Assembly (NCBI RefSeq): GCF_000719865.1
Contig: NZ_JOID01000017.1
Location: 71,915 to 135,914 of the forward strand
Source: Streptomyces albus subsp. albus
GTDB taxonomy: Bacteria > Actinomycetota > Actinomycetes > Streptomycetales > Streptomycetaceae
DNA length: 64,000 nucleotides
Direction of reading: 5' to 3'
Part shown: one piece after another, positions 1-64,000 of the stretch
How the letters are laid out: each line of letters starts with the position of its first letter
How positions within the stretch are numbered: position 1 is the stretch's first letter
Notes under the pieces: generated by a model
What the model was told of the DNA's origin: nothing
Database searches by the model: none
Seen by the model: only the letters and a program-made list of their open reading frames with translations
Program-made: the position numbers and the translations under genes

Positions 1-2
1 CC

Positions 3-257
3 GAGTTCGCCTGCCCCGGCCGGGAGCACCGGGCCGGCGCGCAGGATCCCGAGGTGCTGCGGGCCCTGACCCCGCGCGAGCGGGAGGTGCTGGGCTGTCT
101 CGGCGAGGGCCTGTCCAACGCCGACATCGCCCGCCGGCTGCGGATGGCGGAGGCCACGGTGAAGACCCATGTGAGCCGGCTGCTGGGCAAGCTGGAACTC
201 CGCTCCCGCGTCCAAGCCGCCGTACTGGCCCGCGAGTTGGGCGTCCAAGGGCCCTGA
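3..257 (+). CDS. chiR: LuxR/NarL-type response regulator, C-terminal part (probably ChiR)
   Basis: The frame is open from the left edge, so only the last ~84 codons are present and the receiver domain lies outside the window. The visible part is a GerE/LuxR helix-turn-helix: LTPREREVL opens the domain, SNADIARRL is the scaffold helix and [11 protein letters not shown] the recognition helix. The gene stops 222 bases before a GH18 chitinase on the same strand. In S. coelicolor a two-component pair, ChiS/ChiR, is encoded next to chiC and controls it, so ChiR is the natural assignment. The DNA-binding domain call is firm; the name rests on context. Confidence 0.75.
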
Positions 258-333
258 CGCCCGGGGAGGGCGCTCGCGGAGCGGCAGCGGCGGGACAGCC
301 GGCACACGGCCGGCACACCATCACGGAGGCGAT

Positions 334-366
334 TGGTCCAGACCTATTGACCAGAGGTACAGACCT
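334..366 (+). promoter_or_regulatory. Paired 12-bp direct repeats (DasR-like sites) at the chitinase promoter
   Basis: TGGTCCAGACCT at 334-345 is followed 21 bases later by AGGTACAGACCT at 355-366, a slightly diverged copy on the same DNA face. The first copy sits in a TGGTC-N-GACC dyad close to the DasR (GntR family, N-acetylglucosamine-responsive) consensus. Such 12-bp repeats are known from Streptomyces chitinase promoters. The left repeat lies just upstream of the -35 and the right one fills the -35/-10 spacer, so occupancy should block RNA polymerase. Confidence 0.8.
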
Positions 367-375
367 TTCTACTCT
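347..375 (+). promoter_or_regulatory. Predicted chiC promoter
   Basis: TTGACC (347-352), a 17-base spacer and TACTCT (370-375) match a principal-sigma promoter. The predicted start, near 382, leaves a leader of roughly 100 bases before the TTG start of chiC. The box is interleaved with the direct repeats at 334-366. Confidence 0.65.
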
Positions 376-479
376 CCTCAGCAATGCGAAGGCCACGCCT
401 TCACGCCCCGTGCGGGCGGAGGAGCGTGCCGTCGGGCGGCCGCAGGTTCCACCCCCTACGGATCGACCGAGGAGCAGCC

Positions 480-1766
480 TTGCGCTCAGGAACCTCCCCC
501 CTCATACCCGCCCTCTCGCGCTTACCCCGCCGGGCCGCCGCGGCCCTCATCGCCCTCCTGCTCTCCCTCACCGCCCTCGCCCCCACCGCCCAGGCCGCCC
601 CGGACCCCGGCCCGGACGCCGCTCCGGCCGCCGCCACCGGCCCCGCCGCAGCGGACCCCGTCATCAAGCTGGGCTACTTCACCAACTGGGCGGGCTACGG
701 CCGGAACCACCACCTCAAAGACCTCGTCACCTCCGGGACCGCCGCGAAGCTGACCCACATCAACTACGCCTTCGGCAACGTCACCGGCGGCCGCTGCGCC
801 ATCGGTGACTCCTACGCCGACCACGACCGCGCGTACACCGCCGAGCAGAGCGTCGACGGCAGCGCCGACACCTGGGACCAGCCGCTGCGCGGCAACTTCA
901 ACCAGCTCCGCAAGCTCAAGGAGCGCTACCCGCACCTCAAGGTGCTGTGGTCGTTCGGCGGCTGGACCTGGTCCGGCGGCTTCACCGAGGCGGCCGCCGA
1001 CCCGGAGGGCTTCGCCCGCTCCTGCCGCGCGCTCATCGAGGACCCGCGCTGGGCCGGCGTCTTCGACGGCATCGACCTGGACTGGGAGTACCCCAACGCC
1101 TGCGGGCTGCGGTGCGACAGCAGCGGACCGCAGGCCTTCGCGACCATGATGCGGGCCATGCGCGCCGAGTTCGGGGAGGACCTGGTCACCGCCGCCATCA
1201 CCGCCGACGCCTCCGAGGGCGGCAAGCTCGACGCCACCGACTACGCCGCCGCCGCGCGGTACACCGACTGGTACAACGTGATGACGTACGACTTCTTCGG
1301 CGCCTGGGACGCCGACGGCCCCACCGCCCCGCACTCCCCGCTCACCGCCTACGAGGGCATCCCGACAGCGGGCCAGTACGCCGACGCCGCCGTCCGCAAA
1401 CTCGCGGACCAGGGCGTCCCCGCGCGCAAACTGCTCCTCGGCATCGGCTTCTACGGCCGCGGCTGGACAGGCGTCGCGCAGAGCGCGCCGGGCGGCGCCG
1501 CGAGCGGCCCGGCGCCGGCCACGTACGAGTCCGGCATCGAGGACTACAAGGTTCTGAAGACGGCGTGCCCGGTCACCGGCACCGTCGCGGGCACCGCCTA
1601 CGCGCACTGCGGTACGCAGTGGTGGAGCTACGACACCCCGGAGACCATCGCCGGGAAGATGGCCTACGCCAGGGAACGGGGTCTCGGCGGGGCGTTCTTC
1701 TGGGAGACCAGCGGTGACACCGCCGACGGCGAGCTGATCGGCGCCATCGACCGCGGCCTGCGGTAG
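480..1766 (+). CDS. chiC: Secreted family 18 chitinase
   Basis: Endo-chitinase hydrolysing beta-1,4-N-acetylglucosamine polymers outside the cell. I place the start at TTG 480 because GAGGAG lies five bases upstream and the product then begins with a normal Sec signal peptide (RLPRR, a hydrophobic stretch near residues 17-36, cleavage around AQA-AP). An ATG at 384 would add a charged extension in front of it. The mature protein is one GH18 barrel: SFGG at 158-161 and the catalytic DGIDLDWE at 196-203 with E203 as proton donor; conserved Y/W residues (MTYDFF, GGAFFWE) close the barrel. No carbohydrate-binding or FnIII domain is visible. At about 428 residues it is a compact single-domain enzyme. 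It is probably repressed by DasR and activated by the adjacent ChiR system. Confidence 0.9.
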   Translation: MRSGTSPLIPALSRLPRRAAAALIALLLSLTALAPTAQAAPDPGPDAAPAAATGPAAADPVIKLGYFTNWAGYGRNHHLKDLVTSGTAAKLTHINYAFGNVTGGRCAIGDSYADHDRAYTAEQSVDGSADTWDQPLRGNFNQLRKLKERYPHLKVLWSFGGWTWSGGFTEAAADPEGFARSCRALIEDPRWAGVFDGIDLDWEYPNACGLRCDSSGPQAFATMMRAMRAEFGEDLVTAAITADASEGGKLDATDYAAAARYTDWYNVMTYDFFGAWDADGPTAPHSPLTAYEGIPTAGQYADAAVRKLADQGVPARKLLLGIGFYGRGWTGVAQSAPGGAASGPAPATYESGIEDYKVLKTACPVTGTVAGTAYAHCGTQWWSYDTPETIAGKMAYARERGLGGAFFWETSGDTADGELIGAIDRGLR

Positions 1767-1849
1767 GGGCGCCGCCCGGGGCCGGGACGCCCCGCACCGG
1801 CGACCGGGGAGACGGTGCCGCCCGCCGTCTCCCCGGTTCTCCCGCACGC

Positions 1850-1884
1850 AACGGGTCCCCGGACTCTGCGTCCGGGGACCCGTT
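1850..1884. terminator. Bidirectional terminator between chiC and the DUF2550 gene
   Basis: A perfect 15-bp inverted repeat (1850-1864 with 1870-1884, five-base loop TCTGC) lies between two convergent genes. It is the strongest hairpin in this interval and can serve both strands. Confidence 0.85.
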
Positions 1885-1896
1885 GTCTCAGGCCAC

Positions 1897-2352
1897 TCAG
1901 GCCACGTTCACTCTCTGCCCCGGTGGGGCCGCTTCGAGCCAGGCGAGGAAGCCGGTCAGGGCGTCCTCGCTCATCGCCAGTTCCAGGCGGACGCCGCGGT
2001 GCGAGCAGGCGAGGACGACGGAGTCGGAGAGCAGGGCCAGCTCCTCCTCGCCCTGGGGGGTGCGGCGCGCCAGCACCTCGATCGCGGAGCGCTCCAGGAC
2101 CCGGCGCGGCCGGGGCGCGTAGGAGAACACCCGGAACCATTCGATCCGGTCACCGCTGTAGCGGGCGACTCCGTAGATCCAGCCCTTGCCGCTGGGCTCG
2201 GGCTCCCCCTCGGGCACGTCCCAGCGCAGGCTGCAGTCGAAGGTGCCGCCGGACCGCTGGAGCAGTCTGCGCCGCAGTCCGAAGACGAAGAGCCCCAACA
2301 GCACCAGCGCGACGACCGTGCCGCTCAGCACAAGAGCGAGGACCATCTCCAC
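1897..2352 (-). CDS. DUF2550 membrane-anchored protein
   Basis: A 151-residue actinobacterial protein always met downstream of atpC. The first ~25 residues form one hydrophobic helix (LALVLSGTVVALVLLGLFVF) followed by RRR, giving an N-out/C-in anchor. The rest is a soluble domain with CSLRWDVP and WIYGVARYSGDRIEWFRVFS, typical of DUF2550. Function is unknown; conserved linkage to the ATP synthase operon suggests a membrane or energy-related role, but nothing in the sequence proves it. About 120 bases separate it from atpC on the same strand, so it may be the last gene of the atp transcript. Confidence 0.8.
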   Translation of the reverse strand: MEMVLALVLSGTVVALVLLGLFVFGLRRRLLQRSGGTFDCSLRWDVPEGEPEPSGKGWIYGVARYSGDRIEWFRVFSYAPRPRRVLERSAIEVLARRTPQGEEELALLSDSVVLACSHRGVRLELAMSEDALTGFLAWLEAAPPGQRVNVA

Positions 2353-2471
2353 CGACCTCCTCGCCTCACGTACCCGACCAGTATGACGTCATGTACCGCA
2401 ACAGCCGCGGACTGCCCCGGAGGTTCCCGGAGCGGTCCGCGGCTGTGCTCATCGTGCGTGTCGTGACCGTC

Positions 2472-2849
2472 TCAGCGCTTGCTGGCGGCCGCGACGAGCC
2501 GGATCTCCGCGCGCCGCTCGGCGGCGGCGTCGGCTTCCGACTTGGCTCGTTCCAGGGCCCGCTCGGCCCGGGCGATGTCGATCTCCTCGGCCAGCTCGGC
2601 GATCTCCGCGAGCAGCGACAGCTTGTTGTCGGCGAAGGAGATGAAACCGCCGTGGACGGCGGCGAGCACCGTACCGCCGTCGGTCGTACGGATGGTCACC
2701 GGGCCGGTCTCCAGCACACCGAGCAGCGGCTGGTGGCCGGGCATGACGCCGATGTCACCCGATGTGGTGCGTGCGACGACCAGGGTGGCCTCGCCGGACC
2801 AGACACTGCGGTCCGCGGCGACCAGCTCGACGTGCAGCTCAGCAGCCAA
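2472..2849 (-). CDS. atpC: ATP synthase F1 subunit epsilon
   Basis: Epsilon belongs to the central stalk and modulates ATP hydrolysis. The N-terminal beta-sandwich contains GDIGVMPGHQPLLGVLETG, the family signature, and HGGFISFADNKLSLLAEIAE; a charged helical C-terminus (AERALERAKSEADAAAERRAE) follows. I use TTG at 2849, giving 125 residues starting with AAELHVELVAADR, because GAGGAG lies just upstream and this matches the usual actinomycete N-terminus; an upstream ATG at 2870 would add seven atypical residues. It follows atpD after a 132-base gap containing a strong hairpin. Confidence 0.95.
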   Translation of the reverse strand: MAAELHVELVAADRSVWSGEATLVVARTTSGDIGVMPGHQPLLGVLETGPVTIRTTDGGTVLAAVHGGFISFADNKLSLLAEIAELAEEIDIARAERALERAKSEADAAAERRAEIRLVAAASKR

Positions 2850-2939
2850 CGTGGCTCCTCGGGTCTCCACCTGCCGTGACAGGTGTCCAGAAAGTCTGGG
2901 GGTGGGGATGTCCGGGCTTCACAGAATAACCGGCGTGGA

Positions 2940-2968
2940 TCCGGGGGCGGGACGGGCCCGCCCCCGGA
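2940..2968 (-). terminator. GC hairpin between atpD and atpC
   Basis: Perfect 12-bp inverted repeat (2940-2951 with 2957-2968, five-base loop) immediately after the atpD stop. There is no U-run, and atpC lies downstream on the same strand, so it is more likely a partial terminator or an mRNA-stabilising/processing structure than a full stop. Confidence 0.6.
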
Positions 2969-2981
2969 CGCCGGACCGGGG

Positions 2982-5359
<2,378 letters not shown>

Positions 5360-5361
5360 GC

Positions 5362-6933
5362 TCAGCCCTCACCCAGCAGCTTGCCGTCCGAGGTCTCGAA
5401 CTGCCGCTTGAAGGAGGCGATGGCGTCGGCGAGCGCCTGCAGGGTGTCGTCCGACATCTTGCCGCCCTCGCGGATGCTGGTCATCAGGCCCTTGTGCTCG
5501 CGGTGGAGGTAGTCCAGCAGCTCGCTCTCGAAGCGGCGGATGTCCTCGACGGGCACGTCGTCCATCTTGCCGGTGGTGCCGGCCCAGATGGAGACGACCT
5601 GGTTCTCCGTGGAGAACGGCGCGTACTGGCCCTGCTTCAGCAGCTCCACCATGCGCTTGCCGCGCTCCAGCGAGGCCTTGGAGGCCGCGTCCAGGTCGGA
5701 ACCGAAGGCGGCGAACGCCTCCAGCTCGCGGAACTGGGCGAGGTCCACGCGGAGCCGGCCGGAGACCTGCTTCATGGCCTTGTGCTGGGCGGAGCCACCG
5801 ACACGGGAGACCGAGATACCGACGTTCAGCGCCGGCCGCTGGCCCGCGTTGAAGAGGTCGGACTCCAGGAAGCACTGGCCGTCGGTGATGGAGATGACGT
5901 TGGTCGGGATGAACGCCGAGACGTCGTTGGCCTTGGTCTCGACGATCGGGAGACCCGTCATCGAGCCCTTGCCCAGCTCGTCGGAGAGCTTCGCGCAGCG
6001 CTCCAGCAGCCGGGAGTGCAGGTAGAAGACGTCACCCGGGTAGGCCTCACGGCCCGGCGGGCGGCGCAGCAGCAGGGAGACCGCGCGGTAGGCGTCGGCC
6101 TGCTTCGACAGGTCGTCGAAGACGATCAGGACGTGCTTGCCCTGGTACATCCAGTGCTGCCCGATGGCCGAGCCGGTGTACGGGGCGAGGTACTTGAAGC
6201 CGGCCGGGTCGGACGCCGGGGCCGCGACGATCGTCGTGTACTCCAGGGCACCGGCCTCCTCCAGCGCGCCGCGCACGGACGCGATGGTGGAGCCCTTCTG
6301 GCCGACGGCGACGTAGATGCAGCGGACCTGCTTGTCCGGGTCGCCCGAGCGCCAGTTGTCGCGCTGGTTGATGATCGTGTCGACGGCCAGCGCGGTCTTG
6401 CCGGTCTGGCGGTCGCCGATGATCAGCTGGCGCTGGCCGCGGCCGATCGGGGTCATCGCGTCGACGGCCTTGAGGCCGGTCTCCATCGGCTCGTGAACCG
6501 ACTTCCGCGCCATGACGCCGGGGGCCTGCAGCTCGAGGGCGCGGCGGCCCTCGGTCGCGATCTCGCCGAGGCCGTCGATCGGGTTGCCCAGCGGGTCGAC
6601 GACGCGGCCGAGGTAGCCCTCGCCGACCGCGACGGAGAGCACCTCACCGGTGCGCTGCACCGGCTGGCCCTCCTCGATGCCGCTGAACTCGCCGAGCACG
6701 ATCGCGCCGATCTCGCGCTCTTCCAGGTTGAGGGCGAGACCGAGGGTGCCGTCCTCGAACCTGAGCAGCTCGTTCGCCATGGCCGAGGGCAGACCCTCGA
6801 CCTTCGCGATGCCGTCGCCGGCAACGCTTACCGTACCGACCTCCTCGCGCGAGGCCGCGTCCGGCTTGTACGCCTGGACAAAGTTCTCCAGCGCGTCCCG
6901 GATCTCCTCCGGCCGGATCGTGAGCTCCGCCAT
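5362..6933 (-). CDS. atpA: ATP synthase F1 subunit alpha
   Basis: Non-catalytic nucleotide-binding subunit, 523 residues from ATG 6933 ([14 protein letters not shown]). Walker A is GDRQTGKT, the signature [17 protein letters not shown] is present, and the arginine finger lies in VSRVGG. A purine-rich AGCAGGGAA lies before this ATG; an upstream in-frame start at 7014 would prepend 27 residues of non-homologous, intergenic-looking sequence and is rejected. A structured 119-base spacer separates it from atpH. Confidence 0.97.
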
Positions 6934-6953
6934 CTGGGTTCCCTGCTCTCCTT

Positions 6954-7015
6954 GTTGGGCCCGAAGTCTTTGGGGGTCTGGGGTTGTGCCCCCAGAGGAC
7001 TCTGCACGGCCCAAC
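6954..7015 (-). promoter_or_regulatory. Nested stem-loop in the atpH-atpA spacer
   Basis: An outer 8-bp perfect stem (6954-6961 with 7008-7015) encloses an inner CTGGGG/CCCCAG hairpin. In mRNA this forms a long structured element ending about 20 bases before atpA's ribosome site. Possible roles are RNA processing, partial termination or translational tuning of the F1 cistrons; the sequence alone does not decide. Confidence 0.5.
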
Positions 7016-7052
7016 CCGGGCCGCTGCCATGCTTGTTGAGTTGGTGGCTGTC

Positions 7053-7868
7053 TCAGCCGGCCATCCGCCGGGACACCTCGTCGAGGCGGTCCGCGATGGT
7101 GCCGTTGATGACCTCTTCGCCGATCCGCACCTGGATTCCGCCGAGGACCGCGGGGTCCACGTCGAGGTTCAGATGCATCTGCCGGCCGTACAGCCGGGCC
7201 AGCCCGTCGCCGAGGCGCCGCTTCTGCTCGTCGCTGAGCGGCACCGCGGAGGTGACGACCGCGACCAGCCGGTCGCGGCGGTCCGCGGCCAGCTTGGACA
7301 GGGCGTCGAGCCCACCGTCCAGGCTACGTCCCCGCGGATGTGTCACGAGTCGCACCACGAGCCGCTCGGTGACCGGGTTGGCCCGGCCTCCCAGCAGCCG
7401 GCGGAGCAGCTCGGCCTTGGCACGGGCCTCGGTGCCCCGCTCGGCGAGCGCGGCGCGCAGCTCGGGGCTGGAGGCGACGATCCGGCCGAACCGGAACAGC
7501 TCGTCCTCCACGTCGTCCAGCGCGCCGGACCGCTGCGCGGCGATGAGCTCGGCGGTGCTCGCCAGCTCCTCGATCGCGTCCACCAGGTCACGCGAGCGCG
7601 ACCAGCGGGAGCGGACCATGCCGGTGACGAGGTCGGCGGTCTCGCCGCCGACCTGGCCCGCCAGCAGGCGGCCGGCCAGTTCGGCCTTGGCCTCGCCGGC
7701 CTGCGCCGGGTCGGTGAGGACCCGACGCAGCGACACCTCGCGGTCGAGCAGGCCCGTGACGGCGGCCAGCTCCTCGGCGAGCTTCGCCGCGTCCACGGAC
7801 GTGTTGTCCGTGAGCGCGTCGAGACGCTCGCGTGCGGCAGCCAGTGCCTCGCGGCTCGCTCCGTTCAT
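7053..7868 (-). CDS. atpH: ATP synthase subunit delta
   Basis: Connects F1 to the peripheral stalk. At 271 residues it is about 90 longer than the E. coli subunit, the usual actinobacterial form. The C-terminal half holds the delta signature ([28 protein letters not shown]). The ATG at 7868 overlaps the atpF stop in an ATGA, indicating translational coupling. Confidence 0.95.
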
Positions 7869-8422
7869 CGGCCGGCCTCGGCCTTCGTCGCCGCCTTGCT
7901 CTCCAGCTCGTCGAGGAAGCGGTCGATGACGCGGCTCTGCCGGGCGTGGTCCTCCAGGGACTCGCCGACGAGCTTGCCGGCCAGGGTCGTGGCGAGCGTG
8001 CCCACGTCCTGGCGCAGCGCCTGCGCGGCCTGCTTGCGGTCGGCCTCGATCTGGGCGTGACCGGCGGCGATGATCTCCTCGCGCTGCCGCTGGCCCTCCG
8101 CGCGCATCTCGGCGATGAGCGCGGCGCCCTGCTCCTGGGCCTCCTGGCGCAGCCGCGCCGCCTCGTGCCGGGCCTCGGCGAGCTGGGCCTTGTACTGCTC
8201 CAGCACGTCCTGCGCCTCGGTCTGGGCCGCCTCGGCCTTCTCGATGCCGCCTTCGATGGCCTCGCGGCGCTCGTCCAGAACCTTGTTGATGTTCGGGAGG
8301 AGCTTCTTGGCGAGGATGCCGAAGACGATGGCGAACGCGATCAGGCCGATGACGAGCTCTGGGATCGGCGGGATCAGAGGATTCTGAGGCTCCTCCGCCG
8401 CCAGGTGAACCAGAACGTTCAC
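7865..8422 (-). CDS. atpF: ATP synthase Fo subunit b
   Basis: Peripheral-stalk subunit, 185 residues: one N-terminal membrane helix (about 18-40, LVIGLIAFAIVFGILAKKL), then a long Ala/Glu/Arg-rich coiled coil for dimerisation and contact with delta. The family motif FLDELESKAATKA ends the protein. It overlaps atpH by four bases. Confidence 0.96.
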   Translation of the reverse strand: MNVLVHLAAEEPQNPLIPPIPELVIGLIAFAIVFGILAKKLLPNINKVLDERREAIEGGIEKAEAAQTEAQDVLEQYKAQLAEARHEAARLRQEAQEQGAALIAEMRAEGQRQREEIIAAGHAQIEADRKQAAQALRQDVGTLATTLAGKLVGESLEDHARQSRVIDRFLDELESKAATKAEAGR

Positions 8423-8463
8423 ATCATTGCCTTTCGTCGAATGGGTGTCGTCGCGGTTCGTTC

Positions 8464-9580
<1,117 letters not shown>

Positions 9581-9844
9581 CGCGAGCTCCTTCAGCGTGG
9601 CGCATAGGTACGGCAACCTCGTTGTGTCGGCGCGGCACGGAGCCGCGGTTCGGCACTGGACTGGTGTTACGGGTTTGGGGGCGGCCGGCCGGCGCGGAGC
9701 CGTGTGGCCGACGGGGCGTCAGCCGCGGGGACCGCCGGTTCCGTCCCGTGGAATCCGGGAGCCCGGCCGATCGCTCGCGCTGTGCCGCAGTTGGAACCGG
9801 ACGATAGCAGGCCCGCTTACGGGTTCTTGACGCGCCCCCGGTCG

Positions 9845-10282
9845 TCATGCGGCCGACCCCCGGGCACCGGGCTCACTCCGCCCGGCCTGCTCGGGATCGA
9901 CGTAGAGGATCTTGGCCTTCGTGTGCGCGCGGGCCTGCGCCGCGACCCAGACGAGCGTGGCCGCCACCAGCGAGGCCGCGAAGGCCTTGTGGTCGAAGAG
10001 CGTGGTGTTCTTGAACGCGGCCACGAAGACGAAGAGCAGCAGCAGCTGGGTGGTGTAGAGCATCAGGCCCATGGCCTGGAAGAGCTGCGGGTATTTCCGA
10101 CCCGTGTGCTGGAGCACGAAGATGCCGATCCCCATGAAGAGGATCACCACCACCGTGCCGAAGACCGCGCCGAGGGCACCCTTGCCACCGGCGAGCGCCG
10201 CGGCCGCGGCGACGGCGATCACACCGACGGCGGCGGTGGGCCCCGCCGTGTGCAGGAGCATTCGGGCGTCGTTCGACTGCAT
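9845..10282 (-). CDS. atpI: AtpI-like ATP synthase assembly membrane protein
   Basis: First gene of the atp operon, 145 residues with about four hydrophobic segments (AAVGVIAVAAAAALAGG; AVFGTVVVILFMGIGIFVL; LYTTQLLLLFVFVAAF; AASLVAATLVWVAAQ) and a hydrophilic tail. Length, position and topology match the actinobacterial AtpI group, thought to assist c-ring assembly or Mg handling. Identity depends mainly on context because AtpI proteins diverge quickly. A 264-base gap separates it from atpB. Confidence 0.8.
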   Translation of the reverse strand: MQSNDARMLLHTAGPTAAVGVIAVAAAAALAGGKGALGAVFGTVVVILFMGIGIFVLQHTGRKYPQLFQAMGLMLYTTQLLLLFVFVAAFKNTTLFDHKAFAASLVAATLVWVAAQARAHTKAKILYVDPEQAGRSEPGARGSAA

Positions 10283-10405
10283 GGAGGGCAGCTCCGTGGA
10301 GTGGGGGTCGAGAGGTCGTCGAGGACGAGCGTAAGGCCCGGTTGAGGTGCCACCTCCCGGCCGGCGGCCCGTCGCACCGGGGTCACCGACCCTGTTTCCG
10401 GGTCT

Positions 10406-10423
10406 TCGTGAACGGTATCACAA
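10406..10423. promoter_or_regulatory. Rex-like operator upstream of the atp operon
   Basis: On the atp-coding strand the site reads TTGTGAT-ACCG-TTCACGA. Against the Rex consensus TTGTGAA-N4-TTCACAA it matches 12 of 14 defined positions with the correct four-base spacer. It lies about 125 bases before atpI in the AT-richest stretch of the intergenic region, where the promoter is expected. Rex is the NADH/NAD+-sensing repressor of respiratory genes in Streptomyces. Confidence 0.65.
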
Positions 10424-10448
10424 ACTATTTGATGAGGTCTTTACTCAC

Positions 10449-10472
10449 TTGGTGTGCCGACTGTCACACCAA
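10449..10472. promoter_or_regulatory. 24-bp dyad (TTGGTGTG-N8-CACACCAA)
   Basis: Perfect 8-bp arms at 10449-10456 and 10465-10472, about 26 bases upstream of the Rex-like site with respect to atp transcription. It looks like an operator for an unidentified dimeric regulator. The rest of the 10283-10573 gap holds no gene; its relatively AT-rich core probably contains the atp promoter, whose boxes I could not fix. Confidence 0.45.
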
Positions 10473-10573
10473 CGGGCTAAGGCGCAGGTCAACAGGGTGC
10501 ACCCGAACGGAACCCCCGCTGGGGGAAATCTCACGGTCCGGCAAAATCCCGGACGGCCCGCGGAACGCCGGCT

Positions 10574-11926
10574 TCAGCCCCGGGTGCCGGCCTTGCTGCG
10601 CTGCGGGACGCGGTGGTCGCCGCGGGCGCCGACGGCCGTTGCGCCGTTGGCCCGCGCCACCGTACCGGACCGTTCCGTGCCCGCCGCACCGGCCTCCGGG
10701 GAGGCTCCCGACGGCCCGTCCCCGGCCGGCTCCTCCGCGGGCTCCGACCGGCGTCCCTTGCTGCGGTAGCGGGGCGGCACGACGGCCTGCGCCCAGCGCG
10801 GCACCCGGGGGGTGAAGCGGGGCAGCAGCAGGATGAAGAGGCCGACGGCGCTGAGCATGGCCAGGGCCAGCACCACCCACACACTGGCGGAGTTGACCGA
10901 GTAGGCGACCGCGGAGAAGCCGATCAGCGCCGACCAGAAGTACATGATCAGCACCGCCCGGCTGTGCGAGTGGCCGATCTCCAGCAGCCGGTGGTGGAGG
11001 TGGCCCCGGTCGGCCGCGAACGGCGACTGGCCGTTCCAGGTGCGCCGGACGACGGCCAGCACCAGGTCGGCGACCGGCACCGCGATGATGCTCAGCGGCA
11101 GCAGCACGACGGGGATGTAGACGGGCACCGTCGACTTGACGGCCTCCTTCTCGGAGCCGGTGGCCGCCTGGAGCAGGTCGGGGTCCACCTGGCCGGTGAT
11201 GGAGATGGCTCCGGCCGCCAGCACCAGGCCGATCAGCATCGACCCGGAGTCGCCCATGAAGATCCGGGCGGGGTGCATGTTGTGCGGCAGGAAGCCCAGG
11301 GCCATGCCCATGAGGACGACCGCGAAGAGGGTGGCGGGGGCCGCGGCCTCGACGCCGTAGCCGTACCACATGCGGTACGCGTACATGAAGAACGCGGCGG
11401 CGGCGATGCAGACCATGCCCGAGGCCAGGCCGTCGAGGCCGTCGACGAAGTTCACCGCGTTGATGGTGATGACGACGAGCGCCACGGTCAGCAGCGTGCC
11501 CTGCATGGGCGTGAGCGCCACCGAGCCGACGCCCGGCACCGGGATCCACAGGATCGTGAGGCCCTGCCAGACCATCACGCCGGCGGCGATCATCTGGCCG
11601 CCCAGCTTGATGAGCGCGTCCACGCCCCACTTGTCGTCGAGCACGCCCAGCAGCCAGATCAGGGCGGCGCCGGCCAGCAGCGCCCGCGGCTCGCTGGAGA
11701 GCTCGAACATCTCGCCGATGTTCGACATCTGCGAGGCCACCAGCAGTCCCGCGCAGAGACCGCCGAACATGGCGATCCCGCCCAGCCGCGGCGTCGGCTC
11801 GCGGTGGACGTCGCGCTCGCGGATCTCCGGCATCGCGCCGGCCGCGATCGCGAACTTGCGCACCGGTCCGGTCAGCAGGTAGGTGACCGCGGCGGTGACG
11901 CAGAGCGTCAGCAGGTATTCACGCAC
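10574..11926 (-). CDS. WecA/TagO-type undecaprenyl-phosphate sugar-1-phosphate transferase
   Basis: Membrane enzyme of the MraY/WecA/Rfe superfamily, joining a UDP-sugar phosphate to undecaprenyl phosphate to start cell-wall glycopolymers. Motifs: HREPTPRLGGIAMF, the Mg-binding DD pair (LLGVLDDKWG, 97-98), NAVNFVDGLDGLA, FMGDSGSM and HLHHRLLEIGHS, with about eleven hydrophobic helices. The last ~65 residues are a hydrophilic Pro/Gly/Arg tail not needed for catalysis. The start is taken as GTG 11926 (REYLLTLCVTAAVTYLLTG) with GGGG nearby; an ATG at 11965 would prepend a basic 13-mer. Whether the sugar is GlcNAc, as in WecA/TagO, is inferred from the family. Confidence 0.85.
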   Translation of the reverse strand: MREYLLTLCVTAAVTYLLTGPVRKFAIAAGAMPEIRERDVHREPTPRLGGIAMFGGLCAGLLVASQMSNIGEMFELSSEPRALLAGAALIWLLGVLDDKWGVDALIKLGGQMIAAGVMVWQGLTILWIPVPGVGSVALTPMQGTLLTVALVVITINAVNFVDGLDGLASGMVCIAAAAFFMYAYRMWYGYGVEAAAPATLFAVVLMGMALGFLPHNMHPARIFMGDSGSMLIGLVLAAGAISITGQVDPDLLQAATGSEKEAVKSTVPVYIPVVLLPLSIIAVPVADLVLAVVRRTWNGQSPFAADRGHLHHRLLEIGHSHSRAVLIMYFWSALIGFSAVAYSVNSASVWVVLALAMLSAVGLFILLLPRFTPRVPRWAQAVVPPRYRSKGRRSEPAEEPAGDGPSGASPEAGAAGTERSGTVARANGATAVGARGDHRVPQRSKAGTRG

Positions 11927-12215
11927 GAACTGCCCCAGGGGTCTCGCCGGCCTTCTAGGCCCCACAGCCTATGCCGCCGCACAGCGGTCGCGTGCACAAG
12001 CCTCCGGCGGGAGGCCCGTACCGCGGTGTTTCTCACGGCCTCTTCACAAGGGCGGGCACCACGCCGGTGCACCGGGGGCCGGCGGCCATGGCCCGGGACT
12101 CGGGACTCGGGGGAGCCGGCCGGGAGCCGCCGTTCCTGTAAGGACGTACGCCGGTCACGGATGGTTCCCGGCTGTACGTCTGCCCGGTGAGGGCACCGGG
12201 ATACCGGCCGGGAGC

Positions 12216-12235
12216 GGCCCGGGCTCCCCCGGGCC
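12216..12235 (-). terminator. Hairpin downstream of the phosphatase-like gene
   Basis: GGCCCGGG (12216-12223) and CCCGGGCC (12228-12235) flank a four-base loop. This is the only clear element in the 560-base gap 11927-12486, which otherwise shows GC-rich imperfect repeats (for example GGGACTC twice near 12095-12110) and no convincing gene. Confidence 0.5.
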
Positions 12236-12486
12236 GGGACAGGGCGGTGGTTCCGGGCCGGTGCGGGGGTCTCGGTGCGCGCCTCCGGCTCCCCCGCGGC
12301 ACCGCGTCCGGCGGTTCCGCGCGCACGCCACTCCGGCCGCCCGGCTCCCTCCCGGACCCCAGCGTGCGCACGGACGCACGGAGACGACCCCGCTCTACGC
12401 GCGTCAACCCCGACCCGGGCGGTGCTGTCGTTCACGGAGCGGAGACGGAGGGTGCCCGCCGCCGGGCCCGGAGGCCGGGATCGCGG

Positions 12487-13200
12487 CTACGGCCGCGGGG
12501 CGGGGACGCCCGTGAGGGCGGTGAGCATCGGGTCGAGCGCCTGCTGGATCTCCTCGCCGATGGAGCGGAAGAAGGTGATCGGCGCACCGTACGGGTCGTG
12601 CACCTCGTCCGCCTCGGCGCTGGGCGCCAGCAGCCAGCCGCGCAGCGCCGCCGCGGCGCGCACCAGGGCGCGGGCGCGGTCGACGACGGCCCCGTCGGGC
12701 GCGGGGTCGGGCAGGGTCGCCGGGTCTATGGCCCGTACCAGCCGGGTGAACTCCTTGAGCGTGAAGGTGCGCAGGCCCGCCGAGTGCCCCATGGAGATCA
12801 CCTGGGCCCGGTGGTCGCGGGTCGCGGTGAGGACGAGGTCGGCGCGGATGACGTGCTCGTCGAGGAGCTCGCGGCCGGTGAAGCCGCCGGGGTCCGCGCC
12901 GAGGTCGGTGAGCACGGTCGCCGCGTGCGCCTCCATGGGGGCGCCCTCGTGCCCCCAGGTGCCGGCGCTCTCCACGACGATGCCGCAGGGCCCGCCGAGC
13001 CGGTGGGCGAGGGCATGCCGGGTCAGCCGCTCGGTGATGGGCGAGCGGCAGACGTTGCCGGTGCTGACGTGGAGGATGCGGAAGACGCCGGGGTCCCCGC
13101 CTCCGTCGGAGACGGAGAAGGCACCCGGCCGCGGACCCGGGAAACCGCCCGCGCGGCCCGGGAGGCCGTCCGCTATGCCCCGCCCGTGGGGCGCCGTCAA
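12487..13200 (-). CDS. Low-molecular-weight protein tyrosine phosphatase-like protein, nucleophile replaced
   Basis: About 237 residues from TTG 13200, whose TTGA overlaps the TsaC stop; no other start codon lies before the domain. The fold signature is clear: FRILHVSTGNVCRSPITERL, and the C-terminal DPYG (VHDPYGAPITFF) corresponds to the general-acid loop. In active LMW-PTPs the P-loop reads VCxGNxCRSP with the first Cys as nucleophile; here that position is Ser (VSTGNVCRS), while the second Cys and the Arg are kept. The enzyme may be inactive, use another nucleophile, or act as a phosphate/phosphoprotein-binding pseudoenzyme. The position after tsaC and before the WecA-like gene is conserved in streptomycetes as I recall it. 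Confidence 0.8.
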   Translation of the reverse strand: MTAPHGRGIADGLPGRAGGFPGPRPGAFSVSDGGGDPGVFRILHVSTGNVCRSPITERLTRHALAHRLGGPCGIVVESAGTWGHEGAPMEAHAATVLTDLGADPGGFTGRELLDEHVIRADLVLTATRDHRAQVISMGHSAGLRTFTLKEFTRLVRAIDPATLPDPAPDGAVVDRARALVRAAAALRGWLLAPSAEADEVHDPYGAPITFFRSIGEEIQQALDPMLTALTGVPAPRP

Positions 13201-13844
13201 TTCGCCACCTCGAGGTCGGGTACCACCTCGCGGAGCTGCTCCGCGGAGAGCGCGCCCTCGCGCAGCAGCACCGGCACCTTGCCGGTGACGTCCACGATGG
13301 AGGAGGCCACGGCGGCCGGGGTCGGACCGCCGTCGAGGTAGACGGAGACGGAGTCGCCGAGCATCTCCTCCGCGGCGTCGCAGGTCTGCGGCGAGGGGTG
13401 GCCGGTGAGATTGGCGCTGGAGACGGCCATCGGGCCGACCTCGGTCAGCAGCTCGATGGCCACCGGGTGCAGCGGCATGCGGATGGCGACGGTGCCGCGG
13501 GTGTCGCCCAGGTTCCACTGGAGCGAGGGCTGGTGCCGGGCGACGAGGGTGAGCGCCCCGGGCCAGAAGGCGTCGACGAGCTCCCAGGCGAGCTCCGAGA
13601 AGTCGGTGACCAGGCCGTGCAGCGTGTTCGGGGAGCCGACGAGCACGGGCGAGGGCATGTTGCGGCCGCGGCCCTTGGCCTCCAGGAGGTCGCCGACGGC
13701 CTCGGGGCCGAACGCGTCCGCGCCGATCCCGTAGACGGTGTCGGTGGGGAGGACGACGAGCTCACCGCGGCGGACGGCGGACGCGGCCTCGCGCAGGCCG
13801 GTCTTGCGGTCGGTCGCGTCGGTGCAGTCGTATCGCCGTGCCAT
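13197..13844 (-). CDS. tsaC: Threonylcarbamoyl-AMP synthase (TsaC/YrdC/Sua5 family)
   Basis: 215 residues; makes threonylcarbamoyl-AMP from Thr, bicarbonate and ATP for the t6A37 modification of ANN-decoding tRNAs. The core reads LVVLPTDTVYGIGADAF, KGRGRNMPSPVLV, WPGALTLVARH, GTVAIRMPLHPVA and MAVSSANLTGHPSP, all YrdC hallmarks; K/R/S residues of the nucleotide cavity are in place. It lacks the extra Sua5 C-terminal domain. It begins about 100 bases after prmC and overlaps the phosphatase-like gene by four bases. Confidence 0.92.
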   Translation of the reverse strand: MARRYDCTDATDRKTGLREAASAVRRGELVVLPTDTVYGIGADAFGPEAVGDLLEAKGRGRNMPSPVLVGSPNTLHGLVTDFSELAWELVDAFWPGALTLVARHQPSLQWNLGDTRGTVAIRMPLHPVAIELLTEVGPMAVSSANLTGHPSPQTCDAAEEMLGDSVSVYLDGGPTPAAVASSIVDVTGKVPVLLREGALSAEQLREVVPDLEVAN

Positions 13845-13947
13845 TAACGGGCCTCCCTCGGCCGGAGCGCTGTCCGCTCGCTGTGGTCAGTGTGATGGGT
13901 GCGGCCGGTGCTGCCGTCGATCGTGCCGGAAACGGTCGCCGCGGCCG

Positions 13948-14859
13948 TCATGGCATGGCCCGGCGGGCCGTGGCGAACCGCGGCCGGTTGTTGAGGTCGG
14001 GGTGGTCGGCCGCGTCGGCCCAGCCCCGCTCCTCGGTGAAGATCCACGGCACCTGGCCGCCCTGGGTGTCGGCGTGTTCGACGACGACGACGCCGCCGGG
14101 GCGCAGCAGCCGGTGCGCGGTGCGTTCGATGCCGCGGATGGTGTCGAGGCCGTCCTCGCCGGAGAAGAGCGCCAGTTCGGGATCGTGGTCGCGCGCCTCG
14201 GGGGCCACGTACTCCCACTCGGTGAGCGGGATGTACGGCGGGTTGGAGACGACGAGGTCGACCTGGCCGTCGAGTTCGGGGAGGGCGTCGAAGGCGTTGC
14301 CCTGGTGCAGGGTGACGCGGGACCCCTCGACATTCCTGCGGGCCCAGCGCAGCGCGCCCTCGTCCAGCTCCACGGCGTGCACCCGGGAGCGCGGCACCTC
14401 CTGCGCGAGGGCCAGCGCGATGGCGCCGGAACCGGAGCAGAGGTCGACGATCAAGGGCTCGGCCACGTCCATCGCCCGGACCGCGTCTATGGCCCAGCCG
14501 ACGACCGACTCGGTCTCCGGGCGGGGCACGAACACCCCCGGTCCGACCTGGAGTTCCAGATAGCGGAAGAAGGCGCGGCCGGTGATGTGCTGGAGCGGTT
14601 CGCGGGCCTCGCGGCGGGCGACGGCCTCCCAGTAGCGGGCGTCGAAGTCGGCGTCGGCGACGGTGTGCAGCTCGCTCCGCTTGACGTCGTGCACGTAGGC
14701 GGCGAGCTCCTCGGCGTCGAAGCGCGGTGAGGGCACGCCGGCGTCGGCCAGCCGCTGGGTGGCCTGGGCCACCTCGGCGAGCAGCAGTGACCGGGGGCGC
14801 GCGGGGCGCCCGCCGGCAGCGGGCGGGTACGGGGGTCGTCCCCCGGATGAGGGCGGCAC
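13948..14859 (-). CDS. prmC: Release-factor glutamine methyltransferase
   Basis: N5-methylates the Gln of the GGQ motif in release factors and sits immediately after prfA, its substrate gene. The N-terminal helical domain (LLAEVAQATQRLADAG, PLQHITGRAFF) precedes a Rossmann methyltransferase: VDLCSGSGAIALALA binds SAM and NPPYIPLTEWEYV is the catalytic NPPY. The reading frame is open far upstream; I select GTG 14859 because GGAGG lies six bases before it. That gives a Pro/Gly-rich leader of ~24 residues before the usual LLLAEVAQ start, unusual but with the only good ribosome site. About 303 residues. Confidence 0.93.
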   Translation of the reverse strand: MPPSSGGRPPYPPAAGGRPARPRSLLLAEVAQATQRLADAGVPSPRFDAEELAAYVHDVKRSELHTVADADFDARYWEAVARREAREPLQHITGRAFFRYLELQVGPGVFVPRPETESVVGWAIDAVRAMDVAEPLIVDLCSGSGAIALALAQEVPRSRVHAVELDEGALRWARRNVEGSRVTLHQGNAFDALPELDGQVDLVVSNPPYIPLTEWEYVAPEARDHDPELALFSGEDGLDTIRGIERTAHRLLRPGGVVVVEHADTQGGQVPWIFTEERGWADAADHPDLNNRPRFATARRAMP

Positions 14860-14924
14860 GCTGTTCCTCCAGCCGGTCCGGCGGTGCGGGCTTCGGTTCG
14901 TCCCTGGGTGGCGGACGTCCGGGT

Positions 14925-16004
14925 CTACTGGGCGGCGGCCAGCTTGGCCGCCGAGTCGGCGTCCACGCAGGCCTGGATGACCGGGTCCAGGTCTCCGTCG
15001 AGCACCTGGTCCAGGTTGTACGCCTTGAAGCCGACGCGGTGGTCGGAGATGCGGTTCTCCGGGTAGTTGTAGGTGCGGATCCGCTCGGAGCGGTCGACGG
15101 TGCGGACCTGGCTGCGCCGGGCGTCCGACGCCTCCTTCTCCGCCTCCTCCTGCGCGGCGGCCAGCAGCCGGGAGCGGAGGATGCGCAGCGCCTGCTCCTT
15201 GTTCTGGAGCTGGCTCTTCTCGTTCTGGCAGGAGACGACGATGCCGGTGGGCAGGTGGGTGATGCGCACCGCGGAGTCGGTGGTGTTGACGGACTGGCCG
15301 CCGGGGCCCGAGGAGCGGTAGACGTCGATCCGCAGGTCGTTGGGTCCGATCTCGACCTCGACCTCCTCGGCCTCGGGCGTGACGAGCACACCGGCGGCCG
15401 AGGTGTGGATGCGGCCCTGCGACTCGGTGGCCGGGACCCGCTGCACGCGGTGCACCCCGCCCTCGTACTTCAGCCGCGCCCAGACGCCCTGGCCGGGCTC
15501 GGTGGCGCCGTTGCCGCCCTTGGTCTTCACGGCGACCTGGACGTCCTTGTAGCCGCCGAGGTCGGACTCGTTGGCCTCCAGGATCTCCGTCTTCCAGCCG
15601 ACGCGCTCGGCGTAGCGCAGATACATCCGCAGCAGGTCGCCGGCGAACAGGGCCGACTCCTCGCCGCCCTCCCCCGCCTTGACCTCCAGGATCACGTCCT
15701 TGTCGTCGCTGGGGTCGCGGGGGACGAGCAGCAGCCGCAGCCGCTCGGTGAGTTCCTCGCGCCGGGCTTCCAGCTCCTTGACCTCGTCCGCGAAGTCGGG
15801 GTCGTCCGCGGCCAGTTCGCGTGCCGTCTCGATGTCGTCGCCGGTGCTCTTCCAGGAGCGGTAGGCGGTGATGATCGGTGTCAGCTCGGCGTAGCGCTTG
15901 TTCAGCCGCGTCGCCTCGCGCTGGTCGGCATGGACCGCGGGGTCGGCGAGCCGCTTCTCGAGACCGGCGTGCTCGCCGATCAGTTCCTCGACCGCCTCGA
16001 ACAT
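14925..16004 (-). CDS. prfA: Peptide chain release factor 1
   Basis: 359 residues. Reads UAA/UAG stop codons through the PAT tripeptide (191-193 in [14 protein letters not shown]) and triggers hydrolysis through GGQ (235-237 in [14 protein letters not shown]). The N-terminal helical domain and C-terminal coiled region are complete. It follows rpmE after a strong terminator, so it probably has its own promoter or depends on read-through. Confidence 0.97.
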
Positions 16005-16090
16005 CGGGATGCGTTTCCTCGGGAGTGGGGTGGGGCGGGCGGTTGCGCCCGCGGGGTGCGGATGGCCGTGAGGGCCCGGTGGACGACAAA

Positions 16091-16138
16091 GCGCCGGTCC
16101 GGCCGCCCCTGGCAGAAGGGGCGGCCGGAGTCCGGCGC
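16091..16138 (-). terminator. Terminator after rpmE
   Basis: A perfect 12-bp stem (16099-16110 with 16117-16128, six-base loop) extended by a second 7-bp pairing (16091-16097 with 16132-16138). It lies 10-58 bases after the rpmE stop. Confidence 0.8.
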
Positions 16139-16148
16139 CGTGGGGTCG

Positions 16149-16373
16149 CTACTTCTTGGCGGACCCGGCGTTCTTGCCGAAGCGGGCCTCGAAGCGGGCC
16201 ACGCGGCCACCCGTGTCGAGGATCTTCTGCTTGCCCGTGTAGAACGGGTGGCACTCGGAGCACACGTCGGCGCGGATGGCGCCCTCCTTGACGGTGCTGC
16301 GCGTGGTGAACGAGGCTCCGCAGGTGCAGCTCACCTGGGTCTCGACGTACTCGGGGTGGATGTCGCGCTTCAA
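16149..16373 (-). CDS. rpmE: Ribosomal protein L31 (zinc-binding form)
   Basis: 74 residues of the 50S subunit. Four cysteines, C16, C18, C38 and C41 (SCTCG and [11 protein letters not shown]), form the zinc ribbon of the C+ type, so this is the zinc-replete paralogue and not the Zur-regulated Cys-less one. [20 protein letters not shown] is the usual C-terminal signature. It is monocistronic by context: a promoter-like site upstream and a terminator downstream. Confidence 0.97.
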
Positions 16374-16479
16374 GGGATGCTCCTAAGGTTCGGGAGGGCA
16401 CCGGGTCGTCCGGGCCCCGCCTGCCCGATGGCGGACGAGGTGGGGTAACCGCCCGTACGTGAACCGGGGCCGACGCACC

Positions 16480-16508
16480 AGTCTGCCAGGACCGGGCGCA
16501 TCTCCCAA
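16480..16508 (-). promoter_or_regulatory. Candidate rpmE promoter
   Basis: On the minus strand TTGGGA (16503-16508), a 17-base spacer and CAGACT (16480-16485) form a plausible sigma-70-type promoter about 107 bases before the rpmE start. Confidence 0.4.
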
Positions 16509-16563
16509 AACCGGGGGACGGGCCGTTCTATTCCGGGCGCGGGCCGGCCGGGGCCCCGCCGGG

Positions 16564-17676
16564 TCAGGAGCCGCCGAGCACCTCGTCGGAGTCCTCGCGG
16601 GCCAGATCGGCTGCGGAGCCCTCGGTGGCGGACTCCGGGACGGGCCGGTCCCGGCGGAGGGCGTCCCAGACGGTGCGGGTCTTGTCCGTGATCGGCACCA
16701 CGCGGTTGCCGTCCGCGCGGTCGTACTCCACCGGCAGGGTGATCATGTCCAGGTCCTCGGAGTCGATCTCCCGCATGCTCCGGGAGAAGTCCAGCAGCTT
16801 CTTCACGCCGGACAGCCCGGAGTCGGTGGTGAGGGCCTTGGTGGCGGTGTCGGCGACGCCGTAGAGCCTGCCGGGGTCGCTGAAGAGGCCGATCTCGCCG
16901 ATCTGGTCGAGCAGGGCCTTGAGGAAGGCCTGCTGGAGGTGTATCCGGCCGAGGTCGCTGCCGTTGCCGATGGCGTGCCGGGTGCGGACCAGGCCGAGGG
17001 CCTGCTCGCCGTCGAGGACGTGGGTGCCGGGGGGCAGGTCGAGCCGGCTCTTCTTGTCCTCGATCCGCTCCTCGGTGGTGAGCTCGACGCCGCCGAGTTC
17101 GTCGACGAGCTTCTTGAAGCCGGTGAAGTCGATCTCCAGATAGTGGTCCATGCGGATGCCGGACATGGCCTCGGCGGTCTTGACGGCGCAGACCGGCCCG
17201 CCGATCTTGTACGACTCGTTGAACATGGCCCGCTGGACGGGCGGGTGCGTACCCTCGCCGTCCTTGTGGTCGCAGGCGGGGCGCCGCACCAGGGTGTCCC
17301 GGGGGATGCTGACGACGGTGGCCTCGCGGCGGCCCTCGTGGACGTGGACGATCATGGCCGTGTCGGAGCGGGAGCCGCTCTCGCCGGCGCTGCCGTACTT
17401 CTTGTTGGCGCCTTTGCGGGAGTCGGAGCCGAGCACCAGGATGTCCGTCGAGCCGTTGTCGACGTCCTCGGGCCGGTCGGTGCCCAGGGCCGCGTCGATG
17501 TCGATGCCCCGGAGGTTGCCGTTCAGCTTCGTCCAGACGTAGCCGAGGCCGGCGCCGCCCAGCAGGACGGCTGCGGAGAGCACCCAGGCGGTGATCCTCA
17601 GCGTCCGGCGGCGGGTCCCGCCCTTGTCGCCGGCGCCGGATGACCCGCTCTGCCCGTTCGTCGCTTCGTCCGCCAT
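16564..17676 (-). CDS. LCP (LytR-CpsA-Psr) family cell-wall glycopolymer ligase
   Basis: 370 residues. A short basic cytosolic tail ([13 protein letters not shown]) precedes a single signal-anchor helix near residues 27-49, then the extracytoplasmic LCP domain: [55 protein letters not shown]. The Arg and Asp residues that hold the polyprenyl pyrophosphate are present. LCP enzymes move glycopolymers from undecaprenyl carriers to peptidoglycan; the WecA-like initiator about 5 kb away could feed the same pathway (inference). The acidic C-terminal tail is non-conserved. Confidence 0.9.
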
Positions 17677-17762
17677 GTGCTCCCCACGTGTCGCTGTCCG
17701 GTTACCCCGTTACGGCGCGGTCAGACCCGGGCCGGCTCACCCGGCGCCCGTGCCCGTACGCC

Positions 17763-17802
17763 GCAGGGGGCTCCCCCCGCCGTGGCGGAAGGAGCCCCCT
17801 GC
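17763..17802 (-). terminator. Terminator after rho
   Basis: A 12-bp perfect stem (17763-17774 with 17791-17802) encloses a small second stem (CCGCC/GGCGG). It lies 30-70 bases past the rho stop and before the LCP gene. Confidence 0.8.
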
Positions 17803-17831
17803 CGGTCGCCGTGGGCGCCGCGGCGTCCGGG

Positions 17832-19940
17832 TCAGTCGTTGCCGTTGCCCGGGGCCGGGGTCGTCTTCTGGATCTGGAGCAGGAACTCCGCGTTGCTCTT
17901 GGTCTCCTTGAGCTTGTCCAGGAGCAGCTCGATGGCCTGCTGGGAGTCCAGCGCGTGCAGCACCCGGCGGAGCTTCCAGGTGATCGCGAGCTCGTCGCTG
18001 CCGAGCAGGATCTCCTCCTTGCGGGTGCCGGACGCGTCGACGTCCACCGAGGGGAAGATCCGCTTGTCGGAGAGCCTGCGGTCGAGCTTCAGCTCCAGGT
18101 TGCCGGTGCCCTTGAACTCCTCGAAGATCACCTCGTCCATCCGCGAGCCGGTGTCGACCAGCGCGGTGGCCAGGATGGTCAGCGAGCCGCCGTCCTCGAT
18201 GTTCCGCGCGGCGCCGAAGAAGCGCTTCGGCGGGTAGAGCGCGGTGGAGTCGACACCACCGGAGAGGATCCGGCCGGAGGCCGGGGCCGCGAGGTTGTAC
18301 GCGCGGCCGAGGCGGGTGATCGAGTCCAGCAGGACGACCACGTCGTGACCCAGCTCGACCAGGCGCTTGGCCCGCTCGATGGCCAGCTCGGCGACGGTGG
18401 TGTGGTCCTCGGCGGGGCGGTCGAAGGTCGAGGAGATGACCTCGCCCTTCACCGACCGCTGCATGTCGGTGACCTCTTCCGGACGCTCGTCGACGAGGAC
18501 GACCATCAGGTGGCACTCGGGGTTGTTGCGGGTGATCGCGTTGGCGATCGCCTGCATGATCATGGTCTTGCCGGTCTTCGGCGGGGCCACGATCAGACCG
18601 CGCTGGCCCTTGCCGATCGGCGCGACCAGGTCGATGATCCGGGTCGTCATCAGGTTCGGCTCGGTCTCCAGACGGAGCCGGTCCTGCGGGTAGAGCGGGG
18701 TGAGCTTGCCGAACTCGGGGCGTCCGCGGCCCGTCTCGGGCGCCATGCCGTTCACCGAGTCCAGCCGCACCAGGGCGTTGAACTTCTCGCGGCGCTCGCC
18801 TTCGCGGGGCTGGCGGACCGCGCCGGTGACGTGGTCGCCCTTGCGCAGGCCGTTCTTGCGGACCTGGGCGAGGGAGACGTACACGTCGTTCGGGCCCGGC
18901 AGGTAGCCGGAGGTGCGGATGAACGCGTAGTTGTCGAGGATGTCGAGGATGCCCGCGACGGGGATCAGGACGTCGTCCTCGGAGACCTGCGGCTCGTTGG
19001 CGAACTCCTCGCGCCCGCGGCGGCCCCGCCGGTCGCGGTAGCGGCCGCGGCGGCCGCGGCGGCCGCCCTCGAAGTCGTCGCCGTCGTCCTCGCGCTGCTG
19101 CTGGCCGCCGCCGCGCTGGTCGCGCTGGCGGTTGCCGCCCTGGCCGCCGCCGTCGTCGTTCTTGTTGCGACGGTTGTTGCCGCGCTCGCCGCGCTCACCG
19201 CGGTTGTCACGGTTGTCGCCGCGCTCACCGCGCTCGCGGCGGTCGCCCTTCTGGCCGCCCTGGCGGTCGCCGCCCTGGCCACCGCCCTGGCGGTCGCGGT
19301 CGCCGCCCTTGCCACCGCGGCCCTCGGCGCCGTCCTGCCGCTCCCCGCCCTGGGGCGCGGTGCGGGTCTCGGCGCGCGTGCGGTCGCCCTCCTGGGCACC
19401 GGCGGAGGTGTCGGCGGCGGTGTCCTCGGGGCTGCCGGCCTGCGCGGTCGCGCGGCGCCGGCGGCGCTCGCCGCCCTGCGGCGGCTCGTCGCTGGCCGGC
19501 TGGCCGGGGATCTCGATCTGCTGCTGGGGGGTGGTCTTGCCCTCGGCGCGGTCCGCGGACTCGGCGCCGGTGGCCTCCTCGCCCGTACGCGCCTTGGAGG
19601 TGGCGCGGCGGCGCGGCTTGGTGGCGGCGGCCTCGGAGGAGGGCGCGGCCTGGTCGGCGGAGTCCTTGGCGGGGGCGGCGCCGCCCGCCTGCTTCTCCTT
19701 GATGACCTCGATGAGTTGGCTCTTGCGCATGCGCGCGGTGCCCTTGATGCCGAGCGCGGAGGCAACCTGCTGCAGCTCGGCCAGGACCATGCCCTCGAGG
19801 CCGGTGCCGGAGCGGCGCCGCCTCGGGGTGCCAGTGGCAGCACCGGTGGCAGGCGCGGCAGGAGCGTCCGTGGCGGGCGCGGAGGCTGCGCCGACGTTCC
19901 CGTCGGCAGTCACGCCCATCAGATCGGTGGTGTCGCTCAC
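17832..19940 (-). CDS. rho: Transcription termination factor Rho with actinobacterial insertion
   Basis: 702 residues from GTG 19940 (SDTTDLMGV), preceded by GGAAGGA. Order: a disordered Ala-rich start, Rho N-terminal SAP-like helices ([20 protein letters not shown], ~46-84), then a ~230-residue Arg/Gly/Asp/Gln/Asn-rich insertion (~85-312), the RNA-binding OSB domain ([13 protein letters not shown]) and the hexameric RecA-like ATPase: Walker A PPKTGKT (453-459), [25 protein letters not shown], and the Q/R loops ([13 protein letters not shown]). Such insertions are known in Micrococcus, Mycobacterium and Streptomyces Rho and give additional RNA contact. An in-frame ATG at 20204 would add 88 residues with no homology and is rejected. 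Confidence 0.96.
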
Positions 19941-20295
19941 GAAGGGTCCTTCCCTGGAGCGGGCGTCGGCCTGTCTGGCTCGGCGACCGGTTGTGCTGTC
20001 CGGCTGCGGTCCCGGGTGTCCCGGACCGGCCGGTGCGGTGGTCCCGCCGAAACGGCGGAGAATCAATGGATTGGCCCGGCGGGGAGACTGTCCGGATGTC
20101 CGCCACGCCGATTCCGGAGCGTGCTCACATCTGCTCAGGCAGGCTGCACAGGCAGTTGAGGAGGCTCCCGGAAGAATGGTGTCCCCGAGGGGGACACAAA
20201 GCACCGCACCGCTCAGGTGCCAAGTGCTGACTTGAGGTTAACACTACCGGACCCAACAAACATTCCCCCTCTCGAAGACCGGCAATCGTTGGAAG
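19941..20295 (-). promoter_or_regulatory. Leader region of rho
   Basis: The 355 bases upstream of rho hold no gene I can support. They contain a hairpin (20179-20186 with 20190-20197, three-base GAG loop) and a relatively AT-rich stretch near 20230-20275 suited to a promoter. Rho genes are commonly autoregulated through their leaders; that role is an inference here. Confidence 0.4.
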
Positions 20296-21252
20296 TCACC
20301 CGGCGGACCGCGGGGCGCCCCCCGGCATTCCGCCCTGCCCCGTGAGCGGCAGGACGCAGGCGCCCGAGCCGTCCAGGGACAGCCGGTTGGCCGCCCATCC
20401 CTCCCCGGCGAGCCGCGCGACCTTGTCGGCCGTGCTCTCCTCGGCGAGGGCCAGCACCGTCGGTCCGGCGCCGGAGATGACGGCGGGGACGCCGTCCTGG
20501 CGGAGCCGGGCGACCAGGGCCGCGCTCTCCGGCATCGCGGGGGCCCGGTACTCCTGGTGGAGCCGGTCCTCGGTGGCGGCGAGCAGCAGTTCGGGGCGCC
20601 GGGTCAGGGCCTCGACGAGCAGGGCGGCCCGGCCGGCGTTGGCGGCGGCGTCGACGTGCGGGACCATGCGCGGCAGCAGGCCGCGGGCGGTCTCGGTGAG
20701 CACGGGCGTGGAGGGCACGAAGACGACGGGGACGACGCTCGGCGCGGGGTCCATCCGGATGGCGCGGGCGGAGCCGCCGTCGGTCCAGGCGAGGGTGAAG
20801 CCGCCGAGCAGGCAGGCGGCGACGTTGTCGGGGTGGCCCTCGATCTCGGTGGCCAGTTCCAGCAGCGCGGTGTCGTCGAGCTTCTCGGCCCCGCCTATGG
20901 TCACGGCGCGCGCGGCGACGATTCCGGCGCAGATGGCGGCGGAGGAGGAACCCAGCCCGCGGCCGTGCGGGATGCGGTTGGCGCAGACCACTTCGAGGCC
21001 GCGCGGCTGCCCGCCGAGCAGGTCGAAGGCGGTGCGCAGGGAGCGTACGAGGAGGTGGCTCTCGTCCCGCGGGAGCGTTTCCGCGCCCTCGCCGGCGATG
21101 TCGACGTGGAGCCCCGCCTCGGCGACGCGGACCACGACGTCGTCGTACAGGCCCAGGCCGAGGCCGAAGGCGTCGTAGCCGGGGCCGAGATTGGCGCTGG
21201 TCGCGGGGACGCGCACCCGGACGGCGGCGGCTCGGAAGGCGGGACCGGCCAT
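20296..21252 (-). CDS. thrB: Homoserine kinase
   Basis: 318 residues, GHMP kinase; phosphorylates homoserine for threonine synthesis. Motif 1 is VRVPATSANLGPGYDAFGL, the ATP loop is RIPHGRGLGSSSAAICAG, and motif 3 is AVISGAGPTVLAL. The start ATG 21252 has AAGGAG upstream; an upstream in-frame ATG at 21420 gives 56 residues of non-homologous sequence. It follows thrC in the same direction after an unusually long 644-base gap. Confidence 0.95.
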   Translation of the reverse strand: MAGPAFRAAAVRVRVPATSANLGPGYDAFGLGLGLYDDVVVRVAEAGLHVDIAGEGAETLPRDESHLLVRSLRTAFDLLGGQPRGLEVVCANRIPHGRGLGSSSAAICAGIVAARAVTIGGAEKLDDTALLELATEIEGHPDNVAACLLGGFTLAWTDGGSARAIRMDPAPSVVPVVFVPSTPVLTETARGLLPRMVPHVDAAANAGRAALLVEALTRRPELLLAATEDRLHQEYRAPAMPESAALVARLRQDGVPAVISGAGPTVLALAEESTADKVARLAGEGWAANRLSLDGSGACVLPLTGQGGMPGGAPRSAG

Positions 21253-21840
21253 CGCTCGGTGACTCTCCTTGGATCGGAACAACGGGATTTCCCCCGGGGG
21301 AACCCGCCGGGGACGGGCCGCGGATGCTGCTGCCAGGGGCTTCGCCCGGGGCCGGTGGCGGCCTGCCGGTGCTTGCTCTGCCAGTACTCTGCGTGCCCTG
21401 CCGGTGCCGTGCATATGCATCCGGCAAGCGGCTGAAGGGGCGGGGTTCTCCTCCAGCCTATCGAAGGAAGGTTCTGTCGCGACATAGGGCGCACAGGAGG
21501 CGCACGATGCGTGTCGTCACCGTTCCGTGCTTCCGGATACGGTCTGCGTCGGTTGCGGCCGGAGCGGGCCGGACCAGGCGTTTCCGCCCGGTCCGGGGCT
21601 CCTGTGACCGTTTACGGCGGCTTGCGGACGCCTGCCGGCGAGGGCGGGGACTCGCTGCGGCCGGGCCGGCCCGTCGCGGCCGCTGCGGCGTGGGCGGTGC
21701 GGAGCCCGCGCCCGGCGGTGCGAGGCCGGTGCCGGACGGTACGGGGCGAGGCCGGTGCGGAGCCGAGGCCGGGCGGTGCGGGGCCGTGCGGCCCGGCGCG
21801 GACGGGCGGTTCACGCGCGTCCGCGCCGGAGGACGGCCTC
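21253..21840. other. Long thrC-thrB spacer without a supported gene
   Basis: Very GC-rich, low-complexity DNA with short recurring GAGGCCGG, GGTGCGG and GGAGCC words (especially 21690-21800). An AGGAGG-ATG pair at 21495-21509 on the plus strand opens a frame whose codon use is not gene-like. I see no terminator strong enough to isolate thrB. Confidence 0.5.
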
Positions 21841-21900
21841 CGCTTCCGGGGCCGGATCAGGGCTCCGGGGACCGGACCACGGCTCCCGAAACCGGATCAG
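21841..21900. repeat. Three imperfect 20-bp tandem repeats at the thrC 3' end
   Basis: Units at 21841-21860, 21861-21880 and 21881-21900 share a GGCTCC-GG-ACCGGA(T/C)CA core. The third unit contains the thrC stop codon, so the array grew from or into the gene end. Confidence 0.7.
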
Positions 21901-22988
21901 GCCAGGCCGAGCCGCTCCGCCGCCACGTCCGCGTCCACGGGGACGGTCACCGGCTGCGGGGCGCCGGCCACGGCCCAGTCCGGGTCCTTGAGGCCGTTGC
22001 CGGTGACGGTGCAGACGATGCGCTGGCCGGGGTCGACCTTGCCCTGCTCGGCGGCCTTCAGCAGACCGGCGACGCTCGCGGCCGAGGCGGGCTCGACGAA
22101 CACGCCCTCCTGGGAGGCCAGCAGCCGGTAGGCGGCGAGGATTTGACGGTCCGTCACCTCGTCGATGAGGCCGCCCGACTCGTCCCGGGCCCGCTCGGCG
22201 AACTCCCACGAGGCCGGGTTGCCGATGCGGATGGCCGTCGCGATGGTGTGCGGGTCCTTGACCGGCTCGCCGCGCACGATCGGCGCGGAGCCGGAGGCCT
22301 GGAAGCCCCACATCCGCGGGCGCCGGTCCGCCATGCCGTCGGCCGCGTACTCGCTGTAACCGCGCCAGTAGGCGGTGATGTTGCCCGCGTTGCCGACCGG
22401 GAGGACGTGGATGTCCGGGGCGTCGCCGAGCATGTCGGCGATCTCGAAGGCGGCGGTCTTCTGGCCCTCGATGCGGACCGGGTTGACCGAATTGACCAGC
22501 GACACCGGGTACTTGTCGGAGAGGCCGCGGGCCAGCGTCAGGCAGTCGTCGAAGTTCCCGTCCACCTGGAGGATCTTCGCGCCGTGCACCAGGGCCTGAC
22601 CCATCTTGCCGAGCGCGATCTTGCCCTGCGGCACCAGCACCGCGCAGACCATCCCGGCCCGCACCGCGTAGGCGGCGGCCGAGGCGGAGGTGTTGCCCGT
22701 GGAGGCGCAGATGACGGCCTGCGCGCCCTCCTCCTTGGCCCGGGTGATGGCCATCGTCATCCCGCGGTCCTTGAAGGAACCGGTGGGGTTGGCGCCCTCG
22801 ACCTTGAGATGGACCTCGCAGCCCGTGCGCTCGGAGAGCACCTGCGCGGGGACGAGCGGCGTGCCGCCCTCGCGGAGGGTGACGACCGGGGTGTCCGCGG
22901 TGACCGGCAGGCGGTCGCGGTACTCCTCGATCACCCCCCGCCACTGGTGGGTGGCGCCCCGGCGGGGACCTGTGCTTGCAGCAGCCAT
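21897..22988 (-). CDS. thrC: Threonine synthase
   Basis: 363 residues, PLP fold-type II; converts O-phosphohomoserine to threonine. The PLP lysine lies in [13 protein letters not shown], the phosphate cradle in [12 protein letters not shown], and [15 protein letters not shown] and [14 protein letters not shown] are family motifs. ATG 22988 ([10 protein letters not shown]) is supported by GGAAG upstream and lies ten bases after the hom stop, so hom and thrC form an operon. Confidence 0.96.
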
Positions 22989-22998
22989 GGTTTCTTCC

Positions 22999-24291
22999 TT
23001 ACTCCCCTTCGACCCGCATGATCCCGGCGACACCGCGCACGGTGTCCAGCGCCCGCAGGGCGCCGACCGTCGCCGAGAGCGCCGCGTCGCTGGCCCGGTG
23101 CGTGACCACGACGAGGGACGCCTCACCGTCCTTGACCTGCTGGTGGACGGTCTCGATGGACACCCCGTGCTCGTTGAACTCCGCGGCGACCTGGGCCAGG
23201 ACGCCCGGCTTGTCGGCGACGTCGAGGCTGATGTGGTAGCGCGTGACCACCTCGCCCATCGGGCTCACCGCGAGCCGCGAGTACGCGGACTCGCCGGGGC
23301 CGGTCGCGCCGTTGAGCTTGTTGCGGCACACCGCGACGAGGTCGCCGAGGACCGCGGAGGCGGTGGGCGCGCCGCCGGCGCCGGGCCCGTAGAACATCAG
23401 CTGGCCGGCGGCCTCGGCCTCGACGAAGACGGCGTTGTACGCCTCGCGGACGGAGGCGAGCGGGTGGCTGAGCGGGATCATCGCGGGGTGCACCCGGGCG
23501 GTGACGGAGCGGCCGTCCTCGGCGCGCTCGCAGATCGCCAGCAGCTTGACGGTGCGGCCCATGCGGCGGGCGGAGGCGATGTCGGCGGCGGTGACCTCCG
23601 TGATGCCCTCGCGGTGCACGTCGTCCAGGCGGACGCGGGTGTGGAAGGCGATGCCGGCGAGGATCGCGGCCTTGGCGGCGGCGTCGAAGCCCTCGACGTC
23701 CGCGGTGGGGTCGGCCTCGGCGTAGCCCAGGGCCGTCGCCTCGTCGAGCGCCTCGGAGTAGCCGGTGCCGCCGGTCTCCATGCGGTCGAGGATGAAGTTG
23801 GTCGTGCCGTTGACGATGCCGAGGACGCGGTTGACCTTGTCGCCGACCAGGGACTCGCGCAGCGGGCGGACCAGGGGGATGGCGCCGGCGACGGCGGCCT
23901 CGTAGTACAGATCGGCGCCGTGCCGTTCGGCGACGGCGTGCAGGGCGGCGCCGTCCTCGGCGAGCAGGGCCTTGTTGGCGGAGACGACGCTCGCGCCGTG
24001 CTCGAAGGCCGTGGTGATGAGGGTGCGGGCGGGCTCGATGCCGCCGATGACCTCCACGACGACGTCGATGTCGCCGCGTTTGACGAGGGCGGTGGCGTCG
24101 GTGGTGACCAGCTCGGCGGGCACGCCCTCGCGGACCCGGTCCGGGCGGCGGACGGCGATGCCGGCCAGCTCGACGGGGGCCCCGATGCGCGCCGTGAGAT
24201 CGTCCGCGTGCGTCGTCATGATGCGCGCCACCTCGGAGCCGACCACTCCACAGCCCAGCAGCGCCACCTTCAGCGGACGCGTACGCATCAT
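22999..24291 (-). CDS. hom: Homoserine dehydrogenase with ACT domain
   Basis: 430 residues; reduces aspartate semialdehyde to homoserine. The N-terminal NAD(P) fold begins [17 protein letters not shown], followed by [23 protein letters not shown] and [14 protein letters not shown] (catalytic Lys/Asp region). The C-terminal ~80 residues form an ACT domain ([20 protein letters not shown]), the usual site of threonine feedback. Starts at [12 protein letters not shown] 24291. First gene of hom-thrC(-thrB). Confidence 0.96.
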
Positions 24292-24356
24292 CCGACCTCG
24301 TCTCTCCGCGATGTGCCCGGAACCGTGCACTGTGCCCCAGGCTTCCGGGAACCGTG

Positions 24357-24396
24357 CCCGGGCGTTCCCGGGACGTCACCCGGGCGTTCCCGGGAC
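24357..24396. repeat. Two exact 18-bp repeats in the hom leader
   Basis: CCCGGGCGTTCCCGGGAC occurs at 24357-24374 and 24379-24396 (period 22), with a partial third copy to about 24411. Each unit is itself a short inverted repeat (CCCGGG / CCCGGG), so the leader RNA can fold in alternative ways. Confidence 0.75.
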
Positions 24397-24412
24397 CGAC
24401 ACCCGGGTCCCG

Positions 24413-24418
24413 ATTATC
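24413..24418 (-). promoter_or_regulatory. Candidate -10 box of the hom promoter
   Basis: GATAAT on the minus strand stands out in very GC-rich DNA; a weak GTGAGT lies about 19 bases upstream. Transcription from here would place the 18-bp repeats in a leader of over 100 bases. The rest of the gap to lysA (24419-24897) is GC-rich with many CGGGTGCCGGG-like words and no gene I can support. Confidence 0.45.
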
Positions 24419-24897
24419 TTGGCTCCCCACCAGTCTCACTCACCGGGTGGGTCACTCCGGGGTTTGTCCGGATTCCGAGACTGCCGGCGGGCGGGGGCGA
24501 GCGCCCGGTGCCGGGTGGGTGCCCGATGCCGGGCGGGTGCCGGGAAGTGCCGCGCGAGTGGGACGTGCGGGGGCGCGGGACCGGGGTCCGTGCGCGCTGC
24601 GGTACCGCGCACGGCACGGCGGGACCGCCGTACCGGCTTCCTGGGGCGAAACCAGTACGACGGCAGGACTACCGCGCCGGGCCGGGCAGCGGAACGGTGC
24701 GGGGCGGAAGGTGGCGGATGTCACCCGGTGTCCGGCGCCCCGGGCCGCTACCGGGCCCTTGCCCACCGGCGCCGACGGCCAGCCCGCTTCCGGTCGTTCC
24801 GCGCCCGCCGTAGGGCGCCGGCCGGCCGCGTTCCGCCGGCCCGTGCCGTCACCTCCGCGCCGGGCCGTCACCCCGCGCCCGCCGTCCCGCGTGCCCG

Positions 24898-26289
24898 TCA
24901 GCCCAGGTCCAGCCGGAGCAGGTCCTCCTCCGTCTCGCGCCGCATGATGACGCGGGCCTTGCCGTCCTTGACCGCGACCACGGGCGGCCGCAGGGCGTGG
25001 TTGTAATTGCTCGCCATGGAGCGGCAGTAGGCGCCGGTGGCGGGGACGGCGAGCAGGTCGCCGGGGGCCAGGTCGGCGGGGAGGAAGGCGTCCTTCACGA
25101 CGATGTCGCCGGACTCGCAGTGCTTGCCGACGACCCGGGAGAGCATGGGCCCGGCGGTGGAGACGCGGGAGGCGAGGGCGACGGAGTACTCGGCGTCGTA
25201 GAGCGCGGTGCGGATGTTGTCGGACATGCCGCCGTCCACGCTGACGTAGGTGCGCAGGCCGGGAAGCTCCTTGAGGGTGCCGACCTCGTAGAGGGTGAAG
25301 GTCGTCGGGCCGACGATGGCGCGGCCGGGCTCCACGGAGATCCGGGGGACGGCGAGGCCGGCGGCGGCGCACTCGCGGGTCACGATGTCGCTCAGCGACT
25401 TGGCGATCTCGTGCGGTTCGCGGGGGTCGTCCTCGGAGGTGTAGGCGATGCCGAGGCCGCCGCCGAGGTCGATCTCGGGCAGCTCGACGCCGTGTTCGTC
25501 GCGCACCTCGGCGAGGAGCTGGACGACGCGGCGGGCGGAGACCTCGAAGCCGGCCATGTCGAAGATCTGGGAGCCGATGTGGGAGTGGATGCCCGCCAGT
25601 TCGAGGCTGTCGAGCTTGAGGACGCGGCGCACGGCCTCGGCGGCCTGGCCGTCGGCGAGGGCGATGCCGAACTTCTGGTCCTCGTGCGCGGTGGCGATGA
25701 ACTCGTGGGTGTGGGCCTCGACACCGACGGTGACGCGGATCTGCACGCGCTGGCGGCGGCCGAGGCGCTCGGCGATGTGCGCGACCCGCACGATCTCCTG
25801 GAAGGAGTCGAGGACGATCCGGCCGACGCCCGCGGTGATGGCGCGCTCGATCTCGTCGGAGGTCTTGTTGTTGCCGTGCAGCGCGATGCGCTCGGCGGGC
25901 ATGCCGCCGGCGAGGGCGGTGCTCAGCTCGCCGGCGGAGCAGACGTCGAGGTTGAGGCCCTCCTCGTACAGCCAGCGGACGACCGCGCGGGAGAGGAAGG
26001 CCTTGCCGGCGTAGAAGACGTCGGCCTCGCCGCCGAAGGCGTCGTGCCAGGCGCGGCAGCGGGCGCGGAAGTCGTCCTCGTCGAGGAAGTAGGCGGGGGT
26101 GCCGAACTCCTCGGCGAGACGGGTGACGGGGATGCCGCCGAGGGTGGCGACGCCGTCGTCGTCACGGGTGACGGTGCGCGACCAGACGCGGGGGTCGAGG
26201 GCGTTGAGGTCGGCGGGCGGGGCGGTGTAGTGGCCCTCGGGCAGGACATCGGCGTGCCGGGGCCCGGCGGGGTGTGCGGAACGGCTCAT
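24898..26289 (-). CDS. lysA: Diaminopimelate decarboxylase
   Basis: 463 residues; last step of lysine synthesis. Alanine-racemase-type barrel with the PLP lysine K96 in VFYAGKAFLS, the HSHIGSQIFD loop, GGGLGIAYTSEDD and EPGRAIVG for PLP phosphate, and the C-terminal barrel with HCESGD (substrate Cys) and TGAYCRSMASNYN. ATG 26289 (SRSAHPAGPRH) is chosen over an upstream ATG at 26415 that would add 42 low-complexity residues. The extended ~50-residue N-terminus is normal for actinomycetes. Confidence 0.96.
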   Translation of the reverse strand: MSRSAHPAGPRHADVLPEGHYTAPPADLNALDPRVWSRTVTRDDDGVATLGGIPVTRLAEEFGTPAYFLDEDDFRARCRAWHDAFGGEADVFYAGKAFLSRAVVRWLYEEGLNLDVCSAGELSTALAGGMPAERIALHGNNKTSDEIERAITAGVGRIVLDSFQEIVRVAHIAERLGRRQRVQIRVTVGVEAHTHEFIATAHEDQKFGIALADGQAAEAVRRVLKLDSLELAGIHSHIGSQIFDMAGFEVSARRVVQLLAEVRDEHGVELPEIDLGGGLGIAYTSEDDPREPHEIAKSLSDIVTRECAAAGLAVPRISVEPGRAIVGPTTFTLYEVGTLKELPGLRTYVSVDGGMSDNIRTALYDAEYSVALASRVSTAGPMLSRVVGKHCESGDIVVKDAFLPADLAPGDLLAVPATGAYCRSMASNYNHALRPPVVAVKDGKARVIMRRETEEDLLRLDLG

Positions 26290-26434
26290 GGCGCTCTGGG
26301 CTCTCCTGGGTGGTGGCGCTGGGGTGGGTGGTGCCCGTGCGGAGTCGGTCGTCTCGTCCGCGTCGCGGCTGGGGTCCGTCAGGTGGCTTCGGGCCGTTAC
26401 GCGACTCCGGACCACCGTCTCGGCGGGCGTCGGA

Positions 26435-27628
26435 TCAGAGGTGTGCGGGTGCGTCGATGCCGAGCAGGAGCAGGCCGCCGGCGAGCACCGTCCCGGTCGC
26501 CTCGGCGAGGGCGGTCCGGGCCCGGTGGGCGGCCCCGGGTTTCTCGTCGCCGCGCGGGAGGACGGGGCAGGCGTCGTGGAAACGGAAGAAGGCGTCGGCG
26601 AGCTGCTCGAGGTGGCGCGCTATGCGGTCGGGGGCGCGGTGCCGGGCGGCGGCGTCGAGGACTGCGGGGTACTCGCGGAGGGCGGCGAGCAGGTCACGGG
26701 CGGAGGACGGGCCGGCCGGCGCACCGGGGCTGCCGGGGCCGCCGGAACCGTCTCCGGTCCCGAGGTCTCCGGGAAGGGATTCGACCCCGAGGTCGGCGGC
26801 GTTCCGTGCGAGCGCGCAGGCGCGGGCATGGGCGTACCGAACCCGGAAGAGGGGGTTCGACTCGCGCTGGACGAGCAGGGGGTCGTGCTCGTCGCCGGTG
26901 AGGCGGGGGTGGTCGTGGGCGGCGGGCCGGAGAAGGGCCCAGCGGGCGGCGTCGGCCCCGAGGGTGCGGAGCAGCTCGTCGGCGGAGGCCCGGACGGGCA
27001 CGGGACGGACCGTGAGCCGGCCCGGGGCGGCCCCTACGCGGGCGCGGGCGTCGGCGACCGGGCCGCGCGGATCTCCGCGACCATCAGCGCCGGGGGCACC
27101 GGGGATGGTGCCGGTGTCGAGGCTCACACGGAGGCCGGCCCAGCCGGGATCGGCCACCGGTCCGGTGCAGCGGATGGTGGCGAGGGCGCCCTGGGAGCGG
27201 AGGACGCGGCGGAGGGCGTCGGCGGTGACGGCGGCGCGGGTCTCGCCGGGGAAGGCCAGCTCGATGTGTTCGCCGGCCAGTGCGTCACCGTGCCCGTAGG
27301 CGGTGCCGCGCCGGAGGATGTCCCGTACGAGGGCGGCGCCGGAACCGTCGGCCAGGGTGATGTTGAGGAAGCCGGGACCGGAGACCTCGACGAGCTCGAT
27401 ACCGGACACGGCGGCCAGACGGGACCGGAGGATTCCGGCCACGCCGAGGGCGGGGAGCCCGGCGGGGCGGGCGAGTTGGAGGGCGACCCCGGTCGCGTAG
27501 TCGCCGTGACCGGGACGGGAGGCCCGCTTGACGGCCACCCGCTCGGGTACGGGCACGCGCAGCTCGCCGTCCGCGACGGCATGGCGCACGGTGCGCAGCA
27601 CGGTCTGGGAGAGCTGGGCGGGGGTCAC
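26435..27628 (-). CDS. nrtL: ArgS-related anticodon-binding protein NrtL
   Basis: 397 residues from GTG 27628 (TPAQLSQTVLRTVRHAV). It keeps the ends of arginyl-tRNA synthetase: an N-terminal Add1-like domain (RPGHGDYATGVALQLA, GPGFLNITLA) and a DALR anticodon-binding domain (LFRVRYAHARACALARNAADLG; FRFHDACPVLPRGDE), with ALGADAARWALL-like sequence before it. The Rossmann catalytic core with HIGH and KMSK is missing; a Pro/Gly/Asp-rich stretch replaces it. It cannot charge tRNA. Such proteins lie next to lysA in Streptomyces; the function is unknown. tRNA-Arg(CCG) lies 1 kb upstream. Confidence 0.85.
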   Translation of the reverse strand: MTPAQLSQTVLRTVRHAVADGELRVPVPERVAVKRASRPGHGDYATGVALQLARPAGLPALGVAGILRSRLAAVSGIELVEVSGPGFLNITLADGSGAALVRDILRRGTAYGHGDALAGEHIELAFPGETRAAVTADALRRVLRSQGALATIRCTGPVADPGWAGLRVSLDTGTIPGAPGADGRGDPRGPVADARARVGAAPGRLTVRPVPVRASADELLRTLGADAARWALLRPAAHDHPRLTGDEHDPLLVQRESNPLFRVRYAHARACALARNAADLGVESLPGDLGTGDGSGGPGSPGAPAGPSSARDLLAALREYPAVLDAAARHRAPDRIARHLEQLADAFFRFHDACPVLPRGDEKPGAAHRARTALAEATGTVLAGGLLLLGIDAPAHL

Positions 27629-27769
27629 GCTTCCAGCGTAGGGGAGGTGCGGGGTGGTTCCGCGAACCGTTTCACAGGCCGGACGCGGTGGGCGACGAGG
27701 GCGGCGCGGACTGTGCGGACAGGGCACGGGCGGCATGCCGCCGCGCCGCGCCTGCCCTCAGCTGGACCG

Positions 27770-28222
27770 TCAGCCCGCCGGGCGGGCCGAGGGCGCGCTG
27801 TCCCCGTCGGAGAGCTCACCGGCCGGCGGCTCCCCGGGGGACCGCTTCCCCGCACGCGCCAGCCGCCGGACGAGCCGCACGAGATCGGCCGGCTCGAAGG
27901 GCTTGGCGAGGAACGCGTCGACCCCGGCGGCCTGTCCGGCGTCGACCTCCTGCTGGGTGCAGGCACTGATGATCGCGACGGGCAGATTCCGGGTCCGCGG
28001 GTCCTCGTGCAGACGGGTGGCCGTACGTAACCCGTCGAGGCGGGGCATCACTACATCCAGGGTGACGACGTCCGGACGCACGTCGTGAATGACGTCCAGA
28101 CACTCGGCACCATCGGCCGCGGTCACGACCTCGAACCCTTCAAGTTCGAGGTTGACCCTGATCAGCTGCCGGATCACCTTGTTGTCGTCGACCACAAGGA
28201 CCCGGGCGAACGAGCCAGGCAC
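27770..28222 (-). CDS. Single-domain CheY-like response regulator
   Basis: 150 residues from GTG 28222. Receiver domain with the acidic pair D12/D13 (LVVDDNKVIRQL), phospho-acceptor D56 (TLDVVMPRLDG), S87 (IISA) and K107 (FLAKPFEPADL), all required for phosphorylation. No output domain follows; the last ~35 residues are a Pro/Gly/Ser-rich tail. No histidine kinase is adjacent, so it is an orphan and must act through protein contacts. Confidence 0.9.
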   Translation of the reverse strand: MPGSFARVLVVDDNKVIRQLIRVNLELEGFEVVTAADGAECLDVIHDVRPDVVTLDVVMPRLDGLRTATRLHEDPRTRNLPVAIISACTQQEVDAGQAAGVDAFLAKPFEPADLVRLVRRLARAGKRSPGEPPAGELSDGDSAPSARPAG

Positions 28223-28575
28223 AACTCGAGAGTAGGTCGCGAGCTCCCCCCGCGTCCGGCTTTTCCCCACTTCCGCCCCCTCCGAGGGAGCTTTCCCCGA
28301 CCGGATGCGCCGTGCGCGACGCATGCGCTAGGGGAGCCCGGAGGGAACCGGTCCGGGGGCGCGGGACGAGCCACGACGAGGGCCCGACCGGGCCGGAGGA
28401 GCCGAGCCAGCTGCCGCCGGACCTCCCGAAGACGAGAACCAACACCCCGTATCCCCACTGCGGCGGGACCCCACCCACCGCCCCTGGGAGGAGACCGGAA
28501 CCAGCGGACAGGGGCCCTTCCGCACCCCTCCCCCACCCCACGAAATGCCGTTCATGGGCACCCCCCTGGAGCTGG

Positions 28576-28581
28576 TAGGGT
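28576..28581 (+). promoter_or_regulatory. Candidate -10 box of the tRNA-Arg promoter
   Basis: TAGGGT lies about 30 bases before the tRNA. A TTCATG 19 bases further upstream is a poor -35. The position suits a stable-RNA promoter but the boxes are weak. Confidence 0.35.
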
Positions 28582-28611
28582 TCTACCCGTCGCCGCGAAC
28601 GCGAACGACAC

Positions 28612-28683
28612 GCCCCCGTAGCTCAGGGGATAGAGCAACGGCCTCCGGAGCCGTGTGCGCAGGTTCGAATCCTGCCGGGGGCA
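28612..28683 (+). tRNA. tRNA-Arg, anticodon CCG
   Basis: Acceptor GCCCCCG pairs with CGGGGGC; D-arm GCTCAGGGGATAGAGC; anticodon stem ACGGC/GCCGT around CTCCGGA gives anticodon CCG, reading CGG; T-arm CAGG-TTCGAAT-CCTG. The discriminator is A and CCA is not encoded. tRNA-Arg genes are frequent integration targets, and accessory DNA follows this one. Confidence 0.95.
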
Positions 28684-28700
28684 CCCTGTATGAGGTGCCC

Positions 28701-28740
28701 AAGACCCCGTCACCAGCGGAAACGCTGAGGCCGGGGTCTT
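28701..28740 (+). terminator. tRNA-Arg terminator
   Basis: AAGACCCCG (28701-28709) pairs with CGGGGTCTT (28732-28740), with an inner CAGCG/CGCTG stem (28714-28718 with 28723-28727). It ends in CTTC, a typical Streptomyces tRNA terminator. Confidence 0.85.
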
Positions 28741-29108
28741 CGCGTATGTGCAGGCGCATGCGCCCGGAGCGGTCGTATGCCGGGGTCTGTGGACGAGGCG
28801 TGGACGGGACTTTGGAACATCGCCGCAGGTCGCTCACCCCTTGGGATAGTCGCGCCTCCGTCAAGAAGAACAGGACTGGCAACATGGCAACCCCCGCCGA
28901 CTGCGCCGTCATGCCGCACTCGGCTTCTTGGGCTACCGGCATGACGGACCGGTCTTGACTCCACCATGCATATAGCAGCGCTCTTACTCGCCGGACGAAT
29001 CGCGATGCGCAGTCGGCTCTGCGGCCGACGGCCGGGGACCTCGGGACTTATACGACGCACTACCACTACGCTTCCAGCCCGCGACTCACTACTAACGAGG
29101 GGGTAGAC
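28741..29108. other. Gene-free stretch after tRNA-Arg
   Basis: 368 bases with lower GC than the flanks. No integrase, no repeat of the tRNA 3' end and no convincing frame. A frame on the minus strand across the tRNA is an artefact of the tRNA sequence. It may be worn remains of an integration junction. Confidence 0.5.
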
Positions 29109-29684
29109 GTGAGCCTTGATCACGAGCACGACGAAGACGAGGACGACCGCGAGAGCGTCAATAGCTTGTACAGGGACTGGGAATCTATGCACTCCCGGCT
29201 GCGCAGGACCGGTGATGAGGTCCGCGCCCTCCACGCGCGCACAACCACCTGGCACGGCCCAGAGCCGCGATACGCGGCCGACTGGGACTGGATCATGCAG
29301 GCATTCGCCCGAGAAGTGGCTACCGCCAAGCGGAGCGACTTTGAGAGCTTGATCCTCCAGACCACAGAGCTGCACCACCGCGGGGCCGGGGTTCTCGATC
29401 CAGATCGCGGACCGGAACCCATTCCATCGCCGTTCGTGCGACACATGCCTCCGGACCAGGACGAGATCGAGGCGAAGCGCCGCCAACGCCAAGTCCGTCA
29501 CGTGCTTGCCTACCAACAGCACATCCGGGAGTGCCTCAAACACTTCGTCACCGCTTGGACGGCCCTCATTGACGGCTGCTTGATCTGTGACTGGCAGATG
29601 ATCGATGACGAGTTCCCAAAGCTCGCGCAGTTGCTAGGGGAAGCCCAGCGCGCTTTCGACATCTGGGTTTCCCTCGAGCGGTAG
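29109..29684 (+). CDS. Hypothetical protein, orphan
   Basis: 191 residues starting at GTG 29109 with GAGGGGG a few bases upstream. I do not recognise it. The first ~20 residues are strongly acidic (SLDHEHDEDEDDRES), the middle is amphipathic and charged, and the C-terminal ~70 residues (RQRQVRHVLAYQQHIREC, ALIDGCLICDWQMID) look helical. No signal peptide or membrane helix. It lies between tRNA-Arg and the type I RM locus, opposite in direction to hsdR, and its codon choice is less GC-biased than the core genes, consistent with acquired DNA. Confidence 0.65.
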   Translation: MSLDHEHDEDEDDRESVNSLYRDWESMHSRLRRTGDEVRALHARTTTWHGPEPRYAADWDWIMQAFAREVATAKRSDFESLILQTTELHHRGAGVLDPDRGPEPIPSPFVRHMPPDQDEIEAKRRQRQVRHVLAYQQHIRECLKHFVTAWTALIDGCLICDWQMIDDEFPKLAQLLGEAQRAFDIWVSLER

Positions 29685-29920
29685 CAGAACTCGCAAGAAA
29701 ACTGTGCCGGTTTCGATTCCTCAACCGCTCCGTAAAGCCCTGTCGCCGCTTCGTCTCCGGGCGGGCGCGGGCGACCGGCGGCGCCCGCGCTCATGTCTCC
29801 CGCTCGGCACCGCCGGCCGCCCGCTCCCGCCCAAGAGACAGACACACAGTGCCTGAGGTCAGAACACGTCGTGGCCGGGGCGGTCGGCTCCACGGCTTTA
29901 GGCCAAGACCGGGAAGTTAA

Positions 29921-32900
29921 CTAGGCCGCCAAGGTGGTGGGCTTGGCTGTCCGCTCCAGTTTGTTGAAGATGACCCTGAGGTCATCGAGCTCGTCACCCG
30001 TGAATAGGTCGTCCGGGCCACCGGGGGCAAGATCAGCGAATGAGTCCTCGTAGAGGTCGCCCAAGCCCAGGATTCCGCGCTTGGCCACCGTATCGATGAT
30101 CAGCGTCAGGAAGTCGAGCTGGCGGGAGTTGAGTTGCTTGCCCGTCACGAAGGTCTCGAATGCCTTCTGTGCCGCCTGCCGGTCCAGCCCGCACAGCCCA
30201 CGTACAAACACACCCAGGCCGACGGAAGACCGCACCTCGTCCAAGTCTTCGGGCGAGGCGATGGCTTCTGCGAGGAAGATCTGCTCCAGGCCCGAGAGAT
30301 CGAACTGAGTGATCTGTTCATTGAGACGCAGCTTGCGCACCACCGGCTGGTCCTCATGACGCAGGAGGTAGGCCCGGGCCTTCTGCTTGAAGCGCTGCTC
30401 GTCCGTGCCCTGGGGCATCCCCTGGATCTCGGCCTCGGTGATTTCGCCGAGGGTGTCGGCGAAGTCGGTGTAGACGACCTTCCGCTTGACCTTGGGATCG
30501 GTGAGACGGGCCAGTCGGCGCATACGGCGCCGCATGTCCTCCAGCAGCGGGAGTGTGACGCCGTCCCACCATTCATCGCCCGCCACCGCTTCCAGCAGCT
30601 CGGCCTGTTCGCCGACCGCCGGGATGTTGGTCTTGGTGAGCAAGTTGGAAGCGATGTCCTGGATCTTCGCGCGCAGCTTGGCGAACTCCTTGCTGCCTTC
30701 CAGCGCGGCGAGCTGGAGACCGTACGCCATCAGGTCGAACCGCTTGGCCTCCTCGCCCGTCTCCTCGTCGTCCGGGCGGAACTCGCTGGGCAGTCCGAGC
30801 AGGTGGTCACGGATCGCGGTGTCCGCGTCGTCGTCCACCCGGTGCCAGCTGCCGAAGTCACTGAAGACCTCGACCTCCCGGCGGTGCGGGCGGACCAAGA
30901 AGTTGTCCAGGTTCATGCCGGTGATGGTGTGGTGCAGCCGGTGAGCCAGCGACCAGCGGATCTCCGCCTCGGTGCCGATCGCGTCGGGGCCGGCGTCCCG
31001 TGCGGGATCGGGCTGGTGCCGCTTGTCCAGGACCCGGACGAGATCGAGCTGGCGCTGGAGGAGCTTTTCGGTGAGGGTGGCAGCCCTGCGCCCCTCTGAC
31101 CTGTCGAGCTGGCTGTTGAAGAAGTCAATGTTGCCGCAGAAGTCGAAGACGTAGAAGTTCTTCTTGTTGTGGTCGAGGTTGTCGGGGTCGGGGCCGTACA
31201 GGGCGGGACGCAGTCGGGTGCCGCGGCCGATCATCTGCCAGAACTTGGTCTTGGAGAAGACCGGCTTGGCGAAGACCAGGTTCACCACTTCGGGCACGTC
31301 GATGCCGGTGTCGAGCATGTCGACGGAGATGGCGATGTCCGGGGCGTTTGGCGGGTTCTTCGGGTTGGAGAAGTCGTCGATGAGGGACTGGGCGTACGTT
31401 TCCTTGTACGTGATCACGCGCGCCGTGTGGCCGGCACCCTGCCGGTAGTTCTCGTTGTAGCGCTCCTCGATGTAGCGGGCGTGGTCGTTGTTCTTCGCGA
31501 AGATGATCGTCTTGCCGAGCCGATCGCCGCCCTCGACGCGGTGGCCGCGCGTCATCAGCGTCTCCAGCATCTTGTCCACCGTGTCCTCGTTAAAGAGGAA
31601 CTTGTTCATCTCGTGCCGACCCACCGCGTCCGGGATGTCACCGTCCTCGGTCCACTCCTTGGCATCCCACTCGGCCTTCTCCTCCTCCGAGAGGTCGTCG
31701 TACCGAATGCCCTGCTCCATGAACTTCAGCGGCACCTTCACCGCCTTGGGGAGGACGAGGTAACCCTCGGCGGCGGCTTCATGGAGGTCGTAGGAGTCGG
31801 TCGGCACCCCGTCCTCCATGGCGAACAGCTTGTACGTGTTGTGGTCGATCTCGTCCTTGGGCGTGGCGGTCAGGCCGAGCAGCAGTGAGTCGAAGTAGCG
31901 GAACAGCTCGCCGTACTTGGCGTATACGGAGCGGTGAGCCTCGTCGATGATGATCAGGTCGAAGTAGCCGGGCCCGAAGCGGCGGCGGCCCGCGCCATCG
32001 GTGACGTTGATCTGCTTCATCATCGTCTGGTACGTGGAGAGGTAGACGCGGGCCGCGGCGGCCTTGTCGTCGAGGAGGCTGGCGGCGGGGGTGTTCGGCA
32101 GGTTCTCCTTGAACGCCTTCATCGCCTGGGTGACCAGCGCCTGCCGGTCTGCAAGAAACAGCACCTTCTGCGCCCAGCCCGCCTTCATCAGCTGGTCCAC
32201 GAGGGCCACGGTGGTGCGGGTCTTGCCGGTGCCGGTCGCCATGACGAGTAGCGCCTGACGGCCCCGGTCCCGCTCGAAGGTCTCGCCCACCCGCTTGATC
32301 GCCCGGAGTTGGTAGGGGCGGCCGGCGATCTTCTCGTTCACCGGCGTGGCCGTTAGGGAGAGGCGTCCGGCGCGCTGGCGAATGTGCCAGTGCAGCTCGT
32401 CCTTGGTGAAGAAGCCCTGCACCTGGCGGGGCGGGTAGCCAAGACCGTCGTCCCAGAGGTAGGTCTCGTACCCGTTGCTGTAGAAGATCACCGGGCGGCG
32501 GTTGAACTGCTTCTCGAGGGCGTCGGCGTACAGCTTCGCCTGCTGCTGCCCGTCGCGAGCGTCCCGCTGGGTCCGTTTGGCCTCGACGACGGCGAGGGGC
32601 TTGCCGTCGTCGCCCCAGAGCACGTAGTCGACGAACCCCTTGCCCGTCTTGGTGGGCATCCCGGTTGCTATCGGGTACTCGGTGTCCTTTCCCCGGGTGA
32701 GGAGGTCCCAGCCCGCTTCCTTGAGGAGCAGGTCGATGAAGGCGTCCCGGGTGGCCTGCTCGTCGTAGTCGTGGGTGTCCCGCACGGCCTGGTTGGCGGC
32801 CTTCGCGGCGGCGATCTGCGCTTTGAGCTCTTCGAGCTGCCGGGCGAGGTCCGCGTTCTGGGCCCGCTCGGCCGCGAGCTGCTCCGCCTGCTCCTTGAAG

Positions 32901-33517
32901 CGTGCCTCGTCCTCCGCCTCCTTGGCTTTGAGCTCGGCCTGCTTCAGCGCGCGGGCCTGTGGGGAGAGGGGGCGCGGTACGACGCCGGTGTCGAACTCCA
33001 GCCCGGCGGGCGGCAGCGCGGCGGCCTGGCGGGTGTAGGTACGGGCGAACCAGTAGAGGGAGTGGAACAGCTCCTTGACGCTGGCCTCGGCGACGGTCTT
33101 CGGAACCGGGGCGGCCTTGTGCACGGCGTTGTTGCCGTGCCGACGGATAAGGTCCATCTTGGCGTTGACCGTCGGCCCGACGAGCTGCCGGAAGCTCGGC
33201 TCGTGGAGCATCGCCGCGAGGTCTTTCTTGTAGGGCTCGCTGAGGCTGCTGTCCGTGTCGTACATCCAACGGGCCGTGATCTCGATGGCGCGTCGGGCGT
33301 AGAAGCAGGCGGCACGGGGATCGTGGTGGATCAACCGCTCGGCATGGATCGCTTCGTCGTAGAGGTCGGGCCACTCGGCGCGCAGGAAGGCGAAGTTACC
33401 GCCCGCCGTATGGCCGATGCTGTCGGCTGCGGCACGGTCGCGGGCGTGTTTGTCGTGACTGGCCTGGCCCTGGCCATCGCTCTTCTGGCCGCTCTCACCG
33501 TTCTGCTCGCTACCCAT
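29921..33517 (-). CDS. hsdR: Type I restriction enzyme subunit R
   Basis: 1198 residues from ATG 33517. Order: DUF4145-like N-terminal domain (~40-165), a charged coiled coil (~185-245), the endonuclease domain with D297, E312 and K314 (DYVLWGDDGKPLAVVEAKR), and a SF2 translocase with Walker A ATGTGKT (427-433), DEAH (525-528), LLGLTATP and the motif VI-like MIGRGTRLRP. A long EcoEI-type C-terminal region follows for contact with M/S. Together with HsdM and HsdS it would cleave DNA unmethylated at the target. Every catalytic motif is intact, so the system could be active. It follows hsdS after ~200 bases containing a hairpin. The start is the first ATG after the gap; the frame is open further upstream. 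Confidence 0.95.
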   Translation of the reverse strand: MGSEQNGESGQKSDGQGQASHDKHARDRAAADSIGHTAGGNFAFLRAEWPDLYDEAIHAERLIHHDPRAACFYARRAIEITARWMYDTDSSLSEPYKKDLAAMLHEPSFRQLVGPTVNAKMDLIRRHGNNAVHKAAPVPKTVAEASVKELFHSLYWFARTYTRQAAALPPAGLEFDTGVVPRPLSPQARALKQAELKAKEAEDEARFKEQAEQLAAERAQNADLARQLEELKAQIAAAKAANQAVRDTHDYDEQATRDAFIDLLLKEAGWDLLTRGKDTEYPIATGMPTKTGKGFVDYVLWGDDGKPLAVVEAKRTQRDARDGQQQAKLYADALEKQFNRRPVIFYSNGYETYLWDDGLGYPPRQVQGFFTKDELHWHIRQRAGRLSLTATPVNEKIAGRPYQLRAIKRVGETFERDRGRQALLVMATGTGKTRTTVALVDQLMKAGWAQKVLFLADRQALVTQAMKAFKENLPNTPAASLLDDKAAAARVYLSTYQTMMKQINVTDGAGRRRFGPGYFDLIIIDEAHRSVYAKYGELFRYFDSLLLGLTATPKDEIDHNTYKLFAMEDGVPTDSYDLHEAAAEGYLVLPKAVKVPLKFMEQGIRYDDLSEEEKAEWDAKEWTEDGDIPDAVGRHEMNKFLFNEDTVDKMLETLMTRGHRVEGGDRLGKTIIFAKNNDHARYIEERYNENYRQGAGHTARVITYKETYAQSLIDDFSNPKNPPNAPDIAISVDMLDTGIDVPEVVNLVFAKPVFSKTKFWQMIGRGTRLRPALYGPDPDNLDHNKKNFYVFDFCGNIDFFNSQLDRSEGRRAATLTEKLLQRQLDLVRVLDKRHQPDPARDAGPDAIGTEAEIRWSLAHRLHHTITGMNLDNFLVRPHRREVEVFSDFGSWHRVDDDADTAIRDHLLGLPSEFRPDDEETGEEAKRFDLMAYGLQLAALEGSKEFAKLRAKIQDIASNLLTKTNIPAVGEQAELLEAVAGDEWWDGVTLPLLEDMRRRMRRLARLTDPKVKRKVVYTDFADTLGEITEAEIQGMPQGTDEQRFKQKARAYLLRHEDQPVVRKLRLNEQITQFDLSGLEQIFLAEAIASPEDLDEVRSSVGLGVFVRGLCGLDRQAAQKAFETFVTGKQLNSRQLDFLTLIIDTVAKRGILGLGDLYEDSFADLAPGGPDDLFTGDELDDLRVIFNKLERTAKPTTLAA

Positions 33518-33633
33518 GGCGGTGCGGTGTCCCTCTCCCCTGTGGCGGCCCTGTCGTACAGGTCCGGGGCTCGGCGTCCCAGCCCGCACGAGGCCGACGT
33601 ATCGGTCCGTCTCCTACGGCAGAACCATCCGGA

Positions 33634-33655
33634 GGCCGGGCTCCCCTGCCCGGCC
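33634..33655 (-). terminator. Hairpin between hsdS and hsdR
   Basis: GGCCGGGC (33634-33641) pairs with GCCCGGCC (33648-33655) around a six-base loop, in the only real gap of the hsd locus. It could lower hsdR expression relative to the methylase genes. Confidence 0.5.
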
Positions 33656-33718
33656 GCACGGGCGGCTGTGGTGCTGGTGGTGCGATCGGTGTGATGCACC
33701 GCGAACGGCGAAAGCGGC

Positions 33719-34945
33719 TTACGCCGCGTCGCTTGGGGCTTCACTCTCCCAGAGAGTGCCGGAAAAGGCACGGCGCTGCAGGGAGGTGAAGAGTTCGTCG
33801 AGGGCTGCTAGGTGGATGCGGTGCGCTTGCTGATGTGCCTCCACCCTTTCGATCCGGGCACGGAACTCTCTCTGCTGCACGAGTGGCGGCATCGGGAGGG
33901 GAAAAGCGCCAAGTTGCGACTTGTTGATCGATGCGATGCCGGTCGTTTGCTTCGCGGTACGCAAGAAATAGTTCTTTCCATAATTCGACGAAATAACCCA
34001 GTTCAAGTAGACCGGGTCGACATCTTCACGATCCATCACTCGAACTCGGAACAGGTGATTTTGATGGATACACACCGGAAGCTCTCCACGCCACAGGGTT
34101 CCCCGTCCCAACTTGTCCGGGTCACCGCCCTCAGTCAGCAACAAGTCCTCCGACTGCAGCCTGAAACGTTCCAGTTCAGCCACCGATACGGAAATCTCCT
34201 TGACTGTCGAAAGGTTAAGCTTTCGATCTTGCACATTGACGACTGCCAAGTATGGAACGTTTTGGAGCTCCCCAATCGGCTCCTTGCGCCCTTTGGTAAT
34301 CCCTGATGCAATATTCGCGACGCTTGAAAGCGGAACCTTCTCAGCTACTTCAACAAGATTACCGAACATATTGAAGTAGATCGATCGCGCCAGGTCGTCG
34401 AGGAGGACGATGGCCTCCCGACGCTTGGCACGGACGGTATCCACCTGGTCGAGAACGGCGGCGATACGCTTTTGCTCCATGAAGGATGGCAAGCGCAAGA
34501 TCAATCCATCTAGATGCTCATTGCGAAGATTGTTGATATTCGCTCCGGCCGCCACATTGGCAACATGTCGCCGATATGAAGCAGTACGGAAAAAGTGCCC
34601 AAAATAGCGCGCGTCAACTCTTTCACACGGGCGAAGCACCTTACAAAAGGCCCCGAATGCACCGGCGAAATCTTCGGCGGCCTGCGCCGCCTTCCCGACT
34701 GCGGACAAACTGCCGCTTGACGCTGCGATCAGAACGTCACCTTGGCGAATCAGTTGCCGTTCTGCCACCTTCGCGGAAGGAACATAGACCAGATCATCGA
34801 ATGTAATCCCCGATTCTCCAATATTCCCTGCTCGGAGAATCGGGAGATACCCCGGGGTACTCTTCGAGGTGGCATCCGCCTTTCCGTATGTGACACCACG
34901 AATCTGCTCGCTAACGTCGCCGATACGGACCATGGACGCGCTCAC
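33719..34945 (-). CDS. hsdS: Type I restriction-modification specificity subunit
   Basis: 408 residues with two target-recognition domains, each followed by a conserved helix: TRD1 (~1-150) then FMEQKRIAAVLDQVDTVRAKRREA, and TRD2 (~205-345) then LVQQREFRARIERVEAHQQAHR. The two helices set the spacing of a bipartite target. GTG 34945 overlaps the hsdM stop in a GTGA. The DNA, especially about 33.9-34.9 kb, is visibly more AT-rich than its neighbours, as expected for exchangeable recognition genes. Confidence 0.95.
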   Translation of the reverse strand: MSASMVRIGDVSEQIRGVTYGKADATSKSTPGYLPILRAGNIGESGITFDDLVYVPSAKVAERQLIRQGDVLIAASSGSLSAVGKAAQAAEDFAGAFGAFCKVLRPCERVDARYFGHFFRTASYRRHVANVAAGANINNLRNEHLDGLILRLPSFMEQKRIAAVLDQVDTVRAKRREAIVLLDDLARSIYFNMFGNLVEVAEKVPLSSVANIASGITKGRKEPIGELQNVPYLAVVNVQDRKLNLSTVKEISVSVAELERFRLQSEDLLLTEGGDPDKLGRGTLWRGELPVCIHQNHLFRVRVMDREDVDPVYLNWVISSNYGKNYFLRTAKQTTGIASINKSQLGAFPLPMPPLVQQREFRARIERVEAHQQAHRIHLAALDELFTSLQRRAFSGTLWESEAPSDAA

Positions 34946-36462
34946 GCCAGCATCCCCTTTAGCTCCGCCGTTCCTTTGGCGATCTCCTCGTTCAACTGAT
35001 CTAGGTCCGCCAGGATTTCCTTCGGCGTCCGCGTCACGACTTCCTCATGGACGATCTCCTTGTAGCGGTTCAGGGAGAGGTCGTAGCCCTGGGCTGCGAT
35101 GTCCGTCTTGGGTACGCAGAAGCTCTGCTCGGTCCTGGCCCGGTTCCTCTCCGTGCCGTCTCGTTCCTGCCAGCGGGCCAGGACGTCCGGGAGGTTGTTC
35201 TTCAGGAGCTCGTCCGGCGTCAGCGGGTCGCCCTGCGGGCAGACGCCCAGGCGCTCCTCCACAAGCAGCGGGTTGCGCTTGTCGTCCAGGCTCAGTCCGT
35301 CCGCCTGCACGTCGTAGAACCAGATGTGGTCCGTGCCGCCCGAGTCCGTCTTCGTGAAGAACAGGATCGCCGTCGAGACACCGGCGTACGGCTTGAAGAC
35401 CCCGCTCGGGAGCTTGACCACCGCCTGGAGCTGCTGTTCCTCCACCAGGATGCGGCGCAGTTCCTTGTGCGCCTTGGTCGAACCGAACAGCACACCGTCC
35501 GGGACGATGACGGCGGCCCGGCCACCGGGCTTCAGGAGCCGCAAGAACAGAGCCAGGAACAGCAGTTCCGTCTTCTTCGTCTTGACGATGCGCTGGAGGT
35601 CCACCGCCGTGGACTCATAGTCCAGGCTCCCCGCGAAGGGCGGATTCGCCAGGATCAGGGAGTAGCGCTCGGCCTCGCCGGCCGCGTTCTCCGCGAGCGA
35701 GTCACGGTAACGGATGTCCGGGTTCTCGATGCCGTGCAGAAGCATGTTCATCGAGCCGATGCGGAGCATCGTGGAGTCGAAGTCGAAGCCGTGGAACATC
35801 GACTCGTTGAAGTGCTTGCGCTGCTCCCCTCCGAGCAGCGCTTCGCGGTGCACCCGCCGCACGTACGACGCCGCCTGCACCAGGAAGCCCGCCGTGCCGC
35901 ACGCCGGGTCGCAGATCTCGTCACGCGGCCCCGGCTGGGTCATCTCGACCATCAGGTCGATGATGTGGCGCGGCGTGCGGAACTGTCCGTTCTGGCCTGA
36001 TGTGGCGATCTTCGCGAGCAGGTACTCGTAGATGTCGCCCTTGGTGTCGCTGCTGTCCATGGAGATGTCGTCGAGCAGATCGACGACCTTCGCCAGAAGG
36101 TTGGGCCCCGGGATCGTGAACCGGGCGTCCTTCATATGGTGGGAGTACGTCGATTCTTCCCCGCCCATGCGACGCAGGTACGGGAAGACGCCGTCGGCGA
36201 CGAGCCCGTACATGATCTCGGGGTCCTTGACCTTGAAGTTCTGCCAGCGCAGATCCTGCTGGTCGTCCGAGAAGAATGGGTCCGGGTCGGGCTTGCCCGT
36301 TGCCGTCGCCTTGCGGTCCTTGCGGGTCTGGATCTCGTCCAGCCGCTTGATGAAGAGCAGGTACGTGATCTGCTCCATCACCTCCAGCGGATTCGAGATG
36401 CCACCCGACCAGAACGCGTCCCAGACGCGCCCCACCTTGCTCTTCAGCTCGCCCGTAATCAC
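34942..36462 (-). CDS. hsdM: Type I restriction-modification N6-adenine methyltransferase subunit
   Basis: 506 residues from GTG 36462 (ITGELKSKVGRVWDAFW), with AGGA seven bases upstream. The N-terminal helical HsdM domain precedes the methylase core: SAM motif I DPACGTAGFL (185-194) and catalytic NPPF (273-276 in LANPPFAGSL). TATSGQ-like ATSGQNGQFRTPRHI precedes motif I as in other HsdM. First gene of hsdM-hsdS-hsdR; the frame is open to 36843 upstream but that extension is not family-like. Confidence 0.95.
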   Translation of the reverse strand: MITGELKSKVGRVWDAFWSGGISNPLEVMEQITYLLFIKRLDEIQTRKDRKATATGKPDPDPFFSDDQQDLRWQNFKVKDPEIMYGLVADGVFPYLRRMGGEESTYSHHMKDARFTIPGPNLLAKVVDLLDDISMDSSDTKGDIYEYLLAKIATSGQNGQFRTPRHIIDLMVEMTQPGPRDEICDPACGTAGFLVQAASYVRRVHREALLGGEQRKHFNESMFHGFDFDSTMLRIGSMNMLLHGIENPDIRYRDSLAENAAGEAERYSLILANPPFAGSLDYESTAVDLQRIVKTKKTELLFLALFLRLLKPGGRAAVIVPDGVLFGSTKAHKELRRILVEEQQLQAVVKLPSGVFKPYAGVSTAILFFTKTDSGGTDHIWFYDVQADGLSLDDKRNPLLVEERLGVCPQGDPLTPDELLKNNLPDVLARWQERDGTERNRARTEQSFCVPKTDIAAQGYDLSLNRYKEIVHEEVVTRTPKEILADLDQLNEEIAKGTAELKGMLA

Positions 36463-36677
36463 ACAGAGGATCCTACGGCCCCCGAACCTCGCGCCATCCA
36501 GACTTGACAGGTTCGAGACCCCACCGCCTGGCGCCTCAGACGTCGGACTCCGCGCACACCATCTTGCTCGGCCCAGCAACCCCCAGCCTCGCCGTCGCGC
36601 CAGGCTCCCTGGGCGGCGTTTCTCGGCCTCGCCCGTCAAGGTTGGCCGAAACTGATACCACGCAACGTGTCCTCGAC

Positions 36678-36707
36678 TTGACCGACCGTAGCCGTTGTCG
36701 GCAGGAT
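36678..36707 (+). promoter_or_regulatory. Candidate promoter for the DUF3800 gene
   Basis: TTGACC (36678-36683), an 18-base spacer and CAGGAT (36702-36707) point rightward. The predicted start near 36714 gives a leader of about 85 bases containing two hairpins. Confidence 0.5.
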
Positions 36708-36750
36708 CGGGCTCAGCAAGCAAAAAACCGCGCATATGGCTGCGCAGACC

Positions 36751-36780
36751 CTGTGGCCGTCCCTTCGGGGGCGGCCACAG
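36751..36780 (+). terminator. UUCG hairpin with U-run in the DUF3800 leader
   Basis: CTGTGGCCGTCCC (36751-36763) pairs along its whole length (one T-G wobble) with 36768-36780 around a TTCG tetraloop, and TTTT follows at 36786-36789. This is an intrinsic-terminator geometry, rare in GC-rich Streptomyces DNA, yet it lies between a promoter and the gene's ribosome site (GGGAGG 36791-36796). A second hairpin (36730-36734 with 36741-36745) lies just upstream. Attenuation or a short terminated RNA are both possible. Confidence 0.6.
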
Positions 36781-36800
36781 ACGTGTTTTCGGGAGGTTCG

Positions 36801-37739
36801 GTGCATCTGTGCTACATCGACGAGGCGGGCAACGGGCAGACACTCACCCCTATGAGGCCTGACGCTCCGCCGGTCCTCGTCGTCGGCGGATTCACCGTGC
36901 CACGAGCCCAGGTAAGGTCCCTCACCTGGGCCTTTCTCGACATCAAGAAGCACTACCGGCCGCAGCTGCGGAACGCGGACCAGCTCTCAGAGGTGATCCA
37001 GCACGAGATCAAGGGCTCGGACGTCCGCAAGAACCTCCGTGCGGGCAACCACAGTTGGCGACGCGCGGCCATGGAGCTGGTGGCTTCGCTGCTCGACATA
37101 CTGGAATCCCACGAAGCCCGCATCCTCGCCCGCGTGTGGATCAAAGAGGAAGGGCTGGCATTCGACGAGTCCGGGGTGTATCCGGCCTCCGTCGCCGCGC
37201 TGAACGAGACCTTCCAGGCGCAGCTCGCCCATGAGCACTCGCGCGGCATGATGGTCCTCGACAGCCGCACGAAGGTGAAGAACGCTCCCAACGTGCACTG
37301 CGTGACCACCCGCAAGTACCGCACGGGTGGTGACAGCCTCCGCGGGGTCATCGAGTCGCCGGTCTTCGGCCACAGCGACACCCACACGCTCCTCCAGCTC
37401 GCCGATCTCGTGGTGTCCTCCCTACTGTTCCCCATCGCGTGCCACGCCTACCTGGCCGACGTGACGTGGAACGTGCACTGCGACGACGCTTACCGGCCAT
37501 TGCGGGAGCAGTTCGGGCGGCAGCTGAAGAAGCTGCAGTTCCGGTACCAGGACCCCGTGGGGAAGTGGCGCGGCGGGATCGTCGTGTCCGACCGCCGGAC
37601 GCAGGAGCCGTCCAGCCTGATGTTCGGACCCAAGAAGACGGTCACTATGCCGGCTACTGCAATCCCGGGGCAGCTGGGAGCTCCGTCCCCCGAGCGGCGC
37701 GAGGCCGAGCCGGACGGCGGTTTGCCGCTTCTCCCGTAA
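36801..37739 (+). CDS. DUF3800 domain protein
   Basis: 312 residues from GTG 36801, with GGGAGG four bases upstream. It starts with HLCYIDEAGNGQTL, the acidic opening strand typical of DUF3800 (an RNase H-like fold with suspected metal-binding Asp/Glu). Other acidic positions occur in MMVLDSRTK and GHSDTHTLLQLADLV. These genes recur in defence and mobile regions, and this one lies divergently from a complete type I RM system. The function is undemonstrated; nuclease activity is an inference. Its 3' end overlaps the convergent HATPase gene by 86 bases. Confidence 0.8.
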   Translation: MHLCYIDEAGNGQTLTPMRPDAPPVLVVGGFTVPRAQVRSLTWAFLDIKKHYRPQLRNADQLSEVIQHEIKGSDVRKNLRAGNHSWRRAAMELVASLLDILESHEARILARVWIKEEGLAFDESGVYPASVAALNETFQAQLAHEHSRGMMVLDSRTKVKNAPNVHCVTTRKYRTGGDSLRGVIESPVFGHSDTHTLLQLADLVVSSLLFPIACHAYLADVTWNVHCDDAYRPLREQFGRQLKKLQFRYQDPVGKWRGGIVVSDRRTQEPSSLMFGPKKTVTMPATAIPGQLGAPSPERREAEPDGGLPLLP

Positions 37740-38238
37740 CGGGACGACCCCCGATACGGGCGACACACTGGCAGCCTGCCCCGCCCGGCCTCCCGAACTC
37801 CTCCCTGCCGCCCGTTCCGCCGGGTTCAGCCGCCCGGCTGAACGAGAGTCCCGCGATTACGGAGGTTCCGCGTGTGGGGCGGGGGCGGACGGTCCAGGCT
37901 GTGGCGAGGCTGTCGACGAGGAGGAGGCCCCGGCCACTCTCGGAGTTCGCGTCCGGGTGGGTCAGTGTTGGCTTGCCCGTTCCCGGGTCGGAGACGGCGA
38001 GCCAGTAGTGACCGTCGGCCGGCCACAGGACGAGTTCGATCAGCTCCTCTTCCTCCCGGCAGGCGCCGTGGCGGATGGCGTTGGTGACCAGCTCGGAGGT
38101 CAACAGGCCGAGGTCGTCGCCGAGGTGGGGCCGAAGGGCCTGCGGCAGCGATGCGGCGACGGCGTGCCGGGCGTGCTGTACGGAGGTGGGGTGGGCCGGG
38201 AAGCGCCAGTGAGCGGGTACGAGGGGGATCTCGGGCAT
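37654..38238 (-). CDS. HATPase_c anti-sigma-factor-like regulatory protein
   Basis: About 194 residues from ATG 38238 (PEIPLVPAHWRF). RsbW-type histidine-kinase-like ATPase: the N box is LLTSELVTNAIRHG, G1 is LAVSDPGTGKP and G2 is SGRGLLLVDSLA. It has no sensor or dimerisation domain. The domain ends near SVIAGLSF; the last ~60 residues are Gly/Arg-rich and run into the DUF3800 gene on the other strand, so the true stop may be a worn, read-through version. It is divergent from an XRE/DUF5753 gene, the common WhiJ-type arrangement. A damaged copy lies at 43311-43513. Confidence 0.85.
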   Translation of the reverse strand: MPEIPLVPAHWRFPAHPTSVQHARHAVAASLPQALRPHLGDDLGLLTSELVTNAIRHGACREEEELIELVLWPADGHYWLAVSDPGTGKPTLTHPDANSESGRGLLLVDSLATAWTVRPRPTRGTSVIAGLSFSRAAEPGGTGGREEFGRPGGAGCQCVARIGGRPVTGEAANRRPARPRAARGTELPAAPGLQ

Positions 38239-38395
38239 GGCGAACTCCAGTGCTCTGTCACGGGTTTGGGGTCGCCGGTGGCCTACCGCCCTGGTCGCGG
38301 GCACACCCGCCCCAGGGCAGGCGGGCATGCTCGCGCGGTGCGCTTCCGGCGTTGCGGTGTGTAACTTGCGCGTGACCCGACGCTAGCGACCTCTT

Positions 38396-38431
38396 GTGGC
38401 ACGACGCCACCAATTCTTTGGCAAATTGCCA
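38396..38431. promoter_or_regulatory. Two tandem dyads between the HATPase and XRE genes
   Basis: GTGGC-N5-GCCAC (38396-38410) and TGGCA-AAT-TGCCA (38419-38431) share TGGC/GCCA half-sites, and their centres are 22 bp apart, two helical turns. The location in the divergent gap makes them the likely operator of the adjacent XRE regulator. Confidence 0.55.
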
Positions 38432-38495
38432 CGATCGAGTTTGGAGCAAGGGTGAGAAGCGCGGCAGACTGACGGAGCCGGGCAGAGAGGACAGC

Positions 38496-39347
38496 ATGTC
38501 GATGCGAAGCGCACCCACGGAACGCCAACAGCGACTTGGCGCTGAGCTGCGCAAACTCCGCGTCGCGGCTGGTGCGAGCACTCAGTACGCGGCTGGTCTG
38601 CTGGGCCTGGACCGCGCGAAGATCTCCAACATGGAAGCGGGCACCCGGATCACGAGCCCGGAGCGAGTGCGGACGCTGGCCAGCAACTACGACTGTTCCG
38701 ACCAGAGTTACGTCGACGCCTTGGCGGCCATGGCCGGCGAAACGGAACCGGGCTGGTGGGAGCAGTACCGCGGCACCTTGCCCTCCGGACTGCTCGACAT
38801 CGCCGAGCTCGAGTGGCACGCCAAGCGCCTCCTTACCGGGCAGATCGTCCATCTGCCCGGCCTCCTCCAGACCGAGGAGTACGCCCGTGCGGTGTTCAAC
38901 TCCGGGCTGCCGCAAATGTCCCGCCTTGAAGTTGAGTTGCGCGTGAAGCATCGGATGGACCGGCAGCAGGTTCTGGATGCGCCGATCTCGCTGCCGTACA
39001 TCGGGTACATCCACGAGGCGGCGCTTCGCATGCGGTTCGGTGGGCGCGAGGTCACCCGAACCCAACTCGATCATCTACAGGCCATGTCAGAGCGCGACAA
39101 CATCACTCTGCGGATCATCCCCGCCGACTGTGACGGTTTTCCCGGAGCGGGGCACGCCCTCCTGTACGCCGAAGGCCCCGTGCCGCAGCTCGACACGGTG
39201 CAGTTGGACTCCACGCACGGCCGCGAGTTTCTCCACGCCGACGCGCAACTCGCCAAGTTCCGCGCCCACCTCGACTGGATGGACGCGCACTCTCTGAACC
39301 CCGAAAATTCCCGGGAGCTCATCCACACTGTCGCCCGCGAACTCTGA
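38496..39347 (+). CDS. XRE-family HTH regulator with DUF5753 (WhiJ-like)
   Basis: 283 residues from ATG 38496, after GAGAGG. The N-terminal HTH (~15-70) reads LGAELRKLRVAAGASTQYAAGLLGLDRAKISNMEAG; the remainder is DUF5753, with PGLLQTEEYARAV and ERDNITLRIIP typical of the family. WhiJ-type regulators act with DUF397 proteins and HATPase anti-sigma-like partners in development and antibiotic control. All three partners are present here, and the paired dyads in the upstream gap suggest autoregulation. Confidence 0.92.
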   Translation: MSMRSAPTERQQRLGAELRKLRVAAGASTQYAAGLLGLDRAKISNMEAGTRITSPERVRTLASNYDCSDQSYVDALAAMAGETEPGWWEQYRGTLPSGLLDIAELEWHAKRLLTGQIVHLPGLLQTEEYARAVFNSGLPQMSRLEVELRVKHRMDRQQVLDAPISLPYIGYIHEAALRMRFGGREVTRTQLDHLQAMSERDNITLRIIPADCDGFPGAGHALLYAEGPVPQLDTVQLDSTHGREFLHADAQLAKFRAHLDWMDAHSLNPENSRELIHTVAREL

Positions 39348-39356
39348 GGAGCCCTC

Positions 39357-39548
39357 ATGCCTGTCATCACGTGGGAAGCCCCCTTCTGTGCAGAAGGCAA
39401 CAACTGCTTCCGCCTCGGCACCGATGCCGACGGCAACGGCTACATAGCCCTCAACGGCCAGGAGGACCGTTACCTCACCGACTCCCTCGAAGCCCTGCGC
39501 ACCCTCATCACCGACATCAAGGCCGGCAAGGCCGACCACCTGCTGTAG
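39357..39548 (+). CDS. DUF397-like small protein
   Basis: 63 residues, nine bases after the XRE gene, so co-transcribed. It reads ITWEAPFCAEGNNCFRLG and then YIALNGQEDRYLTDSLEALRTLITDIKAG; the NNC segment and the C-terminal helix resemble DUF397, although the usual RDSK motif is diverged. DUF397 proteins are the small partners of WhiJ-type regulators and have been compared to toxin-antitoxin partners. Confidence 0.7.
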   Translation: MPVITWEAPFCAEGNNCFRLGTDADGNGYIALNGQEDRYLTDSLEALRTLITDIKAGKADHLL

Positions 39549-39721
39549 GGCCCGCCCGCGCGGACCCCGGCTTCGGTGGCACCGGCGGCGAGGGTGGCGG
39601 CCGTCCCCCGCAGCGCCCGTTACCCGCAGTGGCGGGACCGGACGCCGGCCGGTGCACCCCGCGCGGGCGTCCGTTGTATGCGCTCGCGGAACACGGGGGA
39701 TTCCCGGCGGCCTCCCGGCTT

Positions 39722-40453
39722 CTACACGCTGAGGGACGCGCGGATGGCGCTGATTTCGTCCGTCAGCTCGTCCATGATCTCGGGGGCCCGGTCCGGGGTG
39801 ACGGAGTTCGGGTCGACCCCGCATTCGGCCTGCCGGGTGCGGAGCAGCGGGTGGTTGGGCATGGAGATCGGGAACGCCAGCGGGTCGAGTTCCGGGGCCC
39901 GTTCCGCGAGTTCGCGGATCGTGTCGTCGTCGTTGCCGGTGCCCGAGCCGACCATGAGCCAGCCCGTGGAGTCGTCCAGGCGCACGGCACCGGCCTCGAT
40001 TCCCTTCGTCCACTCGGTGAACAGCGCGGCGAGGCTGGGAGCAGCCCGTACCGCGTCCCAGGTGTCGGGCGGGTACTCGTAGCGCCAGATCTCGCCCTCG
40101 TGGTCGCCGGCGAGGACGAACGTGTAGAAGAGGTACTCGAAGTGGAACAGCGGCAGTTGATGGCGCCAAGGGAACGGGACGCCGATCGACAGTGAGAGGT
40201 CGTCGAGCGCGTCGCCGTCGCTCGGCCAGGGGAGCGTGAGTCCGCCGTCGGGCAGGAGCCGCTGGGAATCCCAGCCCTGGGATTGGAGCCACGTCAGCTG
40301 CTCGGGGACGTGGTTAACGTCGAACAGCCGGTGCACCAGGTCCGGAGGCGCCGGGGCCGGGGTGGCGGGCGCGGGCCAGTCGAGGCCCGCGGACGTGGCG
40401 GCCGCCCGGTAGCCCGCCACCGCGTCACGCAACACGGTCATGTCATCGAGCAT
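39722..40453 (-). CDS. Hypothetical protein, possible immunity (SUKH/SMI1-KNR4-like) protein
   Basis: 243 residues, soluble, acidic, no signal peptide. A Pro/Ala segment (PAPATPAPAPPDL) separates a short N-terminal helix from the main domain; the middle (FHFEYLFYTFVLAGDHEGEIWRYEYPPDTWDAVRAAPSLAALFTEW) has the pattern of SUKH proteins, which neutralise polymorphic nuclease toxins. The match is weak. It lies downstream of a secreted NucA/NucB-type nuclease gene on the same strand, the usual place for an immunity gene, though a tandem repeat array and terminator intervene. Confidence 0.45.
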   Translation of the reverse strand: MLDDMTVLRDAVAGYRAAATSAGLDWPAPATPAPAPPDLVHRLFDVNHVPEQLTWLQSQGWDSQRLLPDGGLTLPWPSDGDALDDLSLSIGVPFPWRHQLPLFHFEYLFYTFVLAGDHEGEIWRYEYPPDTWDAVRAAPSLAALFTEWTKGIEAGAVRLDDSTGWLMVGSGTGNDDDTIRELAERAPELDPLAFPISMPNHPLLRTRQAECGVDPNSVTPDRAPEIMDELTDEISAIRASLSV

Positions 40454-40490
40454 GGCGGAAGCCTTCCACAGTCGGGCGGGGGCCGGGAGT

Positions 40491-40654
40491 CCGTTGCCGC
40501 GTCGCGCCGGGATCGGTGGCCCGCTGCCGCGTCGGGCGGGGTACCGGCGGTCCGCTGCCGCGTCGGGCGGGGCCGGCAGTCCGCTGCCGCGTCGCGCTCA
40601 GGTCGGCAGTCCACTACCGCGTCGCCCTGGGACCGGCGGTCCGCTGCCGCGTCG
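40491..40654. repeat. Minisatellite: six ~30-bp units
   Basis: CCGCTGCCGCGTCG or a one- or two-base variant starts near 40491, 40521, 40552, 40581, 40611 and 40641, giving a period of 29-31 bases. The unit's core is the left arm of the terminator at 40637-40674, so the array looks like serial duplication of half a hairpin. Confidence 0.85.
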
Positions 40655-40674
40655 TGTGGCGCGGCAGCGGACCG
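40637..40674 (-). terminator. Terminator after the nuclease gene
   Basis: A perfect 15-bp stem (40637-40651 with 40660-40674, eight-base loop) 11 bases beyond the stop at 40685. Each upstream repeat copy could pair with the same right arm. Confidence 0.8.
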
Positions 40675-40684
40675 CGGTCGGTCG

Positions 40685-43063
40685 CTACGGCGACGGCTGC
40701 ATGCACACGCTGGCGCCGCTGCCGTTGACGCGGATGCCGAAGCTCGGGGCGCCGGCCGACACCCACGACTTGAGCGGCAGCACCATGAACTTCTCCCCGT
40801 TCTTCACCTTGCACTTGCTGTGGAACACGGAGATGTCATTGCCCTGCGGATTCGCCTCCCGGCGAGGCACCGGCTTCAAGTCGGCGGTCAGGCCCGACAG
40901 GTTGACCGCCTGGTCCGTCGCCCAGAACGGGAACTCGTCGCAGACCTGGCCCCCGCGGTTGTCGCAGGCGTTCGGCCGGAACGCCAGCGTGTTGAACCAG
41001 CCGCGCCGGTGGCCGGCCGCCCGCGCGGCCTGACCGTCGATGCTGCGTCCCGGGGCCAGCCACGCGATCCGTCCGGGGGGCTGCGGATAGCCCCCGTTGC
41101 CCATGGCGGCCACTATGTGGTCCCCGGTCTGCTGCATGTCCACGAACTTGTGGTTCTTCCCGCCCGGTACGTAGACGGCGAAGTCGTCGTCGCAGGGGGC
41201 GGTGCTGGTGCCCGTCTGTTTGAGGGCGGCGCAGGCCTGGTCGATGGTGCGCCGGAGGTAGGAGTCCTCGGTGCTGGTCCAGGCGAAGGGCATCTGGTGT
41301 TCGTCGGCTATCTCCTTCGTCGTTTTGATGAGTTGGGCGTAGGCCGTCAGGCTGTGGTACCACCGGCCCTCTTCCAGGCCCCAGTCCTCGTAGGTGTCGA
41401 AGTCGGTGGCGTGGTCGACCGGGTATTCGAGGAGGCCGCCGATGGCAATCGGGCTGGCGTCGATGATCGACCAGATGACCCCCAGCGCGACCCCGATGAC
41501 GATCGCCGCCGCGATCACGACGACCCAGAAGATCACCGCGGAGACGGTGGCCGCGACTCCCGCACCCGCCGCCGCCGTCGCCGGTGGTGCCAGCAGCAGC
41601 GTGCAGGCGCCGCTCTGGAGGCACCAGGCGACCGGTTGGACCGGGTTGCCCGGGTCGAACAAGGGCGTCGTGTCGCTGGTCGGGGACGGGTTCAGCGGTG
41701 AGAGCGCCGGTCCGCCGCCGGGCGAGGAGACGTCGCGGAGCAGCCCGGTGACATCGTCCGAGCAGTCGAACGACTCGTCCTCCTCCGGCGGCATGTGCTC
41801 TTCGACGCAACTGGCGTCCGCGGCGGTGTAGCAGCCGGGGAACACCTCGGTGCTGCCGCCCGGCACCGTCACGGCGGAACGCACACTCGGCGCGATGTAG
41901 AAGTCGCCGCCCTGCGCGGCACACTGCGAACTCTCGCTGCTGACCTGCTGCGTGACCTCGTCGGGCACCGAGGGTGCGACGGTCTTGGTGATGAAGCCGC
42001 CGGAGAAGTCCCGCCACTGCGTGCCGTCTTCCTCCACCGCCTCGATCCGCAGCGTGTACGACGTGGCCGCTTCGAGCGGCTCGATCGGGTACTCGATGAC
42101 GCTGTCCGCCGTGCACGGGTCCGCCTGCTCGCCCTCGGCGTCCAGGCAGTACTGCTCCATCGGGAACTCGTCGTGCAGCCGGCCGTCCAGGAAGGCGCGG
42201 TAGGTGACGTCCCCGTTGGGGTCGGGCTGCCACGTGGCCAGGGCGGAGCCCTCTTCCACGTCGAGCGTCAGCTCGGGATCGGGGTCGGGCGGTGTCTCGG
42301 CGGTGCGGAAGGTGGCCGTGGCGGGGACGGCCGACTTGTTGCCGGCCAGGTCGACGGCGACCACGGACACGGTGTGTTCGCTCTCGGCCGGCAGGCCGGT
42401 CATGGTGTACGAGCGGGTGGCGCTGTTGGTCCGTATCGCGGGCCCGCCGTCGACGCGGATCTCGTATCCGGCCAGGCCGTAGTTGTCGGTGGCCGGGTCC
42501 CAGCTCGCCGTGGCCGAGGTGTGCGTGACGTCGCCGACGCTCAGGCCGGTGACGTCGCTCGGCGCGATCCTGTCGACGATGGTGAAGGACCGCAGGATCC
42601 GCGCGAACCGCTTCGGATCGCGTTCCGCGCGGGTGCACACCAGGTTCTCGCCGAGCTGCGGCGGGCGCAGGCGCGTCTCCCACGACGAGGCCCACCCCGC
42701 CACGCCGTCCGGCGGCGGGCCGACGGTGAAGTCGGCCGACACCACCTTGCCCATGGAGACGTCGACCATGCTCGCCTTTTTGTGCAGCACACCGGAGAGG
42801 TCGATCTTGCCCTCTTCGTCGACCGCGACTTCCTCGTCGGGAGCCGGCAGGTCGAGCCGGATGGCGGCATGGTTCTCGTCGTCGACCGAGTTCCCGTCCT
42901 CGCCCGGCGCGGTCATGCCCGCGCACGCGGCCGGCGGGGTCCGCACCTTGTCGGCGGCTTCCGCCTTGGTGGCCGGCAGGTTCACCAGCCCGACGGGCAG
43001 CGCGATCGACAGGAGTATCGCTGTCGCTCTTAAGTGCTTGAGCACGTGGCTTTTCTTCCGCAT
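40685..43063 (-). CDS. Secreted FnIII protein with C-terminal NucA/NucB-type nuclease domain
   Basis: 792 residues. A Sec signal peptide (RKK, hydrophobic core ~13-30, AEA at 34-36) precedes a unique N-terminal domain, two fibronectin type III modules (~168-255 and ~262-360), a Cys-rich linker (~380-490), a hydrophobic helix (~503-534) and a C-terminal domain (~560-792). The last part reads RPNAC then CDEFPFWATDQA (708-719) and VPRREANPQG, matching the NucA/NucB DNase layout in which CDE, the following aromatic/Pro segment and a downstream Arg/Asn region form the active site. Paired cysteines fit an extracellular fold. Architecture and a downstream candidate immunity gene suggest a toxin for competition rather than a scavenging DNase; this is inference. 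Confidence 0.75.
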   Translation of the reverse strand: MRKKSHVLKHLRATAILLSIALPVGLVNLPATKAEAADKVRTPPAACAGMTAPGEDGNSVDDENHAAIRLDLPAPDEEVAVDEEGKIDLSGVLHKKASMVDVSMGKVVSADFTVGPPPDGVAGWASSWETRLRPPQLGENLVCTRAERDPKRFARILRSFTIVDRIAPSDVTGLSVGDVTHTSATASWDPATDNYGLAGYEIRVDGGPAIRTNSATRSYTMTGLPAESEHTVSVVAVDLAGNKSAVPATATFRTAETPPDPDPELTLDVEEGSALATWQPDPNGDVTYRAFLDGRLHDEFPMEQYCLDAEGEQADPCTADSVIEYPIEPLEAATSYTLRIEAVEEDGTQWRDFSGGFITKTVAPSVPDEVTQQVSSESSQCAAQGGDFYIAPSVRSAVTVPGGSTEVFPGCYTAADASCVEEHMPPEEDESFDCSDDVTGLLRDVSSPGGGPALSPLNPSPTSDTTPLFDPGNPVQPVAWCLQSGACTLLLAPPATAAAGAGVAATVSAVIFWVVVIAAAIVIGVALGVIWSIIDASPIAIGGLLEYPVDHATDFDTYEDWGLEEGRWYHSLTAYAQLIKTTKEIADEHQMPFAWTSTEDSYLRRTIDQACAALKQTGTSTAPCDDDFAVYVPGGKNHKFVDMQQTGDHIVAAMGNGGYPQPPGRIAWLAPGRSIDGQAARAAGHRRGWFNTLAFRPNACDNRGGQVCDEFPFWATDQAVNLSGLTADLKPVPRREANPQGNDISVFHSKCKVKNGEKFMVLPLKSWVSAGAPSFGIRVNGSGASVCMQPSP

Positions 43064-43157
43064 AACCCCTCCCCTGCGTTCCTGTGCCGTCGGTCAGCGC
43101 GATGGCAGGTCATGTGGGGGGAGTTCGCGACTCGCGTGGCGCTGGAAACGACGCGAT

Positions 43158-43261
43158 GTCACTGTTCGGAGTGACGGCGTGTGTTTGACCCCTCCTGGGT
43201 CAATTTCGTCGGCCCACGAAGGCTAGAGGACACCTCGGAGATTGTCAGTGCACCGACAATC
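43158..43261. promoter_or_regulatory. Three dyads upstream of the nuclease gene
   Basis: GTCACT-N6-AGTGAC (43158-43175), TTGACCC-N5-GGGTCAA (43185-43203) and GATTGTC-N8-GACAATC (43240-43261, whose centre GTGCAC is also self-complementary). They lie 95-200 bases before the nuclease start. The second could also supply a TTGACC -35 box. Likely operators; the regulator is unknown. Confidence 0.45.
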
Positions 43262-43310
43262 AACGCCGCAAGTTGGCTGGAACCAGCCCATGCCAGGCGC
43301 CCGGCCGCCG

Positions 43311-43513
43311 GGCAGCGCCGTGGCGGACGGCGTTGGTGGCGGCCGGCTCGGAGGTCCACAGGGCGTGGTCGTCGCCGAGGTAGGGGGCGAAGGGCCTGCG
43401 GCCAGCGATGTGGCGACGGCGTGCCGGGCGGGCCGTGCATGCCGTGCATGCCGTACGGAGGCTGGGCGGGCGGGAAAGCGCCAGTGGGCGGGTACGCGAG
43501 GGATCTCGGGCAT
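43311..43513 (-). pseudogene. Truncated, frameshifted copy of the HATPase anti-sigma-like gene
   Basis: Starts MPEIPRVPAHWRFPARP, nearly identical to the intact gene at 37654-38238, and the DNA similarity runs for ~200 bases to the N box. Two changes break it: a short duplicated CATGCCGTG-type insertion (HARHARPARHA) and an extra base about 40 codons in that shifts the frame. The ATP-lid half of the domain is absent. The gap 43514-43813 holds no gene I can support. Confidence 0.8.
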
Positions 43514-43813
43514 GGGTCAGTGTTGGTCGTCACTACCGACCAGCCGCATCCCGGCAACCGGGCCCGGGCTTCCGAGCCGTCGGGCTCGCCAACGCCCGCC
43601 ATTGATCCGCTCGTTCATCCGTCCGGCGAGCGGAAGGACAAATCCAGAGTGCTCTGGTTCCCAGCCGTGCGCGGGCGCGGTAAGGATGGCGCGTTCGACT
43701 TCCCCAGGCAGTACGGGGTCGGCGGGCTTGCCGTATGCCACGGGACGAAGCCGTCCGACTGATCCCGGTGGAACGGCGAGGTAGACCTGAGACAGGCTCA
43801 CTATTCTGCGTGG

Positions 43814-45325
43814 GTGCTCTCCTATGACGAGTTGTCCTCTCCGGAGCGCGAGCTGTGGGATGCGTTTCCCCAGGGGCACCGAGTTGATCTGCGCACCGGT
43901 GGCCCCGCCACGGACGATCCCGCCGCGGGCGCCCGATGGGGGCCCGAGCGTACGGTTCGTGCGGCTGTCGTGGCGGCGCTGCTCCTCGGCGCGAACGGTG
44001 ACCGGGCCGGCGCCGTCGCCGCTCTGCGGCTCACCGGCGCGCGCGTCACGGGCCGTCTCGACCTGTCCGGAGCCGAGGTCGGTCACACGGTCTCGCTGAA
44101 GGACTGCCGACTGGACGAGGCCGTGAGCCTGCGCGGTGCCACGACTCGAACGTTCGAGATCACGGACAGCCGGCTTCCCGGGATCGACGCCGAACTGGCC
44201 CGCATCGGAGGTGACCTGGATCTGAGGCGATCCGTTGCCGAAGGCGGCTCCCTCGTACTCATCGGCGCTCATGTGGCCGGCAATCTGCTCCTCACGGCCA
44301 CCAAGGTCTCGGGTCCCGGAGAGTGGGCCGTGCTGGCCGGCGGCCTCGCCGTGGAGGGTGCTCTCTTCGGCCGGCGGCTCACCACACGAGGCGGGCTGCG
44401 GCTACCCGGCGCACAGCTCCGCAGCGGCCTGTTCCTGCAGGCCGCACGGCTGGAGAACGCCGGCGGCGTCGCACTCGCCGCAGGGGGCGTGGCCGCCTCG
44501 GCCGTGGACTGCTCGGAGGGTTTCACCGCACAGGGGGAAGTGCGGCTGCGGAGGGCCCGGATAGGAGGTCTGCTGAGTTTCGCGGGAGCCCACCTGAGAG
44601 GCACCGGCATAGCCCTCGATTGTGCGGCGATGCAGGTCGGGGAGTTCGACTACTCAACCGCCGCGCCGGCCGCAGGAACGGTGGACCTCCGCTCCGCACA
44701 CGCCGCCTGGTGCCGGGACGACGAACAGAGCTGGCCGGAGAAGGTCCGGCTGGACGGATTCACCTACGGCTCCATCCGCTACGGCGACACCGTGCACGCG
44801 GCGGGTGAAGAGGAAACTCCCGCCGGGGACGAGGTGGCCCGTCGCCTGGCGTGGGTCCGGCGGAGTCCCGGCTATGCCCCGCAGCCGTACATGCAACTCG
44901 CGGACTGGTACCGCCGGATCGGCCACGACGACGACGCCCGGCGCGTGCTCCTGGCCAAACAGCGCCACCGGCGCCGGACGCTGCCCTGGGCCGCACGTGC
45001 GTGGGGGCACCTGCTCGACGTCACCGTCGGCTATGGCTACCGCCCCTGGCTGGCCGGCGTCTGGCTCCTCGCGCTGACCCTGCTGGGCACGCTGTCCTTC
45101 GGCACGCACTCCCCCAGTCCGAGCAAGCCCGGGGAGGGAGCCCCGTTCCAGCCGCTCGTCTACACGCTGGACCTCCTGATCCCCATCGGGAGCCTGGGTC
45201 AGCGCACAGCCTGGTACTGGTCGAACGGCGGTCTCCAGTGGCTGGCCTACCTGCTGATCGCCGTCGGCTGGGTACTGACGACCGCCGTCGTCGCCGGTGT
45301 CACCCGCACCCTGCAGAAGACGTAG
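43814..45325 (+). CDS. Membrane protein with repeat-rich soluble domain
   Basis: 503 residues from GTG 43814. The first ~380 residues are soluble with a recurring short pattern (LRLTGARVTGRLDLSGAEVG, SLRGATTRTFEITDS, VLIGAHVAGNLLLTATKV), like a right-handed beta-helix built of loosely pentapeptide-type coils. A helical segment (RLAWVRRSPGYAPQPYMQLADWYRRIGHDDDA) follows, then about three membrane helices (WLAGVWLLALTLLGTLSFG; a helix near LLIPIG; WLAYLLIAVGWVLTTAVVAG). Similar proteins are listed as membrane-associated oxidoreductases, but I see no redox motif and would not adopt that name. Confidence 0.6.
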   Translation: MLSYDELSSPERELWDAFPQGHRVDLRTGGPATDDPAAGARWGPERTVRAAVVAALLLGANGDRAGAVAALRLTGARVTGRLDLSGAEVGHTVSLKDCRLDEAVSLRGATTRTFEITDSRLPGIDAELARIGGDLDLRRSVAEGGSLVLIGAHVAGNLLLTATKVSGPGEWAVLAGGLAVEGALFGRRLTTRGGLRLPGAQLRSGLFLQAARLENAGGVALAAGGVAASAVDCSEGFTAQGEVRLRRARIGGLLSFAGAHLRGTGIALDCAAMQVGEFDYSTAAPAAGTVDLRSAHAAWCRDDEQSWPEKVRLDGFTYGSIRYGDTVHAAGEEETPAGDEVARRLAWVRRSPGYAPQPYMQLADWYRRIGHDDDARRVLLAKQRHRRRTLPWAARAWGHLLDVTVGYGYRPWLAGVWLLALTLLGTLSFGTHSPSPSKPGEGAPFQPLVYTLDLLIPIGSLGQRTAWYWSNGGLQWLAYLLIAVGWVLTTAVVAGVTRTLQKT

Positions 45326-45378
45326 CGGGCGCGGGCCGTTCGGCGGAGCCGGCGCGGCCGGTGCGTACGCTGGGCGGC

Positions 45379-46458
45379 GTGCAGCTGCTTCCGACACCCG
45401 TCCGCCGGCTCGCTGCCTGGTGCGCCGTCATCCTGCTGGTCTCCGGCGTCGTCTACATCGGGATCCGGTTGAGCGTGGCGTTCCGGCCGGCCGTCATTCC
45501 GGTGCTGCTCGCTCTGCTCGGCACCGCGCTGCTCCTCCCCCTGCACCGGTGGCTCGTGAAGGCGGGGGTCCACCGCTCCCTCGCCGCCGGGCTCACCTGC
45601 GCCGCCGTCCTCGGAGCGGTCGGCGGTGCCGTGTACGTCGTGACGATCGCGCTGGTCGACACCTGGGACCAGATCGTCGACTCGCTGCGCAGGGCGGTGC
45701 GGGATCTGGCCGATCAGTTCGGGGCGTCCGGCACCTCCCTGGAGGATCTCGCCGACCATGCCGTGGGCGTCCTGGGCAGGTTCGGCGGATCGGCCGCCTC
45801 GGGCGTCGTCAGCGGGGTCAGCTGGGCCGTCCAGGCGCTCGGCATGGCGGTGCTCGCGCTGCTGCTGGTCTTCTTCTTCCTGCGCGACTCCGACCGGGCC
45901 GCGGACACCCTGCGCTCGCTCGTCCCGCGCGACAGCGCCGACACCGTCGAGGCGATGGCCCGGCGGGCCTTCGAGGGCGTCGAGGGGTTCATGCGGGGCA
46001 CCACCGTGGTGGCGCTCATCGACGCGGTCTGCATCACCGCGGGCCTGCTCGTCCTGCGCGTGCCGGGGGCCCTCGGGCTCGGCGCGCTCGTCTTCATCGG
46101 CGCCTACGTCCCCTATCTCGGCGCCTTCGCTTCCGGCGCCGTGGCCGTGCTGGTCGCGCTCGCCGACCGGGGGCTCGCCATCGCGCTCTGGGTGCTGGGC
46201 GTGGTGCTCGTGGTCCAGATGCTGGAGGGGAACATCTTCCAGCCGGTGGTCCAGAGCCGGACCGTGCGGATGCACCCCGCTGTGGTCCTCGTGGCGCTCA
46301 CCGCGGGCGCGTCCGTGGCCGGGATCGTCGGCGTGCTCCTCGCCGTACCGGTCACCGCGGCGGCGTTCGGGGTCGGCCGCGAGCTGCGCGCCCGGTACGC
46401 GGCGTCCCCGGCCCCGCCGTCCGGGGGGCACTCCCCCGGGCCGGCCGCGGACGCGTAG
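45379..46458 (+). CDS. AI-2E family permease-like membrane protein
   Basis: About 359 residues. Two N-terminal helices, a soluble amphipathic stretch (TWDQIVDSLRRAVRDLADQFG), then helices with the family's conserved regions: LLLVFFFLRDSDR, RGTTVVALIDAVCI, GLGALVFIGAYVPYLGAFASGAVAVLVAL, QMLEGNIFQPVVQSRTVRMHPAVVLVAL. The family includes TqsA-type exporters and Na+/H+ antiporters; the substrate is not predictable. Start GTG 45379 is chosen; an in-frame GTG at 45361 is an alternative and neither has a strong ribosome site. Confidence 0.85.
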   Translation: MQLLPTPVRRLAAWCAVILLVSGVVYIGIRLSVAFRPAVIPVLLALLGTALLLPLHRWLVKAGVHRSLAAGLTCAAVLGAVGGAVYVVTIALVDTWDQIVDSLRRAVRDLADQFGASGTSLEDLADHAVGVLGRFGGSAASGVVSGVSWAVQALGMAVLALLLVFFFLRDSDRAADTLRSLVPRDSADTVEAMARRAFEGVEGFMRGTTVVALIDAVCITAGLLVLRVPGALGLGALVFIGAYVPYLGAFASGAVAVLVALADRGLAIALWVLGVVLVVQMLEGNIFQPVVQSRTVRMHPAVVLVALTAGASVAGIVGVLLAVPVTAAAFGVGRELRARYAASPAPPSGGHSPGPAADA

Positions 46459-46538
46459 GGCCGGAGCCGGGGCCCGGGGCGGTCCTGGGGCTCCCGTCCG
46501 ACCGTCAGGTGGTTGCTTCGGGGAGCCACGGTGATGCT

Positions 46539-46949
46539 CTACGCGTTGGACCAGGTCCGGGTGGACAGCACCAGCAGGTAGCCGTCCGGGTCCTGGAGGG
46601 TGACGCCCCAGGTGTCCCAGTACGGGTTGTGCGCGGGTACCCGCTTGCCGCCGTGCGTTTCGAGCCGTTCCACCAGGGAGTCGGGTACCGGTTCGCCGAG
46701 ATAGACGACCAGCAGGTCTTCGGGGGTCGGCTGCGGGTCCACGGGGGCGGCGGGATCGTGGACGAGTTCCAGGTGCCAGGCGGCGCCGGGCCAACCGACC
46801 ATGAGGAGTGAGTGCAAGCCGGGAGTACCGTCCGCCGCGTGCCGGTACAGGACGTCGAGACCGAGGCCGGAGACCCAGAACCGTTCCGCGGCCCGGAGGT
46901 CGCGCGACGGGCGGGCGATGCGGATGTGGGCCGTGGCGTCAACCGGCAA
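46539..46949 (-). CDS. VOC (glyoxalase/bleomycin-resistance) family protein
   Basis: 136 residues from TTG 46949, with AGGAGG seven bases upstream. Two beta-alpha-beta-beta-beta repeats: the first begins HIRIARPSRDLRAAERFWVSGLGLDVLYRH and the second DTWGVTLQDPDGYLLVLS. Potential metal ligands are H8 and the paired E/H residues (HLELVH). VOC proteins include glyoxalases, dioxygenases and antibiotic-binding proteins; the substrate is unclear. Confidence 0.85.
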   Translation of the reverse strand: MPVDATAHIRIARPSRDLRAAERFWVSGLGLDVLYRHAADGTPGLHSLLMVGWPGAAWHLELVHDPAAPVDPQPTPEDLLVVYLGEPVPDSLVERLETHGGKRVPAHNPYWDTWGVTLQDPDGYLLVLSTRTWSNA

Positions 46950-47235
46950 AACGATGCCTCCTGGTCGCGCGGGCCCCTCGTGAGCCGGCGGGTGGCTCAG
47001 AGCCTAGAGAGCCGGTGCTCGTGAGCCCATCGGGCGCTGGTCCTAGGTCCCGTCTCCCACCACGGATTTGTGGCGGCGTTGGTGTGCGCGGCGGCGGTGT
47101 GGGGGCGGGGTCTGCTGCTCGCCGCCTTCGGCGGTTCCGGGGCCGTGGTCCCGGTCGGTGGTCTGCGGTCGGTGGTCTGCGGGCAGCTCTCAGCCCGCGC
47201 CGGCGGGGTCCCGGCGGGCGTGCCCCGGCCGGGGA

Positions 47236-48240
47236 TCAGTGGCTGAGGATCACCGATTGTGCGGTGGAGGAAGTGGGGTCGGGGGCGGGAGCGGTCGGGC
47301 CGGTGCCGGTGCCGGTGCGGAACTCCTGGGGGCTGAGGCCGCGTTCGCGTTTGAACGCGGTGCTCAGGGCGAACGGGGTCGAGTAGCCCACCCGCCGGGC
47401 GATGGCGGCGAGGGAGAGGTCCGGGTCGCGGAGGAGGTCTGCGGCGAGGGTCAGGCGCCAGCCGGTCAGGTAGGACATCGGCGGTTCGCCCACGAGTTCG
47501 GTGAAGCGCCGGGCCAGGACCGCCCGGGAGACCCCGGCGGCCGACGCCAGCGCGGCCACCGTCCACGCCTCCGCCGGGCGTTCGTGCAGCTGCCGCAGTG
47601 CCGGTCCGACGACCGGGTCGCTCTGGGCCCGGAACCACCGCGGCGCGCCGGTGCCCGGTTCCGTGAGCCAGAAGCGCAGGACGTCGATGAGCAGAAGGTC
47701 CAGTAGTCGGTCGAGGACCACCTCCTGGCCGGCGTCCTCCCTGTCCACCTCGGTGGCCAGCATGCCGGCCAACGGGGTCCGGACGGCCGCGGCGGGCTGG
47801 ATCAGCAGCGTCGGCAGGCCCGCGAGCAGCCTGCGCCCGACCTCGCTGGGTGCCTGGTAGGTGCCGCTGAGCATCACCGTCGAGCCCGCGCGCTGCGGCT
47901 CGCCCCAGGTGCGCACCCCCAGCGCCATCGTCTCGGTGACGTCCTCGCCGCCGGCGGTGTTGCAGCGCTGGTCCGGGCCGACGGTGACGCCCGGCGGCGT
48001 CGCCGGGTCGTCGGCGAGCGTGTACGGCTCCGGGCCGCGCAGGACCGCCACGTCCCCGGCCGCCAGCCGCACCGGCGCGGCCCCCTCCCGGAGCACCCAG
48101 GCCGAGCCGTGCAGGAGGGTGGCCAGCGACAGGGGCGCGCGGTCCTCGATGCGCAGGCCCCACGGCGGGTTGAACACCGACTTCAGGAGGAAGGCGCCGC
48201 GCGCCTTGGGGCTCTCCAGCAGGGCGCTGAGCATGTCCAC
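47236..48240 (-). CDS. AraC family transcriptional regulator (cupin-6 type)
   Basis: 334 residues from GTG 48240, with GAGGAG six bases upstream; an earlier GTG at 48270 is less well supported. The N-terminal ~200 residues form a cupin_6 ligand domain (WGLRIEDRAPLSLATLLHGSAWV). The C-terminal AraC double HTH reads WTVAALASAAGVSRAVLARRFTELVGEPPMSYLTGWRL and LAAIARRVGYSTPFALSTAFKRERGLSPQEFR. It lies 138 bases after an NmrA-family gene on the same strand and probably controls it. Confidence 0.9.
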   Translation of the reverse strand: MDMLSALLESPKARGAFLLKSVFNPPWGLRIEDRAPLSLATLLHGSAWVLREGAAPVRLAAGDVAVLRGPEPYTLADDPATPPGVTVGPDQRCNTAGGEDVTETMALGVRTWGEPQRAGSTVMLSGTYQAPSEVGRRLLAGLPTLLIQPAAAVRTPLAGMLATEVDREDAGQEVVLDRLLDLLLIDVLRFWLTEPGTGAPRWFRAQSDPVVGPALRQLHERPAEAWTVAALASAAGVSRAVLARRFTELVGEPPMSYLTGWRLTLAADLLRDPDLSLAAIARRVGYSTPFALSTAFKRERGLSPQEFRTGTGTGPTAPAPDPTSSTAQSVILSH

Positions 48241-48377
48241 ACCTGTCTCCTCGTCGCCGTCACCTGTCACCTCGTCGCCGTCGCGCTGTTCGATGTCCGT
48301 CCCGCCCCCGTCGCTCCGGCGCCGTGCCGGCCGGTCTGCGCCCGTCCGTCGGTCGGTGCCCGATGCCCGTGGCCGGG

Positions 48378-49229
48378 TCAGGCGTCCCAGACCCCCGTTG
48401 CCGCCGCCTCCTTGGCGTACGTCACGAAGTCCCGTGGTTCCCGGCCGAGTACGTCCCGGACACCGTGCACCAGTCTGGCGTTCCGGCCGTCGGTGATGAG
48501 GGTGAACAGGTCCGCGATCTCCTCCGGTTCGCCCGCCTCCCGCAGCGCCGCCCGGTAGTCGTCCGCGCCGACCGGGACGTAGGTGATGGTCCGGCCGGTG
48601 GCCGCCGACAGTTCGCGGGCCACGTCGTGGAAGCTCAGCAGACGTGGGCCGGACAGCTCGTACGTCCTGCCGATGTGGCGGTCGTCGGTCAGCGCGGCGA
48701 CCACGACGTCGGCGATGTCGTCGGTGTCGACGAACGGCTCGACGGCGTCTCCGGCGGGCAGCGCCAGCTCTCCCGTCCGGACCGGGCCCAGGAAGAAGCT
48801 CTCACTGAAGTTCTGGTTGAACCAACTGGCCCGGACGACCGTCCAGTCGCACCCGGACGCCTTGAGAGCGTCCTCACTCGCGACGGCGCCCTCCTCGCCC
48901 CGGCCGGAGAGCAGCACCAGGCGGCGGACGCCCCGCGCCACGGCGACAGCGGCGAACCGCTCGACGGCCTCCCTCGCCCCGGGGAAGGCCAGGTCCGGGT
49001 AGTACGTCACGTAGGCGGCGGAGACCCCGTCCAGCGCGGCCTCCCACGTGCTCTCGTCCTCCCAGACGAAGGGGATCGCGGCACTGCGGGAACCGATCCG
49101 CACGGGGCGGCCGAGGCCCCGCAGGCGCTCGGCGACCCGCCGTCCGGTCTTTCCGGTGCCGCCGACGATCAGGACGGGGGCGGGGGTTGAGGTGTGGGCG
49201 GGGGTGGTGTTCTGCGCGTGAGGTGTCAT
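48378..49229 (-). CDS. NmrA-like NAD(P)-binding oxidoreductase
   Basis: 283 residues from ATG 49229. Atypical SDR/NmrA fold: VLIVGGTGKTGRRVAERL binds the dinucleotide, GVRRLVLLSGRGEEGAVASE and DWTVVRASWFNQNFSESFFLGPV are typical, and DTDDIADVVVAALTD is the lower-domain signature. The catalytic Tyr-Lys pair of classical SDRs is not obvious, as usual in this group. Expected to act on quinones or small carbonyls, or to sense redox state. Paired with the AraC regulator downstream. Confidence 0.85.
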   Translation of the reverse strand: MTPHAQNTTPAHTSTPAPVLIVGGTGKTGRRVAERLRGLGRPVRIGSRSAAIPFVWEDESTWEAALDGVSAAYVTYYPDLAFPGAREAVERFAAVAVARGVRRLVLLSGRGEEGAVASEDALKASGCDWTVVRASWFNQNFSESFFLGPVRTGELALPAGDAVEPFVDTDDIADVVVAALTDDRHIGRTYELSGPRLLSFHDVARELSAATGRTITYVPVGADDYRAALREAGEPEEIADLFTLITDGRNARLVHGVRDVLGREPRDFVTYAKEAAATGVWDA

Positions 49230-49339
49230 GACTCCAGTGAAGTCGCCGCCGCCCGGACGGTACATGGCGCTCGCGCTCGTCCGCATACGCGATCGTCTCG
49301 GTTGCCGCGGTCTCCATGGCATGCCGGCGAGCGCGGGCT

Positions 49340-49450
49340 CGGTCACGGATCCCGTCGCGGATGCGGTCACGGTCGCGGTCGCGGTCGCCTCACCGCTGCG
49401 GTCGCCCTCACGGCTACGGTCACGCATGCGGTGCCGGATGCCGGTGCCCT
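49340..49450. repeat. Degenerate CGGTCR hexamer tract
   Basis: The nmrA leader contains a run of CGGTCA/CGGTCG hexamers (densest at 49370-49395). No gene is supported in 49230-49509; the tract reads as simple-sequence expansion. Confidence 0.5.
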
Positions 49451-49509
49451 TCCCGCTGCTGTTGGCCTTGCCGCCAGTTGAGGCCAGGGCTCGCGAACGT
49501 CCCGGTCGG

Positions 49510-49923
49510 TCAGCCGCGGTGGCTTGCCCCCTGGTCGGTCTCCGTCGCGCCCTCGCGCGTGGTGGTCTCCGCTCCCCAGTCCCACAGGGCTTGCAGGACG
49601 GGACCGAGGCGCTGTCCGCGCGGGGTGAGCGCGTAGCGCACGCGCGGCGGCCAGCCGGGCCGGCGGTCGCGGTCGACGACGCCCGCCTCGGCGAGCTGCG
49701 CCAGCCGGTCGGACAGCACCTTGTCCGACAGCGTGGGCAGCGCCGCGCGCAGTTCGCTGTACGAGCTTTCGCCGCGCAGCAGTTCGCGGACCACCAGCGT
49801 CGTCCAGCGTCCGCGCAGGGCCGTCAGCGTAATCTCCACCGGGCAGCCGGGGGTGGGCGCCGTGACGTTCGCGTGCGGGTCGTCGGGAAGTCCCGCCGGG
49901 TGACCAACCGTTCGGTGAGCCAC
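49510..49923 (-). CDS. HxlR family winged-helix regulator
   Basis: 137 residues from GTG 49923, with a perfect AGGAGG seven bases upstream. CPVEITLTALRGRWTTLVVRELLRGESSYSELRAALPTLSDKVLSDRLAQLAEAGVV is the HxlR/MarR-like winged helix; the conserved Cys (C27 in GCPVE) is redox-reactive in some members. It is divergent from a SnoaL-like gene only 63 bases away, the probable target. Confidence 0.92.
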   Translation of the reverse strand: MAHRTVGHPAGLPDDPHANVTAPTPGCPVEITLTALRGRWTTLVVRELLRGESSYSELRAALPTLSDKVLSDRLAQLAEAGVVDRDRRPGWPPRVRYALTPRGQRLGPVLQALWDWGAETTTREGATETDQGASHRG

Positions 49924-49986
49924 GAGATCGCCTCCTAACGTGTGGGGCGCTTCGATTCTCCCGGCCCGGAAGGACGTTCGTCGATC

Positions 49987-50436
49987 ATGCGAGAACTGGC
50001 CCATCGGCCCGAAGAGGTGCCCGCGGTGTTCGCCGAGCGGTTCAACAGCGGCGACCCCGCCGCGCTGGCGCAGGTGTACGAGGACGCGGCGGTACTCGTG
50101 CCGCGACCGGGGACGCCGGTCACCGGGCCGGAGCTGTTGGCCGCCAACAGCCGTCTGCAGCAGCTCGGAGTCCCCATCTCCGTCCGTCCGCGGCACGTCT
50201 ACCGGAACGGGGATCTGGCGCTGCTGATCGTCGACTGGTCCATCGACGGGACCGACCGGCAGGGACGGGCCGTCCACGTCGGGGGCACCGCCACCGACGT
50301 CGCCCGGCGCGGCCCGGACGGCCGCTGGCGGTACGCGATCGACAACCCCTTCGGCACCGGTGCACAGCAGCTCGTCACCGGGGCCGACGGGGACAGCGGT
50401 GACGTCGATGGCATCGGTGCCGCCGGGGACACGTAG
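49987..50436 (+). CDS. SnoaL-like / NTF2-fold protein (YybH type)
   Basis: About 149 residues from ATG 49987 (RELAHRPEEVPAVFAERFNSGDP). AERFNSGDPAALAQVYEDAAVLVPRPG and the later ALLIVDWSIDGTDRQGR follow the DUF4440/SnoaL_3 pattern of a cone-shaped small-molecule pocket. An earlier in-frame GTG at 49942 is possible. Enzymatic function is not deducible; control by the divergent HxlR regulator is likely. Confidence 0.8.
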   Translation: MRELAHRPEEVPAVFAERFNSGDPAALAQVYEDAAVLVPRPGTPVTGPELLAANSRLQQLGVPISVRPRHVYRNGDLALLIVDWSIDGTDRQGRAVHVGGTATDVARRGPDGRWRYAIDNPFGTGAQQLVTGADGDSGDVDGIGAAGDT

Positions 50437-50522
50437 GGCACCGGGCGTGCCGGAGAGCCGGTGGTGTGAGCGAGCCTGCACGGCAGTAGCGCGTCCCCCC
50501 AGCCGGGCTCGGAGTCCGTTTC

Positions 50523-51545
50523 TCATGCCGTGCCGTCGCCCGTGGCCGGGATGGGCGCGTTTTCCGGGACGGCTGTGACGGCGGCCGGAGCGGCCGGGCC
50601 GGTCGGGGCCGCTGGGACGGTCGGCGTGGCCGGGTCAGCCGGAGTGGCCGGAGCACCCGGGACGGACAGAGCCGCCTGTATCCCCAGGACGTCGAGGAAA
50701 GCCGTCGCCGCCGGGGTGCGGCCGGCTCGGTTCCAGATGGCGTATTCGGTCCGCGTCGGCGCGTCGGTCACCTCGACGGTGGTGACGCCGGTGAGCTGGG
50801 GCACGTAGGCGGAGGGCAGCAGGGCGATGCCGAGGCCCTGCGCGACCAGCCGGGCCATGAGGTGGTCCACGGTGCTCACCTCGAACGCCACGTCCCGGTC
50901 GAGGCCCGCGGCCGCGAACGCCTGGTCGGACTGGAGACGTCCGGCCGTCCCCGCCGGGAGGTCCACGAACACCTCGCTGGACAGCCGGCGCAGGCCGACC
51001 GCCGGCTCACCGGCGAGGGGATGGTCCGGGGCGACCACGGCGACGAGCCGGTCCCGGGCGAGGACGCGGGCGGCGACTCCCTGCGGCCGTGCCGTCGTCG
51101 GCAGCCCCAGGAACGCCACGTCCACGGCGCCTTCTCCGACCTGCTCGGCGAGGTGTTCGCTCCCGCCCACCCGCAGGCTGACGCGGACCTGCGGGTACCG
51201 GCGGCGGAAGTCGCGCAGCGCGCCCGGGATGTCGACCGCGGCGACGGTCGGGATGAGCCCCACGGCGAGCCGTCCCCGGACCTCCCCGACCGCCGCCGCG
51301 ACCTCGGCGGCCGCGCGCTCGGCGGCGTCCAGGCACTGCCGGGCGGCGGGGAGGAACGCCGCACCGGCCGGTGTCAGCCGCACCCGGCGGCTGGTGCGTT
51401 CGAAGAGCCTCGCGCCGAGTTCCCGTTCCAGGCGGGCGATCTGGTGGCTGAGGGCGGACTGCACGACCCGGCAGCGCTCGGCGGCCCGGGTGAAGTTGTT
51501 GGTCTCGGCGACGGCGACGACGTAGCGCATCTGCTGGAGGTCCAT
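50523..51545 (-). CDS. LysR family transcriptional regulator
   Basis: 340 residues. N-terminal HTH (DLQQMRYVVAVAETNNFTRAAERCRVVQSALSHQIARLE) and a periplasmic-binding-protein-like effector domain (RGRLAVGLIPTVAAVDIPGAL onward). The last ~50 residues are an Ala/Pro/Thr repeat tail (PATPADPATPTVPAAPTGPAAP), beyond the normal ~300-residue length. Divergent from an EamA transporter; the shared gap carries a matching operator. Confidence 0.92.
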   Translation of the reverse strand: MDLQQMRYVVAVAETNNFTRAAERCRVVQSALSHQIARLERELGARLFERTSRRVRLTPAGAAFLPAARQCLDAAERAAAEVAAAVGEVRGRLAVGLIPTVAAVDIPGALRDFRRRYPQVRVSLRVGGSEHLAEQVGEGAVDVAFLGLPTTARPQGVAARVLARDRLVAVVAPDHPLAGEPAVGLRRLSSEVFVDLPAGTAGRLQSDQAFAAAGLDRDVAFEVSTVDHLMARLVAQGLGIALLPSAYVPQLTGVTTVEVTDAPTRTEYAIWNRAGRTPAATAFLDVLGIQAALSVPGAPATPADPATPTVPAAPTGPAAPAAVTAVPENAPIPATGDGTA

Positions 51546-51553
51546 GGATCAAT

Positions 51554-51602
51554 CGTCAACCGAGATCGATGCGTTGACGAACATGTGTTGGACTCATAGG
51601 TC
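51554..51602 (+). promoter_or_regulatory. LysR operator overlapping the EamA promoter
   Basis: CGTCAAC (51554-51560) and GTTGACG (51573-51579) form a dyad with a 12-base spacer, a LysR T-N11-A-type site. The right half doubles as the -35 TTGACG (51574-51579), followed after 17 bases by TAGGTC (51597-51602). The predicted start falls at 51608-51611, on or next to the ATG. Confidence 0.6.
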
Positions 51603-51610
51603 GCAGCACG

Positions 51611-52639
51611 ATGAGACTTCCGGTCATGACCAGCCCACCCGCGCACAGCCCGTCCGCACCGAGCCCACCCGGAACGAGGGTGTCCGGCAACACCGACGCC
51701 GGCGTCCTCCCCGGACCCCGTCATCTGCCGCGCACCGCCCTGACGGCGCTTCCTCCCGTGGTGTGGGGGACGACCTACGTCGTCACCACCGAGCTTCTGC
51801 CGCCGGGACACCCGCTGTTCGCGGGGCTCCTGCGCGCTTTACCCGCCGGGCTGATCGCCCTCGCCCTCACCCGCACGCTGCCGCGCGGGGCGTGGTGGTG
51901 GAAGGCCGCGGTGCTCGGTGTGCTGAACATCGGGCTGTTCTTCCCGCTGCTGTTCACCGCGGCCGAACGGCTGCCGGGCGGTGTGGCCGCCACTCTGGGG
52001 GCGGCGCAGCCTCTCGTCGTCGCCGTGCTCGCCGTGGTGGTCCTCCGCGAAGGGCTGTCCGCCTGGCGCCTCGGCTGGGGGGTGGCGGGCGTCGCGGGTG
52101 TGGGTCTGGTGGTGATCGGGCCGAGCGCGGCCTTCGACGCCGTCGGCGTGGTGGCGGGCCTGGCGAGCGCGGCCACGATGGCGCTCGGGGTGACGCTCAC
52201 CAAGCGCTGGGGGCGGCCCGCCGGGGTTGGCGCCACCGCGTTCGCCGGCTGGCAGCTCACCGCAGGGGGCCTCTTTCTGGCGCCGGTCACCTTCCTCGCG
52301 GAGGGGGCTCCTCCCGCGGTCGGTCCGGGCGCCGTGCTCGGTTATCTCTGGCTGGGGCTGGTCGGCGGGCTGCTGGCCTACGTCCTGTGGTTCCGCGGCA
52401 TCGGCGCCCTGCCCGTCGGCTCCGTCGCGGTTCTCGTCCTGCTCTCGCCGCTGGTCGCCGCCGTTCTCGGCGCGGTGCTGCTCGGCCAGACGTTCGGTCC
52501 CGTCCAGCTCGCGGGGTTCGGGCTCTCGCTCGCCGCGATCGTCGCGGCACAGCTCCCCGCGCCGGGCGGGTTCGCGCGTCGCCGGCGCGTCCCCGGGTCC
52601 GGGGACGTCACCTCCCCGGCATCCCGGCCGGGGCGGTGA
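51611..52639 (+). CDS. EamA/DMT superfamily transporter
   Basis: 342 residues, ten predicted membrane helices in two EamA repeats (the first from VVWGTTYVVTTELLPPGHPLF, the second from GVVAGLASAATMALGVTLTKRWG). The family exports amino acids, metabolites or drugs; the substrate is unknown. The first ~35 residues are polar Ser/Pro-rich. The predicted transcript begins at the ATG, so the mRNA may be leaderless; ATG 51626 is an alternative start. Confidence 0.88.
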   Translation: MRLPVMTSPPAHSPSAPSPPGTRVSGNTDAGVLPGPRHLPRTALTALPPVVWGTTYVVTTELLPPGHPLFAGLLRALPAGLIALALTRTLPRGAWWWKAAVLGVLNIGLFFPLLFTAAERLPGGVAATLGAAQPLVVAVLAVVVLREGLSAWRLGWGVAGVAGVGLVVIGPSAAFDAVGVVAGLASAATMALGVTLTKRWGRPAGVGATAFAGWQLTAGGLFLAPVTFLAEGAPPAVGPGAVLGYLWLGLVGGLLAYVLWFRGIGALPVGSVAVLVLLSPLVAAVLGAVLLGQTFGPVQLAGFGLSLAAIVAAQLPAPGGFARRRRVPGSGDVTSPASRPGR

Positions 52640-52895
52640 GGCTGTGGTCCAGTACCTCGTCCCAGCCGGCGGTCTCCACCGTGCCGGGCGGGGTGGCGCG
52701 GGCCCGGACCGTGACGGTGACCCGTCCGCCGGCGGCGCCGGTGTAGACCGCCGCTTTGCCCGGCAGCGAGCCGATCAGGCCGTTGTCCGGCAGCGGGAGT
52801 CCGGCCGCCGCCATGCCCGGCTCGGCCAGAAGGAAGACGTGATGGTCGACTGCGACGGTGGCGGTCGCCGGGGCGCCGGCGGCGGAGTCGCTCAC
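52608..52895 (-). CDS. Short hypothetical protein, possibly C-terminally truncated
   Basis: 95 residues from GTG 52895, overlapping the upstream ICL-family gene by four bases (GTGA). It contains ATVAVDHHVFLLAEPG and a beta-rich stretch ending GTVETAGWDEVLDHSLTAPAG, then stops, with its tail inside the 3' end of the convergent EamA gene. From memory, related Streptomyces proteins with the VDHHxFYL opening continue well past this point, so the C-terminal half may have been lost at the convergent boundary. Function unknown. Confidence 0.5.
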   Translation of the reverse strand: MSDSAAGAPATATVAVDHHVFLLAEPGMAAAGLPLPDNGLIGSLPGKAAVYTGAAGGRVTVTVRARATPPGTVETAGWDEVLDHSLTAPAGMPGR

Positions 52896-53746
52896 GGCGC
52901 GGGGTCGCCGCCCGGACCGAGCAGTGCGTTCAGTTCGGGGTAGGGCAGGGCGTCCGCCCCGTAGGTGAAGGTGCCCTGCTCGCGGATCTCGGCCGCGGCC
53001 CGGGCCAGCGCTCCCAGCGCCGCCCGCGCCATCGACGAGCCGACGCTGATCCGCCGTGCGCCGAGCTTCCCGAGCTCGGCGACGGACAGCCGCAGCGGGC
53101 CGCCCATCAGGACGTTGACGGGCTTGCCGACGGCGGAGCACACCGCCCGCACGGCGTCGGCGTCCGGAAGGGCCGGGGCGTACAGGACGTCGGCGCCGGC
53201 CTCCTCGTACGCCCGCAGGCGGCGGATCGTGTCGTCCAGGTCGGGCCTGCCCTGGAAGAAGTTCTCCGCGCGTGCCGTCACGGTGAAGGGGAAACCGAGT
53301 TCGCGGGCGGCGGAGACGGCCGCGGCCACGCGGTCCACCGCTTCCCCGATCGGGCGGACCGGGTCCTCGGCCCGCCCCGTCGAGTCCTCGACGGAGCCGC
53401 CGACGAGGCCGGCGGCCGCGGCCAGCCGGATGGTCTCGGCGACGTCCTCGGGCGTCTCGCCGAAGCCGCTCTCCAGGTCGGCGGAGACCGGCAGCGGGGT
53501 CGCGGCGGCGATCGAGCGGGCGTTGGCGAGGATCTCGTCCCGGCCGACCGCGTTCGCGCCGTCCGGCCGTCCCAGGGTGTAGGAGAAGCCCGCACCGGTG
53601 GTGGCGAGGGCCGCGAAGCCCATGCCGGTCAGCAGGCGGGCGGTGCCCGCGTCCCAGGGGTTGGGGACGACGAAGGGCTCGGGGCCGGTGTGCAGGGCCC
53701 GGAACGCGGTGGCTTTGCGGTACTGGTCGTCAGCGGAACTGCTCAT
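52892..53746 (-). CDS. Isocitrate lyase/PEP mutase family enzyme
   Basis: 284 residues from ATG 53746. TIM barrel with PNPWDAGTARLLTGMGFAALATTGAGFSYTLG, the metal-binding DLESGFGETPEDVAE (Asp/Glu after strand 3), GGSVEDSTGR, TARAENFFQGRPDLDDTIRRL and GADVLYAPALPD. The KKCGH flexible loop of true isocitrate lyases is absent, so it belongs to the short PEP-mutase/oxaloacetate-hydrolase-like group. Substrate unknown. Confidence 0.88.
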   Translation of the reverse strand: MSSSADDQYRKATAFRALHTGPEPFVVPNPWDAGTARLLTGMGFAALATTGAGFSYTLGRPDGANAVGRDEILANARSIAAATPLPVSADLESGFGETPEDVAETIRLAAAAGLVGGSVEDSTGRAEDPVRPIGEAVDRVAAAVSAARELGFPFTVTARAENFFQGRPDLDDTIRRLRAYEEAGADVLYAPALPDADAVRAVCSAVGKPVNVLMGGPLRLSVAELGKLGARRISVGSSMARAALGALARAAAEIREQGTFTYGADALPYPELNALLGPGGDPAP

Positions 53747-53900
53747 ACCGGATTCTCCCGCGCTACGCGTTCGTGGATGTACGGGGACGGCGCATGGGCG
53801 CGGGCCCCCTCTGCGTGCCCGTCCGCAACGGCTGTTCCTGCGCGCCGGCTCCTGCGCGCCGTCCGCGCCGGTGGGGCCCCCGCCGATCCGTCCGCGCCGC

Positions 53901-54887
53901 TCACCTGCGGGCGTCCAGGCCCTCCCCGGTGGCCTCCGTGACCGGCCCGGGTGGCTGTTCCGGGGCCGCCGGAGCCGCCGGAGTCGCCGGCGCCGCGGGC
54001 CGCCGGGACGGGAGACGGGAGACGGCCACGCCGGCCAGGCAGACGGCGCCGCCCAGCAGGGTGAGCCAGCCGGGCACCTCACCCAGGGTGATCCACGACA
54101 TCAGGACGACGACCGCGGGGACGGCGTACGTGGTGGCGCCCAGCTTCCCCGCCGTCGTCCGGTTCAGCGCGAAGGCCCAGGTGCTGAAGGCCAGCGCGGT
54201 GGGGAAGAGCCCGAGATAGACGAGGTTGAGCGTCGCCGGCAGCGGGGCCTCGGGCAGATCCGCCAGCAACTGCCCGGCGAACGGCAGGCACACGGCGGCG
54301 CCGGCGAAGCACCCGAAGGTGGTCACCTGCATCGGGCTCGCGTAGCGCAGCGCCGGCTTCTGCGCCACCACCCCGGCGGCGTAGGTGACGGCGGCGACCA
54401 GGCAGAGCAGCACGCCCGTCAGGGAGGACGGCCCGCCTCCGGACATCGACAGCCCGACCAGCGCGGCCCCCGCGAACGAGACGGCCATCCCGGCCAGCAG
54501 CAGCGGCGGGAACCCTTCCTTCAGGAGCCAGCCGCTGAGCAGGGCGATCACCACGGGTCCGATGTTGACGAGCATGGACGCCGTGCCCGCGTCCACCATC
54601 TGCTCGCCCCAGTTCAGCGCGACCATGTAGACGCCGAACCACATCACGCCGGAGGCGGCGATCCCCGGCCATGCCCGGCGGTCGGGCAGGGTGCCCCGCT
54701 TGATCAGAAAGACGCAGCCAAGGGCCAGTGAAGCGATCAGCAACCGTCCCAGCGCGAGCGCGCCCGGAGCGTAGTGCTCAGCCGATGCGCGGATGGAGAC
54801 AAAGGCCGACGCCCACAGCACCACGGTCACGGCGGCCGCTGCGAGAGCACGGTGATCGGTCCGGGTATCGTCGGTCACGTGTGCCAT
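53901..54887 (-). CDS. EamA/DMT superfamily transporter
   Basis: 328 residues from ATG 54887 (AHVTDDTRTDHR). Ten helices in two EamA repeats (VVLWASAFVSIRASAEHYAPGALALGRLLIA; SLTGVLLCLVAAVTYAAGVVAQKPAL). The C-terminal ~35 residues are Ala/Pro-rich and cytosolic. Same direction as the ICL-family gene, about 150 bases apart. The substrate cannot be read from sequence. Confidence 0.88.
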   Translation of the reverse strand: MAHVTDDTRTDHRALAAAAVTVVLWASAFVSIRASAEHYAPGALALGRLLIASLALGCVFLIKRGTLPDRRAWPGIAASGVMWFGVYMVALNWGEQMVDAGTASMLVNIGPVVIALLSGWLLKEGFPPLLLAGMAVSFAGAALVGLSMSGGGPSSLTGVLLCLVAAVTYAAGVVAQKPALRYASPMQVTTFGCFAGAAVCLPFAGQLLADLPEAPLPATLNLVYLGLFPTALAFSTWAFALNRTTAGKLGATTYAVPAVVVLMSWITLGEVPGWLTLLGGAVCLAGVAVSRLPSRRPAAPATPAAPAAPEQPPGPVTEATGEGLDARR

Positions 54888-55248
54888 GCGCGCACCGTAT
54901 CGGCATCGGCGACCCCCGCATGACAGGTTTTTTTCGGCCACGTCCCGCTCAACGGGCCAGCCGTTTCCGGCCCGTGGGCCGTGCCCCGGCGCACGCCGGG
55001 CCCTTCCCCGGAACGGCCCGCCACCGCCGCCGGGGCGTCCGGGCCTCACTCTCCGTGTTCGCTGATCGTCCGCCTCCGGTCACGTCGCGTGAGATTCCGG
55101 TGGCGCGGGACGGGCTGCGGCAGCCCCGCGAAAAGCGGTCCCTGCCAGCGGATTTCGCTGATCGGCTTCGCGCCCGCACAATGGCCGTGGCGTCTTCGCC
55201 GACGGCGAAGGAGAGACCCGTCTCTTTCCGCCTCCAGACACTATTGAC

Positions 55249-55264
55249 CTGCGCGATCGCGCAG
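55249..55264. promoter_or_regulatory. 16-bp perfect palindrome in the YqcI/YcgG leader
   Basis: CTGCGCGATCGCGCAG, directly after a TTGACC (55244-55249) that could be a -35 box; the palindrome would fill the spacer, a classic repressor position. No good -10 follows. The rest of the gap 54888-55355 holds no gene I can support. Confidence 0.4.
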
Positions 55265-55355
55265 CTTTTCATGTGTGTGCCGGGGCGGACGCCCAGGACG
55301 TACATGCCGGAATTGATCGCCCTCCGCGTCGGATGTGGCGGAAGGAGGGTGAGCT

Positions 55356-56207
55356 GTGAACGCTTCTGCGCGTGCAGAGGTTGAGAAGTTTCTACTGGGC
55401 GACAGGTTCTCTTGTCTGGCCGGGCGCTCCGCATGGCGTCAGGGCGGTATCACACACCGTCACTACGAGCGGTTCGGCAGCGGCGACTCCGCCCGCCTCA
55501 TGGCCCTCGACCTCGAGGCGTTCGTGGGGTCGGCCGACTGGGACTCCCGCTCCTTCACCAGCTTCATCGCCACCTTCGAGGGCCCCCGCGGCTTGGACGA
55601 GGCCGGTTTTGAAGAGCACCTCTGGCAGGTGCTCCAGGACCTCCACGAGCAGGACGCGGAGACCTACCGCTGGGCCCCGGGCTACTCCTCCGACGCCCAG
55701 TCCGGCGAGTTCGCGTTCAGCGTCGCCGGACACCCCTTCTTCGTGATCGGGCTGCACCCCAACCACGTCCGGCTCGGCCGGCGCCCGCCCTTCCCCATGC
55801 TGGCCTTCAACTCCCATGTGCAGTTCAAGCGGATCAAGGCCGCGGGGATGTGGGACCGGCTGGCCGACAAGATCCGCAAGCAGGACATCAAGCTGCAGGG
55901 CGACATCAACCCCAACCTCCAGGAGTACGAGCAGCTCTCCGAGGCCCGCCGCTACTCCGGCAGCCGGAAGCCCGCCGACTGGCAGTGCCCCTTCCAGGCC
56001 CGGAGCGGCGTGGAGACGGGCGCCTCGGTCGCGGCGGGGGCCGGGGCGGACAGCCTGGCGGAGACCATGACGGACGCCATGACGGAGACCGGGCACCGCC
56101 CGGAGCCGGTCACCGGGCCCATGGAGCCGGCGGTTCCGGCGGTCCCGCGCGTCCCGTACCAGCCGGTGTCCGCCGACTCGCCCGTGGCCCCCGCGGCCAT
56201 GGTCTGA
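55356..56207 (+). CDS. YqcI/YcgG family protein
   Basis: 283 residues from GTG 55356, with GGAGGG upstream. The conserved core reads FSCLAGRSAWRQG, ATFEGPRGLDEAGFEEHLWQVLQDLH, FSVAGHPFFVIGLHPNHVRLGRRPPFPMLAFNSH and the terminal CPF. The family contains heme-dependent N-oxygenases (for example GntA of guanitoxin synthesis). The Cys near the N-terminus, conserved His residues and the CPF motif near residue 210 are kept. The last ~70 residues are Pro/Val-rich and not conserved. No amino-acid-tailoring neighbours are seen, so the substrate is open. Confidence 0.85.
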   Translation: MNASARAEVEKFLLGDRFSCLAGRSAWRQGGITHRHYERFGSGDSARLMALDLEAFVGSADWDSRSFTSFIATFEGPRGLDEAGFEEHLWQVLQDLHEQDAETYRWAPGYSSDAQSGEFAFSVAGHPFFVIGLHPNHVRLGRRPPFPMLAFNSHVQFKRIKAAGMWDRLADKIRKQDIKLQGDINPNLQEYEQLSEARRYSGSRKPADWQCPFQARSGVETGASVAAGAGADSLAETMTDAMTETGHRPEPVTGPMEPAVPAVPRVPYQPVSADSPVAPAAMV

Positions 56208-56325
56208 GCCTCCCCGCCCTCCGTACGGAACGGCGGACCGGTGGATCGCTAACCGGCGAACCGGCGGACATCACGACGCCCGGCCTGCTGCGGACCACGC
56301 GACGCGGTGCGCGGCAGGCCGCCGG

Positions 56326-56412
56326 TGCACGGTGACTGCCGTTGCACGGCGGCTGCGGTGCGACTGCCGTGCGCGGCGACTGCGGTGCACGGCGGCCCCG
56401 GTGCACGGCGCC
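56326..56412. repeat. Imperfect short repeats upstream of 56500
   Basis: GTGCACGG and its variants (GTTGCACGG, GTGCGCGG) alternate with GACTGC/GGCTGC at a 15-20-base period. The gap 56208-56499 holds no supported gene. Confidence 0.55.
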
Positions 56413-56499
56413 CCCGCCTCCCCGCAGGCTGGGGCCGAGGCCGGGGCCGCCGTCCGAAACCGGGTCCGCGGCGGATGAGTCTGTGGTCTCCTGCTCCGC

Positions 56500-56967
56500 G
56501 TGGACGCCACTCTCCCGACCCTCATCGCCGTGATCGGAACCCTGCTCGGTTCCGCCGTGACGCACTTCTTCCAGCGCACCGCCGACCGCCGCGCCCAGGA
56601 CTTCGCCGCCGCACAGCAACTGCGGGCCGAGCGCATGCAGGTCTACAGCGACTTCGCCGGGGCCGTGGCCGATTTCCGGCGCGGCCAGTACGACCGCTGG
56701 CATCGCCGGGACGAGGACCCCGACGGCCCGGCCCATTTCGAGGCCCGTCTGGAGGCCCACCGCCTGCGCGGCACGGCCCTGCACGCGTTGTTCCGGGTGC
56801 AGCTCATAGCCAGCTCGGCCACGGTGGTGGACGCGGCCCGCCAGGCCTACGAGCTGACCTCCGACATCCCCCGGGCCGGGTCCAAGGCGGAGCTGAGCGC
56901 CCAGGGGGGCCGGGCCAAGGACTCGCTGGAGGCCTTCATCGTCCTGGCGTCCTCGGACGTCCGCTGA
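56500..56967 (+). CDS. Small membrane-anchored hypothetical protein
   Basis: 155 residues from GTG 56500. One N-terminal hydrophobic helix (LPTLIAVIGTLLGSAVTHFF, ~5-24) is followed by a long basic/acidic coiled region (RTADRRAQDFAAAQQLRAER), then helical sequence. The layout, an N-terminal anchor and a four-helix-like cytosolic part, is common in Streptomyces small proteins of unknown function. Confidence 0.65.
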   Translation: MDATLPTLIAVIGTLLGSAVTHFFQRTADRRAQDFAAAQQLRAERMQVYSDFAGAVADFRRGQYDRWHRRDEDPDGPAHFEARLEAHRLRGTALHALFRVQLIASSATVVDAARQAYELTSDIPRAGSKAELSAQGGRAKDSLEAFIVLASSDVR

Positions 56968-57072
56968 ACACACCGGCTCCCGCGGCACCGGCCCCGGCCG
57001 GCGGCGCGCTCCTCCGGCCGCGCCCGCGTCCCCGCGCCGCCCCCGAAGCCGGCCGTCATCCCGCGGCGGCCC

Positions 57073-59247
57073 TCACCCGGTCTGCGGGCGGCGTCCCGGC
57101 CGGCCGCTGTCCAGGTGGGCGATGACACCGGCGTAGAAGCGGTCCACCGCGTCGTCCACGCTGCGGATGAAGCCGGACTCGGCGTTGCCGCGGGTGCTGC
57201 CCATGCCCTTGAAGAGGGACAGCCGGAAGCCGCTGATCGCGGCGCCGTCCTTCGGGAGGATGTCGGCCGGTTCCGGCCGCAGCCGTTCCAGGGTGCCGCG
57301 CGGCCCCGCGGCCGGGCCGTCGACCAGTGTCTCGATGTGGGTGTCGGCGGGCGCCTCGGCGAGTTGACGGATCAGGCGCTTGGCCCAGCTCAGCGGGTAC
57401 CCCTGGTCCGGCGCGGGCATCTCGACGGAGGTGCGCAGCTTGCCGGTGCGCAGATCGGCCACGATGCCCAGGACGCCCCGGGATCCGTCGACACGGAGTT
57501 CCGCGCTCAGCCGGCCGTCTTGGCAGAAGCTCTCGGCGAGCGCCGCCCGACGCGTGTCGGGATCGGTTCCGCGCTTGGCGCGCTGCACGGGCAGGACCTT
57601 CTGCCCCAGCTCGCCGCCGAGCCGCAGGCACACCTGGCGGACGAGCCGCTCCCAGCTCTCCACGACCTCGACCGCGCGCGGGTCGCCCGCGCAGAGCGTC
57701 TCCTCGTCGATCCCCCTGCGCACGGGCACCCAGGCCGGACCCATGTTCTGGAAGCCGTGGCACCCCGAGTTGTCGTGCTGGAGGTAGTGCAGGAGTTCCT
57801 GGAGGAGCCAGGCGTGGGCGGCGTTGCCGACGCCTTCGTGGCGGATCAGCATCTGCGCCTGGTGCGCGACCTCCGCCCAGGAGAGGTGCCACAGCGCGAC
57901 CTTGTGCTTGCGGCGCCTGTCGATCTTGACGTCGACCAGCGGCCTGCCGTCCAGGGCCACGTCGTTCGAGAGCGTGATGACGGCCTCGTAGCCGCGCCGG
58001 GCGGCGATGTCCATGTAGGCCTGCACCTGGTCCGGCTTGAGAGGATTGCCGTTGGTCTTGGTTTCCACCAGGGCGGTCCACAGCTTGCCCGCGCGCTCCA
58101 CGCGGATGACGCCGTCCGGGCGCCTGGGGGTGTCCCCGTGCGGCAGGGAGACCTCGGCGAAGGTCTCCGTCCGGCCGGCCGGCGCCCCGAAGGCGGCGGT
58201 GAGCCGGCGCCCGAACTCCGGGACCTGTGCCATCACCGACAGCAGGACGGAGGTCGCCCTGGTCTCCCGCTCCCGGTCGGTCTTGAGGGCGGGGGCGGGG
58301 AAGAGCCGGGCCTGCCGCCAGGTGTCGTTCTCGGCGAGCGACTTCTTGGCCGCCCGGGGGATCGTCACCTTCTTCTTGGCGGTACGGGGGCGCCGCACGG
58401 CGGGGGCGGCGGCCTCGGCCGGGCCGGGCCCCGGGGAGGTGGCTTCGGCCGCGGGGGCCGGGCGTTGGGCGGGGACGGTGGTCGTCGTGGTGGGACGGGC
58501 GGGCGTTCCTGTTGGGCCGGGCGCGGGTTCGGGTGCCGGGGACGGGGCCGGGGGCGTTGCCTCCGATGCGTCGGCGCCGGGTGTGCCGGCCGTCTCCGCG
58601 GTGTTCCCGCCCACGCCTCCCACGCCGGCCGTCTTGGCCGTGCCCGTCGCGGCCCCGTGCGTCTCCTCTGCCGCCGTCGGCTCGTCGGGCTCCTCCTCCG
58701 GGGCGTCGTCCACGTCGATGCCGAAGTCCGTCGCCAGGCCGGCCAGCCCGGTCTCGTAACCCTGGCCGACGGCGCGGAACTTCCACTCCCCGGCACGGCG
58801 GTACAGCTCGCCGAAGAGGAAGGCGCTCTCCACGGTCGCGTCGTCGATCGAGAATCCGAGGACGGTCTCGCCGGTTCGGTCGGCCAGCGTCATCCGCAGG
58901 TCGTCCAGATCGCCGAAGCGGGCGCCGCCGTAGCGGCTGGCCGCCAGGACGACACGTTCCACCTCCGGCGCCATCGTGGCCAGGTCGAGGCTGATCCGGT
59001 CCTCGCTGCCGTTGGCGGTCGGGGTCTTGCCGAGCAGTTGCACGCTGCCGTCCGCCGCCACCGGGTTGTTGTAGAAGAGGAAGTCGGCGTCGCCGCGCAC
59101 CTTGCCGTTCGCGTCCAGGAGAAGCACGGAGACGTCCGCGTCCCCGTCACCGTCCGTACTGCACCACGAAAGGCTCAGGACCACGGCGCCGGTGTCCTCG
59201 CTCAGAGCCGCCAGCCCGACGTTGGCTCCCTTGACCATCTCCAGCAT
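57073..59247 (-). CDS. TerD domain fused to a PD-(D/E)XK nuclease-like domain
   Basis: 724 residues from ATG 59247 (LEMVKGANVGL). The first ~180 residues are TerD: VLSLSWCSTDGDGDADVSVLLLD, FLFYNNP and the calcium-binding-type acidic loops, AFLFGELYRRAGEWKFRAVGQGY. A ~120-residue Ala/Pro/Thr/Gly linker follows (~185-290). The C-terminal ~430 residues contain a restriction-endonuclease-like core: D378 (RRPDGVIRVE), E395 and K397 (LWTALVETKTNGNP), then PDQVQAYMDIAARRGYEAVITLSN. Ter proteins and nucleases are predicted partners in phage and stress defence, and this gene fuses them. No other ter genes are in view. The nuclease call rests on motif pattern. Confidence 0.8.
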   Translation of the reverse strand: MLEMVKGANVGLAALSEDTGAVVLSLSWCSTDGDGDADVSVLLLDANGKVRGDADFLFYNNPVAADGSVQLLGKTPTANGSEDRISLDLATMAPEVERVVLAASRYGGARFGDLDDLRMTLADRTGETVLGFSIDDATVESAFLFGELYRRAGEWKFRAVGQGYETGLAGLATDFGIDVDDAPEEEPDEPTAAEETHGAATGTAKTAGVGGVGGNTAETAGTPGADASEATPPAPSPAPEPAPGPTGTPARPTTTTTVPAQRPAPAAEATSPGPGPAEAAAPAVRRPRTAKKKVTIPRAAKKSLAENDTWRQARLFPAPALKTDRERETRATSVLLSVMAQVPEFGRRLTAAFGAPAGRTETFAEVSLPHGDTPRRPDGVIRVERAGKLWTALVETKTNGNPLKPDQVQAYMDIAARRGYEAVITLSNDVALDGRPLVDVKIDRRRKHKVALWHLSWAEVAHQAQMLIRHEGVGNAAHAWLLQELLHYLQHDNSGCHGFQNMGPAWVPVRRGIDEETLCAGDPRAVEVVESWERLVRQVCLRLGGELGQKVLPVQRAKRGTDPDTRRAALAESFCQDGRLSAELRVDGSRGVLGIVADLRTGKLRTSVEMPAPDQGYPLSWAKRLIRQLAEAPADTHIETLVDGPAAGPRGTLERLRPEPADILPKDGAAISGFRLSLFKGMGSTRGNAESGFIRSVDDAVDRFYAGVIAHLDSGRPGRRPQTG

Positions 59248-59542
59248 GTCCCGACCCCCAAGCGCACGGCCGGCGGACCCTCCCCGGTCCGCAGCGGCCA
59301 CCATGAAGCGTGGTGTGTGCCACACCCGCTGTAGGGGGGAACTCTAGTCGCCGACGCACACATTCGGGGAGTTGATGCGTTGATTGAGTGCACATCTCTT
59401 CGCGGAGTGTTCACAGTTGGCGCCTTGCCGGCCGTGATGACGACGACGCCTTCGGGAACCCGGGGCGGCCGGGACCGGAAGCGCGCGGGCGGAACCGCGC
59501 CGGCGTGCCGTCGGACGGATTCCGCATGTGTGCGAGCAGAGT

Positions 59543-60259
59543 TCACCGACCCCGGGCGACGTAGATCGTGCAGGAGGCCGTGTTTCCCTGGAGGGGGTTG
59601 TCGAAGGTGACGATCCGCGCCTCCGTATCCGGGAACACCTGCGCGAGCGCGGAGCGGAAGTCCTCGCTCGGCGGGTCGTTCGACCAGAGAGCGAATACCC
59701 CGCCGGGATGCAGGTGTTCCGCCAGGGCGCGCAGCCCTTCGGGCCGGTAGAAGCCGGCGTGGGCGGGGTGCAGCACGTGCTCCGGCGAGTGGTCGATGTC
59801 CAGGAGTACGGCGTGGAAGCGGCGGCCGGGCGTCTCGGGGTCGAAGCCGGCGGTTCCGGTTGCCCCCGCGAAGAAGTCGCCCTGGACGAGGCGGCAGCGG
59901 GGGTCCGACGTCAGGCCCTCGCCCAGCGGCACCAGCCCCTTGCGGTGCCACTCGACGACGGCGTCCAGGGCCTCCACGACCAGCAGCGACCGGACGCGCT
60001 CGTCCCTCAGGGCCGCGTCGGCGGTGTACCCGAGCCCGAGCCCGCCGACGACGACGTCCAGTTCGCCGCCCGCGCACGCCGCCAGGCCGAGGTCCGCGAG
60101 GGCGATCTCTCCCGCCGTGAACATGCTCGACATCAGCCACTCGTCGCCCAGCTTCACCTCGTACACATCGGTGTCCGAGGCGAGATGGCGGCGGCGCCGA
60201 AGGCTGATCTCCCCCATTGGGGTCGGTCGCCAGTCGAGTTCCTGGAATCTCGCGCTCAT
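59543..60259 (-). CDS. Spermidine synthase-like SAM-fold protein
   Basis: 238 residues from ATG 60259, with AGGAGA upstream. Rossmann fold with DVVVGGLGLGYTADAAL (ligand loop), LLVVEALDAVVEWH, and VLLDIDHSPEHVLHP; EVKLGDEWLMSSMFTAGEIALADLGL resembles the polyamine-synthase substrate region. The true catalytic Asp pair of spermidine synthase is partly changed, so it may be a methyltransferase-like relative. It is the next gene downstream of the methylase-specificity fusion on the same strand, after 320 bases without a supported gene (60260-60579). Confidence 0.75.
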   Translation of the reverse strand: MSARFQELDWRPTPMGEISLRRRRHLASDTDVYEVKLGDEWLMSSMFTAGEIALADLGLAACAGGELDVVVGGLGLGYTADAALRDERVRSLLVVEALDAVVEWHRKGLVPLGEGLTSDPRCRLVQGDFFAGATGTAGFDPETPGRRFHAVLLDIDHSPEHVLHPAHAGFYRPEGLRALAEHLHPGGVFALWSNDPPSEDFRSALAQVFPDTEARIVTFDNPLQGNTASCTIYVARGR

Positions 60260-60579
60260 GGGCTCGCTCTCCTGGGTCCGGGCCCCGAAGGGGCCGTAGG
60301 GGTGTGCCGGTTCCGGTTCCGTTCCGCGCAGTACTGTGCCTGCCGCGGAGCGCCGTACGGGAACCACGAGGGGTGGACGGGATCCTCTCCGATGAACCGG
60401 GCGTGGCGCGGCCGACGACGCCGAGACGCCGTGGTCTTGAGGACCCAGGCCCGCCCCCCGCTCAGGCCTGTCTGGCAAATGATCATGGCGTGACTCATGT
60501 CCGAGGGGGCCAGGGGTAGAGGGAGCCGTTGTTGCCGCAGGTAGCCGACGTGGTGAGCGGGCCCTGCGCAGCAAGCTGG

Positions 60580-62814
60580 TCATTCCCCTGGTGGAAGCGA
60601 GACGCGACCGGACATGAGCAGATCCACCAGTTCGGCACGGTAGACATCGAGCGCCGCAATCAGTTCGGTGTGTGCTCGATGCTGTCGGTCCACGGTGTTC
60701 AGTACACGCCCGATCTTCCGCTGCTCGGCCAAGGGAGGCAGCAGGACGGGCAGGTCGTACAGATCCCTTGAGGAGACCGACTGCACGGCGGTTCCCTTGG
60801 CCCGCCGGCTGATCCAACTCTGGGTCTCAGGACGTTCCAGGAAGCCGAGGAGGTAGTCGGGGTACGAGAGTTCGGAGGGGCGGATCCGCACCAGATGGGT
60901 GCCGAAAATCCACCCTTCCTCCGCTTCCGTGACCAAGGCGCAGCGGCCCAGGGTGCCGGTTCGCGTCATCACCACGTCTCCGGGCCGGAGTCGGTAGCGC
61001 GTCAGAGTCTTTGCTTCGTCCTCCGGGACCCACGCCACACCTTCGTGCAAGATCCGGTGCCCGCGCACGGCCGCAGGACGAACCACGGGAATCCCGCGAC
61101 CGGTGTCGTCCGCCTTGTCCAGCCTTCGTCCACCTGGGCCGACCGCGATCTCCGCCAGCGCGCCGAGCCGCTCCTGACGCCATTCGGGTGGGAGGCTCTC
61201 CCCTCTCCCACTGGGCGCAATTCGAGAGCTTGTTTCGCGCCATGGGTTCCCGGAACGTTCCAAGTTGTCGCTGAGCTTTCGCAGCCGTGCTGCGGCGGAC
61301 TCCAACCGTTCCATTCGACGAGCAATAACCTGCTCGGTGATTTGGGGATTCATCAGCGGGAGCTCTGGAGCCGTCAGGGATCGCGGCGTGAGCACGTAAC
61401 TCCGATCCCGCAGCTCATCGAGTTTGAGGGCACGACTGGCGAGGGCACCGGCACCGGGCGGAACAGGTTCGGTTCGCTCCGTTCCGTGGTGCCATGCGGT
61501 GTACGCGTCGACCACTGCGGCAATGTCCCCTTCGGTCAGCTCACGCAAGGTCGGGCTGATCATGCTGCCCAGCGCTGAGCCATCGATGAACAAGACTTCC
61601 TCGCGCCAGTCCACCGGCCGTGCCAGGATCCAGATGTTGACGGAAATCCCCGTGGTGGCGAACAACCGCGAGGGCAGTGCCACGACGCATTCGACGGCTC
61701 CATCCTCGATCATCGCGCTACGGATCCGCCCTGCGCGGCCGCCGATGAACCCGGCGCCCTCCGGCATCACCACTGCGGCCCGCCCGCCCGGAGCCAACTG
61801 GTCCATTACGTGCTGCAGCCATGCGAAGTCACCCCGCGAGCCCGGCGGGCCATAGCGCCAGGTCCGCTGCTCCTCGGAGGCGGACAGCCGTTGCGCAAAA
61901 GGCGGGTTGGTCACGATCCAGTCGATGCCGCTCGGCCAAGGGGATCCATCACGTGGCCCTTCGACTTCCATTCCCAGGCGAAAGGCCGCGCCTTCCGCGC
62001 CATGGAGGGCTAGATTCATGGTGGCGAGATGCAGAGCGTCACTGCTCGGAGTCGTACCCGTTAGGCGTGGCCGGATCCCGGATTCGGGTATCTCGGCGAG
62101 AACCGCCGTGAGCACTTCCCCAGCACGGCAGAAGGGATCGTGAACACGGCGCGGCCGGGGGACGGCAATGGACAACATGCGTGCCATAGTGCGCGCCACA
62201 GACTTCGGCGTGAATAGCTCTCCTCCTTCCCGCCGTCCGTGCTCACTCCGGTATCGGTCCACCAGCAAGTCGAATACAGCCGCGCACTGGGCTCGCGTCC
62301 CTGGGCCCTGCTGGCTGAAAACCTCAACAAGAGTGGCGACCTGTTCGTGGCCTGCGACGTCACGGTCGAGCACGGCGCACAGACCGGTACGCACAGATGT
62401 CGCCGAAGCACGGGCCGCGGGGCTGGTTCCCCATGTGTAGACCAGCCCGAGCAGCAACAGCATGTTCTCGGCTGGGGAGAACTGTCCACGGAATCGATCC
62501 GCCTCAGCCAGCAATCTGCGAACAAAGTCATGCGGGCTGAAATTGCCGCGGTCCAGCCCTGCCCGGAACCGATCGCCGAAGGTCGTACCCGCCAGCTCCC
62601 CTTCCCGCCGTACGTTCGCCGGCACCGTCCGCCGACCCAGCCAAGTGGCAACTTCATCTGCTCGGAAGACGTCGGTGTCCGAACGGCCGGATGCCGGCAC
62701 CGGTGAGGGAAAATCCTGGTGCCGCCGCTCCCAGTTGGCCACAGCAGGACGTTTGACACCCGCGAGGCGCGCGATGTCGGCACGTGTCACGACGAGTTGC
62801 CTCAGGTCCGTCAC
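60580..62814 (-). CDS. N6-adenine methylase with fused HTH and specificity (HsdS-like) domain
   Basis: 744 residues. An N-terminal HTH (~9-60, VVTRADIARLAGVKRPAVANWERRHQDFPSP) precedes a type I-like methylase core (~110-460): GGELFTPKSVARTM, a changed SAM motif DPFCRAGE (226-233, normally DPxCGSG), and catalytic NPPF (303-306). The C-terminal ~200 residues form one target-recognition domain and helix (PEWRQERLGALAEIAVGPGG; LPPLAEQRKIGRVLNTVDRQHRAH). It is a single-chain M-S protein without helicase or nuclease; no HsdR-like gene is adjacent. One TRD implies dimerisation to read a bipartite or symmetric site. It starts 15 bases after the Abi/HEPN-like gene, so the two form an operon. Confidence 0.85.
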   Translation of the reverse strand: MTDLRQLVVTRADIARLAGVKRPAVANWERRHQDFPSPVPASGRSDTDVFRADEVATWLGRRTVPANVRREGELAGTTFGDRFRAGLDRGNFSPHDFVRRLLAEADRFRGQFSPAENMLLLLGLVYTWGTSPAARASATSVRTGLCAVLDRDVAGHEQVATLVEVFSQQGPGTRAQCAAVFDLLVDRYRSEHGRREGGELFTPKSVARTMARMLSIAVPRPRRVHDPFCRAGEVLTAVLAEIPESGIRPRLTGTTPSSDALHLATMNLALHGAEGAAFRLGMEVEGPRDGSPWPSGIDWIVTNPPFAQRLSASEEQRTWRYGPPGSRGDFAWLQHVMDQLAPGGRAAVVMPEGAGFIGGRAGRIRSAMIEDGAVECVVALPSRLFATTGISVNIWILARPVDWREEVLFIDGSALGSMISPTLRELTEGDIAAVVDAYTAWHHGTERTEPVPPGAGALASRALKLDELRDRSYVLTPRSLTAPELPLMNPQITEQVIARRMERLESAAARLRKLSDNLERSGNPWRETSSRIAPSGRGESLPPEWRQERLGALAEIAVGPGGRRLDKADDTGRGIPVVRPAAVRGHRILHEGVAWVPEDEAKTLTRYRLRPGDVVMTRTGTLGRCALVTEAEEGWIFGTHLVRIRPSELSYPDYLLGFLERPETQSWISRRAKGTAVQSVSSRDLYDLPVLLPPLAEQRKIGRVLNTVDRQHRAHTELIAALDVYRAELVDLLMSGRVSLPPGE

Positions 62815-62829
62815 AAGATCATCCTCCGG

Positions 62830-63489
62830 TCAGAAGCGCGCGGCTCGGGTGCCACCGAGAGAGGCGCGACGGCCTGCGAAAACCTCGGGGAAGCGATCCA
62901 TCGTCTTGGCCTCAATCGCCAGCTCGGGGCTGATGTAGCCGAGCATGCGGTAGATCTTGGCGTGGTCCGCAGAAAGATCACGGTGGTGCACGGGTTCGTG
63001 GTGCATGATCCGGTTTCGCAGGAGGACCAGCGAGGTCAGACCGTCGTAGAGCCTCTTACGCGGCTGGTCCAAGTAGGGAAAGGCCTTGTGCAGGCTGGGT
63101 ACCCACATGCCCCGGTCGTAGGTACGGCTCAGCAGGGAGACCCAGAAGCCGAACGACAGCTCCGCCACCATACTGTCGGCTGTGGGGACTACCCTTCTGC
63201 GCTCGCACTTCCGCCTGGCTTCCATGACGAGACGCTTGGTCACCCCGTCCAGAGGAGCCGCTTCCCACCAATCCGATCGGCCATACTTCCGACTCAGCTG
63301 ATCGTGGAGAGCGTTGCGCAGGGCCAACTCCAGACAGTGCAGCGGGCCATACAGAGCGCCGCAAATCTCAACGTTCCACCAGTACAGACGGACAGCGGTC
63401 AGCGGCTCGCCCTGCGCGGCCACGACATACCTGCTCAGGCGCGGCCGGGACAGGGCGCGGACCAGCCACTCCGGCAGCCTCTCGATCAC
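62830..63489 (-). CDS. Abi-like / HEPN-type protein
   Basis: 219 residues from GTG 63489, with GGGGGA six bases upstream; the frame is open earlier but without a start of similar quality. Helical throughout. The segment LHCLELALRNALHDQLSRKYG and the later LVLLRNRIMHHEPVHHRDL (R158, N159, H163) match the R-N-x3-H of HEPN RNases and the Abi_2/AbiD-AbiF group of phage-exclusion proteins. No membrane helix or signal. Next to a methylase-specificity protein it recalls loci in which an RNase is held silent by a DNA-modification complex (PrrC, RloC). Toxicity and target are unproven. Confidence 0.75.
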   Translation of the reverse strand: MIERLPEWLVRALSRPRLSRYVVAAQGEPLTAVRLYWWNVEICGALYGPLHCLELALRNALHDQLSRKYGRSDWWEAAPLDGVTKRLVMEARRKCERRRVVPTADSMVAELSFGFWVSLLSRTYDRGMWVPSLHKAFPYLDQPRKRLYDGLTSLVLLRNRIMHHEPVHHRDLSADHAKIYRMLGYISPELAIEAKTMDRFPEVFAGRRASLGGTRAARF

Positions 63490-63615
63490 GAACTTCCCCC
63501 TCTGAACACGGCTCCACCTGCGCAGGCCGTTGCAAGAACCGGTGACGGTGATACCGTGGTCCTGAAAGCCCCGGGCCCGCCTCTGCTCAGCACGCCACCC
63601 GGGGCACGGCCTTCC

Positions 63616-63650
63616 GAAGCCCCTGGCAGCCATCGACTGCCAGGGGCTTC
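63616..63650. terminator. Hairpin upstream of the Abi/HEPN-like gene
   Basis: A perfect 14-bp stem (63616-63629 with 63637-63650, seven-base loop) followed on the plus strand by GCGTTTC. It would isolate the Abi/methylase operon from transcripts arriving from the right, or end an unseen plus-strand RNA. Confidence 0.65.
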
Positions 63651-63923
63651 GCGTTTCCCGCGGTCTGCAGCGTCGTGATGACCGTAGCGAACCGCACCCC
63701 GACATGCAAGCGCAGCGCAGTGCGTGCATTTTTGTTAAGGCCTATCTCGGCCGAGCACGGAATTGGCGTAACAGACGGAAGCGGTCGTCGTACCTGCCTT
63801 CGGACGCGGGGCTCCGCGAGACCGGCCAGGGCCGGCCCGGCCCCGCTGCTTTCGGTGCGGGCCGGAGTCTGGTCCGGGCCGGTGCCACGGCCGGCGCCCA
63901 GGGCCGGGATGCTCCTATGGATG

Positions 63924-64000
63924 TCAAGCGGCTTCAGTGAGAGCGCGTTGTGTGGTTTGTCGGGTGGTGGTGCGGTGGTCGAGGGATCGCAGGAGGACGC
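63924..64000 (-). CDS. 3' end of an unidentified gene entering from the right (possible transposase)
   Basis: On the minus strand the last ~25 codons read VLLRSLDHRTTTRQTTQRALTEAA followed by TGA at 63924-63926. Basic, Thr-rich sequence and codons such as CAA, CGA and ACA differ from resident genes and recall insertion-sequence transposase tails. Too short for a firm call; 63651-63923 shows no supported gene. Confidence 0.35.
   Translation of the reverse strand, partial: VLLRSLDHRTTTRQTTQRALTEAA

Follow-up and report, generated by a model that had tools for sequence, protein, structure and literature searches.

Gene content of the locus

The analysed stretch of 64,000 nucleotides, hereafter the window, carries an operon in the order structured RNA, HEPN gene, methylase with one recognition domain (Table 1). 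The downstream gene, in which an HTH region, an N6-adenine methylase and a recognition domain are fused, is called M-S below. The original prediction had placed the HEPN gene at 62815..63489; the frame is indeed there, but that span takes in the 15-bp gap to M-S (62815-62829) and the frame itself is 62830-63489. Neither a helicase nor an endonuclease is encoded next to the two genes in the 64-kb window; no HsdR was seen in the window, and an HsdR query had no match in the 25 listed loci of relatives with the same arrangement, in line with the earlier proposal of a module lacking R. As the contig stops where the window stops, at most about 0.5 kb upstream of HEPN is visible in this genome. The last stretch of the contig (63889-64000) is repeated, at 96-100%, at the termini of two further contigs from this genome; a mobile element there probably interrupted the assembly 0.5 kb upstream of HEPN.

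Table 1. Features of the HEPN/M-S locus, in coordinates of the window.
Feature	Positions	Strand	Details and basis
HTH / N6-adenine methylase / single recognition domain fusion (M-S)	60580..62814	minus	744 aa, GTG start
Methylase_S recognition domain, residues 544-721	60652..61185	minus	Pfam, 2.5e-10
N6_Mtase domain, residues 180-480, NPPF at 303-306	61375..62277	minus	Pfam, 3.7e-53
N-terminal HTH region of M-S, residues ~9-62	62629..62790	minus	alignment A2 and first helices of the model
HEPN-like gene, AbiF-like	62830..63489	minus	219 aa, GTG start, stop included
HEPN catalytic motif R158-N159-R-I-M-H163	63001..63018	minus	alignment A5
Conserved structured RNA element, candidate antitoxin RNA	63557..63619	minus	covariation, 61 rows
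17-bp hairpin directly 5′ of the RNA element	63615..63651	minus	RNAfold, 32 loci
Candidate -10, TACGGT, 18 bases from TTGC box	63681..63686	minus	read by eye
Candidate operator dyad GCA-N6-TGC	63712..63723		9/10 pattern positions
TTAACA box beside the dyad	63733..63738	minus	conserved

The HEPN protein resembles AbiF

The structure model of the 219-aa protein has a high-confidence predicted HEPN fold, as had been proposed, and its best solved match, by a clear lead, is PbAbiF bound to its ncRNA (PDB 8vz6), with the fold shared over 203 residues at 15% identity. R158, N159 and H163 stand at the positions originally named and are, together with E165, invariant across 64 homologue rows (alignment A5), and the protein carries the R-polar-x3-H catalytic motif of AbiF/AbiD (Abi_2). 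Searches of Pfam, NCBIfam and PDB sequences gave it no name: Pfam returned only sub-threshold HEPN_Swt1 and Abi_2 matches, the latter (PF07751) at 12.1 bits against a gathering score of 25.6, which the HEPN of one relative, L038, passes with 27.9 bits. The PADLOC model PD-T4-5 matches the protein at 5.1e-12. Homologues are found on 599 plasmid and 5 phage records. The protein is predicted to be an RNA-cutting toxin, which extends RNA cleavage from AbiF by analogy.

The methylase-specificity protein and its pairing with HEPN

The M-S protein has the N6_Mtase and Methylase_S domains of a type I system, with a single recognition domain. Its structure model (pLDDT 84.6) matches type I M subunits by Foldseek, and the NPP of the methylase is invariant in alignment A6. 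At the N-terminus Pfam gave only a weak YdaS_toxin match (E 0.094), and the HTH was read from the alignments and the helices of the model. Type I families are known for swapped recognition domains. Hypervariable recognition domains were looked for here as a sign of use in restriction-modification and were not found, the recognition domain being no more variable over relatives than M (median identity 0.37 vs 0.34).

A HEPN match was obtained in 19 of 297 family genomes, in 12 of them, window included, at ≥48% identity. Directly downstream of HEPN, 10 of these 12 close genomes encode an HTH-methylase with a recognition domain. A species-level scan, with one genome per species, reported at least 80 HEPN loci; the 80 listed comprise 25 of the M-S type, 4 of the R-M type (type I R-M genes with HEPN and an HTH protein whose methylase domain is degenerate; L084 is one of them) and 51 of neither. 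After removal of 4 duplicates, HEPN followed by a methylase and a recognition domain, with no HsdR, was seen at no fewer than 31 distinct loci, all in the same order and on the same strand. As it recurs in 31 distinct loci, the arrangement is more than chance, and the conserved pairing anticipated for Actinobacteria was confirmed at family and species level. The 31 loci span Streptomyces, Kitasatospora, Planomonospora, Sphaerisporangium, Sinosporangium, Streptosporangium, Amycolatopsis, Nocardia, Lentzea and Pseudonocardia (ten named) as well as one further genus. Most of them encode M and S separately; fusions occur in the window, L063, L066, L068, L069, L073, L077 and L088. In the HEPN tree all 31 M-S rows fall within one 42-row clade (98 SH-aLRT) together with 11 solo rows, the presence of M-S requiring 5 changes, and M distances track HEPN distances (Spearman 0.86, 31 systems). 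A class survey of 394 genomes contributes ten loci, L229-L238, in which RNA, HEPN and methylase follow one another; these may overlap with the 31.

In five loci of the R-M type (L038, L039, L083, L113 and L122) HEPN and an HTH pseudo-methylase, whose methylase domain is degenerate, are followed by the complete type I set HsdM, HsdS and HsdR. The degenerate domain in L038 has DPPF and no clear motif I. L084 is of this type in part, with no HsdR in reach.

A conserved structured RNA precedes HEPN

Aligning the upstream regions exposed a conserved structured RNA that was absent from the original prediction. The element is present upstream in 12/12 close loci, two solo ones included. In an alignment of 61 rows 90.6% of cells pair, and 40 cells are changed on both sides, compared to 9.6 ± 2.0 after shuffling (0/500) and ≤10 with slid partners. 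The model of this RNA, R1, scores 71.1 bits in the window, which is one of its training rows. R1 matches precede HEPN in all 38 listed loci at ≥44% identity (29 of them training rows); the match at L081, not a training row, reaches 77.8 bits. At E ≤ 1e-3 R1 matches 66 of the 80 listed HEPN loci, 49 of which are training rows, and the 14 with no such match are all under 44% identity. Matches in R-M type loci are weak in L038 (19.2 bits), L039 (19.1 bits) and L113 (16.2 bits); L083 and L084 have the RNA, and R1 was not found in L122. Over the 297 family genomes, with strict filters, 13 matches exceed 55 bits, namely the 12 close-HEPN genomes and G238, and one genome (G202) has a match of 45.1 bits; matches of ≤34 bits were taken as chance, since no HEPN lies nearby among the inspected loci.

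Rfam gave no credible match for the element. The abiF RNA family RF03085 has no match in the same genome at E ≤ 10, and cmscan of the window and L098 regions did not assign the element to it. The hairpin at the 5′ side is present in the folded Streptomyces loci with a varying sequence. Repeated RNA units of the type III toxin-antitoxin (ToxIN) kind were not seen, as R1 matches the window once and the preceding hairpin differs in sequence. HEPN with the RNA and no methylase was found across Actinomycetota, Pseudomonadota and in a cyanobacterium. Judged by alignment and model searches, this is a putative RNA family absent from Rfam that finds predicted HEPN toxins across phyla.

Loss pattern among relatives

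The 38 listed HEPN loci at ≥44% identity consist of 25 M-S loci, one of the R-M type, 11 intact solos and L081. The 11 solo HEPNs are uninterrupted and keep the RNxxxH motif; L081 is also solo, its HEPN interrupted and its RNA intact. A methylase remnant of 61 aa is left in L067. In G238 the RNA is kept and both HEPN and methylase are gone, the neighbours being the same as in L027-L033. Among 27 newly examined RNA loci of the class survey, which leave out 9 further RNA matches, HEPN adjoins the RNA in 18, is truncated in one (L228, under a 76.3-bit RNA) and is lacking in 8. RNA copies with no HEPN nearby are L240, L243, L244, L246, L250, L251, L252, L254 and L199.

One Streptomyces chromosomal site (L027-L033, L199) is flanked by a MIEIPSDLHPDL gene and a Fur-like gene, and its contents vary between the full system, HEPN with RNA, and RNA alone, which marks it, from comparison of these genomes, as an apparent insertion or loss hot spot.

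The order of losses is therefore RNA without HEPN and HEPN without methylase, and among the 38 listed loci a close HEPN never occurs without RNA. Because the RNA outlives HEPN and HEPN outlives the methylase, it is the RNA and not the methylase that probably acts as antitoxin; with HEPN as the toxin and M-S as an accessory, these roles fit the order of losses. The original prediction that M-S holds HEPN silent does not agree with this pattern, as 11 of the 38 close HEPNs are intact without M-S while all 38 keep the upstream RNA, which also persists without HEPN, as one would expect of an RNA antitoxin like that of AbiF; M-S as the antitoxin was accordingly dropped as the lead. The methylase is more likely a regulator or sensor than a silencer, and a sensing or activating role of M-S is possible.

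Methylase relatives pair with other small proteins

Taking the best 4 candidates per genome, related methylases are present in 259 of the 297 family genomes at E ≤ 1e-10, the HEPN-paired clade is never seen in the family without HEPN (10/10), and a bit-score gap (639 vs 428 bits) sets the HEPN-paired methylases apart. The gap fails as a mark in the class, where HEPN-paired methylases go down to 361 bits and one of 505 bits has no HEPN. Next in score in the family (368-428 bits) come the methylases of 13 loci, which are M-S fusions with no HEPN; each of the 13 has a hydrophobic frame of 55-98 aa that starts between -7 and +145 bp of the methylase stop. A fused HTH-methylase-recognition gene with a conserved hydrophobic frame of 55-98 aa behind it was observed at L156-L168, L255, L259, L261 and L262, the last four repeating the arrangement in the class survey. 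The survey further includes L258, with a 61-aa hydrophobic frame, L256 and L257, with small membrane-like frames upstream of the methylase, and L260, where no small hydrophobic frame was seen. In L256 the upstream frame (66 aa) overlaps the methylase start, the place held by HEPN elsewhere. The membrane character of these proteins was judged by eye.

In a methylase tree of 56 rows, built by a quick method, the 18 with a downstream frame form one side of a branch (99) and two with an upstream frame lie on another branch (100). HEPN requires 2 changes on this tree, and the HEPN-paired rows are not one clade. Across these loci the methylase appears to stay while its partner changes. The hydrophobic protein is possibly a parallel toxin partner, and since the partners include such small proteins, effectors would differ for this kind of methylase.

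Candidate promoter and operator

To the upstream side of the RNA, most Streptomycetaceae M-S loci carry TTAACA and the GCA-N6-TGC dyad near a TTGC box, and from the candidate -10 in the window transcription is expected to start near 63674. A similar dyad is found upstream of M in the genes of the small-protein clade. The pattern GCAY-N4/5-RTGCGC, which was composed after the sites were seen, is perfect in 7/31 M-S loci and in 13/21 others (7 of those with longer windows), in 1/10 clade solos (L067) and in 1/29 distant loci. Allowing ≤1 mismatch it is found in 15/31 M-S loci and 18/21 others, against 10% and 15% in shuffles, and it goes with an RPA[VT] HTH (14/23 vs 1/8, p 0.037). A stricter cross-clade scan, using a matrix from the small-protein clade dyads, gave 7/31 HEPN-M-S loci at p ≤ 0.05, and the dyad of the window was not significant (p 0.40). 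Autoregulation by the HTH, as originally suggested, is favoured by the shared dyad near a candidate promoter and by the RPA[VT] association, and is weak in the cross-clade scan; with moderate confidence, the HTH of M-S may regulate its own operon.

Discussion

AbiF-Cd of C. difficile is neutralised by binding of the RNA RCd22, and its toxicity needs R202/H207, as described in PMC12373285. The system reported here shares with AbiF and its ncRNA (AbiF-Cd/RCd22; PbAbiF, 8vz6) the HEPN fold, the R-polar-x3-H motif and a structured RNA just upstream. It differs in that the AbiF RNA belongs to RF03085 and is repeated, whereas the RNA here is single-copy with no RF03085 match, and in that the operon adds an HTH-methylase-recognition protein. 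As it fails both the Pfam Abi_2 cut-off and RF03085, we describe it as one that would work like AbiF and do not file it as a member. PD-T4-5, a single-gene Abi on a plasmid and a distant AbiF/D relative (PMC9519451), likewise has a HEPN-like protein, its PADLOC model being the one that matches here, but it has no methylase, and the available text of PMC9519451 does not mention an RNA for it. A 2013 paper (PMC3710099) proposed HEPNs of the Abi2/AbiF/AbiD group in R-M operons and, separately, their restraint by R-M subunits in the manner of PrrC. Such operons, like the five full R-M type loci above, place a HEPN gene beside DNA-modification genes, but they have HsdR, unlike the present locus with no R, one recognition domain and its own HTH. 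PrrC/EcoprrI also combines a predicted RNase with a HEPN-type active site and nearby modification genes; yet the analogy to it that had been drawn fails on anatomy, because PrrC has an ABC-ATPase and a complete hsdMSR and the window a single 219-aa HEPN domain, no ABC-ATPase, no HsdR, and an RNA instead. Type I M/S subunits (EcoR124I, PacII M1M2S) share the M fold, NPPF and the Methylase_S domain, whereas the present protein is fused, with an N-terminal HTH, a single recognition domain and no R. Searches of open-licence literature listed no HEPN-RNA-methylase operon of this kind. AbiF with an ncRNA is already known; the R-less HTH-methylase-recognition protein as a fixed third element, the RNA and the small-protein relatives did not turn up in those searches.

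The reading we favour is an abortive module of AbiF-like HEPN and RNA, placed under a methylase-specificity protein dedicated to it as regulator or sensor. We put at roughly one half the probability that this is an abortive-infection operon in which the RNA silences the AbiF-like HEPN and the HTH/methylase/specificity protein both regulates the operon and senses invaders. HEPN, the predicted RNA cutter, would be kept silent by the RNA encoded just upstream, cleavage and neutralisation both being extrapolated from AbiF. M-S may use its HTH to bind the promoter-proximal dyad and hold expression down. Phage DNA, or an anti-restriction protein of the phage, could then draw M-S off the dyad, more transcription would enter HEPN, and the balance of toxin to RNA would tip.

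The tight conserved pairing and the correlated divergence of the two proteins could also mean that M-S marks host DNA and directly silences HEPN, as EcoprrI does PrrC, so that its loss or inhibition in infection frees HEPN; restraint of this sort was proposed for HEPNs in R-M operons in the part of PMC3710099 cited above. Intact HEPNs without M-S in 11 of the 38 close listed loci, a methylase clade not seen in the family without HEPN (10/10, best 4 candidates per genome), the reverse of an antitoxin pattern, and a conserved RNA in the antitoxin position make this improbable. We regard as rather unlikely, though less so, an immunity similar to R-M in which HEPN replaces HsdR, M-S protecting self sites and, on unmodified phage sites, activating HEPN directly. 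The intact NPPF methylase and recognition domain, the small hydrophobic partners of the same methylase kind and the existence of loci with HEPN plus HsdMSR all suit such a scheme, but the recognition domain varies no more than M does (median identity 0.37 vs 0.34), unlike the swaps of type I families, and judging by conservation HEPN works without M-S in relatives. Less probable than any of these is that an autoregulated orphan methylase and the AbiF-like module of HEPN and RNA share a transcript with no functional link. HEPN with RNA alone does occur in a cyanobacterium and across Actinomycetota and Pseudomonadota, the family is rich in related methylases (259/297 genomes at E ≤ 1e-10, best 4 candidates per genome), and in the class survey methylases of the M-S kind also occur without HEPN; against it, order and strand are constant in 31 loci, all in one 42-row HEPN clade (98 SH-aLRT), and in the family M at the HEPN-paired score is never without HEPN (10/10, best 4 candidates per genome).

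Beyond the RNA-silenced HEPN under a methylase regulator or sensor, we tentatively suggest a modification-suicide class. HTH-methylase-recognition proteins might there be resident DNA-marking sensors and regulators with interchangeable killers, an RNA-silenced HEPN RNase or a small hydrophobic membrane-type protein depending on the lineage, so that reading of self and non-self would lead to death and not to DNA cutting; to this would be added a new family of antitoxin RNAs that solo HEPNs share across several phyla. From the order in which relatives lost the parts, the partners can be ranked, without experiment, by which restrains which. The locus joins in one testable operon three layers, namely a putative antitoxin RNA, a predicted RNase related to AbiF and Cas13, and a methylase that resembles type I enzymes but lacks R. 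Should the interpretation hold, orphan HTH methylases of Actinobacteria could serve in defence as regulators or sensors and not be restriction leftovers, and the operon would represent a new bacterial wiring of DNA marking to self-sacrifice against phages.
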